DNA from: Sphaerolaimus hirsutus
Taxonomy: Eukaryota; Nematoda; Chromadorea; Monhysterida; Sphaerolaimidae
Length of the DNA: 64,000 bases
Assembly: GCA_964036195.1 (NCBI GenBank)
Contig: OZ038457.1
Span: forward strand, 16,767,147 to 16,831,146
Reading direction: 5' to 3'
The position numbers and the translations under genes were made by a program. Within the stretch, counting starts at the first letter, position 1, and each line of letters starts with the position of its first letter. The notes below the pieces were generated by a model, which saw nothing but the letters and a program-made list of their open reading frames with translations, made no database searches and was not told where the DNA came from. Positions 1 through 64,000 of the stretch are shown here, one piece after another.

Positions 1-459
1 TCGGGACAAAAAGATTACGCTGAACTATGTAATTGAAAAGGAAATAGAACAACTCCTACGGCCAGAGTAATTTGTTTAGTAAATGAAAGTGACATGTTCA
101 ATACTCGCGGCTGCTTGTATCACTTTTCCCCGGCTCGCGACATGTCAAATAGCATTGCGCTTCATTCGCGAGCGAGCGGAAACATTCTTGAAAAATATTC
201 TGGAGGAAACTGTCACAGAGAGTTTAAAGACACTATCATTGGGAACATTGGCATCCGCAGCCCACATTTGGGCGGGAATAAACATCTGTGAAAGAGACAA
301 TTCACGGGAACACCGGAATCAAATAAGAAGAAATAAGTAATGAATCTTTTGCATGAAAATTCAAAATCAATGGCACACAGCACTAATGAGCGTATTATGA
401 CGAATTTGGACATTTTTCAATTCGGTAATGCCACGAGAAAATATAATATATTACCATAA
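1..459. other. 3' flank of the CortBP2-like gene
   Basis: No convincing coding exon is visible. It lies downstream of the stop codon of the minus-strand CortBP2-like gene (stop at 460-462), so it should hold that gene's 3' UTR. I see no canonical AATAAA on the minus strand close to the stop. Short open frames here lack splice context or family resemblance. Confidence 0.5.
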
Positions 460-3400
460 TTACACCTGAGCTGCAGATCTGGGCCCTCCGTTCACATTGG
501 CACCGTTGCCGAACTGATTGTGCATTTTGGCGCGCGCCATGGCAGTGGCCGCGTGGTGCGCCGCTGCGCCGGGCCGGCCAGGCACGCTCTGCACCACCAA
601 AACTGGCCTTTTCACGGCGCCGGCGTCCTTGGCACTGTGCCCGGGCGTTTGCGTGGCCAGCGGCGTCCTCGCTCTATTCACAATCTGCGTGCGTCCGGCG
701 GCGCGGCCGCCGACCCGCTGCTGCAGTTGCGCCGTGGGCGACGAGCGGCGGCCGTGCAGCTGCGACGCGGCGGCGGGACGCGGCCGCGGCAGCGACGTGG
801 ACCGACGCGGCTTGACTTGAACGCTGGACTGCTCGCCGCTCGGCCCCGCCGCCGTCACACCAGGTGAACCATCTGCGAGTGGGCGGAGTTTATGTGTGTG
901 TTCCCGTCAACGCTGTATCTGTCCACTGCAAAAATGTTATTGGGCAAATCGTTGTTGGTGTTGAAAAATATCGATTGATCGGTATCAATAAGAATACACA
1001 ATGAGAGATAGTAAATATATACTGGTGGTGAAAAAGCGAAAGGACAATGTGCCTACACACACTAATTGATGTAAGTTGTCAATAGAAATTTCAATTAAAT
1101 GTGTAAAAATAACTTTTTAATCACTCAAGAAATTCTGTTTCATAAAAAATTCTTAACTCATTTGGATGGATCCACATTTAACGCCGGGTCCACTAGTGTG
1201 CGTAGGACCAATACAACAAGAACATGTAATTGCGCACGAAAAGAACTGGAAAACTATCGATGGCACGTTGTCGATACGGACAAACAAGGCAATGCAGGGG
1301 AAAAAATCGTGATGCACCACAAACAAACTGTTAACATAAATATAAAGCACAGCAAGCGGGAAGCACTTACTCATTACTCGTATGGCGGCTCTATTAGCCG
1401 GCTGGACTATGACACCATGCGGTCGCCCATTGGGCAACGTGCCAAAATTGGTATTGTATAAATGTGGAGCTCCATATATATCCTCCACATAGTCGCCATC
1501 CGCTGTCAAATGTCCGGCGACCTCTAAATCAGCGACATTTTCCTGCTGCTCGAACATCTCAATGGTGCCGCTCAGCGACGCGATCACCGCGTCCAGTTCC
1601 GACATTTCTCCCGCTTCCTACATTTTTTCATCGTAGAAGTGACGAAAACACGGCGACAAAATGGCTAGCATCTAGACACGGATACAGTCACGTGACAGCG
1701 TCGCACAGACACCAATGACAAAACGTGATGCTCAAATGATCAACTCTTACGCTGCATGCACCATGTAACGGTAAAGGAATCGTTGCTACGCACACTAGTT
1801 TACTAACTGAAGTAAACTCAAACTGGGTGCTCATGAATCAGCTTTGAATGTATTTGAGTTTACCAGAATGAGTTATTTTAAATCTTCGTCAACTGTAGTT
1901 GACAGACACCTCATTCTGGTAAACTCAAATAAGTGCAAGGCTGATTTAGGAGTTTACCAAAATCTGAACTTTACTGGCAGTAAACTAGTGTGTAAAGCGC
2001 CATTAGGTAAATGGATATGAAAAAATGCTAGGCGAGACGTGAAAATTACACAACTTACGTGCGCTTGCGGTGCGGCACCGCTTTGATTGCCCCGCCTTTT
2101 CGAGGTGCCTTGACCGGTACTCGGTTTCTGCGGCGCCTTGTGTCCACTGCTCGCATTGGGAGAGTTCACGCTGCACACCGTATCCGTACTGCTCGTGCTG
2201 GCTGTATTGTGGTAATGATGGGGAATTATAGATTTCAACAATTCGAAAAAAGAGTACGCAATTTCGACGACGTAGGCTCGCTATTCATCTGAACCCGCTA
2301 CTCATCTACACCCGGCACTCACCTAGATCTACCTACTACTCATTGCAGATTGCACGTCTGTAGCCGTCGTGCATTCCGAGGAGTGTAGATGAGCACCGGG
2401 ACTAGATGAGTAGCGGGTTCAGATGAGTACCAGTGCAGACTCATTTCGACAATGTCACCAACTCTGAGTGGGGAACAATCTGAGCGGCCTGGCGCCGGCG
2501 CTGCTGGGACGCGCCGCGCCGGTCGAAGCAGCAGATGCGGTGGACGCGTAGCTGGCGGCGGGCAACGGCAGCGCGCTGGAAGACATCGGCCGCGACGCAG
2601 CCGACATCGCCGGCGGCTGTTGCGGCGTCGGCGCCGATCTCGTCGCCGTGCGGCGGGGAGAATCTGAGCGCGCACAAACCGAGACCGATTTACGTGTCAT
2701 TTGACTGAAGTTGCTACAGTGTTGTAGTATCGCTCGGAGCTTTTTCAAAGTGGCTTTTTAAAATAGAAAACAGGTTACATGATAAAAACCTAGCTGTTGA
2801 AGAACCAATAAAAGTATCAGTAAATACCGGTAAATCGAGTAAATTCTCAGAAAATCACCCATATTTTCAAACGCTAACCATAAACCTTTACCACAGAACG
2901 TTGGCCACGCTGAGTTCACCCTCCCAACAAACCAAAGACATCAAAAGAAAACACCGAGCAAAACTGACACTGCACAATCTCCTCCTCTGAATCGCCAATT
3001 CTATAGTCACCATAATCGCCCATGACCATCCTATGGCTCATGGACTGGCTGCGGTTCTGCGTCCACTGAGGCCCCGCCTGCCTGTTGTTGTACTGCTGGG
3101 AGCAGTCCCAGACCCTGTAAAATGTCAAATGTCATGCAAAGTGTCAAAAGTCATGTAAAATGCCCTGCAAAATGGCAACTCGGTTGCCATTTTGCAGGGC
3201 ATTTTACATGACTTTTGACACTTTGCATGACATTTTACGTTTTACAGGGTCTGGGACTGGCACCTGAAAGTGCTGCGCGTCGGAGTCGAGCATGCGGCCG
3301 CTGGGGCTCGTGCCGCCCGACCGTGGCGGACTGATCGCGCCCGAATTGGGGCCGATCAACGGCGTCGGCGGCATTTCGCTGTTGGGCGAACTGAGCGACG

Positions 3401-6400
3401 TGGCGTATTTTGTTTAATTTAATTTACTTAAATTAAAGTTATTTTAATATAATATTCAAATACAAAAAAATTTGCACTTAAAAGTCGTTTACGCGGCCCC
3501 GTGTGCCAAAGAATAAAAAATAAGAGAGAAAGTTCAATAATTCCGGAATGAACTTCCATATCTGCTACCGACAAGTGAGATTCGTTGTCAAATGCTTATA
3601 AGTCTTGAACTGCATGCTCAAATAATCTGCAAAGCGGCATGCTTGTACTCTTCTTGACTAGTGAGCACACTTTACTGCCTATTCTTGCAGATATGGAACT
3701 TTGATTCGGAATTATGGAACTTTTTCACTTAATTTCATTTAATAAACGCTGTAAACACTTATACAAACTTCCACACATCACCCTACTTTACACCAGACAA
3801 TGTCGCATAACCAAAAAACACAATCGAGCAAATGTAATCTCCAACCACCAAAACCGACCCAGGTCCAAACGGAGACTGCCGCCCCAGCGGGCTACCCGCC
3901 CCGGATCCGAGACTCATGGATCTAGCCGCCTGTCCCGGCCGCGGCGCCGAATGCCCCATACTGTAATACTGGTAGGGGGACATCGCCACGCCGGTCTCGG
4001 ACGCGTCGCCGTAGCGCGACGCGCTTTGCTGAGAAGTGACAATGGGTTTAGGAAGATTGGCAGACGATGAGGAAAACGTTTGAGGAAAGTTTACCGTATT
4101 TATGCGAAATACCCCCCCCCCTCGAAATGGACACTATGAATTTATAACACCCCCCCCCCCCCGAAGTTCCCTCGGTCCGGAATGATGTAATTTACATCAC
4201 GTACATGATGTGTTTATTGCTGCCAGTTTGCATCGCAGCTACACATTTTCTAGTTTGTGTAGCGATGCACGTTGTTATGTCCAAACGTATACCATATTTG
4301 GACACATCTATCACTAGTTTTGGATACTGAAAGCATAAACTATAAACTTAACTACTATAAATTTCACGAAAATTTCCGACGAAAAAATACCCCCCCCCCC
4401 TCAACATTTGCACTATAAAAATAAACCGAAAAAATTCGAAAGAAAAAATACGGTACCTGTTGATGCTGCCTCGCTTTGGCCAGGATATTCTGTCGAATCA
4501 AGTTCAAGTCCTCCTCCTGCGTGTGGACGATCTCACGCAGCGAGTTGTTCTCTTGTCGTTCGCGGTCGAGCGCGCGCCGGGTGTCGTGCAGTCGCTGCAC
4601 AGCGGCAGACTCTTTGGACAGCGAATCGTCCAGCTGCCGCCGCAGGTGCTCCAGCGTGGATTGAAGCTCCGCCTCTGCGAGTGAGTTTTTTGGGGTGAAT
4701 ATGTTGTGGTGGTGTCTCACGATGTCAAAACTCCTGGAAAAAGGAAAGTTTTTTTTGCTTACTTTACGAACTTTTTTGCACCAAAGTTTTGTTCTGCCGC
4801 TGTGTTTTGCATTGTATTTTTGTATTTTCGGACAAAAATACCGTAAAAAAATTCGAAAACGTCCAGAAAAAATCCGATTTTTCCGAAAAAAATCCGTGTT
4901 TTAGAAGTGAAATAAGAATAAAAAAAAGTTTTTGATATTTTGTTTGCCGTCGTTAATGGTGTCGAAAAATAGCTACGAAGAAAGTACACCCAAACCCACG
5001 AATGCCGGGGGTGGAAGGTGGTCGGTGTGTCGCTCGCTCCTCAGCCAAGCGCACCAGAAGCTGCTTGCGTTCTTGCAGAAGATATAGCACCTACAAAAGA
5101 GGCGCGATTTAAAGCTCACTACAGCGGAAATTCAACTTTAAAGTGCAGATCTAACCATAGCTTTGTGTCTTTCCTTCTCATCGAGCAACAACTTTTTCTG
5201 CTGATCAAGCTCCTGCTGTAACTTTATTATCTCCGCCTTGGAGCCTTCCATCTGCGTCAAAAAACGAATTAGATACAGATACACGTAATTTTTATAGCGA
5301 AATAACAATTACAAAAATAACGAGCTGTTACTGGGGGCTTTTCCCATTTTTTCGAAAATCTTTTTTCTTACTTCGATACCCTGAAAAGGCCTACACATTA
5401 AAACACCGTGAACCTTCCCCAAAAAAACTTTTCAGCCATCTATCCCTCCGGAGGAGCGATTTGTAAATATCTATCGAACCCCCACAAAGGTAAAAAAAAT
5501 GGAGATCCCTGCTTCACTAGTGGTAAACACGGCGGACATGAAACTCTACAATGTTAGTGGACTTAATTCCCAATACTTATGTCTCACGTTCAAGTTTGGA
5601 CGGATGATTCTCACTCAGTTCATGGTCGATATTACTTTTGTGCGACCATGTGATGTGAGAACAAAACGTTTTTGCATTTTCGGCTCAATGACACAGTTGA
5701 AATCGAACCGGGATGTTAGATACATATGCGAAAGGTGCCAAAATAACACGTATGTATCCTAACCCACAGGCAGAAAGAGATGTACAGATAAAGTCGTGTA
5801 AACGTAAAAATTATCATTGCGAAACGAGTGAAATCACCTTCGTTTTAACACAACATGAACTATTCAAACATTATAACCATAGGATATATCAATTGTTATC
5901 TAATTTCTAGCAGGGGTATCTTGAATTTTGACCCTCCGAGTGGTTGGATAGATAGCAAATCGCTCCTCCGGAGGGATAGATAGCTGAAAAATTTTCTGGG
6001 GGGGGGTTGGGGGGGGGGGGTTTGGGGGGGGGGTTGTGGTGGTTCGATATATAGGCTTTATCGGGGCATAGAAGGAAGAAAAGGGAGAAAAATCGCTAAA
6101 AGTACGTGTAAAATAGCTCAAAATGGGTATACAAGAGCATATAGTACTTAAAAAGCTGAAAATAGGCAGTTAGACACATGAACTAGTGATTTTGGAGGTG
6201 AAAATCTATATATAGGTATGAAAAATAGCGATTGGGAGCGAAAATTGGGGTATAGTTTTTTTTAGTCACATGCACCATTTACTTACACCACGTTGCTTTT
6301 TACTGCTTTTATCACAACCCACAGTAGCGGTTCCAACCGGAATTTTAGTGAAGTGAACCACAAAAAAAATTCACCTCCCCCCTTAGTCTCTCCCTCTCGC

Positions 6401-9400
6401 CTTCGAGCGCGGCGCACACGTCGTCCCCCTGGGCCGCGTCCGCCTTCGACCTGGCCGACATGGCCTCCAACTCGCGCAGGGCGCGCGCGTGCCGCCGCTC
6501 CGCCGCGTATAGAACCTGCGCGGGGTTGACGTTTGTAAGTATTTAAGTGGGTTGATTTGTGCGGTTTGGTGACTGACATGTTACGTTGGTGGTGGATACG
6601 TTCGTTGTTGATCAAATACACTAATTTGTTCGCGTCCGGAAATAAGATTGGGCCCAAATACACTAGTTGACATCGCAAATTGGTGTCAACTGAATGTCAA
6701 CTAAATAACACAGAAAAAATTTATAGAAGCAACACACTTAACAGAAACAATGCAAATTCACATGCTCTATCACACAGCAAAGTTGACATCATATAATTAA
6801 CCAAACCTTTGTTGAATTTAGTTGACACAAATTGACATGTCAACTAGTGTGTGGCCAATTGAACCAGCGCTAGGCAGCTTTTGAGAACTTTTGTCTGAAG
6901 AAACAAAATTTTCTTAGCGGCTACGTGTGAAAAATTGGTAAACAGAAACAAGTCCCCACACCGATGAACAAATGGGAATTGACCTCTACTATGTCCAACA
7001 AAAATTTATGAAAACCATCAGAAAAAAACAAGACCACATGTTTCCACCCCCGCACACCAGCTTCAAAACACCGAATCAAAACACCTGACCGCCCAGACAA
7101 AGCCTACACTTGTACGTATTATGTATTTAGTTTAGTCGACAGGTTTTTTTACAAATCATGTCGACAAGAGCAGCCATTTCAAAGACAACTAGCCGATCCC
7201 AGACCCAGCTGTGCTAATAGCACAATTGCGGTTGCAGCGGTCAATTAACATTCTATCCAGTCAGTACCGACACGCACAGCTGACTACGTGAATGTTAACG
7301 CGTGTTAAACATTATCGCGAATTATTTATGCTCGCAAGATACTCATTTGTAAAATTCCATGGCGCCGGTGCCAATTTTAACGCCGCAAAAAACACGAGAG
7401 CGATCACCGCCGAGCAATTTCAAGGTCCATTTCGACCGTATACTAGGCGGACAGCACACCTAGTATGGAAACCTACCATAATTTAATGAATAAAATCTTG
7501 TGATAAATTACGAATTCAATTATTCCATAGTAAAAATAAAATAAAATGAAAAAACTGCCTAGTTTTTGGTCCATTATTCAGATGGGTTATGGTAGGTTTT
7601 CATACTAAGTGTGATGTTCGCCGAGTATACCTATTTTATTATTCCGACTGCATATCGCATTCCCACTCGCAAACGCATGCGGCTTTAATAGAGCTAATCC
7701 GGGGTGGAACAAATCCGCGCCGCCACTTTGTCAATACACAAAATAAATAAACCGATTTCGAGGGGATTATTGAATTGCGTAGACAGGTCGAGAATATCGC
7801 ACAAAATTATTTTTATTTGCATTATTGTGAGCAAGGAAGAAGAAAGCAGCACCTTTGTAAATATAAATACTTAGACACTCAATGAAAGAAATGAATAAAA
7901 AAACTACCGCATTTGTTGTCAACTACAAAAACTATCAGAATAGCCAATAACCGACACCTTTTACCACGGTTATCTAAAATGTGACTTAGCGCTTATTCGT
8001 GTGAATAGAACTTAAATATCTCTGAGAAAAGCCTTAAATTTCTCTCTAAAATATAAATATAAATGCCGTATTTCAGGTATATTTTCTTGTATGTTTCAAA
8101 ATCTTTCAAAAAGTATACCTAATCCAATCTCTCTGGAATACCCTGGGAAAATATAGATAGTTTTCATATTTTCAATATAAATACCCCAGAAATTTTTTCA
8201 ATGCTAGTCTCAGTTGACAGCAAAACCGCAGTTGGCATCAAAGTTTGGAACCGCTATGACCTTGTACGGACTGAGAACACACCGACAAAAAAACTATCGC
8301 CGCATGCAAGAATGCGTACTCTTTCAGTGTAAAAATTTCGTGTTCTAAACCAGCAGTGTTGTGTAAACCGAAAACAAAAATGTTGTGACTGAACCAGAAC
8401 TAGTACAAAACCAAAGGGCCTATTCTGCATTGCAGGAAAATTACTACACAGTCAGCAAGAACACGTTCGTGCAGAGGGGCCGGAGTTATTTAAAAACATG
8501 TTTGACATGACATTTGACATTTATTCAAAATGCCCACCTCGCCATTCAACATGAAAACGTGAAACGTTAAAAATACGATCGTCCGAAGCAAAGTGAGCAG
8601 CTTTTTACCCAACGGCAACCCACAAAAACAACCCTTCCGCGCCCCAAACAGACCTTCTTAGCGCGCTGATGCGCCCGCCTCTGCACGTCGATGAGCGCGT
8701 CCAAGTGCTTCAGCTGGCTGTGGCACATGGCGGCCACTTCCGCCTCGTCGATGGGCTGGTCGTCGGCCAGGCTGTCGCGCTGCAGCGCCGCCCACGGATC
8801 GGTGGCCGGGCCGGAGCCGCCCAGCTTGCCGTAGCGCGCCGGCGCTAGTAGGTATTTGGCTCGCTCGCTCTGTGAGAGGATTTATTACTAAATGTTGACA
8901 ATTGATACTTATTTGATAATGATTAAGTTGTCACGTCACATTTGTGCAGGATTGTGTGATACGAAAAGCGATTTGGGGAAGTTTGCTGTTTGGAGAAACA
9001 TATTCATTCATTATCACCCGGGGAAAACGCACTTTCAGAGTTGCAATGGCAACATCTCTGGCTTGCAACTCTCCTTCTAAATAGCTGAGCAATCTAAGCA
9101 AATCGACACGAGACAGTCCATCAGTACGGGTGCTGCCGCCGCCAGACGATTGTTGTGACGATGTTCGCTGAAAATGGCAATGAGCCAAGATAAAATCGAA
9201 ATGCATATTTTAAAATGCAAATTTTTTAGGGCAACATACTAACAAAAAACAACTAGAAAACAGTAGTTCCCAATTTTCGTTCGACAATAAATACCATGGA
9301 GCCATCTGCCAAGTACCAACACCTGATGTACCAACAGTATACAGGATACTGATAAGGACACAAAAAAGGTCCACAAGCCCCGCCCATGGCTTGTGTTTCG

Positions 9401-9650
9401 CTGTAGCGTATAAGTCACCATAACGCCCCATACAAAAAACCTTGGCAAAAAAACTTTTGAACAAAATCCTACAAGCAGTCACCACTTCCACCCAACTTAC
9501 AGTCAACTGGTTTCCAGCGAGTTTAATCGTCGCGTCATTAGCCGTGCCAGCGGCACAATTCCCCTCATCTCTACTTGGGCCGCGCAGCGGAGTTCTAGCG
9601 GCGGCGCTGGCGCGCGGACCTTTGCTGCCGCCCGGCTGCTGGCTGCTCAT
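460..9650 (-). CDS. CTTNBP2NL: CortBP2-domain coiled-coil protein (CTTNBP2NL/CTTNBP2-like), 14 exons
   Basis: Exons in transcript order: 9650-9501, 9167-9033, 8869-8654, 6515-6375, 5251-5156, 5090-5000, 4674-4457, 4028-3859, 3390-3264, 3095-3011, 2663-2459, about 2197-2059, 1617-1371, 872-460. Phases agree and give 810 residues. Residues about 66-165 carry the CortBP2 signature: LLRLLSYLEGELQARDVAIA, then RYGKLGG and DPWAALQRD. Next comes a coiled coil with VLYLLQERKQLLVRL and ends near residue 350. The rest is a Ser/Pro/Gln-rich low-complexity tail. In this family (CTTNBP2, CTTNBP2NL, FILIP1; fly nausicaa) the proteins bind cortactin and regulate branched actin; that role is known for relatives and inferred here. 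The start ATG is preceded by an A-rich stretch. The exon 11/12 junction has two equivalent placements. FILIP1 is the main alternative identity. Confidence 0.85.
1791..1992. mobile_element. MITE with ACACTAGTTTACT ends and a nested MITE
   Basis: The outer inverted ends read CACACTAGTTTACT and AGTAAACTAGTGTG. Inside, at about 1853-1929, is a shorter palindromic unit bounded by TTTGAGTTTACCAGAATGAG and its complement. It lies in the intron between exons 12 and 13 of the CortBP2-like gene. The inner unit recurs in vigilin introns at 16571 and 23165. Confidence 0.75.
3096..3263 (-). mobile_element. Introner-like hairpin element forming a whole intron (copy 1)
   Basis: On the minus strand the exon ends in CAG, the intron opens GTGCCAGTCCCAGACCC and closes GGGTCTGGGACTGCTCCCAG. 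The 168-base intron is one hairpin: arms of about 75 bases rich in TGTAAA, TGTCAAA and GTCATG pair across a centre near 3180. The phase-0 junction joins two Ser/Gln-rich exons in frame. The same element is a complete intron at 39244-39415 and 52734-52906. No open frame lies inside, so it would be non-autonomous. Confidence 0.85.
3560..3735. mobile_element. Degenerate PIF/Harbinger-like MITE fragment
   Basis: The stretch TTGCAGATATGGAACTTT with flanking GACTAGTGAG matches the interior of the complete element at 44477-44896. Clear ends are missing. It is intronic in the CortBP2-like gene. Confidence 0.5.
4092..4455. mobile_element. TA-flanked MITE of the TACCGTATTT family, ending at a 5' splice site
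   Basis: It starts TACCGTATTTATGCGAAATA followed by a C tract and ends in AAAAAATACGGTA. It fills most of intron 4029-4456 of the CortBP2-like gene. The terminal TACCGTA (minus-strand reading) directly follows the exon's last CAG, so the donor is CAG|GTACCGTA and lies within the element end. Family members recur at 30053, 40137, 43185, 55183, 58430 and 62027. Confidence 0.75.
5395..6110. repeat. Degenerate GATAGATAGC / G-tract repeat
   Basis: It contains CTCCTCCGGAGGGATAGATA, GATAGATAGCTGAAAA and long poly-G runs (about 5998-6035), as in the intact hAT-like copies at 20867 and 27430. A reverse-orientation fragment lies at 5430-5475. The ends are eroded. It is intronic in the CortBP2-like gene. 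Confidence 0.55.
6661..6852. mobile_element. CACTAGTTGACA-family MITE
   Basis: The ends CACTAGTTGACATC and GTCAACTAGTGTG form inverted repeats around an AT-rich core. It is in the intron between exons 3 and 4 of the CortBP2-like gene. It is the most numerous family here, with copies near 13145, 19974, 22474, 34884, 36357, 45465, 57188 and 58191. Confidence 0.75.
7438..7630. mobile_element. GTATACTCGGCGGAC-family MITE
   Basis: The ends GTATACTAGGCGGACAGCAC and GTTCGCCGAGTATAC are inverted, and internal arms around CCTACCATAATTTAATGAAT also pair. It is intronic in the CortBP2-like gene, with siblings at 19339, 48594 and 56042. Confidence 0.7.
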
Positions 9651-11818
9651 TTTTTTGCCGCGCAGAACACTCAGTTGGAGATTGATAATTTAATCGACCG
9701 GACTAGAACGCATGTGAATGAGGGAGGTAATTTGTGTGGCGGGGTAAATACGTAATGATGCGGTGGACTAATTGCGATATTAATTGAATGTGAGTGATCG
9801 AAAATAGCGCGGGAATGGACAACGGATCGGCTGATGCACGCGGGAGCACTTTACGTTTTATTCTCACTTTTTTTATTTTTAGACAGCCGTGACTAGGCGC
9901 TTCATGACACCATGCTACTACGTTGCTACACCGAGAATTTTTATGCATGTTCCGATAAAAAACTTTTATTTACCGCAGAATGTCGCAGCCGTCAATTCAG
10001 ATCTTCTTTGGTAGCGCTGCAACCCACGTTTTGTGATAGATGTCTGATGAAATAAATGTCTTGGAAAGTAATCTGATGGATCGGGCATGTATGCGAAATT
10101 GGCTCACGACCAGGATTGTATTGGATACAATAAAATATTGACAAATGAGAGTGAAAGACGCAGAAATTACGTCCGCATAACCGATAACGGCCGTGGAATA
10201 CAATAAAGCAACCGGAAAAAGCCGCTTATGGCACTAGTTGATACATGTATGTGATGTATGTTTACTAATGCGTGTATCCAAACGGCCGTTTTGGCTAGCT
10301 GCCAACTACACATAAGGGGTATCCCGAATCTGATCCACATGTTCAATTCACATTCGTATGGCCGGAATGTGACCAACACGAAAAAACGTAATTACCCACT
10401 CTGAGAAATTACTTTTGTGGATAAACGTTTCCGCGTAATATTTTCGTACCGAACTGATGAAGTAGTCATTTTGTATCACTTTTTATTAAATTGAACTGAA
10501 GTTTGATGGCGCCTATTAATGTTAATATTTATCGAACCATAACAATTTTGATGTTACAATCTGCGGGACCTCTGTGATGCATTCGTCAAGATATGGTATC
10601 GCTGGTACGAATGGAACTACGACTGCGTAAAAAAGTTTTTTTTTCGGATTGAGTTTCTGCGCTGCGGCGAAGTCGTACCGAGTAAACCTGTGTAAACATA
10701 TTTATCAGCCAGCAGAACCGAATGTGCGTGCATCCCCGTCGGCTACTCACCCGGTCCTGTTTCTTCTTTTCATTTTTTAGAAATTCCGTGCCATTCAGCA
10801 CAAATGCACAACTTTGATACAAATGTTTGTTCTGTTTTTCAATACAACTTTTCGTGATTCAATTCATCGGCATTCTTTTTGCGACCTTTTTTGATAATGT
10901 GCCAAAATATCGAAAGGGATTATTGATTTGGATACGGTTTGTACTTAGCACTTATTTGGTTTGGATATGCTTTACATACAAATTTTCTGCCGGGGGTTCA
11001 GCCCGATCCCCACTCAAAATTCTGGATATACCCTTGTGATATGATTCAAAATTTGACGGTTATCCAAATTTGTAGCTGTGGACATCCGCGTTCGGTGGAC
11101 ATCTACGGTTTTGTGCTGCATCCGAATGGTGTTGCAAAGCTGACGCCAGTGTAACCATCTCCATTTTGCTGCAACGGCAGGGTGCTCGCCAAACCAATAT
11201 CTACTGTTACGATTGTCGTTTTTGTTGTTACAAACAACATTTTGTGGCCGGGGTTGGGGAAAAAGACAGTAGAGGGGTGGATAATTCAGCCGCAAAGCGC
11301 AGATTTCTTGAGGCAATAGTAGAGTGTAGATGTCCACAGAATACTGCCCAGGGTTTATTCGCCAGTTTACCACTAAAAATACACCAAAATCTATGAAAAC
11401 AATGTCATTGTCCCCCATTGTCAATTGGCATGTGAAATTGAGCACTTGCCTGCAAATAATTTCAAAATACGTAGTAATAAGTGAAATTTCAGCTGCTATA
11501 AAAAAAAGGTTTCGATGCTCGTGTTTTTTCTCAAAAAATATAGTTAATAAAGCAACGACCATCCTACCCTTGACAATCTGCTATCACTCTTGAAGCTCAG
11601 TAACATGTGCGATTTCATCACTTGATTACCGGGGATCCTTATACTACACCCAGACCCGTGATAGGGTGGGTCTTAAAATATGTAAACTGCCTCGGGCATG
11701 CAAACTTTGCATCTCAAAAACTCAATATTTCTCGACCGATTTTGTTTGTTTATAATGATCATAAATGGTTGGAGAGTTCATTTTTAGGTCAAATTGGCGA
11801 TATACAATTTGTCATATA

Positions 11819-12465
11819 TATAGGGTTGGCCGATGTTTTTTTAAACGTTTTTTTTATTAAAAAAACGTTGTTTTTTTATAAAAAAAACATCGGCCGAAAT
11901 TTTTAGTACTAAGCACCAGGTATTGTGCAAAATCTTTGCGCTCAAGCGCGCAATTTCACACACAAATTGACATTTGTGGTTGTTTTCATTGGTTTTGTGG
12001 CATTTTGAGTATCAAAGTATCCATTTCTATGTGCTACCATAGGTTTATAAGCCGTCATATGTCGCTGTAGTATATTATATTGAGATAATGTGCTTCCATG
12101 TACCCTCACAGTGTGTAAATTCACTCCCAATATAACAACCTCCTTTTATAACCTTATTTGATCACTATTCCACTATGCCAAACTTCACCTGAAGTCACGA
12201 ACGTTCGACTATAAGGCGATATACGAATATGTCAACAAAAAATGGATATTTTTGACACAAATCACCACTTATAATGCTATCCCATGGCTCCACAGCCATT
12301 ATATGGTCATATTTAACATCACAGAGTATTTCCACTGTCTGATATACCTATATATGTTGACACTAGGTCATATCTGGGAGCTTTTTTTATAAAAAAAACG
12401 TGTTTTTTTAAAACGTTGTTTTTTTAAAAAAACATCGAGTTAAAAAAACGTTTTTTCCAACCCTA
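11819..12465. mobile_element. hAT-like element with TAGGGTTGG ends
   Basis: The left end reads TATAGGGTTGGCC and the right end CCAACCCTA. GTCATATA occurs on both sides (11811-11818 and 12466-12473), an 8-base target duplication. Runs of T and A around AACGTTTTTTT flank the core. No transposase frame is present. It sits inside an older repeat related to the 32552-33947 foldback. Confidence 0.65.
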
Positions 12466-13144
12466 GTCATATATCGTTTTTTTCACAATTTCGGGATGGC
12501 AAATTTCTATAAATTTTCTTTGAACACGTTATTTTATACCCTTGATCGAGAGAAACACAGCACTGAAAGAATAAGATCGATATCTCTTTCCAATCAAAGA
12601 TATGCAAAGTACCTCAGGCAAAATTTCTGCTATTCTTTCCGTTTTAATGCGAAGTTTGTTTTCCATTTTTGGGCCATTCTTTTTTACGTTTTCTGGTAAG
12701 CGCCAATAAGGGATATCTGGCTGGTGCAAAATTGTTTCAGTAATATTATTTTTACATTCTACCATTGCCAGGCCCGATTTTCCATCTGCCATTAAACAAT
12801 ATTCCGCCATTTTTATCGATAACAGATTTTAATTCTGAGTGCGGACTGCATTCCGCACACATTCAACTCTATTCACCTTGGTTTACTTGCTGCCATCAAT
12901 ATGATTATTTATCGATACCTTTCTGTCGGCGTGTATGTATAACCTGTCCAGGTACTCATAAATACTGTATTATATCTATATATTTATATCTGATACTTCA
13001 TTTTTTACGGAGATAAGGTGACCTTGATTTGATCAGTCTTCTTGAGGAATGTAAAATATCAGTACGCCTGCGCAGCGTTTGGTATTATTCCTTTTTCAAA
13101 TTGCGTATCTTATATAATGTAGTGTTGCATATCCAAAATGGCTC

Positions 13145-13298
13145 CACACACGCTAGTTGACATCGACACCAAATGTCAACTGGTTCCGTTCCTAATTTGA
13201 AGATTACGTTTGAACGTCGTTCGTTCACTCGTCAGCAAGCTTTGAATCGGGATCGGCACCAGTTGACATTTGGTGTCGATGTCAACTAGCGTGCGTGG
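13145..13298. mobile_element. CACTAGTTGACA-family MITE, short copy
   Basis: The ends CACACGCTAGTTGACATCGA and GATGTCAACTAGCGTGCGTG are near-perfect inverted repeats flanking about 60 unrelated bases. Confidence 0.7.
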
Positions 13299-13739
13299 GC
13301 CCAATGTGGCGAGATCGTAACTCCTGGACTATCTTACTAAATGATAACTGAAGGTTCTCTGTCTCATGGGATATGCAATGATACCATTCGATTCGCATAG
13401 AAAATGTGCCCGCCCCCTATCATAGTCCTACTTTAAGTATTTACTTATGTATTAGTGTCTGTGTGATGTGTTGGCAATGCGGTGGCGCCATGTGTGCACT
13501 GCCTGTCGATGTGAACACGAAAAGAGCCGTACTTAATATGTTTGCGTGGAACTGCAGTGTGTACTGTTATGGACGGACGTGGAAATATAGTGTACTGGTA
13601 CGCATTTCACATTTGTGCTGCATAGAATTTTACTTCTCTAAAATCTGTTGCACATCCATATGTTTGTTGTGTTCAACTATTTACAATTTTACACTTGTAA
13701 ATCCCAAAAATATAGATTTTTTTTGCACAAAATCAATGT

Positions 13740-14040
13740 TATGCCGCCGGGTGCGCATCTGTCAAATCGACAAGCCAAGCCGCGTCCAAATGTGCAGCTC
13801 GGGTAAATGCGGCGAAAATGTCTGAAGTGTGGCCGACGCGCGCGCCGCCAGTCTCTATTTCTACCTGTGTGTGTGCAGATTGACTTTGCGCGGCACTATT
13901 TCCACCCCGGCCCGGCCATCTTTGCAGTGTGCGCGGCCTTGCGTGTGCCATAACGTGCCGTTGAATTGAATTGCACTGTGCACTTGGGCGCTGGGGCGCC
14001 GGCCACTCGCCGCCCCCGCGCCCGATCGCCCGTAGTTGTT
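13740..14040. promoter_or_regulatory. GC- and CpG-rich stretch upstream of vigilin
   Basis: The base composition shifts sharply from AT-rich flanks to many CpG dinucleotides. It lies about 0.9 kb 5' of the vigilin start codon and has no good coding frame with splice context. It may be a promoter or non-coding first exon of vigilin; this is inferred from composition and position only. Confidence 0.35.
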
Positions 14041-14365
14041 AGAACGTATTTACTTTTACTCGATAAATACGGATACTTGAGTACTGAATGAGTATTTTTA
14101 CGTTTCCTGTGAAGAATTTAGTGTACTCGCTTTTACGTGTACCTTTTAACAGTACTTGAGTACAGAAAACGTATTTCTGATAGGCCTTTTTACAGGTTTT
14201 TCAAGTCATGGAAGGAAGAAAAGGGTGAAAAATAGCTAAAAGGTACAAGAAAGGCTCATGAGTAAAAGTAAAAAAAGTTTACTTTACGTTTTCTGTACTC
14301 GGGGGGGGGGTAAAAATGAATACTTTACGTTTACGTATACTATCAAAAAGTTCTGAACTTTTAAC
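14035..14365. repeat. GTTGTTAAAACGTATTTACG-type inverted repeat
   Basis: It begins GTTGTTAGAACGTATTTAC and ends with ACTTTTAACAAC, with internal repeats of TTTACGTTTTCTGTACT. Relatives lie at about 39773-39925, 49870-50335, 58720-59070 and 60683-61098. Confidence 0.6.
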
Positions 14366-14883
14366 AACTCAGCGCCCACTCGCAGTCGCTCCTGTATTTT
14401 GCACATCGATCGTCATCGTTACCGATCGTTTTCTGCTGACGTGTTCGTATTACTCTCCTCTGTGCAATTATTTTTGATGCATAAAACTTTTTCCGTGTCA
14501 GACGCTGCTTCCTGTTTTTTGCGGTTCAAGCGCAATGGATGAAACCTTGTGTTCTCTTATCAGCGCACACTGTGTATTTTGTAGAACAACAGCATTATTT
14601 ATGGAACTGCTAGCTACAAACTTCATTCGCTTCGCTCAATTTATCAGTTTTATTTTTTTGTTTTCAACCAATATCTCAAATACAATTTTTATACCCACCC
14701 AGGCAGACGTTTACTCACCACACCCTGGTCGGACAGTTTTGGCAAGTGGCCAACTTTGCTTTGAGACGCGAGTCTACCCAATGCAGCATTGAATCGCCCA
14801 GCCGCTACTCGTCTACCCGGACGGGCGTTTGAACCCCCGGCCACCCTGCGACCCCGGCAGTGACCAGTCCGTTCCAGCCCAGT

Positions 14884-17800
14884 ATGGACCAGCCCCAGGC
14901 GATCGCCATGAACGGACAGCAAGCCATGATGCCCTCGGCCAACCCGCTCGTACAGGACCACGCTCAGTCAGGTGAGCGAGTCTGATGTGCTGGTATTGGT
15001 TGTGTGTTTTTTACAGAAAATTCAAAGTATTTAAATGAATTAGATCAGCTTTCAACGATTGAGTCACCGTAATAGGGTTTACGTCAACTACTGTAGATCA
15101 AAAATAACTCCCGAATAATAACTCGATAAAAATAACTCAAAAATAACTACGTCATACTGTGTCAACTGTGCAACATTATCCCATCCTTGAAATGATAAAT
15201 AAATATGTTGCAGTTTACCCGATGGACGCGAACATGCTGAATGGTACGCTGGCGCCTGGCGCCCTTGGTGCCAACGCGTTCAGCTTGGCGCCCGGCGACG
15301 GCCGCCACGCCGCACCCACCCAGCCCCCCACGCAGCAGAGCCCAGTGGCTGAGCAACAGGCTCCAGGTAGGTGCACACAGGTGCTGCGTAGGGATGGCCT
15401 GGTTTTTTCAAAAGTTAAAAAAAAATTTGTTGAAAAAACACGTTTCTTATTTTTAAAAACCAGGTCTTTGAAAACTATGTGTTTTTCCAGCCATAGTGTA
15501 GCGTACCTGATGCTAATGCCCAGCGAGTGTCCGTGTCCACCGCAGGTTCCAGCGGTCACAAGACATTGGTAATGGACTACACGAAGGACTTCCCCGAGCT
15601 GCCGCACAACGACAACAACAACCAGAGCGAGGGCGGCGCGGGCGGTGCGTGGGGAAAGCCCCTGCCCAAGCTGAAGAGCTCTGCGGTCACGCAGGTGTTC
15701 CACATGCCGCCGGAGGACAGGCGCACGTCGCCGTCGGACTTGTCGCGCGCGGCCGACATCGACACGTGCAACGAGATCGCCGCCAAGGCCGGCGTGGAGA
15801 TAGAGCTGTTCGAGCGCAAGGACAGGTGCGTCGACTCTACTCGTTTGAGGGTATATTCGGTCTCGGTCTATGGTTTGGCATATGCCACGTAAACGCTACT
15901 AGGGATGGACCTTGATTTTTTAAATAAACTTTTTTAACGCAAAAGGAGAAACTTCAGGGGCCAGCTCCGCAAGTGGAAAAGTTAAGAGTTAAAACTTAAG
16001 AGTTGAGTAAAATGACAAATGACAAGTTATGAGTAAAGTTAAGAGTTAAGAGTTGAGTAAAACGACAAATTATTTTACTCAACTCTTAACTTTTAACTTT
16101 ACTCTTAACTTATCATTTATCATTTTACTCAACTCTTAACTTTTTCCACTTGCGGAACCGGCACCTGGTAAACACTTGGTTTTTTAGGACATTTTTTCAA
16201 GAGGACATTTTTTCAAGAAATCAAGGCGTTTGATAAAAAGTGATGTTTTCCAACCAAGGCGTAATGAGGCAAGAAATCAAGGCATAATTACACCATATTC
16301 CTTGATACGATTGTGTAATTGAGTTCACGTCGCAGGACCCTCACCGTTGTGGTGACTGGAAAACGGCAGATGGTTGAAGAAGCCAGAAAGCAGATTGTCG
16401 CCCGTCTGCAGGCGCAGTGCGCCAGAGAGGTATGGTGAAACGTTTTTGAGTTGTTAGAAATTGTTTTGAGTTGTAAATTTTTGTAAGAAATACCGAAAAA
16501 GCCCTATTTGGCGCTGCGAACGCTAGTGGACCAACGAAATTTGAGAAAATGAAATCTGTTTTGCACACATTTGAGTTTACCAGAATGAGGAGTCTGTCGA
16601 ATAATGTTGACGGCGATGAAAAATAATTCACTCTGGTAAACTCAAGTGTGTTCAGAACTTGTATGAGTTTTTCCTAATTTCTTGTGGCCCCAGAACCCCC
16701 TAAACACCCCCCTCCCAAATCACCACCCCCCACAGGTGCGCATCCCGAAAGAGCACCACCGTGTAATCATCGGCCAGAGCGGCGGCCGGCTGCGCGAACT
16801 GGAGCACGAGTGCGACTGCACGATCCGAGTGCCCGGCCGCGACGAGCAGTCGGACATGATCCGCGTCGTCGGCCCCAAGGAGGGCGTCGAGAAGGCCGTC
16901 CACAAGATCCAGGGCATGAGCGACACGCAGGTTGGTGGAGAGTGATTGCGTTTGGTTAAGGGGGTATTGGATTTATGGGGGAATGATTTTTGGGTGATAT
17001 TGTACCCGGGATGACCGATATTTGAGGGATTTTGTCCCTTGCCCCAACTTTTGCTGAAAATCGCTACTTTTGTATCTTTTTGTCCGTTTTCACTTTCAAA
17101 ATCACTAGTCCATGTGCCTTATTGCCTAAAATCAGCCATATATGTGCTTTTCAGCCATTTATTTATTTGTGCCTTCGACACCTCGAAAAAAGCCTTTACA
17201 TTGAACACTGCGAACCCCCCCCCCCCCGTACATTTTTTGTTCAAATTGCTTAAGTCTGACACAAATTTCTGACACAGACAAAATTTCAAGTGTGCATCTG
17301 ACACTCAGTGACCCTATTTTCAGGCGCAACTGGCTCAAGAGCACCTGGTCGTTCCGCGCATCTTTTATCCGTGGATCCGCGGACCGTACAACGAGACTTT
17401 GGACAATATTCAGAAGGAAACTGGCGTCAGGGTGAATATCCCCCCGCCAAGCGCCAACTCTGAGGTAATTGTAGTTGCCGGCGAAAAAGAGGGCGTGAAA
17501 AAGGCGGCGCAGATTATCAAACACATTTTTGAGGAGCAGGTTGGTGTTGGGCTTGGGGCGGCGACATGATTTTTTTAAATAGCTTAATTTAAAAAATTTG
17601 GCAATCACATTTTTTATGGCTCGAAAGTGTGATGTTACTGCCATGTCTATTGTGGACCTCATGGGCAGTGGGATTGTTGAAAAGCGTTATGAACGCTAGT
17701 TTCATTCAAAACGCTGCAAAAAATATTCATTTTTAAAGTTGACTCATTATGCATATGTCCCTTCAGCAACGCGTGGCCCAAACAATTTCGTGCGAGATCG

Positions 17801-20800
17801 TCAAGACCCAGCATCGGTACATCATCGGCGAGCGCGGCTCCGGCCTGGCCGACATCCTCAAAGAGACTGGCGTCAGTGTGGAAGTGCCACCCGAGCAGAG
17901 CGACTCTTGCACCATCACGCTTAGGTATACTCGGCGTACATGATACTCTGCCCTCGCACTGATTTATGTCTCGTGTTGGAAGCGTGCCAATGATCATTTA
18001 ATCATGCGATTTCCGTAAAAAGATGAAAAAAATTCATCGATGTGTATATGTTAATGAATAACACTATAACAACAATCAATTTTACATCTTTTTATGCAAC
18101 TCGCACGCGTTCACCATCGTTGGCACACTTCCAGCTGGAACCACGCGTGCAAGGTGTAAAGTAAGCGGAGTATATGTAAATATTTACGTACATGTCTGTA
18201 AGCGTTTACGTGTTTACGTCTTTGTCACAACTGGGGAGTTCCATTCTAAAAGTTCACAAGCGCCAAATCCAGAAAAATCGAGTTAAGCGTGGATTTGACC
18301 TCCACGTATAGTTTTTCACATTTTAGAAAAAAATCAGCGTTGTAGTCCATTTCGTTCCCGAGATACAGTGGTACCGTTTTTCAGAAAAATCACCATTTTC
18401 ACATCGAAAGTGCACAAGTGCTCAGATCCCCTATGAAAAAACAGGACTTTCATTTCGTAAGTGCACATATCCATCTCGGACCACCGGAGTTTCATTTCAT
18501 AAGTGCACATATCCAAAAAATAGTTTCATTTCCAAAAATGCACGCGTGCTTCGGCGCGGCCGCGAAGAGCTGGCCGGAATTCCCATTCAAAAAAACAGTT
18601 TCATTTCCAAAAATGCATACGTGAATTTCCAAATCTATTTTGCACTATAAATCAAATATGCGTGCATATATTGATCTGAAAATTTAGGTAGAGGTACTTT
18701 TAGACGCGGGCTTTGCAGTGATGTGATTCGTTTTATCCTACGATGCACCGTTAAGAAGTTATTAACCATTTAATTTCAACTGTTCAGATTTGTTCCCAAT
18801 TTTTCCCTATTCGAAATATTTTTTTAATTTTCGATATTGATTTTCAATATTAAAATGTAGTCGATATCCTATATTCAATATTCGATAGAATACATCGTTC
18901 GAACCCTAGTCACAACCATCTATGTATTAGGGTTCAAACGGGATCCTAATCCCGAAAAATTTCGGTATTTAGCTGTCCCGATCCAGACACCCTCATCCCG
19001 ATCCTGAAATCTCAAAAAATAATCCCGAAACCCGAATCCCGATCCCGAAAACTAAAAAAATCCCGATTCCGAAAAGTCAATCCCGTTTGAACCCTACTGT
19101 GCACCCTACTTTACTTAACCCTCGTCCCTGCCCGTAGGGGTGAACAAACCCGTCTGGCGCTGGCGCTTCCGCTGGTCTACCGCAAGGCGTCGTCGGTGAT
19201 CACGGCGCAGATCGACTGCCCCGCCTGGCTGCACCGCTACATCATCGGACAGAAGGGCGCCACCATACAGGAGATTGTGGGCGAGGACAAGAAGGTGAGC
19301 TTTTTGGGGACAGTATGAGGATGTTTTTATTGTGTAATATATTCGGCGGACATCACACTTAGTATGGAAACGATCTGAATAATGAAGAATGAATTATACA
19401 GTTTTTTCATCTTAATATTCCGTTTTTACCATGGAATAATTAATTACGAAATTTATCGCAAGATTTTATTCATTAAATTATGGTAGGATTCTGCGCATAG
19501 TTTGCGGTCCGCCGAGTATACGATAGAACCGTAGCATGTTACTGCCCATGCAATTGAGGTGGCCAGGAAAGAACAATTTGCCCGTAGTTGGCATTGGATC
19601 ATGTATTTGACGGAATTATTGTCCTATTATGTTGTACTGGGTTGAGAAAACCAGCGATTGTGAACGCCCTTTTATAGTATTCACATTCCAAATTCCTCAA
19701 GACTCTCGCTTCCCAATGGAATTTTCACCTGACCCTCACTTTACAGGTGCAAGTCGATTTCGACGACTCGGGTCACATTTTTATGCAAGGACCACCCGAG
19801 GGCGTCCGTCGAATCGACCAAGCGCTTCGTGAACACGTCGACCGGCTGCAGAAAGATCTGGCCGTGCAGAAGATCAAAGTGCCCGTCAACTTTCACAGAC
19901 ACGTGATTGGCAAGGGCGGCGGAGTCGGTCTGTGCAGTGCATTTTTTCGCAGTTTCGCTAAAAAGGGCCCATACACTAGTTGACATTGAAATTTGTGTCA
20001 ACTTAATTAAGTTTATTATGTGATCTCTATGTGATTGAGCATAGTCATTTGATATCGTGACACTTAATTCTCATTGTTTATGTTAATCGTTATGGTTAAT
20101 TTTTTTTGTGTTTTAGTTGACATTCAGTTGACACGAATTTGCGATGTCAACTAGGGTTGGGGAACCGACCCGAACCGAACCGAACCGAGAACCGACCACT
20201 ATTTTGGAACCGAGAACCGAGAACCGGAACCGAGCTTGAGAACCGAACCGGAACCGAGAACCGGCACTTATACCCGGAACCGAAGTAAATACCCGAAAGA
20301 ACCGAAATTTTCTAAGAATCTTAAAGTTTTTAAACAGCGTTTTTTCAACACCTACATCTAAGCTTTTTCACAGCAGCTGAACATCTTGGTGCGTGTTCAG
20401 AATTGCAAAATTCATCTGTTTGCAAAATGATTGCGCGGGAGCGTATAATTTCACATATACTCCAGCGACATTACACCTTACAATGAAATCTACCATATCC
20501 CACCTGAATAAAAGAACAAACATAAAAAAATTTCATCATATTTATCAAATTGCTTTGATAAATATGATGAAATTTTTTATGTATGTTCGTTTATTCAGAT
20601 GGGATATGGTAGATTTCATTGTAAGGTGTAATGTCGCTGCAGTATACACATTATCACTGGTAGTAGTTTTCATTGATTTTGTGGCAGTTTCAACCGTAAA
20701 GTTATTTATGTTTGTACTCAAAATAATACTCAATAATAATCGTACTCACTCGCGTACTACATAAATACATTTACGTTTCCTCCAGAAAAAAATACCAGTA

Positions 20801-23800
20801 CTCATTTACTTGTGTACATTTTGCAAGTATATGTTTGCTTTTACACTTTTTTTAAATACCAGTATTCAGGGGTCTCCAGGATTTTGGCCCTCGCGGGGGC
20901 TGGATAGATAGCAAATCGCTCCTCCGGAGGGATAGATAGCTGAAAAAATTTTCTGGGGGGGGTGCTGGCGGGGGCACAATATATAGGCTTTTTCAAGGTT
21001 AAGAAGGCAGAAAGGAGAAAAAATCGCTAAGAATCAGTTAAAAGTAGCCAAAAGTAGGTATAAAATGGCTAAAAATACGTATATAACCATGTATGTAGCC
21101 GGAAAACACGATTTTGAAGGTGAAACACCATAAAAAGGTGCGAAAATTGGTGATTGTCGGCGAAAATTGGGGCAAAATTTAACAAAAACCACTCCAGATA
21201 GATAGATAGCTGAGCGATTTGGGGGGGGGGGGGTCTTTGGGGGTAGTAGCCAAAAAATTTGCAAAAAGCAGCCCCCCCAGCCCCCCCCCCTAGGAGACCC
21301 CTGCCAGTATTATTATAACAACTCTGATTTCTGCATTCTACCATGAAATAATAAGCTGTGATATGCTCCTGTAGTATAAAATATCCAACCAATGTACTTA
21401 CACATTCAGGGACGTAGCCAGGATTTTTGAGCGGGGGGGAGGCGGATTGTATACTGAGGCCGGCGAACGGGGGGGGGGCGGCGGACAAAATCGTCTTCGG
21501 GAAGTGCCATTTCTGGCACATTTTTTGGTCCAGCCCGGGAAGGGGGGGGGGGGGCGCCCCCCCGCCCCCCCTGGCTACGTCCTTGTACACATGTAAACTT
21601 GGGTACGTATATTGTTTTTCTGTTGTTCAGCCGATTATTACCCGATACCCGGTTATTTTATTACCCGGAACCGAAATTTTGATCATTTTAGAACCGAAAG
21701 AACCGAACCGGAACCGAGTTTAAGAACCGAACCGAGAACCGGAACCGAAAATTTTCAGGAACCGAGAACCGAGAACCGGAACCGAAAATTTTGAAATTCC
21801 CAACCCTAATGTCAACTAGTGTGTGCGGACCAACCCGCACATATAGCCTTGAATTAACATCTGTTATTCCAGTGAGCAAGATCAAGGCGGATCACAATGT
21901 CCAAATATCGATCCCATCGGAGACGGACAATTCTGATCTGATCAAGGTGGAAGGCCCGAAGGAGGGTGTCGATGCGGCCTGCGCCGAGATCGCCGAACTG
22001 GCGCAGCGTCTGGCCAATGAGAAGACGCAGGATGTCATGATTGAGAGTCGCTTCCACGGACAGGTGATATAATTGGGACAATATCGCACTTTACATTGAA
22101 AATTTTGTTTCCGTATTCGAACGTTTTGTTCCGCGATTTTGGAATGAATGCAAAAACGTTCGAGTGCTGGACGCATAATCCCAATGTACCGTACGCCTTT
22201 CGTTTATTCGCTTTTCGATCTCACACGCTATATCCTGCCGAATATCAGATGCATCCATATTTACCCCCTCTAAATGCAAATCCCTTCCATTCCCGCAGTT
22301 GATCGGCGCCAAAGGTGAAAGCGTGCGCGAGCTGCGCGACAAGTTCCCCGGCGTGCAGCTGAGCTTCCCCGAGCCCGGCCGCAAGAGCAACATCGTTCAA
22401 TTGCGTGGGCCCAAGGAACAAGTCGACAAATGTGCCAAACACTTGCTCAACGTTGCTAAGGAGCTGGTCGGTAAAGTTGACATTTTTGCACCATGGGCGG
22501 CCTGTATGTCAACTGATTTGCGTCAACTCAGATTTCGGTTTCACGTGTCGCAGAGCGATTTTCCAATGCACTTGCCGTAATGTTTATTTTTAAACATTGC
22601 CGCATGTGGAGTTGGAGATCGCCCTGCGACAGTTGAAGCCGAAAACTGAGTTGACACAGACCAGTTGACACACGTGTCAACTAGTGTGAGGATCACCATT
22701 TGTCGTTGCCTGCTATTTACAATCAACGTTACATCGTTTCAGAAAGAAAACAATTTCCAAGTGCGCGTGCCTATCTTCAAGGGCTTTCACAGCACCGTGA
22801 TCGGCAAGGGCGGCCGGAACGTCGCCGCCGTGAGTTCGCTGCCTCTGCTTATTTACGTTGATTTCACCTGACCCAGCGTCGCGATGGCACTCGCAGATTC
22901 GAGAGCAAACGAACTGCCGCATCGACGTGCCTGCGGAGCAGTCGGGCGACGACTTCATCACGGTGACTGGCCGCCGCGAGAACGTGGAGAAGGCCACCGC
23001 CATGCTCGTCAAGATACAGAACGAACTGGTTGGTTTTTTATGTGTGAAATTGAATGTTCTGATGAAAAATAGAATAGAACGCGTGATGTGCTTATGAGAA
23101 TCTTATTTTTAATGTCCATCTATTGCATGTTTATCCAAGATAAAATGGACGGGGATGAATTTTTTTGAGTTTACCGGGATGAATTATTTTTGATCGCCGT
23201 CAACTGTAGTTGACCCATTGTGGTAAACTCAAATATGTGCAAAAAGGTGGTGTACTAAATCCTAAATGCGTGGCCGCAATAGATGGATTATGAGATAGAC
23301 GAAAATAATCACAACTCGAGCTTATGCACAACCAAACATAAATATGTCGATTTCATATGTCAACTTATTAATCCTTATCATCGTATACCTCCTTTTCCAC
23401 CTTCCCAGGCAGCGATCGAAACCGCCGAGCTGAAAATCCCGCAAAAGCTGCACTCTCGTCTGATGGGCGCTGGCGGGCGTCTGGTGAACGACATCTCGGA
23501 GCAGTGCGGCGGCGTGCACATCAAGTTCCCCGACGCCAAGACCGGCTCCGACGTGGTCACCATCCGCGGCCCCAAGGAGGAGGTGGCCAAGGCGCACAAG
23601 CTCCTGTCCGATATGGCCAAGGATAGGGAGCTCGCTAGTTTTGAGGACAAGGTGCGTTCTGGATCTGGGCGACATCTTGAAGCTGGTTTTTTTGGTGCTC
23701 GCTAGGGTTGTGAATTTTCGGGTCCGGGTATCAGTAGGGTTCAAACGATATGACTTTTCGATATCGATATTCGATATTTTTTTCAGAAACTCGGTATCGA

Positions 23801-26800
23801 TATTCGATATTTTTTTCTGAAACTCGATATTCGATATCGATACGATATGGAATCTCGATATCGATATTCGATATTCGATATTAAAAAATGGTCGATATTC
23901 GATATTTTCGATATTCGATATTGCGATTTGCTTTTGGTATAGCAAGGCATATTTCAAGTGACATATTGTATTTTCATGTGGTTGCACACATGGTTAATCA
24001 TCTCTTTAGTTAAATGTAAATGGTACAAGTGATTTTAACAAGGTTTACATCACTCAAAAGTAGAACATGTAGAGAAAAAACATGATGAATCAATGTGTAT
24101 CAGACAAATAACAATTGGTAGATATACAGTTCATACTGATAACCTGATTTCTTAAGGGCATGTTGCAAAAATAGAATATCAGCATTTTCTGGCTTCAAAT
24201 TCAGCACTCCAACAAAAAATGACATTTTAAGTACTGTACTTTTACTCATCTAATACAATTCTCAGATCAGATCAAGCACATCAGATCAATCATAAATATC
24301 TCAAAATAAAAATGATAACTTTTTTAGGGACACAATATAGGTTCGATATATCGAAAAAATGGTCGATATTTGATATCGATATTCGATATTTTTTCAAAAT
24401 TTTCGATATCGATATTCGATATTGTTTCAAAATTTTCGATATCGATATTCGATATTAAAAAATGATCGATATTCGATATTCGATACGATATATCGTTTGA
24501 ACCCTAGGTATCGGTTTAAAAACACTTCGGGTCGGGTATCGGTTCCAAAAATGTGCGGGTATCCGGCGGGTGTCGGGTCGGGTTCCCAACCCTAGTGTAC
24601 ACACAAATTAGTTGTTACTGATGTAAAATGACGAGAGGAAACATTCTAAACCCATTCCATATCCAAGGTAAAATTCAAGCCGGAACTGCGTCGCTTCATG
24701 ATCGGTCCGGGCGGGTCGACAATCCGCAAGATCCGCGACGTGTGCCCCGATGTGCGCATCATGTTCCCCCGCGAGCAAGACCAGGACCAGGAGAACATTT
24801 TGCTGGTGGGCCGCAAGGATGAAGTGGCCAAGATCAAGGCCGCACTCGAACAGCTCATTAAACAGATGGTGGGTGCTATTGTCGCGTAGGCGGCAGTAGA
24901 CAAGAGGGTTTGACATATCTATTCGGTTAAATAGAAAATAAATTATAAATGTTCATATACCTGCTCAGTCCTGTCTCGGTAAAAACACCTTCTTTCCTGT
25001 AAAAACGAAATGAGGTTAAAGGCTTTTGAATACTGCTGTACACTAAATAAGTTTGTTCTGACGTTTTTTGATCCCGCGATGTTGAAATGATATTTGTAAC
25101 AGAAAGTTTGAAGAAATTTGTCGTCATTGAGCAATTGGTAATTGTAGGCATAATTTTTTAACCTTGATCTATGCTCTGTTCAGTAAGTTTCTTGTTTCCA
25201 CTTTTTATTGAGCTGTCCAAAAAACGGCCCGCACGCCGAAAAAATGTTAAGTGTACTTTGGGCAATTTTATATATTGTCGAGATCAATCAATTTTCCTCC
25301 ATAAATACAATTCCACCAACTGCCCAGGCGGAGACGGTCGAGATCAGCATGGAAGTGGACCCGGCCTTCCACCGGCACTTCGTGCAGCGCGGCGCGCACG
25401 TGCTCCACGATATCCAGGACCAGTGCGGCGGCGTCATGATCAGCTTCCCCAAACCGAACACCGCCAGTTCTAAAGTCTGTGGGGGATATTTCGATTTTAT
25501 GACATTGGTCTTGTAGATTTTAAGTTCAGATAGATGGTAAATCGCTTAGCCGGAGTAATAGATAGCTGAAACATTTTCTGAGGCGGGGGTTAAATGTAAA
25601 GGTTTTTCGAGGTTAGAATGCAGAAAAGGGAGAAAAATTGCAAAATAAGATATAAATAAGTCTATAAGTATAAGCACATAAGCCAAAAATAGCCGAAAAT
25701 TGGCGATGAACACATGAACCAGTAATTTTGAAGGTGAAAATGGGCAACAAATTTTGAAAATTTGGGCTAAATCTCTCAAAAATCCCCAAGACCTCCTGTT
25801 AAAAACCCTAAAAAAATTTCCTCCACTACAATTTGTACAAATCGCCCAGGTGACCATAAAAGGCGGCAAAGACGGGTGCGCGGCTGCGAAGAAGCAAATC
25901 GAGACTGTAGTCGACGACTTGAAGGCTTCTGTTACGGAACCGATGTTTGTGGCGCAGGAACACCATCGTGTGTTGTTGTCCGGCCGCGGCGCCAAAGTTA
26001 ATGAAATTCAGAATAGACTCAAAGTGCACATCAAGTTTCCTGAGAGGAATGGTTTGTTCGTCTGAAGAATTTTTTTATTTAAGTATTTTACATGTTTTCA
26101 GAAAAAATTCCGTACTGATAGTCGATAGGATAAGTGCTTTATCATCAAGTAATCTGTTTAGGTTGATATTGATAAAAATAGTTACGTGAAACATTGCACC
26201 AAATTCACCGATAGTGAATTTTAACAACACAAAAGCAAATTTTGAAGTAAATGTCACCAGGTTTCGATTTTTTTTGCATTTAAAAAAATAATAAATATAA
26301 TTTTTTGCATTTTTATCTAGATTGAAGATTTCTTTGCAAACTGTTCAGTCAACTGTAAACTGTATTAATGATTGTAATGGACCTATATTTTGCTGTTGCA
26401 GCTGAAGGCCCAGTACAAAATCCTGAGACTGAAGACGATAAGCCAGAAGACAGACCGGAGAATATAATCCAAATAACCGGCCGCCCTGAGAACATAGAAA
26501 TGGCCAAGGAGGAGTTGTTGGTTAGTGATTTGCCAAGTGCTTAAAAGCGACTCATTTTAGCTCTACGCTAACTTGGTGTCAACTGGTTTACATGTTAATT
26601 CAGATTTTAGTTGACGAATCCCAGGACAGTTTTCATGTGCACACTCGACTACGTCGAAAAGGAATGTTTTTTGGTAACAATGTGCAAGAAGGAATTTTCA
26701 CATTCCGCAACCCATCAACGAATATCTGAATCGTAACTAATTGACTCAGTTGACACTAGGGTTGGGAATTTCAAAATTTTCGGTTCCGGTTCTCGGTTCT

Positions 26801-29800
26801 CGGTTCCAAAAGATTTCGGTTCGGGTATCGGTTCTCGGTTCCTGAAAATTTTCGGTTCCGGTTCTCGGTTCGGTTCTTAAACTCGGTTCCGGTTCGGTTC
26901 TTTCGGTTCTAAAATGATGAAAATTTCGGTTCCGGGTAATAAAATAACCGGGTATCGGGTAATAATCGGCTGAACAACAGAAAAACAATATACCCAAGTT
27001 TACATGTGTAAGTACATCGGTTGGATATTTCATACTACAGGAGCATATCACAGCTTATTATTTCATGGTAAAATGCAGAAATCAGAGTTGTTATAATCAT
27101 ACTGGTATTTTAAAAAGTGTAAAAGCAAACATATACGTTTTCTGTACTCGCGTACTTTCAAAACGTACACGAGTAAATGAGTACTGGTATTTTTTTCTGG
27201 AGGAAACGTAAATGTATTTATGTAGTACGCGAGTGAGTACGCGTATTTTGAGTACAAACATAAATAACTTTTGCCAACTACGGCCACACAAAACTGCCAC
27301 AAAACCAATGAAAACTACTACCAGTGATAATGTGTATACTGCAGCGACATTACACCTTACAACGAAATCTACCATATCCCATCTGAATAAACGAACATAC
27401 ATAAAAAATTTCATCATATTTATCAAAGCCAGGGGTCTCCAGGATTTTGGCCCTCGCGGGGGCTGGATAGATAGCAAATTGCTCCTCCAGAGGGATAGAT
27501 AGCTGAAAAATTTTTCTGGGGGGGGGGGCTCGCGGGGGCAAAATATATAGGCTTTTTCAGTGCATAGAGGGCCGAAAGGGGGAAAAATCGCTAATAATCA
27601 GTTAAAAGTGGCCAAAAGTCGGTTTAAGATGGCTAAAAACAAGCATATAACCATGCATATAGCCGGAGAGCACGATTTTGAAGGTGAAAAACTATAAGAA
27701 GGTGCAAAAATTAGTGATTTTGAGTGAAAATTGGGGCAAAATTTCTCAAAAACCTCACTCAAAATTTCTCACTCCAGATAGATAGATAGCTGAGCGATTT
27801 GGGGGGGGGGGTCTTCGGGGGTAGTAGGCAAAAATTTTGCCTCAGGATAGATAGATAGCTGAGCTGCCTCCGGGATAGATAGATAGCTGGCGGATTTGGG
27901 GGGGGCAGCCCCCCCCCAGCCCCCCCCTAGGAGACCCCTGATCAAAGCAATTTGATAAATATGATGAAATTTTTAATGTTTGTTCTTTTTTTCAGATGGG
28001 ATATGGTAGATTTCATTGTAAGGTGTAATGTCGCTGGAGTATATGTGAAATTACATGCTCCCGCGCAATCATTTTGCAAACGGATGAATTTTGCAATTCT
28101 GAACACGCCTCAAGATGTTCAGCTGCTGTTTAAAGGCTTAGATGTAGGTGTTGTAAAAACGCTGTTTAAAAACTTTAAGATTCCTAGAAAATTTCTGTTC
28201 TTTCGGGTATTTACTTCGGTTCCGGGTATAAGTGCCGGTTGTCTGTTCCGGTTCGGTTCTCAAGCTCGGTTCCGGTTCTCGGTTCTCGGTTCCAAAATAG
28301 TGCTCGGTTCTCGGTTCGGTTCGGTTCGGGTCGGTTCGGTTCCCCAACCCTAGTTGACACCCAGGGCCGTATCCAGGGGGGGGGCGGGGGGGCTGCAGCC
28401 CCCCCCCCCTTCCGGGTGAGGCATGAAAAACGCAGGAAAATACTACTTTCGGTATCAATTTTTGAGGTGTTTGTAAAAATTTTTGCGCGCAAGCGCGCAT
28501 ATTCCACCACACAAGCAGTATTTTCAGTAAATCAGTCGCTTTAGACCCAACTCCATGTGAAATGGACTCAATTTTGTGCCTGCTGCACTATATGTATGTA
28601 TTTTTACATACATATACAGCCGTTCTAAGCGCCAGCGCCAACGCCAATGACGCCATGGCGTGACGCCTATGTATGGCGCTGGCGCCAAAACACCATTCCG
28701 CGTCTGTGTAGGGGAAATTTTAGGGGGGAGGGGGCTCAGCCCCCCCCCCCCCCCCTAGCCGGGTTCCGTAAACAAGCAGCCCCCCCCGCTCAAAAATCCT
28801 GGATACGTCCCTGTTGACACCTGATGTCCACGTACAGTGAAACTTCTGTGAAACATAACGATCTTTCCAGGCGCTCGTGCCCATCACGGTCACAGTGCCG
28901 GTGCCCTTCGACATGCACGGCTCCCTGATCGGCAAGGGCGGCGGCGAGATCAGAAAGTTCATGAACACCTACGATGTGAATGTGCGCGTGCCGCCCGGCC
29001 AGGAGCGTCGCGATGAAATCTACCTGACCGGCACAAAGGTGAACGTGGAACAGGCCAGGCAGGAGTTGGATGTGAAAGTACAGCAGCACGCCGACGATAT
29101 GAAGGATAGGGTCGGTTTGAAACTTCCTGGCTGTGTCACCTGGTGCCAGTCCCGCACCATCTAATGTGTGAAGTAAAGTGTCAAATATCGTGTAAAATGT
29201 TATGCAAGAGTCAATTGTGATGACAAATGTAAGTAAACTGTCAATTGGCATGCAGAGTTCAGTGATAAATTTTTGCATTTTTTTATATTGACATTTGACA
29301 CTCAACTTTACACTTTACAACGATTACTCTACGATGATATACCGCCAACAAACCTCTCCCTCAGGAACTCCGCTCGTTCGAAGCCCGTCTATCGATCCCC
29401 CAGTCGTACTACCCGCGTTTGATCGGGCCCAGGGGCAGTGCTATCAACGCTCTGCGTGCCAAACACGACGTGAACATTACCATACCACAGATGAATGTGA
29501 CCGCTGAGGGGGCGCCCAATGACATTGTCGTCACTGGCTACGAGAAGAATGCTGAGGCTTGCAAGCAGGAGATCTTGGATATGGTGCAGGAAATGGAGGT
29601 GGGCTTTGGTGTTGTGTTTCAGGTGTTTTTTGGCTGAGGTTATTCAGTCTGACATGTTTTTCGGGCGGCTTTTTGACACTTCCAAGTGCCAAAAATTAAT
29701 GAAAACAAACACCAATGTCAATATGTCAATTGCGTGCTTGTGCGGAAAAAGTGCAAACTGCATTGTGAATAAAGATTTAACATGAAGAAAAACGGTTTCA

Positions 29801-32800
29801 ATGCTTGCTTGCTTTGAACACCGTTTTTATATTTTTTGAACGGTTGACAAAACCGAGATCCACAGACAACAATATTTACATTATCTGCCACTTCACATAT
29901 GCCTATTCTTGTTCTTTACCTACTTTAGAGCCATTTTAAAGCATCTTAATTAAATTTTTTTTAATCAATTGAATCTTGAACAATCTTGAAAATGAATCTT
30001 GAAAAATGCAACAATTTATTTTAAAAAACTATCTTTTTCCCACACTAGTCTACCGTATTACCTCGAAATACCCCCAGGGTTTTTTTTTATTTCGCCAGCA
30101 AAATTTGAGGGGGGTTATTCGAGGGGGGGGGTATTATTTCCCCAGCCCATTTTGAGCGTGGTTAATTCGAGGTAATACGGTATACATTTTCCTGATCGCA
30201 GGCGATGTTCCGCCAAGAAATCACCTTGGACCACCGCGTGCACTCGCGAATCATCGGGCCGAAGGGTCGCAACGTGAAAAAAGTTAAGGACGACTTTAAA
30301 GTGGAGATCACTTTCCCGCCGCCGAACGCGGCCGACCCGAACGTGGTCACTGTGGTGGGCAAGGACGAAGACACCGTGTACGACTGCATCGACCACCTGC
30401 GTCTGCTCGAGCAGGACTTCTTGGAGGTGCGCCTATATGTGGCTTTAGTTGGGCGAATGCGTTGCTTTGTTTTGTTTCTGAACGAAATATATTTAATGTT
30501 GAAATCAATATGGAATATCGTCAGCAATACCAAACTTAAAACCGTATTAAAATGTTGACGGTCAACGTCGTATCTTTCCAAGTCTAGGAATTCAAGGTTA
30601 CAATCTCTATCACACGGTACACGTGAAACTCTTACATCCACATTCGAACTTTTTGGCATGTGCGGAAATGGTATTTTAAAAGTCTGTATTTTTGGAAAAA
30701 AGGGTCATTGCGAAAATATAAAAGGCATTTGAATTCTTTCACCACAGGACATGGTGGACCGTCCTTCGCAAAAGCGCAACGTGGAGCTGGGCGACTTCGC
30801 CGGCGACCAGCTGGCGCCCGCGGCCGCGCACAAGGACGGCGCCACGGCGGCGACGCAGCCGCACGCGCAGCACGGCGAGGTGAAGATCATGAACGCGCCC
30901 TGGACCGCGCCCGACGTCAACTCGGCCCAAGACTTCCCCTCGATTGGCGGCGAGCAGAATGGTTAGGGCCCTGTTTACTGTGATGATGGTTTTGTGGATT
31001 GAGAAAGAGTGTAGGACTGAGTATTAAGACTCGCTTTGCGTAAGAACCAAACCTGTGAAGGCACAAAATTTTTTTTGCGTATTTTATCGTATATTTCGAA
31101 TCTACATATAGAAAAACTCAAAATTTCTTTCCATACATATATTCAAAAATGTCATCTTCCTACTAAAAAAATTGATCAAAGTCAAAAGTCACCATTTTTC
31201 GAGCTGTTTTTTGAAAATTCATAACTTTTGCTTGACTTCATCTATCAATATAATATTTTGAATTTTTATTAAGATAGTTGTGGAGATTAATTGGCCCATA
31301 CAATTACAAACTTATTTCATCAAACGTTTTTTTCTCACCGAAAATCATGACTGAAATTTTGAAAATGGCACCAAATTTTCAGTTTGTAATTGAGAGCTTA
31401 GCTTTTTATGCAAAAACTGTGCTCAATTGCATAGTTTATTATAATAAAAAAATTTCTAAAAAGTAGGAATTCACTTTTTTGCTACAGCAGTTTAAATCAG
31501 CTAACCCCTGTCTCACCATCACATACGATCCAACTCTGAAGGCTCAGATGAAGTTGCATGAAAAAAGTTTCGATCATAAACATAGGTTATTTTTGCATTG
31601 TCTTTCATTTGTATATCACCATTTTTCATTAAACATAATTTGGAAGGGTGCTTTCATACAAAAATTCACTTTTGATGTAAAAAAATTGCACCTCCATTTT
31701 TATCATTAATTTGGAATCTACAGACATAGAAACTCAAAATTTCCTTCCATACATATATTCAAAAACGTAGTCGTCCTACTAAAAAATTTGGTGCCATTTT
31801 CAAAATTTCAGTCATGATTTTCAGTGGGAAAAAAACGTTTGATGAAATAAGTTTGTATGGGCCAATTAATCTCCACAACTATCTTAAGCGGCGTTTACAC
31901 TGCGAGCTGTGCCAGCAAACTTTTTTCTGTCGGCAATGGACATTTTGTCACGACAACGCACAAATTTTACAGAAATTTTGCCTGTGCCGACAAAAAAGCC
32001 TCGTTCAACAGAAACCGAACCGACAACAAAAAAAGCCTCGTTGGAACCGAAGCAAACCGACAACCGCTGACATGTCATACAAAGTGTCATAAGTCATGTA
32101 TAATGTCCTAAATTATGTCAAATATGCAGTAATAAAAAATTGACAATTTACAGGGCTTTTAGCATGACTTTAGACAGTTTATTGTTCACTATCACCCACA
32201 AATGATTACACATGCTTGACTGTGGCGCCCTTGGCACCTGGCGCCACTTTTCTGAATGGTTAAATGGTGACATTGTATCTTGCGCTTTCCCATGGGAAAC
32301 AAATCGTCATCACAATATTGTCGTCACAGAAAACACGTTCGCAGCTTGTGACGGCAACACGACGATGAACCGAAACATTATCGACGCGCTCAGCGTCGTT
32401 TTTGCTCAATTTGTCGGTTTGGGTCTCATTAACGAGACCCAAACCGACAAAAACAAAATAAGACAAAAAATGCCCCACAAAGTAAAAAATAGGGTGGGCG
32501 CGCAAGGGGGACATAATAAATTTGTTTTTTAAATATAGGTAAACTCGGCAGCATAGCTGAAATCAAGGGTAGCATTTCGAGGGGGGGGGTCGGCCTGCCG
32601 GCACGTGTTTATATCTCGGGAACCGCTGGGTGAAAATTGTAGATTTTTTAATATAATATGGTTTCAGGTCGGGGCTAGTTACAAGTCCGAGGAAATTTTG
32701 CTATGATGCCCCAGACCGGAGATAGAGTCGGTCGATAAAAAGATGGTCATTTGCGAAATTTTTGCGTGTAGCTCAGAACATGCGAACTTTGAACATCAAT

Positions 32801-35264
32801 AACTCGACTATTTCTGGGCCGATTTTAGTAATTTCACTTTTAAAATGATGACAAATGCTTGGAGAGTTCATTTCTGAGGTCAAATAGGCGATACAATATT
32901 GTGTATATATCGATTTGGCCGGATTTCGAAATGCGAAATTTACGGAAATTTTTTCTTGTTGAACATGCTATCGTATACTCCTGATCGAGAGAAACTCAAT
33001 GAAACAAAAATGAAATCGATATCTTTTTCCGTTCAAAAGTTATAGCGCTTCAAACTTTTCCCTCCCATCCACATAAATAACCACATGCATGCAACTTCAA
33101 AACTCCATATCTCGGCCATTTCTCTGCCTATTTGCACCAATGAACACTTAAAATGATCAGAATGACATGGAGATATCGTTTTTAGTACCAGATTATACGT
33201 ATATTTCAGCAGATTTCCCATACAAGAAATTTATGCGAACTCTTGAATTAAATTGTCATAATGAAAATGCATACAAATAGACTGTGAATAAAAACGATAT
33301 CTCCATGTCATTCTGATCATTTTAAGTGTTCATTGGTGCAAATAGGCAGAGAAATGGCCAAGATATGGAGTTTTGAAGTTGCATGCATGTGGTTATTTAT
33401 GTGGATGGGAGGGAAAAGTTTGAAGCGCTATAACTTTTGATCGGAAAGAGATATCGATCTCATTTTTGTTTCATTGAGTTTCTCGATCAGGAGTATACGA
33501 TAGCATGTTCAACAAGAAAAATTTTCCGTAAATTTTGCATTTTGAAATCCGGCCAAATCGATATATACACAATATTGTATCGCCTATTTGACCTCAGAAA
33601 TGAACTTTCCAAGCATTTGTCATCATTTTAAAAGTGAAATTACTAAAATCGGCCCAATTAAATTACTACTTTAAATTACTACTTAATATAGTTGAGTTAT
33701 TGATGTTCAAAGTTTGCATGTTCTGAGCTACACGCAAAAATTTCGCAAATGACCATCTTTTTATAGACCCACTCTATCTCCGGTCTGGGGCATCGTAGCG
33801 GAATTTCCTCGGACTTGTAACTAGCCCCGACCTGAAACCATATTATATTAAAAAATCAACAATTTTCACCCAGCGGTTCCCGAGATATAAACACGTGCCG
33901 GCAGGCCAACCCCCCCCCTCGAAATGCTACCCTCGATTTCAGCTATGCTCGGCAGACATGAAACGAGTCAGCTTTCCTTCTTTTATGTACGAGTAAGATA
34001 TGTCTCAAATTCAAATTCGAACAGACGGATTCCGTTCGATTCAGTTTATTTAAACCGATTGAACTTTCAAGTGGGGAGTTTTTCGATTTTTCAAAATCGC
34101 ATTTCAAAGTTTGACGCTGGCCCGACGGCGCTATGTTTGGGGGACGAAGCTTGCCCCGCACTTTTCAGATAGATCCGACATTTCTCTACAATTTTTGTTG
34201 GCCGGGAAATATTTAGGGAGTTATGTGAGATTTTGTAAGTCACCCAAAATTGGGAACAAATCTGAACAATTGAAATTAAATGGTTAATAACTTCTTAACG
34301 GTGCATCGTAGGATAAAACGAATCACATCACTGCAAAGCCCGTGTTTAAAAGTACCTCTACCTAAATTTTCAGATCAATATATGCACGCATATTTGATTT
34401 ATAGTGCAAAATAGATTTGGGAATTCACGTATGCATTTTTGGAAATGAAACTTTTTTTGTATGGGAATTCCGGCCAGCTTTTCGCGGCCGCGCCAAAGCA
34501 CGCGTGCATTTTTGGAAATGAAAACTACCTAATTTTCATCATACTATCATGATGGAACTGTCTGTCATCAGCGCTTCCAGCAGTTTTACTNNNNNNNNNN
34601 NNNNNNNNNNNNNNNNNNNNNNNNNNNNNNNNNNNNNNNNNNNNNNNNNNNNNNNNNNNNNNNNNNNNNNNNNNNNNNNNNNNNNNNNNNNNNNNNNNNN
34701 NNNNNNNNNNNNNNNNNNNNNNNNNNNNNNNNNNNNNNNNNNNNNNNNNNNNNNNNNNNNNNNNNNNNNNNNNNNNNNNNNNNNNNNNNNAACTGGAATC
34801 CCGGAACAACATTTCTATTATCGGCATCGAAATGGCATAGCTTTCCACTCATTTGCTACCACAAAGTTTACCACATTTGCACGCACTAGTTGACATCACA
34901 AAATCGTGTCAACTATATAAGACACATTTTAAAAACATCACACTTAACAGAAACAATGAAAATAATTGTCACTTAATAAAATTAGCTATACTCTATCACA
35001 TTGAACATTGAAATCACATAATTGACCAAAATGTAGTTAAATTTAGTTGACACGAATTTGCGATGACAACTCGTATGTGTGGGCCCAAAGTGGCGCTTGT
35101 CAATGGCACCCCCAGTAGTTCATTTAAACTCATTCATTTAAACTCAAAATTCATTTTTAACATTTAAACTTTGACTCTAAACAAAATTCATTTAAACTCG
35201 CTCATCCCACACAGGAGGAGATGTGGCACCGGTGGCTGGTGCCTGGGGCCGCCGACGCCATTAA
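14884..35264 (+). CDS. HDLBP: Vigilin, multi-KH-domain RNA-binding protein, 23 exons
   Basis: Exons: 14884-14971, 15214-15366, 15546-15825, 16336-16429, 16736-16930, 17324-17539, 17767-17924, 19138-19294, 19747-19927, 21873-22063, 22299-22466, 22743-22829, 22897-23028, 23409-23651, 24668-24868, 25328-25474, 25850-26051, 26402-26520, 28871-29110, 29365-29598, 30202-30426, 30748-30961, 35215-35264. Phases agree and total 1324 residues, close to the usual 1250-1300. A partial N-terminal KH unit is followed by 14 KH repeats; GXXG loops include IIGQSGG, IIGERGS, IIGQKGA, VIGKGGG, LIGAKGE, MIGPGGS, LIGKGGG, LIGPRGS and IIGPKGR. Relatives bind mRNA and tRNA, associate with ribosomes at the endoplasmic reticulum and act in heterochromatin. 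Three repeats lack a normal GXXG loop. Exon 11 may instead end at 22470 with exon 12 starting at 22747. The short last exon (ending AWGRRRH) is inferred from phase and is the least certain. Confidence 0.93.
15957..16166. mobile_element. Hairpin element with GGTGCCGGTTCCGCAAGTGG ends
   Basis: It runs from GGGGCCAGCTCCGCAAGTGG to CCACTTGCGGAACCGGCACC. The interior is a long hairpin of AAGTTAAGAGTT-type repeats. It lies inside vigilin intron 15826-16335. The end motif GGTGCC resembles the first bases of the introner-like hairpins. Relatives: 47966-48179, 51060-51253 and about 53565-53761. Confidence 0.75.
16571..16645. mobile_element. 75-base TTGAGTTTACC palindromic MITE
   Basis: It opens TTGAGTTTACCAGAATGAG and closes CTCTGGTAAACTCAA around a short core. 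It lies in a vigilin intron; same family as 1853-1929 and 23165-23232. Confidence 0.75.
18240..18800. repeat. Interspersed repeat shared in inverse with 34250-34455
   Basis: The segment around TGCGTGCATATATTGATCTG through TTATCCTACGATGCACCGTT reappears almost unchanged on the opposite strand near 34250-34455. It lies in the 1.2-kb vigilin intron 17925-19137. No coding capacity is seen. Confidence 0.65.
18928..19096. mobile_element. TAGGGTTCAAACGGGATCC element
   Basis: The ends TAGGGTTCAAACGGGATCC and TCCCGTTTGAACCCTA are inverted repeats. The interior is repeated CCCGATCCCGAA. It ends about 40 bases before a vigilin exon. Relatives lie at about 49109-49500 and 50585-50750. Confidence 0.7.
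19339..19521. mobile_element. GTATACTCGGCGGAC-family MITE
   Basis: The left end TATATTCGGCGGACATCACA and the right end TTTGCGGTCCGCCGAGTATA pair, with internal arms around TTCATTAAATTATGGTAGGA. It lies in a vigilin intron just after exon 8. Confidence 0.7.
20867..21303. mobile_element. CAGGGGTCTCC hAT-like MITE, copy 1
   Basis: The ends CAGGGGTCTCCAGG and TAGGAGACCCCTG are flanked by CCAGTATT on both sides (20859-20866, 21304-21311). The interior holds GATAGATAGC motifs and G/C tracts. It is nested inside the element at 20152-21808. Confidence 0.85.
21407..21585. mobile_element. CAGGGACGTAGCCAGG hAT-like MITE
   Basis: The ends CAGGGACGTAGCCAGG and CTGGCTACGTCCTTG surround G/C tracts. The flanks TACACATT and TACACATG agree at 7 of 8 bases. 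The unoccupied site is readable in the inverse sister element near 27000-27015 (TTTACATGTGTAAGTAC), which confirms the boundaries. Confidence 0.85.
22474..22688. mobile_element. CACTAGTTGACA-family MITE abutting a donor site
   Basis: It starts AAGTTGACATTTTTG next to the donor of vigilin exon 11 (GTCG|GTAAAG or CTG|GTCGG) and ends TGTCAACTAGTGTG. Internal arms around GCAGAGCGATTTTCCAATGC pair. It fills most of intron 22467-22742. Confidence 0.7.
23165..23232. mobile_element. 68-base TTGAGTTTACC palindromic MITE
   Basis: It opens TTGAGTTTACCGGGATGA and closes GTGGTAAACTCAA, with TCAACTGTAGTTGA in the centre. It lies in vigilin intron 23029-23408. Confidence 0.7.
23704..24595. mobile_element. 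Nested TAGGGTT elements with CGATATTCGATATT repeats
   Basis: The outer element runs from TAGGGTTGTGAATTTTCGGG to TTCCCAACCCTA. Inside, 23734-24507 opens TAGGGTTCAAACGATATG and closes CGTTTGAACCCTA, with GGTATCAG and GGTATCGG on its two sides (7 of 8 match). Long tracts of the CGATATTCGATATT satellite occupy its ends. It fills most of vigilin intron 23652-24667. Confidence 0.7.
26757..28352. mobile_element. TAGGGTTGGG...CCCAACCCTA hAT-like element, copy 2
   Basis: The ends TAGGGTTGGGAATTTC and CCCCAACCCTA are flanked by GTTGACAC on both sides (26749-26756, 28353-28360). It is in inverse orientation to copy 1. It is interrupted by the MITE at 27430-27940 and has itself landed in a CACTAGTTGACA-type MITE. 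It is in the 2.3-kb vigilin intron 26521-28870. Confidence 0.85.
27430..27940. mobile_element. CAGGGGTCTCC hAT-like MITE, copy 2
   Basis: The ends CAGGGGTCTCCAGG and TAGGAGACCCCTG are flanked by ATCAAAGC on both sides (27422-27429, 27941-27948). It is inserted in the central palindrome of the host element; the intact palindrome in copy 1 (near 20550) shows the empty site. Confidence 0.87.
28362..28813. mobile_element. CAGGG(A/C)CGTATCCAGG hAT-like MITE, copy 2
   Basis: It runs from CAGGGCCGTATCCAGG to CTGGATACGTCCCTG with TTGACACC duplicated (28354-28361, 28814-28821). The interior has G/C tracts and a CCAATGACGCCATGGCG palindrome. It lies immediately next to the preceding element, about 60 bases before a vigilin exon. 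Confidence 0.85.
29136..29325. mobile_element. Diverged relative of the introner-like hairpin
   Basis: CTGGTGCCAGTCCCGCACC is followed by GTAAAGTGTCAAATA and, further on, TTGACATTTGACACTC and ACTTTACA in inverse. It lies in vigilin intron 29111-29364, starting about 25 bases after the donor. It is related to, but more degenerate than, the 170-base hairpins. Confidence 0.55.
30053..30182. mobile_element. TACCGTATTACCTCGAAATA MITE
   Basis: The inverted ends TACCGTATTACCTCGAAATA and CGAGGTAATACGGTA are flanked by TA dinucleotides. The core has C and G tracts. It ends about 20 bases before a vigilin acceptor. Confidence 0.75.
31267..31890. mobile_element. Foldback repeat in the last vigilin intron
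   Basis: Left arm 31267-31385 (containing GGAGATTAATTGGCCCATAC) pairs with 31780-31890 (GTATGGGCCAATTAATCTCC). A segment around CCATACATATATTCAAAAA is also repeated directly at 31131 and 31748. No coding frame of note. Confidence 0.65.
32552..33947. mobile_element. 1.4-kb near-perfect foldback element
   Basis: It starts CATAGCTGAAATCAAGGG and ends CCCTCGATTTCAGCTATG. CTCGGCAG occurs on both sides (32544-32551, 33948-33955). The two halves are reverse complements along almost the full length, about 650 bases each, centred near 33230. The right half carries one small extra insert with ATTAAATTACTACTTTAAAT near 33655. No transposase frame. It is in the 4.25-kb last intron of vigilin. Confidence 0.88.
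34250..34530 (-). repeat. Inverse copy of the 18240-18800 repeat, cut by the gap
   Basis: It carries AACGGTGCATCGTAGGATAA and ATGCACGCATATTTGATTTA in the orientation opposite to 18588-18795, with very few differences. It runs close to the N gap. Confidence 0.65.
34591..34790. other. Assembly gap (200 N)
   Basis: 200 undetermined bases inside the last vigilin intron. The round size suggests a nominal gap of unknown true length. Confidence 0.99.
34884..35082. mobile_element. CACTAGTTGACA-family MITE
   Basis: It starts CACTAGTTGACATCACAAA and ends with ACACGAATTTGCGATGACAA before a degenerate CTCGTATGTG. It ends about 130 bases upstream of the inferred last vigilin exon. Confidence 0.65.
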
Positions 35265-36356
35265 ATCATCCAAAAGTACACAGCCGACAACGTTCGAGCT
35301 AAAAATTAGGATATTGATCGATATATTTTTGCTTTTTATCCTTGATTTTCGCGGGCTATTTATTCATTTGGGATATATTTACAAAATGTGCTTTGACCGG
35401 AGTAATTTCGTGTTGTCAGCGGGACAACGACACGTGCGGTATCGTTGTCAGTGTAAGAATGGTTGACAACAATTGTAAACGTTCTTTTTGTTGCTGGTGT
35501 CTTATTACTGTTTTTGAATGGTCGGTTACTTGTTACGTGCTGCCGCACACCGGAAATCTTTGACACTGTTTGAATACCTTGGTTGACTTGGATAAAAACG
35601 CCAATGCTGATATTTACTCAAATGTCAATAGGATCAACTCAATGGGATGGTTTACCAAAATAACTTACATAGGTACATAAATGTAAGTTTCTATGACATC
35701 TGCTTTTTTGGCAATTAAAACTTTCCCATGCGCGACGCACCAATGTATTATAAAGTCCTTTTTCGTTTTCACACGCTTCAGAATATTTATTTATATATTT
35801 TTTTGTTTGGTGAAGAGCCAAAGGCTATTTTTATCTCTGATCAGGGCTCGTCCAACACTCGTTTTGGCCCTTTGCCCAGTAGCGCCAGAATTCCTACTCA
35901 ACGTTTTGCTTCATTTGGGTGATTCTTACCGTGTAATTGACATTGTCAGTGCCTTTGTTGAGACCACGTGTTTTCACGGATGGCGAAGACATTTTTTCTA
36001 TTTATTCGTTTTGTTTTCATTTGATCAGTGCGCAGATTCACCACTTATACGAAGGGTATTTCGTAACTTTACCTTTACAAGGAAAATTCGGTGTTAATTT
36101 TTTATTTATATTCGCCATGTACTAACAACTTCCCTCGGGAATTTCTCCGCTGCAAACACTTGAGTGCCGAAAATAATTGTCGTTTTATCATGGTGACTGG
36201 TTTTCCATGTTTATCTTTGCTCTTATTTTCCAAAAGATTGTGCTGGGTGGTAATGAAAGCTTCATTTTCTATAAAATAAATATATACTCTGCGCTTTTGT
36301 CATTTGTCTTAAATGTGTTTGTTATGTATTTAAATGGAGATTAGTTGATGGTGGCC

Positions 36357-36994
36357 CACACTAGTATACACATGCGTGTTAACTGGTCTGTGTCAACTGA
36401 GATTTCGGCTTCACGTGTTGCAGAGCGATCTTCCAATGCACTTTCCGTGATGTAAACAGTGCGGCATGTGCATTTGGAGATCACTCTGCGACACGTGAGC
36501 CGTAATCTGTGTTGACACAGACCAGTTGACCAGGGACGTATCCAGGATTTTTGAGCGGGGGGGCTGCTTGTTTACGGAGGCCGGCGAGGGGGGGGGGCTC
36601 AGCCCCCCCCCCTAAAATTTTAGCTCCATAGTGGCGGAATGGCGCCATGGCGCTGGCGCCATTAGTGGGCGCCACGCCATGACGCCATTGGCGTTGGCGT
36701 CAGCGCCATGGAACGCTGTATATGTATGCAAATATACATAAAAAATAGCAATAAGCACAACATTGTGTGTAATTATGACGATTTGTGGCGACATGGAGCA
36801 ACTGTGATGATAATATGTTTATGTCTGGTGAAGAATGCGCGCTTGCGCGCAAAATTTTTTACGCTGACGTTCAAAAAGTCGCATTTTCCAGTCACTTTCT
36901 GGTCTCGCCCCGGGAAAGGGGGGGGCTGGAGCCCCCCCCCCCCGCCCCCCCTGGATACGGCCCTGCAGTTGACACACATGTGTCAACTAGTGTG
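36357..36994. mobile_element. CACTAGTTGACA MITE split by a nested hAT-like MITE
   Basis: The left part is 36357-36530 and the right part 36966-36994 (ending GTGTCAACTAGTGTG). The insert duplicated CAGTTGAC of the host. Confidence 0.8.
36531..36965. mobile_element. CAGGGACGTATCCAGG hAT-like MITE, copy 3
   Basis: It runs from CAGGGACGTATCCAGG to CTGGATACGGCCCTG with CAGTTGAC on both sides (36523-36530, 36966-36973). The inside has G and C tracts and the ATGGCGCTGGCGCC palindromic motif. Confidence 0.87.
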
Positions 36995-37127
36995 CGGGCT
37001 GCCATAGAGCACGATGCCAGGGAGCAGTAACTCCAGCAAGAGCAGAGGTTCCTTCCCGGAGTCAACTCGCGCGCATAGACTCTGCAGCGAATTGATTTGC
37101 GTCCTGTTTAGTGCACTGTGTCATGTC

Positions 37128-38145
37128 CAGGGTTGGCAAAATCTCAGAAAAGAATAAACATAAAATAAAAATAAAATGGAAAATTGAAGAATAAAATAAA
37201 ATAAAATGGAAAATTTCAAAATAAAGATAAAAATTGTATAAAAATTCGAATTTTTGTAAAATTTTTGTAAAATTGTATACAAATTAATATTTTTGTAAAA
37301 ATTGTATAAAAATTCATATTTTTTGTAAAAATTGTTTCTGTTGTTTATAGTTCAACCTGTTCATTCGCGGAGCTGGGGCAGTCCCTAGCCATGTAAAGTG
37401 TCAAAATTTCATATGAAATGGAATGGAAAGTGTCAATTTTCATGAAAATGTTAAGTAAAGTGTCAATTGGTATGACAAAAATAAATAAAAGTGGAAACTG
37501 TAAAGCAAATTGTATCCAAATTTTATCTTTTGTATCCAAGTCTTATCTTTTGTATCCAAATCTTGTTGTTTTTGTAACCAAATCTTATGTGAACATTTGG
37601 ATACAAAAACATAAGATTTGGATTACCAAAATATAAGGTTTGGATACCAAAACATAAGATTCAGATACACAGTTTACACTCTGCACGACATTTGTCATGA
37701 CAATTATACTTTGCTTGACATTTGAGATGCCAATTGACTCTTTACTACATTTGTCATGACAATTGACACTTTGCATGATGTTTTACAAATGTACCCAGCA
37801 CACTCCAGTAATCCTTCTACTGAAAATGCAAACCATTCTTATCGATAATTGTAACTTAACACTTGCAACTAGCTAACAATACCTACTGCATGCAACTTTT
37901 GCAAAGTAATGGTAAAATTTGTCACACGTTTTTTATGTTTAGGTCTAATTATCACATTTTTCTGACCTTGCATGCAAGATTCTGATTTTTTGTAAAATTT
38001 TTGTAAAATGGTCCATTTTATTATTTTATTATTATTTTGGAATAAAATAAAATAAAATGAAACAAGAATAAAATTAAAATAAAATACATTTTTATACAAT
38101 TTTTATACAATTTGTATACAAATGATTTTTATAAAACCAACCCTG
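37128..38145. mobile_element. CAGGGTTGGC...CCAACCCTG hAT-like element
   Basis: The inverted ends are CAGGGTTGGC and AACCAACCCTG. GTCATGTC is duplicated at 37120-37127 and 38146-38153. Subterminal AAAATAAAATAAAATGG tracts are inverted. A nested hairpin related to the introner family (CAGTCCCTAGCCATGTAAAG) occupies about 37375-37795. No coding frame. Confidence 0.82.
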
Positions 38146-39127
38146 GTCATGTCGTTGCGAAGCGCCACGCACGGCATGTCCTTCAAATGTGATTTCCATT
38201 AATTTTTCCATCACACTTTTCTTGTGGCGAGCGGTGGGCTGAAAAATTGATGTGCATTGCGGTAAGTAAATGATGTCAGCTATATCGGTGCATCAGAATT
38301 CTTTCCTGTATGCAACCGTTCTATTGCTTGTTTTATAAATAACAAGACGGCGTCAGCCGGAGTTTTGTCATGCGGTGTCAAATTTCTATAATAAACTATT
38401 TATTTGATAAATACAAGACCTGTGCACAAATGGGGAAACAATGAGGAACCCGGTGTGACTTGCAGTTGATAGTGATGGAAAAGTGCCAGAAAGAGACGCC
38501 ATGGCGCCATCCAGGAGATCTTGCGCAGAGGCGCCGCAGAAAAACGTGTCAGGACATTTTTTAGATCATTATTTCCCATAAATGACAGTGAACCATTTCA
38601 CTGTTCATTCACTCCCTTCACATTCATGCTGTATTGAACAAAACACTGACAGTTTGCTGGTCAGCGGGGTCAGCATTCTTTTCTGCATAAATCCCTGTAC
38701 AAATCTCAACTCATTGCCATCCACGGGACACCAGTAAATACAATCCTCTAAATGTTAAATATTTAGACATTCTCAGTGCACTAATCCGGTGCATGTCCAG
38801 TGGACTTATTTGAAGACTCATCGGTTTCACAAAACTCACCCGGAAACCATATTAGCGCCGCCATTGTGGGCAGTGCGCCGGGCGCCGACGGCTCGACAGA
38901 AAAAGGGGGCCAAACGCCAATGGCCCTACAGAAATAGGGCGCCGATAGCCGTGGCGATACTACATCACTAGGTAAAATGCTTGCGGAATGCATTCGATTT
39001 CAATCTCCACAGCTCCACGCGGTGTTGAATTTCAAAACAATTTGCTTGCTGCGGTAAAATTGAAAAGCATGCCCAGTAAAAAGTTTATCAAATTTTGGAA
39101 TTTTTGCACAAACTAAAGCGAAAAATA

Positions 39128-42100
39128 ATGAAGTTACTGCTATTGCTTTGTTTCGTTGCGGCAGCGAGCGCCGACTATGAAGAGAAGCGGCTTCAAGACG
39201 ATCTTTTGCGTGATTACGGCAGCGTCACCGCCCGGCCCGTCAGGTGGGCAGTCCCAGACCCTGTAAAAAGTCGAATGTCATGTAAAGTGTCAAAAGTCAT
39301 GTAAAATGGCAAAAGCACGTTTGCCATTTTACAAGGCAGTTAACATGACTTTTGACACTTTGCATGACATTTGACATTTTACAGGGCATTTTACAGGGTC
39401 TGGGACTGGCACCAGAAACCACTCCGATGCAGTCGACGTCACTCTGAAACATATCCTGCACGGCTTCGACTTTGTCAGTCCTCAATGTGTTTTTTCTGTT
39501 TGTTTTACCTACGCTCAACTATTTAACTGATATTTTTGCAGTGCACCAAGTCCAGGAAGCTGCACGTGTACATGTGGGAGTCTCGGGTAAGTTGATCGAG
39601 AAAATGTGAACCTCGGCGGAGTTGCTTTCTTACACAACTTTTTGCTGTGGAAAGTATTTACCTACTGCACATTTTTGATTTCATGAAGCTGTTTCGTCAG
39701 GCGGCAATCCCGCACCTTGTAAAGTGTAAAGGAGATTTTACTGAACTTATAACACGTAGCATGACAATCATAGTTGTTAAAATGTATTTACGTTTACTCG
39801 ATGAATAATATGTCATACTCGAGTACTGCGTTTTCTGTAAATACGTTTACTTTTCCTTCCGACAAAAAAACCAGTGCTCACGTACTGGCGTAGTTTTTGA
39901 AAGTACGCGAGTACAGAAAACGTAGTTGAGAAATTTTTTGGGGTGCATAAAAAGCAAAAACCACACAAACGAATTTAAACGTGTATTTTATGGGACATTT
40001 TTCAGAAATTTCAAATTGCAATTTTAGTTGAAGAGTTTAGTCCTTTTAGTTTTAGTTGAGCTTTCTTCAAGTTGAACACCTTGAAGAGATTACATCATAG
40101 AAATATTAAAAATAACCAAAATGCCATCTGTTACCTACCGTATTTCCTCGAAATACCCCCCCCCTCGAAATACCCCCCCTCGTTTGACCCCCCCCCCCCC
40201 TCTCGAGATCACTATGAAACAATCACCCCCCCCTCGAAATACCCCCCCCAGATTGAGTGTAAAGAGAACGTACATGACAAATACAGCAGTTTGTGTTCTG
40301 CGTAGTGCAGAACACACGTTAAAACAATGTTGGAATCACGTTAGAACAGTGTTTTTACCATCTACGTACTAATATTAGTATACAGGAGTCAATACATGTC
40401 AGTTATTGATGCATTTTTCTAGCCCAGCGCACATCACAGACCACGATTTTGTACTAGGATTTCAAAAAATTTCCTGTGAAATAATACCCCCCCCCCTCGA
40501 AATACCCCCCCCCCTCGTTTAACCCCCCCCCCCTCTCGGGAGCACTATGAAACAATCACCCCCGGGGGTATTTCGAGGAAATACGGTATATCTTCCAGTG
40601 CAAAAATCACTTTCACATATTAAAAGTAGTCGCTTTCACATCTTCAATGAGAAAAGTACCCATTTTTTACATATTCTATGAAGTAAAGTACGACTCGAAT
40701 AATCCCCTGGGTAATTATCTTTTCATCAGACTTTTTTGAGGGGGGTATTCGAGGGGGAATTATTTTTTCCTCACTTGTCTAAGAGGGTGGAGTATATACG
40801 GCACTCGTTTGACCATTTTCCTGGAAAAAAGTCTTTTACTCCCTTTTACTCATGACTACGGGTAAAAAAAGCATTTTATATTTTATGTACCCAGGGGTGA
40901 GTAAAAAAGTATTGTACATATACATACATATATACTCGCCAGACATTATGCGAGTCAATGGTCTAACGAATTTTTGTACAAGTGCCATTCTAACCCAATT
41001 TCATTGTTATTGACACTCGTATTTCATGCGTAGGGATGACCATCAACAAATTTTTCAATTAGATAAGTGAACGTCACCGTCGAAATTTGAATTTAAGATC
41101 TACACTTGATAAATATACGATAATTTCTTATTATTACGAACATAGTGAGCATTTTATGTTATTCAGAGCAATTTTTAGATTTTCAAAACGATCCAGATTT
41201 CGCTAGTGGTGTACAGTGTACAGGGTCGTTCTTCCCTTGTTCTATCGCACGCACACATACGTACTTTTTTGTTGGAATTTGTCCGGGCTGTTACAATAAA
41301 ATACCTTGTTATCTGCTTTCATATGACAATATGCGTGTTCAGTTTATCCTGTTCTCGCATAAAACGTCGGATTGAATAAGATTTACCATGAATCGATTGG
41401 AATGCATTCATTCAAATTCAAAATTAACTTATCAATTTTAACGAAATTTAAAATTGGTACGTAAGGGCCGAATCACTGATTCCTTTCATGTCTGCCGAGT
41501 TTACTTATTAAAAACTTCAGTAATTTCAACAACTCTGCTTGTTTGTAGACCTGGATTGATCAGAAGTTGACGTGGAATCCCGAAAAATACGACTATGCGA
41601 CGGACACGCGCTTTGCATCTGATCAAGTTTGGACGCCCGATTACGTGCCCTACATCGGGTATGTGCGCAGATTGCAGTTTCCTTTTCTACTTTGTCCTAA
41701 AAAAGCAGCCAACCATCGCAGCGAGTTAGAGCAGATGCTGGTCGACGCGATAAAATATCCGATAGTCACCTATTCTGATGGCCTCATCAATCACATCCCC
41801 CCATTAAAGTATACCCTGCCTTGCCGCCTCCAGGAATATGAAGGAGAGGTGTACAAATACACGTGCAGACTGAGGAGTGGAAGTTGGACCTACAGCAGTC
41901 AGTTGACACGGTATCATTTTATTTACCCGTGTATCCTCGAATAAGAACCCCCTTGAATAACCCTCCCTTGAATAGCTCCCCCTGTTGGCCGAGTGAAGAA
42001 AAATTACTCCCCTTGAATAACTGCCCCCACTTGAATAACTGCCCCCACTTGAATAACTCCTCCGTACTTGAATAACTCCCCCTCTGCAATAGATAGAAAA

Positions 42101-42743
42101 GATGTTGGGTCAGTTCTGGAGTTCAGCAGCATGAATCGCGGCAACAGCATTTACTCTGCAATAGAATTTTCCCAATCCCAATTTCAACCCGCAGCGAATC
42201 TCGTGAGCATCAAACCGGACCCGTCCCAGCCGGGCATGGACATGAGCGAGCTGAAGTACACCACGAGAGGCAGGGCCACGTTGGTGGGCACCCCCACCGT
42301 TGAGTACACCGAGGTGCGTTCGCGGTTCAACCGTGACCTTTGACTAGTGATGTGAGGAGCGCCGGGATGTTGGCGCCAAGCGCCAAAAGCACCATGGTGC
42401 TTTTCCCATGTTCAGCGCCAGGCGCCAATGGCGCCACACGACCTTAGCGCCAAGCGCGCCATTTCGCTTTTCTGGATTGCAGCGTCAAAGGCGCTTTTCG
42501 AGATCACGGCGCCAAGCGCCAATGCCGCCAAACGCCAAAAGCGCTATGTCACTTTTTGTTTTGGCGCTTTTACATCACTACTTTTGACACGCTTGCCACT
42601 TCGATCCATGGATTGAATTACTACAATATTTTCAATCAAATACTACACATGTTATTTTGCAGAAAAAGTACGACTGCTGCGACGAGAAGTATGGCAGCAT
42701 TACCGTACATTTCACCATTGACGTGGATATGAACGGTCTGTGA
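39128..42743 (+). CDS. Secreted nicotinic-type ligand-binding domain (acetylcholine-binding-protein-like), 7 exons
   Basis: Exons: 39128-39243, 39416-39473, 39542-39586, 41549-41658, 41722-41897, 42195-42313, 42663-42743. Phases agree and give 234 residues. A signal peptide (about residues 1-15, MKLLLLLCFVAAASA) is followed by EKRLQDDLLRDYG, as at the N terminus of nicotinic receptors. Binding-site features: WTPD (loop A, 101-104), the Cys-loop pair C144 and C158 with exactly 13 residues between, SWTY (loop B, W165) and YDCCDEKY (loop C, vicinal Cys 213-214). The stop comes about 16 residues after the vicinal cysteines, where receptors enter the first membrane helix, so no channel can form. 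Molluscan acetylcholine-binding proteins share this layout. Ligand binding in the extracellular space is inferred. The usual Phe-Pro-Phe-Asp type centre of the Cys-loop is absent. A channel subunit by alternative splicing is not excluded. Confidence 0.85.
39244..39415 (+). mobile_element. Introner-like hairpin element forming a whole intron (copy 2)
   Basis: The exon ends GTCAG, the intron starts GTGGGCAGTCCCAGACCC and ends GGGTCTGGGACTGGCACCAG, and the next exon opens AAACCAC. The 172-base intron is a hairpin with the same arms (TGTAAA, GTCATGTAAAGTGTCAAAAG) as the copies at 3096-3263 and 52734-52906. The phase-2 junction restores ARPVR-NHSDAV, a typical nicotinic receptor segment. Confidence 0.87.
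39773..39925. repeat. GTTGTTAAAATGTATTTACG-type repeat
   Basis: It shares AAATGTATTTACGTTTACTC and GCGAGTACAGAAAACGTA with the family at 14035, 49870, 58720 and 60683. It lies in the 2-kb intron 39587-41548 of the AChBP-like gene. Confidence 0.55.
40137..40588. mobile_element. TACCGTATTTCCTCGAAATA MITE
   Basis: The ends TACCGTATTTCCTCGAAATA and TATTTCGAGGAAATACGGTA are perfect inverted repeats. CCCCCCTCGAAATACCCCC is repeated inside near both ends. It is in intron 39587-41548 of the AChBP-like gene. Confidence 0.8.
42345..42580. mobile_element. TAGTGATGT...ACATCACTA element with GGCGCCAA repeats
   Basis: The inverted ends TAGTGATGT and ACATCACTA are flanked by CCTTTGAC and CTTTTGAC (7 of 8). 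The interior is made of AGCGCCAA and TTGGCGC repeats. It is in the intron before the last exon of the AChBP-like gene. Confidence 0.7.
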
Positions 42744-44146
42744 CCTCTGTGAAAAATTAATCACGACTAGCATTGAAAAATGGGTGATTTTGATAAACTA
42801 TATTTGATATAATCTCACAAAAGCTCTTTAAAAAAATTAACTAAATCTCTCTGAAAAAATGCAGAGAATATATAAAAATATAAATCTCCCGCGATTTTTT
42901 TCAATGCTAATCACAACATGCCGAAAGCCTTAAAGTTGGAATAATTTGCGACACGCACGAAACGTAAATTGCAAAACGATACCTATTATGAAATTGTACC
43001 GGTCTTGACAATTTGGTATTTAAAAGTCCTCGCTGATTAAAGTAAACATAAAAAATCTGTACGTCAGCTTTGTCGCTATAGCTCTTGCTTCAAGTCATCT
43101 TCTATAAAATTACAACTACAAAAAATCTCATGTTGTTGCAAAGCGGCTACGATACTCAGACACTTGACAAATAAATAACTAACGTATTACCTCGAATGGG
43201 AGTTATTTCATGGAGGCGTTATTTCGAGCGGGGTATATCGAGGAAATACGGTAAATATTTTCACAGCTTACAGCGTGCGAATCAACAGCGTGTGAATCAA
43301 CAGCGTGTGAACTGAGAACAATTGTTCCCAGAAAGCCAAGACTTGGCAAATCTCCCAATTCACAAAGCAGGACCCTTTCTCATGTTCCAGCATTCGGCTC
43401 ATGACTCAAACGCTCGTAAAATGTCAGCATAGCAGCACAGATTGAGAAGCTTAAAAACTGTGTCGCTAAACACGAACAACGATAGCAATGTAGCCGTGTG
43501 CGAGTATTTGAGACTTTTCTGTCGCTGCGAGGTGTGCAAATATCACACGATTCATGTGCACGCGCTTGTACCCACGCCTTGGATCCAGTGTGATGTGATA
43601 GATATGAGCATTGTTCGGTGCGAGTTGTAAAAGTGAGACTTTTTGCGGCTTTTACATTCTTGTCGTCGAAACTCTTTCCGGACACTGGGCAAAAATAGCT
43701 TGTGAACTGGTTCACAGTCTTGGAAATTTGTCGAAGCTGAAGGTAAGGATGTTTTGATCCTTTGGTCGTCCTGTTATAGATTAATTTTCAATTATAGTAG
43801 GTATGTTATTTCCAATTTGAGGAATACTCAGTATGGTACAGTCACGTGCATTCTTGTCTGGCGGATGAAATTACTCATCTTGAAACGGCAACGGACGGGA
43901 ATCCGGGATGAGGATACCTAGATTGATGTCGAGTGTAGTCCGATTTTGAATAAAACATGCTTGATTATTTTGCCCAAATAATAATCCCCCCTTGAATAGC
44001 CCCCCCTAAGTTCCGACGAGCAAAAAATTCCCCAGGGGAATTATTCAAGCAAATACGGGACTTCTAAATATTTTTCGAAAAATCACCGCGTAATCACACC
44101 CAAAAACCCTTAGCAGTTAAATAAATGGACCACAATCAGTCCAACC
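42744..44146. other. Intergenic region between the AChBP-like gene and the small membrane-protein gene
   Basis: No exon is recognised. It contains a short TACCGTATTTCCTCG-type fragment at about 43185-43252 and another at about 43975-44055, plus tandem CAACAGCGTGTGAA near 43280. Open frames here lack family resemblance. Confidence 0.5.
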
Positions 44147-45411
44147 ATGCGCAGGGTAATCAGCCCAGCGACCTGCACCGGTACCGGAAGAATGTGTCAG
44201 CGGTACGGTAGCGGTGGTGGCTACATCGGAGGTGGATACGGATCAGGCTATGGCATGAGCGACATGTGCGGCTACAGGGGATACCTGATTGCCATCATTG
44301 TCCTGTTGGTCATCGTGCTGCTGATACAGGTTTGCCACAGAATCGACTGTGTTGTCTGTAATCTGGTGCCGATTCGACGATAGATTAAGTGTGAAGAAAA
44401 ATTGTAAACCACAAGAGGTAACTGAAGCGGCGAGTGCGAAAAGTATTTCGTTTCCAAATCTCTCATCTGTCACTTAAGCTGCGTTCAGACTGCGTTGTGC
44501 CGACAAATAAAAAAGTAAAAAAGTTACATAAATCCGCAATTAAGTTACATATCTGCAAGAAAAAACAGTGAAGTATACTCACTAGTTCAGTGTACACACA
44601 TGCAAAATTTCAGATAAATCGGGCTTTTCGTTCCATAGTTATAAGCATTTAAATAATTTGATCAAAAAAAGCGAACCGACAACGTCAAATTTTTCAAATG
44701 CTTATAAGCTTCAAATGCTTCAAATGCTTTAACTATGGAACGAAGAGCCCGATTTATCTGAAATTTGGCATGTGTGTACACTGAACTAGTGAGTATACTT
44801 CACTGTTTTTTCTTGCAGATATGGAACTTTATTCCGGATTTATGGAACTTTTTTACTTTTTTATTTGTCGGTACATAATGCAGTCTGAACGCAGCTTTAT
44901 ACTGGGGTAACACGAACTGAATGTTTACTGCTTTTGGTGTCAACAAGATTTTAGTTCATTTTCACAATTTTCAAGTGCACATTCCGCTATGTCGACAGGA
45001 ATCAATATTGATGTGCATTTGAACATGGTTCTACAACTCATCAACTAAAATCGTAATGGAAGAATGGAAAGCAGTCGGCCCAGTTGACATCCGATGTCAA
45101 CATGTCAACTGGGCCAACTGTTTTCCATCAACATTTTAGTTGATGGGTTGCGGAACAACGTTGGTATGCTCATAGTAATATCAATTCCTTATCGACATTT
45201 CCCATATGCATCTCAAAATTGACCCACTTAACCATCTAAAATCGAATTGACACTGAAACCAGTGCGTTTGAAACTATTTGGCTCATTTACTTCCACTTGC
45301 GGAACTGGGCCCAGTTGCATGGTTGATAGTTAGCTGCGCCTACCAATATCCAGTGCGCAGATCATCACGGCCGCGCTGGCCGCCTGCATGCCGGTCGCCC
45401 GCCGCAGATAA
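44147..45411 (+). CDS. Small Gly/Tyr-rich single-span membrane protein, 2 exons
   Basis: Exons 44147-44329 and 45361-45411, joined in phase 0 across ATACAG|GTTTGC and GTGCGCAG|ATCATC, encode about 77 residues. A basic N terminus is followed by a Gly/Tyr-rich stretch (YGSGGGYIGGGYGSGYG), Cys-containing MSDMCGYRGY, then a strongly hydrophobic segment (LIAIIVLLVIVLLIQIITAA) that is completed only by splicing, and a basic tail ARRR. I do not recognise a family. The in-phase second exon, its high GC and the continued hydrophobic helix support a real gene. The true start is uncertain: an upstream exon could join at the CGCAG near 44153, and another ATG at 44125 is in a different frame. Confidence 0.55.
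44477..44896. mobile_element. PIF/Harbinger-like MITE
   Basis: The ends AGCTGCGTTCAGACTGC and GCAGTCTGAACGCAGCT are perfect inverted repeats, flanked on both sides by TTA (44474-44476, 44897-44899), the duplication typical of PIF/Harbinger. Arms of about 200 bases pair around a centre near 44690. It lies in the intron of the small membrane-protein gene. Confidence 0.8.
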
Positions 45412-45464
45412 TGCACATCAGCGCACTTTGAGACAAAACCATTTTATTATAATCTGTTTCTATG

Positions 45465-45670
45465 GCGCTCCACACGGTAGTTGACATTCGAATGTCAACT
45501 GGTTGATGTCAACTCATATTTTAGTTCACGTGTCACTGAGCGATCTTCAATTGCCGGTGCTGCAACGACGAACAATAAATCTAGCGACAGGTGCAATTGA
45601 AGATCGCTCTGTGACACTTGAACTAAAATATGAGTTGACATTCGAATGTCAACTACCGTGTGGAGCGCTT
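45465..45670. mobile_element. CACACGGTAGTTGACATTCG MITE
   Basis: The ends GCGCTCCACACGGTAGTTGA and TCAACTACCGTGTGGAGCGC are perfect inverted repeats. Inner arms around GTGTCACTGAGCGATCTTCA also pair. It is a subgroup of the CACTAGTTGACA family. Confidence 0.78.
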
Positions 45671-45795
45671 TATAGCCATGAGTTTTTGACGTCGCTTCAA
45701 AAAATACATAGCGCGGTCGTTCCACGCTTTTCAGTGCAATCACTACAAATTAAGTCGATGTATCAGATAGCTAAACAATGCAGTGCAGCAGCGGG

Positions 45796-46692
45796 TAGTG
45801 AAGGAAAGGCACCAGGGCACCGGTGCCCCGGTGCTGGGCACCGAAGCGCACCAGTCCCGATGCTGGTGCGGTGCCATTTTTCGGGGGTGCCCTGCCGGAA
45901 AAGCACCGGTGCTATTTTTTTCCAGAATAGCACCGGTGCCGGTGCGGTGCGGTGCGGTGCCATTTTTCAGCTGGTGCCAAAGGTGCTAGCACCAGGGCCA
46001 AAGTAAAAGCACTGGGAAAGGCACCAGCCAAGTCGTAATAGGGTGTAAAATTTCGTCAACAGTAAGTGTTTATTCATATTTATAAGATCAATATTCTAGA
46101 TTCAACTGTTTTTAGTCATTGTAAGAAAAAAAGTCTCGTCAAATTTACTTTGAAATGTGCCATACCCTTCTGAAGAAGGAATACATGATTGTGTTTTCTT
46201 CAATCATAAATATTACATTTGTTTTGCCATTTTGTTCATCATTTGTTGTCAGTATATGACAAAATATATATAGTAACATTTCCAGTACAATAGACAATAG
46301 TGACCACCGGAGCAGATTAAATGTGAGCTATCATTTGTAATCATTTTAATTGCTTCATAAAGTGATCGCCACATCATTCTGATCATTTTGAATGCTCAAA
46401 CATCAAAATCGATAGAGAATTCATGAAAAAATGCACTTCCAAAGGTGCGGCCTCTAAGAAAATACCCGATAAATTCTTCGGAACTTTCAGCCCGGTGCGG
46501 TGGCTTTCAGTGCTTGCACTGGCAGCCGGCCGGTGCCCCAGGGTGCCGGTGCTATTTTTTTCAGAATGGCACCGGTGACGGTGCGGTGCCATTTTTTTGC
46601 CGGTGCCCAAGGTGCCAGGTGTCCTTTCTGAGGAATGACATCGGTGCCGGTGCGGTGCGGTGCCATTTTTCCCGGTGCCTTTTCCATCACTA
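45796..46692. mobile_element. TAGTGAAGG...CATCACTA element with GCACCGGTGC repeats
   Basis: It is flanked by GCAGCGGG on both sides (45788-45795, 46693-46700). It opens TAGTGAAGGAAAGGCACC and closes GGTGCCTTTTCCATCACTA. Both terminal thirds are dense GGTGCGGTGC and GCACCGGTGC repeats around an AT-rich core. No transposase frame. Confidence 0.8.
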
Positions 46693-46943
46693 GCAGCGGG
46701 CTGAAAATCTGGGGCGTAGAGACGAAACATACCTAGGCAGGTTAAAAAATAAAACGTCACCCTGCGTAAACTTTTCGTTATCAGCTGTCACAGCTTTGGT
46801 CACTTAGCCAGAGATTTTTTACATTTTTTACAAGCCATCCGGCCGTGAACCTATTTCACGGAAGTGAATTTTAAGCGACTGAACAACAACTGAAAAACTG
46901 CAGCACCAAAAAACTGAAGAGACAATAAATCCAACATATTAAA

Positions 46944-47083
46944 ATGTCGAATCCAAAAGCCGTGCATTATCTATGGCAACCCGCAGTATCGCCAGGGGCG
47001 ATCATCATCCCGGGACGACCGCGCAAGCAGCAGACAACACAACCACAGACAAACGCCGATCCGCTATTAATTCTGACCAAAGT
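46944..47083 (+). CDS. Possible first coding exon of an unrecognised gene
   Basis: An ATG after an A-rich leader opens a frame of 46 residues (beginning MSNPKAVHYLWQPAVSPGA, ending LLILTK) that meets a donor-like AAA|GTAATT. Composition is higher in GC than its surroundings. I cannot find a convincing partner exon before the PKG gene on the other strand, and no family is recognised. Confidence 0.25.
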
Positions 47084-47965
47084 AATTATCAATTGTTATT
47101 CGTCTAGTTTTGGTGTTTTTTGAGGTTACATCCAAGATTTTTCAGATTGTAAGGATTAGCAAGTCCGTATTAATTAGTAGAACAATCTACAGTATACAAA
47201 ATAATAATACAGTATTTTCCATGGCTTTTACATCACATCATCTTCGCACCACGACAAATTTGTGATATTTTTATTAGATGGTGGAACTCGTAAAAACGGA
47301 TGATATAAGTATTCCGATTCAATCGTGAAGTTCCGTATACCTTGCCCTGAACTGATAAAGTTGAAACTTGACGTCTATCGAAGTTTTCACTGCAACATGG
47401 ACTTCATTCATTCATCGATACAAACTTTTTTTGCATGACAGACACTTGAATCCAATGACGAGTGCATGACTACTTTTATCGTATGCAAAATATAAATATT
47501 GAATTAACCTATAAAAGTACACAGTGTATTTCAATACAAAATATACACAATTTCTGGGAAGAAATTAAAAATAGAATGATCCTACTCAGTCAAGAGAAAT
47601 GGCAACAACGGGATTAGTAAGGAGTGTAAAATTCAGTGCAGTAAATCAAGATACCCTGCAAATGTGGACTCAATCAATGCAAGCAGACAACTTCCGTGAC
47701 TGTCACTTCTCCCATAAATCACGATAGGAAAGTGTCACAATTAAAAAACATCGATAAAAATTACATCAATTCTTTCCTATTTACAAAATTGACTACCTTT
47801 TGGTGGTTGGGTAATCGCACGAAAAATCACCTATAAAAATACCTGTCACCAAAACACACAATCAAGTCTTCAGAAAAATCAAGTCTACTGTACAACCCAA
47901 AAGCCAATTAAAAGTAATCACATGATGAATAAATATATATTTGTGGTCGATCAATCGGTTGATCT

Positions 47966-48179
47966 GGGGCCAGTTCCGCAAGTGGAGAAGTAAATGCGGA
48001 AACGGCAAGAGCAAAAATGAAATGTCAAGTGAATCGACAAAGGCGATGTAAAGTGAGAAATGAAATGACACTCTACTTCGCTTTCGCCGATGTAAATTAT
48101 TACTTGCCACTAATTACTTGCCATTTCACTTCGCTCTTGCCATTTGCGCTTTCACTTCTCCACTTGCGGAACTGGCACC
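47966..48179. mobile_element. Hairpin element with GGTGCCAGTTCCGCAAGTGG ends
   Basis: It runs from GGGGCCAGTTCCGCAAGTGG to CCACTTGCGGAACTGGCACC with inverted AAATGAAATGTCAAGTGA-type arms. It is intergenic, so the family is not confined to introns. Confidence 0.75.
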
Positions 48180-48593
48180 TTTTGATCGCGCTCATCCGCA
48201 TTATCTATTGAACAAAATGCCCTCACAAATTTGACAGTACTCAATCACATACAAATATGTGTATTTATTTTTGCATTCTTCTCATTTTACCGCCGATTGA
48301 TCAACACAACAGGTTAAGAATCATAGTCGATCAGATAAAAATGCGTCGGTTATGTAACTTAAAAGGTCGAAAACTCCAAGTACAGAATCAGTAAACAGCG
48401 TAAGCAAGCGCGACAGTCAGTTCAGCGTACCGGCGAAGGCACACGAACCCATACCCAACATAGGTATATTTTGATAGAGATAGATATCCTACAACAAATC
48501 AACCGGCAGTACCCCTCTTTTTTCAAATGAGGAAGTGACAGAAAATATATTTACACAATTGGCTAAATGTAAAATCACCGAAACTACGCTTAA

Positions 48594-48836
48594 ACTCGGC
48601 GGACCGCATGCTATGCGTTTTTCTGAAGGCAATACTCCATCATGGCGTCATCGTTAATAAAAAAAAATCGTTCCAGAAAAAGACGCTTCGGGAAAAAACA
48701 TTCGTCAACGCTATTTTATTTTAAAAATATTTTAATTTTTTTTTCTGTGAAAATGCATTCATAAGTATCCTGTCCGCGCATTATCGACCAAGGCATAAGT
48801 AATTTTGGGCGCATACTTTGCGATCCGCCGAGTACA
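48594..48836. mobile_element. ACTCGGCGGACCGCA MITE
   Basis: The ends ACTCGGCGGACCGCATGC and TTTGCGATCCGCCGAGTAC are inverted. It is the fourth member of the TATACTCGGCGGAC family and ends about 80 bases 3' of the PKG stop codon. Confidence 0.65.
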
Positions 48837-48913
48837 CATTGGACCTGATAATTCAGTAGTACTGCACCAAGTTTGACTGCACCACCATCAACTAGTTTGA
48901 TGATGCTACGAAT

Positions 48914-51900
48914 TCAGAAATCCTGATCCCATCCAGTGAGGTCGTCGTCGGGCGACGGGTCGGCGTCGGGCCCGAAGTTGTCGAAGTTAGACACGTCGCT
49001 TTCGTGCTTCACCTGAGAACCGCGGCTGGTTGATTCGATTGTTAAGTGAGTGATAAGCCAGCTATCGTTGACTACAAGGACCACCCGGCGTAAAGCCACC
49101 CTCACGTAGGTTCAAACGGGATCCCGATCCCGAATCAGGGTAATTTACGGGATTCAGCAGTCCCGATCCCGAGAATCTTTCAAATCACGATCCCGATCTA
49201 GAGACTCGAATCACAATCCCGATCCCGATCTAGAGACTCGAATCACAATCCCGATCTAGAGACTCGAATCGCGATCCCAGAAAAATTAGTGGAAATGATA
49301 AAAAATGTGATAAAGAAGACTTTTTGCACTCAGAAATGTGAACGGTACGTGATTTTATGTCACTTCTCTGGCATGTTTTTAGACCTTTTTTTAAAAACAA
49401 AACGGGAAAAACATTCCATGCCAAAACTTGCCAAGCAAAAATCACGATCCCGAAAACCCTAATCCCGATCCCGTGACTACAATCCCGATCCCCGATGTCC
49501 AACTCCAGCCCAAACTCAATGTAACTTTTTTCGTAGTCTCACCACCGCGCCAGCAACAACAAACTCACCGGCGGCACGAACGGCGCGCCAATAGTTCTGG
49601 TCCTCAATGCCTCGAAACTGAATCCCTCGAACCACCTCGCTTTCCTGACGTCCTTCCATCCAGAACCGGCCCTGGCGCAGCCGAGTCTCTCAGCCGGGGA
49701 CGCCTTGCACAGACGCTTCACCAGCGATATGCCGTGCTTGGACACGTGTCTGGGCAGGTCGATCGCGTCCACACCCTTCAGGATGAGGTTGTAGGTGGTC
49801 ATGGGGTCGCTGCTGCCGAAAGGTGGTCTGGTGGGGGTGGATGGAAAATTTGGTACCTATGAAAGATCGCGAATACACTTGTTTAAAGTATTAAACTTTG
49901 TTCAAAGTAAACGTAAACGTTGAGTATTTTATTTTTACTCACCCATGAGTACAGAAAACGTAAAGTGTATTTTTTTACTTTTACACTGCGTAAAAGGTGA
50001 GTAAACGTAAACCAGTACTTTTACTCAGGGAGAACGTCAAAGTGAGTATGTTTTCCATTTTGAACCCAGAAAAACATAAAAGCGAGTAAAAGGAAAAGTC
50101 AGAGTTATCAATTTCTTTACCCACCGCAACTTCGATCACTTCCGCTGCCATTTTTGCAGCCCTTTCTATTCGTTTGAGTCGTTTTTGTCTTTTGTGCACC
50201 CCATTAATTTATCTGAATAACATTTTCCGCACTCGCAGACTTTCAAAAAGTACGCGTAAAGGAAACGTAAACGTATTTACTCAGTACTCGAGTATACATA
50301 TTTTTCGAGTAAACTTAAACACGTTTTAACAACTATTTAAGGGAGACCGGTGATTTACTAAAAGACGACAATATACTCACGCGCCAGTGAGTAGCTCGTA
50401 GATAAAAATACCCAAACTCCAATAGTCGGCGGCGAAGTCGTGCCCCTTGTTGAGCACAATCTCCGGCGCGACGTACTCGGGCGTGCCGCAGAACGTCCAC
50501 GTGCGCTGGCCCATGCCTATCTTCTTGGCGAAGCCAAAGTCGACCTAAATTACATAGAGAATGATCCAAAGTGGATGTATCACACCTAGAGTTCAAACGG
50601 CATTGACTTTTCAGGATCGGGATCATGATTGTTTTTTGTTTTGTTTTCGGGATTTGAAAGTTCTCGGGACCGGGATAGGTATCGAGGTTTCGTGATCGGG
50701 ACTGCCAAATCCCGCAATTTTCAGGGATTCGGGAACCCGTTTGAACCCTAATCACACATAGCGCATAATAATGGAAAATATCCGAAAAACAAACCAGCTT
50801 AGCATAGCCGTCATTATCCAGCAGTACATTTTCGGGCTTCAAGTCCCTATAGATAATCCCCCGCTTGTGCAGGTACTCGAGTGCCTCCATGGCGCTAGCC
50901 GCATAGAAACGAGCTTCGTGATCTTCGAAGTAGCCCTTGTCGCGGAGGAGGGACCACACCTCGCCACCCAGACAGGGCTCCATGAGCATGTACAGGCACT
51001 TGGCGTCGCGGTACGTCTTGTACAGTCTGCGGACAGGGCGCGAGTTGACATGAACGCAACTGGTGCCAATTTCGCAAAGTGAGAAGTGAAATGAGCAGCG
51101 ACATGAGCAGTTAAGTTTTTTTTAAACAGACAGGAAAACGAACAAAAATGAAAAATTGAAAAAAACAATTTTTTAAACATATTTTATCATTTTCATTTTG
51201 CGGAAAGGTCATTAATAATTTTTACCACTGCTCATTTTGAAGAATTGGCCCCAGGCCAACCAAATTCTCCAAACTAGTTTTCAGAATCAACAAATTCAAA
51301 TCCCAAATACTCACTTTACAATAAAAGCCGAGTTGACGCCAATAAGTATATTCCTCTCATTGATCACGTGCTGCTGCTGGTTCGTCTCCACAATGTGCTG
51401 CTTCTTCATCACTTTGAGCGCATAAGTGTCTGTCCGTTGCGCACCAGCGGCCGGCGCCGGGCGAACCAACTCGACGCGGCCGAAGCCGCCCACGCCGAGG
51501 GTGGCCACGCGCTCCATGTCGGACAGCTGCACGTGCGCCATCTCGGCCGACAGCCGGCTGCGGGGTAGATGGTTAGGTTGATAGCCACCCGCAATTTGTT
51601 GTCATGATCAATTTGAGTACACTATTTATTTATCAACGGTGAGTTAGGAATTGGCCGCAGGATTATTCTAGTTACTGATGTGATAGGATCGCCCTTGCAC
51701 AGAAATGTTCATTTTTATAATAAATTTATTAATTATTTCCAAAACTTTTCCCATATTTCTATTCATTATACATAGATAGAACTGTCACCTTCCCATACTC
51801 ACAGAAAAAAGGACCCCACGCCCACAACCAAAACAAAACCCCAACAAACGATCCCGCAAACAATCAACAACCATTGTGCACGCACCTAATCTCCTGATCA

Positions 51901-54900
51901 ATGCCATTGGCCACATCTGCATTGGCAGTGCCATCGTCCCCGTATCTCTGCGCGGCGGACGCGTCGCCGCCCGACGACGACGAGGCGGACCTGTCGGCGA
52001 CGAAGCGCTCGAAGCTGGCGCGGTCCAACGTGACGCAGGTGCACCCGTCGGCCGAGCTGACCACCACGCTCGCGGCCAACTCGCCGTCGCTGAGAGTGTA
52101 GTGGCTGGTGGTTGAGCAGATGGGCGAGTAGAAATTGAGTTGACCTATTATAAAGGTTGACGAGTTCGAATTTTGAAAACATTTGTTAGGCCAGGAAATG
52201 ACATCTGGGGCTACTCGCACATTTTCGTTATTTTTCATAAAATTTATGACCTCACGTGCCCCTTTATGATAGTTCAAATTTTGGGCTAAAAGTCCACAAC
52301 TGCCTTGACTTGTGCAGCCTTTTGTGGACTTGTCGACTTTTAAAAGTAGACGCCTAAATTACAATTAGTCGTCTATTGTAAACAGCCAATTTTAATTATC
52401 TACACTGTCGTGGTGAAGAATCCAATTTTATAAAAATTCAAAAGTTTGAGATACTTTTGCAAACGATCACACGAACTCCATTTCACGCTAAAACTCAAAT
52501 TTTAACGCCAGCACAACTCAAAAAAAGGTTCCTCACCCAGTCAGCGCTCTCTCCCCAAAATACCCTCCAGTAGTGAGCACGCTGACAGTCTTCTCGCCCG
52601 TGTGCAGTAAATTGGCCCTGGACGCGGGCAACTCAGCCGCGCCCAAATGGGGCGGAGCCAAGGGGTGTGCGACGCGCTGCGTCACGTGCACCTGCCCCTT
52701 GGAGATGATGTAGAAGGTGGCGCCGTGCTCGCCCTGGGCGCAGTCTCAGACCCTGTCAAATGTCATGTAAAATGTCAAATGTCACGAAGAAGTGTCAAAG
52801 TCACATAAAATGCCCCGCCATTATTCAGGGCATTTTACGTGACTTTTGACATTTTGCGGGACATTCTACATTTTGCAGGGCATTTGACAGGGTCTGGGCT
52901 TGGCACCTGCCGCACCACGTACTCGCCGTACTTGTAGCTCTGCTCGTCCAGCAGGTCGGCCACCCGGTGCAGTTCGGCGTCGGCGAGCGACGAGAACAGC
53001 GGCACGCTGAGTTCGGCATTTGTGCATAAAAATGTGCTTTCAGACTAGAACTCCACTTGAAAATTGGACTCGAAAATTTTAAATTATACTTTGGCTACTT
53101 TCGGATATAAAGTGCGGGTTAGGGTAGTTCGATTCCAAAATATTGTGGGTATTCGATTCCCAACCCTACTCAACACACCAAGTCGTCGGCGTTGATAACA
53201 AGTAGAGCATCATTATCGACATAATTAACACCTTTTCCTTGTTCGAGCGATTTCCTTTGTTCGACGCCAACAAGTTGAAAATACCACAAGATAACTTTTA
53301 GAGAACACTGGACTTATCAAACCCTTAAACCAGAGACGTCACTCCCTTTTACGAAACACAGCAACCAATGACAGAACTGACACACCAACAACCAAAACAC
53401 AGAAAGATCCCAACCTTTTGAGCAGGTTCACGTAGTGCTGGTGTTTGGCCATGCCCGTGCGAACCATGATCGCCTGGAAGGTGTGTCGGTTGATCGCCCA
53501 CAGTCGGCATGGCGTCACCGCTGCAAACACGCATACATTCAACTTTTTCAGGACGTTAGTGACCAGGGGGTATTCCCACCAGTGGCAAAGTACTTTACTC
53601 TTCAATTACTCTCAACGTTTCCTTACGTTTAACTTTCGATTTACCATTTTGCTATTTTTAACTTTGCCCTTTTTACATCTTTACATCACTTTTTGTTTAA
53701 ATTTAGTCTTCTCTGTACTTTTTAATTTACGCTTTACTTTGCCACTTGCAGAACTGGCCCCATATTCAACGTTCTCATAACTAATACCCATAATAGTATT
53801 CGGTTACAATTCGTAATTAGGTTAGCTTTATTTACACAACGACTGCAGCAAACACACTGCATAATTGACAATAGGTCAGCAGTCAAATGCAAATCTTTTA
53901 ACGGGTTTTTACTTTGATTAATAGATAGGAACCAATTTAGTTGACGGACACCATTCTTCAGTAATCGCTAACCATTGGTCAACCAGTGTGTAGCCACTTA
54001 CAGTCACCCCCCATTCAGAGACCCCAGGTCAAAAATCCCAGAACCCCCTAAAAACATCGCGCGCCATCAAAAAGCACCTGCGACTATGGACTGGTTGAAG
54101 ATGCGGTTCAAGAAAAGCAAAAGCGGCTTGGCCAAATTCGCAGTGTTGAACAGCACAAACAGCGGGTCGTCCGTCAGCAACAATTTTACGTTCAGCGATA
54201 TGTTCATCATTCTTGTATCAATTCAAAAAGCCTCCAAGACCTGTGTCTAAATTGCGAACGAGACCGTCACTGGATTCGCGGGACCTCTCAACGAAAATTT
54301 GACTGAAAGCTCGAAACTCTCACGTCTCCCATGTAAATTTGAGCCTTGGAAGTCTGCCAAAAATAATCAGGTAGACTGGCGGACGGGTAAATAATGTAAA
54401 TCGGTCGCCGGAACTGATTAGTATCAGATCGACGGAATAAACGCGGCCGAAAATAGAACTTTTCAGCGGCAAAGTGTCCTCTAAGCAACGTTCGCTCAAG
54501 CCCCGTCCACACAGACGCCGTTAATATCCCAGCACAGCATTTTGTTATTGATGGTGGCCAATTAAGGGTCTAGCATTAAATGAGCTAGTCGCTGATTAGG
54601 GAAAAAACGAATTTCGATTTCGATATCTTCATCACCTTTCGGTTTTGCCATAAACAGAGGAAATTGGCTGGCGCGTGACAAGCGGGCACCTTTTATAGAC
54701 GCCGAAAAAGCCCGGATTTTGGTGCGCACACGAACATTTCAAGGAAATATGGCGCGCGCCCGCCAGCCAATTTACAATGATAAAGTGCCATTAAAGTAGA
54801 GAGTCAAAACACAAACAAATTGGGCGCACCAGCCAAAAACATCCTGGACCTATTACGGTAAAAAATATGATGTCATTGAAAGTGAACATTGATTGTCGCA

Positions 54901-57900
54901 AATTGTCAATTCATAGCGGTCATTAAAATGTTTTACCTGAACATTCGAATTAGGAACGAAGTGCATTTGATTCATTTACCAAAATACACAATGATTGAGT
55001 AGCGTCACAACTCTACCGGTGGTACGAGTGCCGCCTGTACCCTATACTGAGTTAAGCTCCGCCCACTTGTCGCAGACACTAGGACTGAGAAACATGAAGA
55101 GAACTTAATGATGATATGATGCCCCTACTGAGACTCAAAAACATCAGCTGTTGTACATAAAACACGCTTTCTAATAAAACTACGGTATGTCCTTGAAATA
55201 CCCCCCAAATTATGACGGGGTTTATTCGAGGGGGTGTGTATTATTTCGTGAGAATTTTTTTTGAAGGGGCATAGTAACGATTAGGCTTTTACATACCCAA
55301 TTCTGGTAATAAACCTGACAAATCAAGATATATTTGGACATTTACTAGTTTGTGTAGTTATTTACCTATTGTAGTATTTGATTGAATTACTACATGTAGT
55401 ACTTCAATCAAATACTACACCTATATAAGTGTAGCTGTGATGCAAATTGGCAGCAATTAATACTCCATGTACATTCATTGCATACATGAAGTACATCATT
55501 CAAGGCAGGGGTATTTCAAGGGGGTATTTTTCCTCAGGTCACTCAGACCTGGGGGTGTTTCAAGGGCAGTCAATTCAAGGGAAGATAATTCGAGGAAATG
55601 CGGTAATCAGGTATCAGGTAATCAGGTATGTGCATGTACTATACCACCTCAGCTAACCCCTTATGAATAGCACTATTTGTTAAATTTACATAGGATTGAA
55701 GAATATCTGCTCAGTTCAGAAGAATGTTCATTATCTTTGTTAAAAAAATCATAAAACATTATTTCTTATGGTGTTGCATCAGCGTGCAGTGTGCTTAACA
55801 AACCATGTTACCGTATTTTGATTAATAAGGGCAATGTTCTTTATTCGGATAGAATGTGGTAGATTCTGTTATAAAATACTCAATCATTAAATGTACCATA
55901 TTTTCTCGAAATACCCCCAGAGGTTGATTTACCGAAGAGTATTTCAAGGTTGGTATGATGGGAGGGTAAGTAATTCGAGGGAAGATATTATTATTTCACC
56001 AGCAATCAATGGAAGTTCCTTATACATAAATTAAGTTCAATGTATACTCGGCGGACCGCAAAGTAAATATGTGCAGAATCCTACCATAATTTAATGAATA
56101 AAATCTTGTGATAAATTTTGTAATCATTCCATAGTAAAAACAAAATATTTTGATGAAAAACTGTATATTTTTCGGTTCAGATGGGTTTCCATACTTTTAA
56201 CTGTAATCTCCACCGAGTATGAATATGCCGAAATTTCAGAGCGAAATGTCTCATTACACTCAAACTGTAGGGAATATTTCGAGGGGGGGGGGGGGTATTT
56301 TTCCCCGGCTGACTCAGACCTGTGGGTATTTCAAGGGTGGGGATATTCTAGGAAATACGGTATTTCGAATGGCTATTCTGAAAAACATTGTTGGCCATTT
56401 CATCTGTCAACGAAAGGTGGTATATTTACTGAAAATAGATAAAACAAAATCACACGGGCAAGTTTGCTTAGAATATTTATTTTTCTGATCATGCTGAGCA
56501 GCGCGTCGCGTAATTGCATTTGACACTAACGATGGCAAACCGTCTGAATACCCTCTGGAAAAGCGGTGAAATTTTTAGGTGTTCTTCAAAACGACATTTC
56601 GAATTACGAATTTTTCTGAAAACAGTTTTCAAATTTATGAATTTTCGAATTTTTTATATTACTTTTTACTATTACTTTACTATTATTTTGCTTCAAATTG
56701 TATTGCCATGAGTAGATCCATGGGAAATAAATGTTTTTAATTGTGCTACTGCACTTTATACCCATTTTGAGCCAAAAATACTGAAAAAGTTTGAAAATTC
56801 GAATTTTCAAATTTTTGTTTCCCATCGTTAGTTGACACGTGACGGCCGTTCCAGACTTAAATATTTCTGCGCTCAATTTGCAAAAGGCACGTTCGCAAAG
56901 TTAATGTGGAAATGCGAAATTAGGTGAAAAAAATAGTGTATGTTCGCGGTGAGATTTCAGAGCGAGGGCCAGTGTGTAGTTGGCCTTTGTACACAACTGG
57001 TTAAATCAGCAGCATTGCAATCACTTCACTCATTTATTTTTAGCTTCCGAGTGCAACACATGTGCACGCTGTGTGGCATAAATGTGTGGCAATAAATAAA
57101 AGCTAAAAGCCATTAAAAAAGCCATGCGACTCAGGAGAAAACACCCATCGAGGCAGGAAGTTGACAAAAGATGATGCTGGCGGCCCGCACACTATTTAGT
57201 TGACACATGTATGTCAAGTCAATTGTCAACTGGTCTTTGCCGACTCGAATTTCGGCTTGTGTTGTGTCCAGATTCCAGAGCGATCTTCCGATGCACTTGC
57301 CGCAACATTTATTTTTCAATATTCCGCATGTGCATCTGAACATCGCTCTCCGACACGAAACCGAAATCTGAGTTGACATAGACCAGTTGACAATTGACAT
57401 ACATGTGTCAGCAGTGTGTGGGCATGCGTTGTGGCATTGTTGACCAGTTTCTTTTCAACAACTGTTTGAATACCTAAATCGCAAACGGCAAGAAAAAATA
57501 AGATGAAGTGTAGTTCTCTTTGAAATATGGGTGAAAAAGTGTTTATCCTGACAAGGCGCGGCTGCTGTAAACAGCTCAAATCCCAGAACCGTTTCACGTG
57601 GACCTCTCTAGCCAATCAACAGCGAAAGGAACACTACGCAGACAGGATGCCCGACCGGCATTGCATTCACTGATACGACAAACTTTTTGCATTACAGGCA
57701 GTACAAAAATACCATAAATTGTCACGTAGACGTTGGCAGGGCGGTTTGAAATTGGGTTACACACCAACTGAATTGCTCTCTGATTATTATCGTGCCGTTC
57801 ACCAATTGCCAACGATCATGGGCCGTGCAGAATCGCGCTGAGAAGGCATCCGCAGTACATTTTTACCAGTTCACATGCGGGATTGCAAACTGTGAACACG

Positions 57901-60900
57901 TTCAAAAAATTTCGATACAAAACACGTGAGATTCACGTGGCAGACCGAAGTAAATATTTTATTAAAAAACCACTCAGCGCATCAGGAGCACTTTTGAAAC
58001 GAGGCTCCGTTGTGGTTGACTAAAAGTGGCCATAGAGTCCGGTTACCTGCCGCCGCTGTCAACAAACAATAAATACATTAGCAATGCCAGTGTAGTTGGA
58101 CAGCGCCACTGCCGCAAACTGAATAAATAAATTTAAGCAGGTATATAAGCAGCTAATGATGTATTTGGTACCCATTTAGATTGGCCCCCCCACACACCAG
58201 TTGACATTGACACCAAATGTGAACTGGTTGTCAACCACTATGTCAACTAGTGTGTGTGGGCCCAATCAACGCAATTTTGGTGTGCAGGATCTTTACCAGA
58301 ATTTCATGTTTTTTTCTCACGGTGTTGCATCTACGCTTTTCGGAATCATAGGAAAACGAACAAAAAATGTTTGTGCATGGCCACGAAAATGATTTAGGGC
58401 GACAAAGCACATGCGTCGGCGACAATTTTTTGGCGAAATAATATCCCCCTCGAAAACCCCCCCCCCATGTTTAACCCCCCTCAAAATTCTCACTCTGACA
58501 AAATAAACCCCCTGGGGGTATTTCGAGTAAATACGGTAGCTCACCTCTTACAGATGCGGTTCTGCGGCAGTTGTACAGGATGGCGAGCTCGCCGAACACG
58601 CGGCCCGGCTCCATGGTGCACAGGTAGCGCCCGTCTTTGGTAACCTCGACTTGGCCGTCTGCCAGGTTGCAACCAGTTACAGGACAACTTATACGAGTGA
58701 GTACTGCGCCCCCTATCATAGTTGTTAAAACGTATTTACATTGACTGGAATAAAACTATGAAAACAACTTCTCCTATGAAAACACTAGTACTCACCCTTA
58801 CATGTACTTTTTTAAAGTATGCCAGTACAGAAAACGTACTTTATGGGGAAATCATCAATGGGGACATAGAAATTGACCGACATTTCCCAAGAAATAATCA
58901 TGAGGTGAAAAACGTATCTTTGATGTAAAAACACTCACTTAAATGTTTTCAGTGAGAAAATCACTTCTGTGTTTTCCCCTAAAATTTATTTTTTATTTTA
59001 TGCAGTGTAAAAGTTAAAAATGTTCTTAGTCTTCTGTACACAACGGTGAGTAAAAGACTGTTCACTTTATAAAAAGTGCAGTACCTTAAACAATTCTGCC
59101 CCTTACTGCAACGCACCTTGCAACGCATACACCAAACTGCCTGGGTCGCCCTCCTGTATGATGAGACAGGTGGCTGCGATCTCGATGGGATACATGGCGT
59201 CGACCATCTCGGCGATCTGGTACGCGTCCAAGTGCCGCAGGAACTCGTTCTCGCGCACGGCCGCCGACAGAAGGGCGGCCGTTCTGTGCGCACAGGTTTT
59301 TTTTCTTACGAAATGTGTTCTATAGTTCACTGATGGCAAACCTTACAATAAAATCTACCATATCCCATCTGAATAAAATGACACAGATCAATTTTTTTCT
59401 CATAACATCACATTGATCCCAATTTAGGTGAATTTGGTGCAGTTTTGCACGCGATCTTCAAAATATGGGGTCATTCATTGTATAGGGATATCCCATCCAG
59501 TTATTTATTTATATTTCGTGAGTGTAATGTGGAGATGAAAGTTTTTTATTTAAAATTTTGTTGATCCAACCTTCTTGGTGATTTTGTTTGGTTATGTTTT
59601 GGAAGACAGACTGGCATTAGAATAAACATAATAATGTTATTTCATAAAAAGAAAATGAGAAAAATAGTTCAATATGCACTGTAAGTGTAACGTTTATCGA
59701 TGTGAGTCCAAAATATAGAATAAAAATTTAAGTGCAGGGTAAAATAAAATAGCACAGGTAAAATATCCAACAGAAGTCTCGCCAACACTCAAAATGCACA
59801 ACTGAATGAATCACCACTCCTCTGGACATCAAAATCACTTGCTCCCCTTATGATGGTGTGCAATGGCCCCCAACAGTGTTTTCGTATCACTTTTCGAAAT
59901 GGGCTGCGCATGGGCTCTCCTGGTGCTGCTACTGCGGCGTTCCACAAAACCCACACCCGTATTAGCCCCCGGATTCGATTGACTGCTGCACTGGCCGCGA
60001 AACGACGGGGTGGTCATCACCAGCGCGCGGCACAAAGCCGACGCCGGCTGTGGCTGCGGCTGCGGCTGCGTTTATGTCCCAAAAACTTATGTACTCTCAA
60101 AATGTGCACTCTCAAACGCGCCGCCCAATGCACCTGCTGCTGCACCACACTAGCGGCATGAGAAAATCCCGGCACGGTGTTGACGAGCGCACGCATGGGC
60201 GTCACCGAGTTGGCAGAGTGCCGGGGACTTTGCGAGTGCTGCGACCCGTCCGCCGACGTGCCGTTCGTGGTGGATTGAGCCGACTCGACGCTCTGCGAGT
60301 GGATCCGGCTGTTTTGGTGACGTCACTATTTTGGACGCCTCTAAACTGCGTGAAAGGACCTTCTGCCGTCGTCGACTGGAGTTGTTCTGAACGATCATGG
60401 CCGTGCCGTTGCTCACGTCACCAAGTCCACAAGTTTGTACACTGGCCGCGTTTATAATTGGCGCACAGCCACCGGACATTTTGGTGGCGCCGTTTTGGAC
60501 CTGGGGCCGTGAGCCGACCGTGGCGAAGTGAAGGGCGCCGCCGCTTGAGGGGGACGTCTGCCGGTGGTGAAGAGAAAAGAATAGTATATATACTGTGATG
60601 AGTGAAGGGACAGGATGTAGATATGTGATTTGAGTGAAGCGTTATCACCTGCATGCCGCTAAAAATTTGACTTATCGTGCACAGAGTTGTTAAAAATACT
60701 GACGTTTTTCTATCTAAATGTAAATGTTAAGTACTTTATTTTTACTCACCCTAGACAGAGTACAGAAAATGTTAAGTAATTTTTTTGTACTTTTCGATTT
60801 TCGATTTTACGTCGATTTAGTATTTACCATTTCGATTCGTATCAACCGATTCGTTTTTAAAACACTTCCAGAACACGCATTTTTTATAAAACCAAGAACC

Positions 60901-61397
60901 TCTGCAGATGCATGCAGTGCAGTCACTTTTTCTGCCTCCATTGATTTTCTGAAATACGTTTTCTGTACTCCAGGGTACTATCAAAAAGTACGCGTAAAGG
61001 TTAGTTCAGGTACTTTTCTCGGAGAAGACGTAAACGTACGGACTACCCGAGTATAGGTACTTTTCGAGTAGGTAAACGTAAATACGTTTGAACAACTGTG
61101 ATCGTGCCGCCGGCGCTGCGGTTGATGTAGCTCGCTGATAGGGAACGGAGTATTCTTCACTAATTCTTTCACTCGGCAAGCTCCACAGCAAAGCACACAC
61201 TCACTCCTCATAGCAACTGTACTCACAGGCGGGTGCAGAGTAGCCGCCCTGTATCTGGCCAGTTCAGCTTGAGTCCGTTGCAGCTCAGCCTCGACACGCT
61301 CCAGTTCAGCTTCGAGCTGGTCGATCAGCCGGTCGCGTTCGGCCAACTCGCACAACTTGGTCGCCAGCGCCACCTGGTATTCGCGCAGGGTGGCCAT
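48914..61397 (-). CDS. PRKG1: cGMP-dependent protein kinase (PKG, foraging/PRKG1 type), 15 exons
   Basis: Exons in transcript order: 61397-61227, 60557-60360, 60292-60134, 60065-59839, 59283-59117, 58658-58545, 53520-53415, 53006-52907, 52733-52537, 52089-51886, 51557-51315, 51026-50795, 50544-50381, 49827-49569, 49012-48914. Phases agree and total 879 residues. Order: N-terminal leucine zipper (1-50), Ser/Gln-rich linker, pseudosubstrate-like RRAHAQPIS (about 225-233), cyclic-nucleotide site A with [15 protein letters not shown], site B with FGERALTG, and the kinase domain. Kinase motifs: GVGGFG (569-574), K596, YRDLKPEN (D690), DFG (708-710), [13 protein letters not shown]. The C-terminal extension ends DLTGWDQDF, as in PKG. 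It phosphorylates Ser/Thr on cGMP binding, in the cytoplasm or at membranes. Site B lacks the conserved Arg and Thr of the phosphate-binding cassette. An in-frame stop precedes the start ATG. The linker exons 2-4 are the least certain. Confidence 0.93.
49109..49500. repeat. CCCGATCCCGAATC repeat element
   Basis: It begins TAGGTTCAAACGGGATCCCG and ends in ATCCCGATCCCCGATG, with tandem CGATCTAGAGACTCGAATC. It matches the TAGGGTTCAAACGGG elements. It occupies most of the last PKG intron (49013-49568). Confidence 0.6.
49870..50335. repeat. Inverted repeat with ACGTTTTAACAAC end
   Basis: It contains TAAACGTAAACG arms, TACAGAAAACGTAAAGTG and a terminal AACACGTTTTAACAAC. It is in PKG intron 49828-50380; same family as 14035 and 60683. 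Confidence 0.6.
50585..50750. mobile_element. TAGAGTTCAAACGG hAT-like element
   Basis: The ends TAGAGTTCAAACGGCATTG and CCCGTTTGAACCCTA are flanked by ATCACACC and ATCACACA (7 of 8). The interior is CGGGATCG-rich. It occupies intron 50545-50794 of PKG almost completely. Confidence 0.75.
51060..51253. mobile_element. Hairpin element of the GGTGCCAGTTCCGCAAGTGG family
   Basis: CTGGTGCCAATTTCGCAAAGTG and, inverse, TTGAAGAATTGGCCCCAG enclose AAATGAGCAGCGACATGAG-type arms. It fills about two thirds of PKG intron 51027-51314, leaving about 33 and 61 bases at the two sides. Confidence 0.65.
52734..52906 (-). mobile_element. Introner-like hairpin element forming a whole intron (copy 3)
   Basis: On the minus strand the exon ends CGGCAG, the intron opens GTGCCAAGCCCAGACCCTG and closes CAGGGTCTGAGACTGCGCCC followed by AG, and the next exon begins GGCGAGCAC. 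It is 173 bases, a hairpin with TGTCAAATG and AAAATGTCA arms. The phase-0 splice joins EYVVRQ to [11 protein letters not shown], matching the continuous PKG site-B sequence of other animals. Confidence 0.9.
53565..53761. mobile_element. Degenerate hairpin element of the GGTGCCAGTTCCGCAAGTGG family
   Basis: The right end reads GCCACTTGCAGAACTGGCCCC and the left end is eroded (CCACCAGTGGCAAAG). It is in the 5-kb PKG intron 53521-58544. Confidence 0.5.
55183..55603. mobile_element. TACGGTATGTCCTTGAAATA element of the TACCGTATTT family
   Basis: It opens TACGGTATGTCCTTGAAATA and closes AATTCGAGGAAATGCGGTA, with a palindrome around ATTACTACATGTAGTACTTC in the middle. It is in PKG intron 53521-58544; further degenerate members follow at about 55893-55990 and 56275-56360. 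Confidence 0.65.
56042..56222. mobile_element. TATACTCGGCGGACCGCAAA MITE
   Basis: It starts GTATACTCGGCGGACCGCAA and ends TCCACCGAGTATG, with inner arms CCTACCATAATTTAATGAAT. It is in PKG intron 53521-58544. Confidence 0.65.
57188..57420. mobile_element. CACTAGTTGACA-family MITE
   Basis: It runs from CACACTATTTAGTTGACAC to TGTGTCAGCAGTGTGTG. Inner arms carry GAGCGATCTTCCGATGCACT and its inverse. It is in PKG intron 53521-58544. Confidence 0.65.
58191..58258. mobile_element. Very short CACTAGTTGACA MITE
   Basis: About 68 bases: CACACACCAGTTGACATTG and ATGTCAACTAGTGTGTG almost back to back. It is in PKG intron 53521-58544. Confidence 0.6.
58430..58538. mobile_element. TACCGTATTTACTCGAAATA MITE abutting a donor site
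   Basis: On the minus strand the exon ends AGAG and the donor GTGAGC runs straight into TACCGTATTTACTCGAAATA. The element therefore begins about 6 bases inside the intron. The other end is eroded. Confidence 0.65.
58720..59070. repeat. GTTGTTAAAACGTATTTACA-type repeat
   Basis: It begins AGTTGTTAAAACGTATTTAC and includes CCAGTACAGAAAACGTACTT. It fills most of PKG intron 58659-59116. Confidence 0.6.
60683..61098. mobile_element. GTTGTTAAAAATACTGACG inverted-repeat element
   Basis: It begins GAGTTGTTAAAAATACTGAC and ends AATACGTTTGAACAACTG. Arms carry AATACGTTTTCTGTACTC and ACGTAAACG. It fills most of the first PKG intron (60558-61226). Confidence 0.65.
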
Positions 61398-62026
61398 TAG
61401 CCGAGCCAGTATTTGAGTTGTAAATCGTTGGCAACTGCTAAGATGTGAATATTGGATAGTTTACTAAATAAATATTAGTCTGTGTGTAAATATGCATGGA
61501 GTTAGTCAGGCGATATGGGCATGAGGATAAAACACTTTTTTTGACAACTCCGTTTTAAAGTAGGTAACCGTTTTTCGAAACCTACAATATGAATACCTAT
61601 GTGTCAACGTGAATAGGTATACAGTTATAATTACGAGTCTCAGTACTTTCCCGAGTAGTTTTCATGTTATGCAAACTGACATAAACACCTGTCAAATGGC
61701 ATGCAAAATGTCAAGGGTTCAAAAAACCTTTTCTTGTTTATTTTAATTGACACTTTGCGTGACATTTGACACTTTACAGGTGCGGGAATGTGTGCTATTT
61801 ACAAGCCACTCAACGTTCAAAATGTGACGAACCCGTCACCCGGATGGAAAATTTTTAGCTCACTTGAGCTGTTTTAATGAAATCTTTATGTTATATTATT
61901 TCTTCTAATAGAAAGGCGCCCTACTATTTTTTCGTCAGCTGTTTTACCGGCCGTTCTTTTAGAATAAATGTGGTAGTTATTTATAGGAGGTTATTTGCAT
62001 TCCAATTCACAGCAGTACCCTTCTCA

Positions 62027-62360
62027 ATACCGTATTTGCTCGAATAATTCCCCCGGGGAATATTTTTTTCGTCATTCTTTTTTGAGGGGGGAACTATTCG
62101 AGGGGGGATTATTAAAGCGGAAGAATTTTTAATTCGTCAAAATTTTTAAGTATGTTTCTATCAACTCATTGCACAAAATATGCTTTATTAAAACAATACC
62201 ATGCCATTTTTGTTCAAATGGAACTTTGATCATTTAACATACATCATATAAGGGGGAATTATTCAAGGGTGAATTATTTTTCCTCGCCATCTTACCCGGG
62301 GGGGGGGAATCATTCAAGAGGGGGAATTATTCGAGGGGGGAATTATTCAAGCAAATACTT
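62027..62360. repeat. TACCGTATTTGCTCGAATAA element with repeated GGGGGAATTATTC
   Basis: It starts TACCGTATTTGCTCGAATAA. Units of GGGGGAATTATTC are repeated near the right side, where the end reads TTCAAGCAAATACTTTA. The right terminal repeat is mutated. Confidence 0.6.
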
Positions 62361-63372
62361 TATTTAAAAGTCCAATCTGCCGCCTACCGAGTACACTTGG
62401 GTGGGCTGACTGAGCGCTCCCTTCGCTTACACTGAATTTTCAACGACCGTGCAAAACAATGTACCTATGTTAAGCCGAGCCAGCTTATGGATGTCTGTAA
62501 TTGACAAAGAAACGCAAGCGAGCTAATGCAACTATTATTTACGGTGTCTTCATTTCAGGGTGCATTTTTTGTTATTGAAAAGTGAGAGGCGATAAAAACT
62601 TGAGTTTAAATGGCAAGACATTGTCAGCTATAAATAGAACCAATAGTTTTTTGTGACTATGTCGTCAATTTGTGATAGAAACCGGTCAATTTGAAATTCA
62701 TGAACTGAAATGTCCCTTACTGTGTTAAATTTAAAATGGTCAGATCCAAAGGAATTTGGGCCACCGTGCAAACTCCACCGCTATATATCTCGCTTACGCT
62801 AAAAATTTCTGATTAATTCCAGTTGACCGAAGAAGAAAATTTTGCATCTGCAACAACAATGGACTTTCTTATTACTGTTTCAGAAAGACGGGTGTTTTAT
62901 TCCGGTCACATGGTCTTTACAAGCGGCTAAGCTTGTTAATAGGTTACGAAAATATAACGATGGCAAACTTACTGGAAAAAAATGTTTCAATTTTTGAGTA
63001 TTCGTTCTAAAAGGAGTTGTTGAATTTTCGAATTTTCTCTAATGGTCATTCACAAACTAGTTTTCTACCGAAATTTCAACAATTTAGGAACTCATATATC
63101 AGCTTTGAGTGCACTTGGCTTCAGTCATGCATTTTCAAATAGTTATTTAATTAAAAATTCCCAAAATATTCGCATTTTTGATATTGTGTGAATTTTTTTC
63201 CAAAACTCCAAAAACTTGAAACATTTTTCAAATGTCTGTTTGCCATCATTCATAAATGCAACGGAACCAACAGCAAGCCAGCACCAGCGTCAATTACGGA
63301 GATTACGAAACAAGTAGATGGATAGAAATGTTGGGTCTGATTGAAAGGTGCTTTGATGTGATAAATACATTA

Positions 63373-63768
63373 AGCCGGAATTACAGCTCAGCGGCGTTTG
63401 ACGTGAAATGATGACGTCGTAAAATTGATTACATCAAAATAGACAAAGGTACAGCATTGAAATTTCAGAATTAGATAGTACTAGTAATTGTGTGTAATGT
63501 CCCAAAAAAATTTATCACATTTATCAAATTTTTTGGTGACGTAAAATGTTTGACGTGAAATGTTGACATTAGAATGTGTAAATTTTGACGTAAAATTAAT
63601 AACTTATTAAATAATAATTATTTTTCTAATTTTTTTTAGGACATTACACACAATTACTAGAACTATCAAACTCTGAAATTTCAACGCTGTACCTATGTCT
63701 ATTTTGATGTAATCAATTTTACGACGTCATCATTTCACGTCAAACGCTGCTGAGCTGTAATTCCGGCT
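63373..63768. mobile_element. PIF/Harbinger-like MITE, near-perfect palindrome
   Basis: The ends AGCCGGAATTACAGCTCAGC and GCTGAGCTGTAATTCCGGCT are perfect inverted repeats, with TTA on both sides (63370-63372, 63769-63771). The arms pair for well over 100 bases (CATTTCACGTCAAACGCTGC). No coding frame. Confidence 0.83.
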
Positions 63769-64000
63769 TTAAAGAGAGCGACAAGAAGGTGTGGAATAGA
63801 ATTTAATATGTAAATAAGAAATTTATGCTTTAAGATGATGAAACGGTACAAAATAAAAAAATGTAAAAATTACCTTGAAGGAAATATTCAGTTGCCTTAC
63901 ACAAGAAGGAAGCCGTCAATTACTAAATACTGAACAGAGGAAACCATAGCATGCTTATTTTTTATGGTTGCTAAAAACCTTGATTAGTTAACCAAATTTG

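Follow-up and report, generated by a model that had tools for sequence, protein, structure and literature searches.

A non-autonomous PHIS/Harbinger-like (NuwaI-type) hairpin MITE very probably acts as an introner in the 348-Mb genome considered here, and to judge from its sequence and its borders, its predicted splicing would restore the mRNA that existed before insertion. The element came to attention in a 64-kb stretch (C13:16767147-16831146, hereafter the window), in which three introns, referred to as c1, c2 and c3, each consist of one copy. The copies and the left-hand copies of their duplicated target sites are:

3096-3263, minus strand: introner copy 1 (c1), 168 nt; the whole intron is an arm-A-first hairpin element plus the second CAG
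39244-39415, plus strand: introner copy 2 (c2), 172 nt; arm B first, tip GTGGG, acceptor CACCAG
52734-52906, minus strand: introner copy 3 (c3), 173 nt; arm A first, mutated (GTGCCAAGCCC), acceptor CGCCCAG
3264-3266, minus strand: left target-site copy CAG of c1 (last exon bases); partner copy at 3096-3098
39241-39243, plus strand: left target-site copy CAG of c2; partner copy at 39413-39415
52907-52909, minus strand: left target-site copy CAG of c3; partner copy at 52734-52736

These introns had been proposed in an earlier note on the window, and their coordinates and borders proved exact to the base, each intron being an edge-to-edge copy of a hairpin (MITE) of ~170 nt. Read on the coding strand, c1 (3263 to 3096) runs GTGCCAGTCCC...GGGACTGCTCCCAG, with the donor GTGCCA and the acceptor CTCCCAG, c2 has the ends GTGGGCAGTCCC...GGGACTGGCACCAG, and c3 (52906 to 52734) runs GTGCCAAGCCC...GAGACTGCGCCCAG. 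All three copies have GT at the 5' end and AG at the 3' end, at borders placed from the reading frames. The same note had held that nothing else lies in the intron, and this stands for all three, where only the element and one target-site copy were found between the exons. The element makes up introns in both orientations, with arm B first in c2 and arm A first in c1 and c3. The c1 hairpin has arms of 77 nt with 97% complementarity and a 3-nt loop, and as RNA it folds with -132.6 kcal/mol (z -22.8; 0 of 200 shuffles equally stable). Both strands of c2 and c3 match a three-copy profile in nhmmer, as expected of a hairpin.

The frame is open in all three window genes once the element is excised, and reading through the element meets a stop. 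In c3 the junction RQ/GE (a slash marks the junction throughout) lies at residue 32 of the query, within the cyclic-nucleotide-binding domain, and the rejoined protein aligns to PKG chains over the junction with no gap (PKG1 3shr residues 1-52, E 8e-16; the best PKG chain reaches E 3e-17 over several domains). The c2 junction falls near the gene start, in N-terminal sequence resembling a nicotinic-receptor chain (acetylcholine-receptor-chain match, E 0.02), with a ligand-binding-domain (LBD) exon downstream at 41549 (E 7e-13). Excision of c1 joins the open frame ...AQHFQ/QYNNR...; the gene had been labeled CortBP2-like, a name that found no backing in the two pieces tried, neither of which has a Pfam match at E 0.01. 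Outside the window, an OSCP1 gene at C1:3592979 (L056) is interrupted at ILEQRL/RAQN, and its Pfam match (E 3.4e-19), covering residues 25-74, includes the junction at residue 33. One element thus forms complete introns in unrelated genes, as had been claimed, in the three window genes, OSCP1 and other loci, with borders again taken from the frames.

Gene assignments were made from short peptides, and several of the Pfam matches lie under the curated cut-offs. Junction peptides, 36 of them hand-picked from 106 and representing 38 loci, gave matches to cNMP_binding (1.2e-8), PAN_1 (3.3e-6), TPR_16 (2e-4) and Neur_chan_LBD (0.022), of which the PAN match was assigned by eye to L015 and the TPR match to L012. 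Weaker matches, all under the curated cut-offs, are Tudor (0.0066), VWD (0.016) and a C2H2 finger that directly follows the junction. The gene content as a whole (receptor, PKG-like, vigilin-like KH and Srx-type receptor genes) points to an animal host; the Srx-type domain, matched at a CTG-flanked locus, belongs to a nematode-typical family and hints in that direction.

Could these be introns that already existed and were later colonized by a MITE? The element does land elsewhere, since some copies lie outside exons. However, the window introns hold only the element and one target-site copy, and the rejoined protein is seamless in both c3 and OSCP1, so that colonization of old introns appears highly improbable. 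De novo insertion into coding sequence is the reading adopted below.

The element is abundant. A 20-mer from the arm has 1,645 exact occurrences on the forward strand of the 348-Mb genome and 1,569 on the reverse strand, 3,214 in all, while its reversed control has 0 + 0; the window copies are therefore not a product of chance. The genome search for the hairpin arms that the earlier note called for thus bears out its expectation of many copies genome-wide. In prokaryote contigs and in virus contigs the 20-mer was found 0 times. The total number of elements is roughly 3,300-5,300, the lower figure coming from 37 loci chosen by similarity and the upper from 33 loci sampled on chromosomes, in each case through the share of arms that match exactly. 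Many copies show no sign of an exon location. Pairwise identity among copies averages 90%, with a nearest-neighbor median of 95%, and the family looks young; of the "active or recent" system that had been proposed, it is the recent part that finds support. The window also contains relatives that are older and degenerate:

29140-29319, unstranded: older degenerate relative (nhmmer E 9e-11), with an arm-A-like tip after CTG (CTG/GTGCCAGTCCC) still recognizable
32068-32181, unstranded: older degenerate relative (nhmmer E 3e-12)
61664-61787, unstranded: older degenerate relative (nhmmer E 3e-11)

These degenerate relatives suggest that the activity of the family, or of its cousins, may go back a long way. 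More of them lie at 37375-37464, 37667-37787 and 48014-48145, and the one at about 37375, like that at 29140, keeps the tip beside CTG.

Element borders were normalized at 80 loci, comprising 39 of the top matches to c1, all three copies from the window, and two groups from the start of chromosome C1, in which arm A is preceded by CAG (20 loci) or by CTG (18 loci). Complete elements were obtained at 70 of the 80; by the border rule there was none in L009, L014, L016, L029, L037, L050, L060, L062, L071 or L075. A non-duplicate set of 60 leaves out L011, L023, L026, L040, L041, L043, L047, L048, L058 and L083, and its medians are a length of 177 nt, a fold of -118.6 kcal/mol and 83% of bases paired. 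L038 and L043 are duplicates of one phosphodiesterase exon fragment that contains the element, flank identity being 97% downstream and 82% upstream (110 aligned bases). L081 and L083 (C1:8164448 and C1:8181010) are duplicated Srx-like receptor sequences with the element at the same site, where the flanks are 99-100% alike and the elements 96% alike and of different lengths.

The target-site duplication is a 3-bp CWG. Among the 70 complete elements the flanks are CAG on both sides in 41 and CTG on both sides in 21, with five discordant (CAG + CTG) and three other cases. The two flanks therefore agree in 62 of 70, or in 52 of 60 (35 CAG, 17 CTG) when duplicated loci are set aside, and for the 67 elements whose two flanks are each CAG or CTG this concordance has p 2e-12, a figure slightly favored by the border rule, which demanded CWG on the right. 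The two ends of the element are unlike, arm A beginning GTGC-CAGTCCC and arm B mostly GGGG- or GGAG-CAGTCCC; the arm-A end has the form GTGCCAGTCCC and the other end GGGGCAGTCCC. GTGC stands at the A end in 57 of the 60 non-duplicate elements, under a rule that required GT, and GGGG (read as CCCC) at the B end in 37 of 60.

This anatomy alters the account of the splice sites. It had been supposed that the element supplies both of them, an idea now ruled out: the donor GT is the tip of the element, and the acceptor AG is target-site sequence, belonging to the second copy of the 3-bp duplication. Of the introner reading, what survives is the occurrence of whole introns in unrelated genes and of thousands of copies; what does not is the element-borne origin of both sites, and a large CTG-flanked share (587 of 1,273 exact A-arm matches flanked by CAG or CTG) also goes against it, CTG offering no AG.

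How would such an insertion become an intron? Insertion of the ~170-nt hairpin into a CWG triplet, which is thereby duplicated, would be the work of a transposase presumably encoded elsewhere. At a CAG on the coding strand, with arm A leading, the product is exon-CAG/GTGCC...GGGACTGCCCC-CAG/exon, in which the spliceosome could pair the GT of the element tip with the AG of the second CAG; in c2, where arm B leads, the tip is GTGGG and a GT is present too. Splicing would then take out the element together with one target-site copy. Because the second CAG supplies the acceptor AG, the exact pre-insertion sequence would be restored, and to judge from the continuity of frames and domains the insertion would be nearly neutral. 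Folding suggests that the long stem may bury splice sites within the element, while those at its two ends would sit in an internal loop. Selection would be expected to retain copies in the GT...AG orientation, and a genome-wide excess of that orientation supports this step, with 861 CAG to 615 CTG at the B end (p 1.6e-10) and 686 CAG to 587 CTG at the A end (p 0.006). Under random insertion equal numbers are expected, but a transposase that does not handle its two ends alike could mimic the excess.

At odds with the GT...AG scheme are the CTG copies in exons. These may be non-canonical introns or gene-breaking insertions: they break coding frames exactly on the strand with the GT tip leading, and precise splicing there would need TG as the last two bases of the intron. 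On balance we lean towards the view that they are disruptive insertions (in redundant genes, in pseudogenes or on one haplotype) or are spliced through internal AGs, exact introns being limited to the CAG copies. The youth of the copies is in keeping with this. The alternative, held with considerable doubt, is that CTG exon copies are spliced with GT...TG borders, through a 3' splice site that tolerates UG (perhaps UG then G) and is aided by the hairpin. Slightly more doubtful still is the broader proposal of an animal introner that reads the tip GT but not the middle base of the CWG, so that many exon copies would be GT...UG introns (UG then G) whose borders are brought together by a near-perfect hairpin.

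The frames themselves favor GT...TG splicing. In a BCKDHA-like gene with a CTG copy at G/WWD, alignment to BCKDHA structures (E 1.5e-13) is ungapped over the junction, and E1_dh is matched at 1.9e-5; the Pfam scan of CTG-locus peptides on the GT-leading strand, which covered 31 of 34, also matched an Srx-type receptor (1.8e-6) and a phosphodiesterase piece (PDEase_I, 0.003). All three Pfam-supported cases, however, lie in duplicated or paralogous genes, the genome holding a second, uninterrupted BCKDHA gene with 48% identity, so that null insertions are possible and the disruptive reading gains. The peptide of L072 tells the other way, its own two halves being its sole matches in the genome; the lack of a second copy speaks against disruption. 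By eye, the coding frame is interrupted at the CTG copies L039, L068, L072, L074, L076 and L078. Nine CTG copies look coding on the GT-leading strand against two on the other, a subjective count (p 0.065) that speaks mildly against disruption.

Internal splice sites divide the nine frame-interrupting CTG copies. With GT sought in the first 30 nt and AG anywhere within the element, five (L039, L076, L078, L081 and L085) offer no internal GT...AG pair that would keep the frame and avoid stops, which argues for TG acceptors and against internal-AG splicing. In the other four (L038, L068, L072 and L074) such a pair, adding codons, is present and its use is possible, and this favors the disruptive or internal-AG reading over GT...TG splicing. 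Splicing from the terminal GT to the usual internal AGs (TTTTACAG) was considered and rejected, as it would leave 19 or 31 nt and shift the frame. The base after the right-hand CTG is G in 493 of 615 cases, whereas the mirror-image C precedes CAG in 431 of 686 (p 5e-12). This asymmetry could fit a UG/G acceptor, and in that sense weighs for GT...TG splicing and against disruption, but could also fit a transposase or transposon with unlike ends. The excess of the GT...AG orientation described above favors the disruptive reading and counts against TG acceptors, as does the statement, in the excerpted text of a study of human TG sites, that constitutive TG acceptors were not found (PMC2374985).

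Is the element removed from RNA at all? Harbinger-type elements are capable of precise somatic excision. Removal from DNA would restore CAG and CTG sites alike and need no AG, a fit that is its main attraction, yet we consider it very unlikely: the coding strand should then be immaterial, but the credible Pfam matches sit on the strand led by the GT tip, and c2, with arm B first, has a GT tip as well. On the opposite strand, all 33 of 33 peptides from CTG loci gave two chance-level matches only (0.019 and 0.042), and the 20 of 47 scanned from CAG loci gave zero; chance-level matches (0.01-0.06) are present on the GT-leading strand too. By simpler measures the strand test against DNA excision is weak. 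Open frames over the junction (±20 codons) barely separate the strands at CAG loci (29 of 35 sense, 23 of 35 antisense) and number 13 of 17 sense and 14 of 17 antisense at CTG loci, while a codon-score test is mixed (CAG, p 0.03 by the minimum and 0.32 by the sum; CTG, p 0.35 and 0.015, respectively). At two CTG loci, L077 and L084, it is the opposite strand that looks coding. There CAG precedes arm B, and a GT...AG intron would begin 6 nt into the element, leaving two extra codons in the message.

The proposed class rests on the ends and the target site. NuwaI (PHIS) transposons, described from animals only, have the target-site duplication 5'-CWG-3' and tips that are usually GGG (PMC4482050). 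The present element shares the CWG duplication and, in part (at most B ends but not at the A end), the GGG tip, and the genome contains a Harbinger-like transposase domain; it differs in being a non-autonomous hairpin of ~170 nt with one tip GTGC, and intron formation is absent from the excerpted description of NuwaI (PMC4482050). The Harbinger-type domain DDE_Tnp_4 has at least 163 matches in this genome, and any match at all occurs in only 1 of 14 control genomes. Among these matches none was tied to the ends of the element, nor did any autonomous element turn up that shares those ends. Many of them (e.g., C1:20514088-20514720) score near-identically, suggesting that an autonomous element multiplied in a recent burst. 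A candidate case of the element nested in a Harbinger transposase gene was rejected: the matches span a stop-containing insert, but the 231-nt piece read has no hairpin.

Other repeats share the window. Elements with GATAGATAG, another repeat family, lie at 5947, 20903, 25529 and 27466. Inverted arms of 371 nt (20162-20532 and 27967-28337) are 95% complementary and 7.4 kb apart. Short repeats of the form CACTAGTTGACAT...GTGTCAACT at 6661, 13151, 13257, 19974, 34884 and 58195 are perhaps a second MITE family, and motifs of the form TACCGTATT..CTCGAAATACCCCC recur at 30051, 40136, 55181, 55894 and 62028.

The origin of introns is a long-standing question, and with thousands of young copies the birth of introns in an animal would become open to direct measurement. 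The likely transposon class and the exact arithmetic of the splice sites add to the value of the family for such study. Its CAG and CTG copies amount to a natural experiment on the AG rule, with the same element at the same kind of gene site, one base apart. If true, the GT...UG reading would represent a natural, transposon-driven, genome-wide loosening of that rule.

Several known systems resemble parts of this one. Human alternative 3' splice sites also use TG in U2 introns, but they need a neighboring AG (PMC2374985), whereas at the present CTG copies the border lacks an AG. Among animals, introner-like introns are mentioned for Oikopleura dioica and for a bdelloid rotifer gene, with no hairpin or CWG duplication in the excerpted description (PMC10597677). 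The introner elements of Amoebophrya have hairpin-forming inverted repeats, short direct repeats at exon/intron borders and partly non-canonical borders; they differ in belonging to a dinoflagellate parasite and in their wide variety of borders, where here there is one family with GT...C(A/T)G borders (PMC7789003). A broad survey sought introners as similar introns whose similarity reaches near both borders; most families leave mRNA length unchanged, and the survey records introners in just two animal groups (Gozashti et al., 2022; PMC9860276). In some families, such as one in Chrysochromulina, the 5' splice site is part of the element and the target-site duplication provides the 3' site (Fig. 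2C legend; PMC9860276). That family has no terminal inverted repeats and 4-bp duplications, whereas here the whole element is a hairpin and the duplications are 3-bp CWG (PMC9860276). A further difference from introners is the large CTG-flanked fraction, which lies partly in exons. The likeness is that similar sequence fills introns of different genes from border to border, with terminal inverted repeats and short target-site duplications (PMC9860276). By the features tested, the element appears to work like introners and to belong with them.
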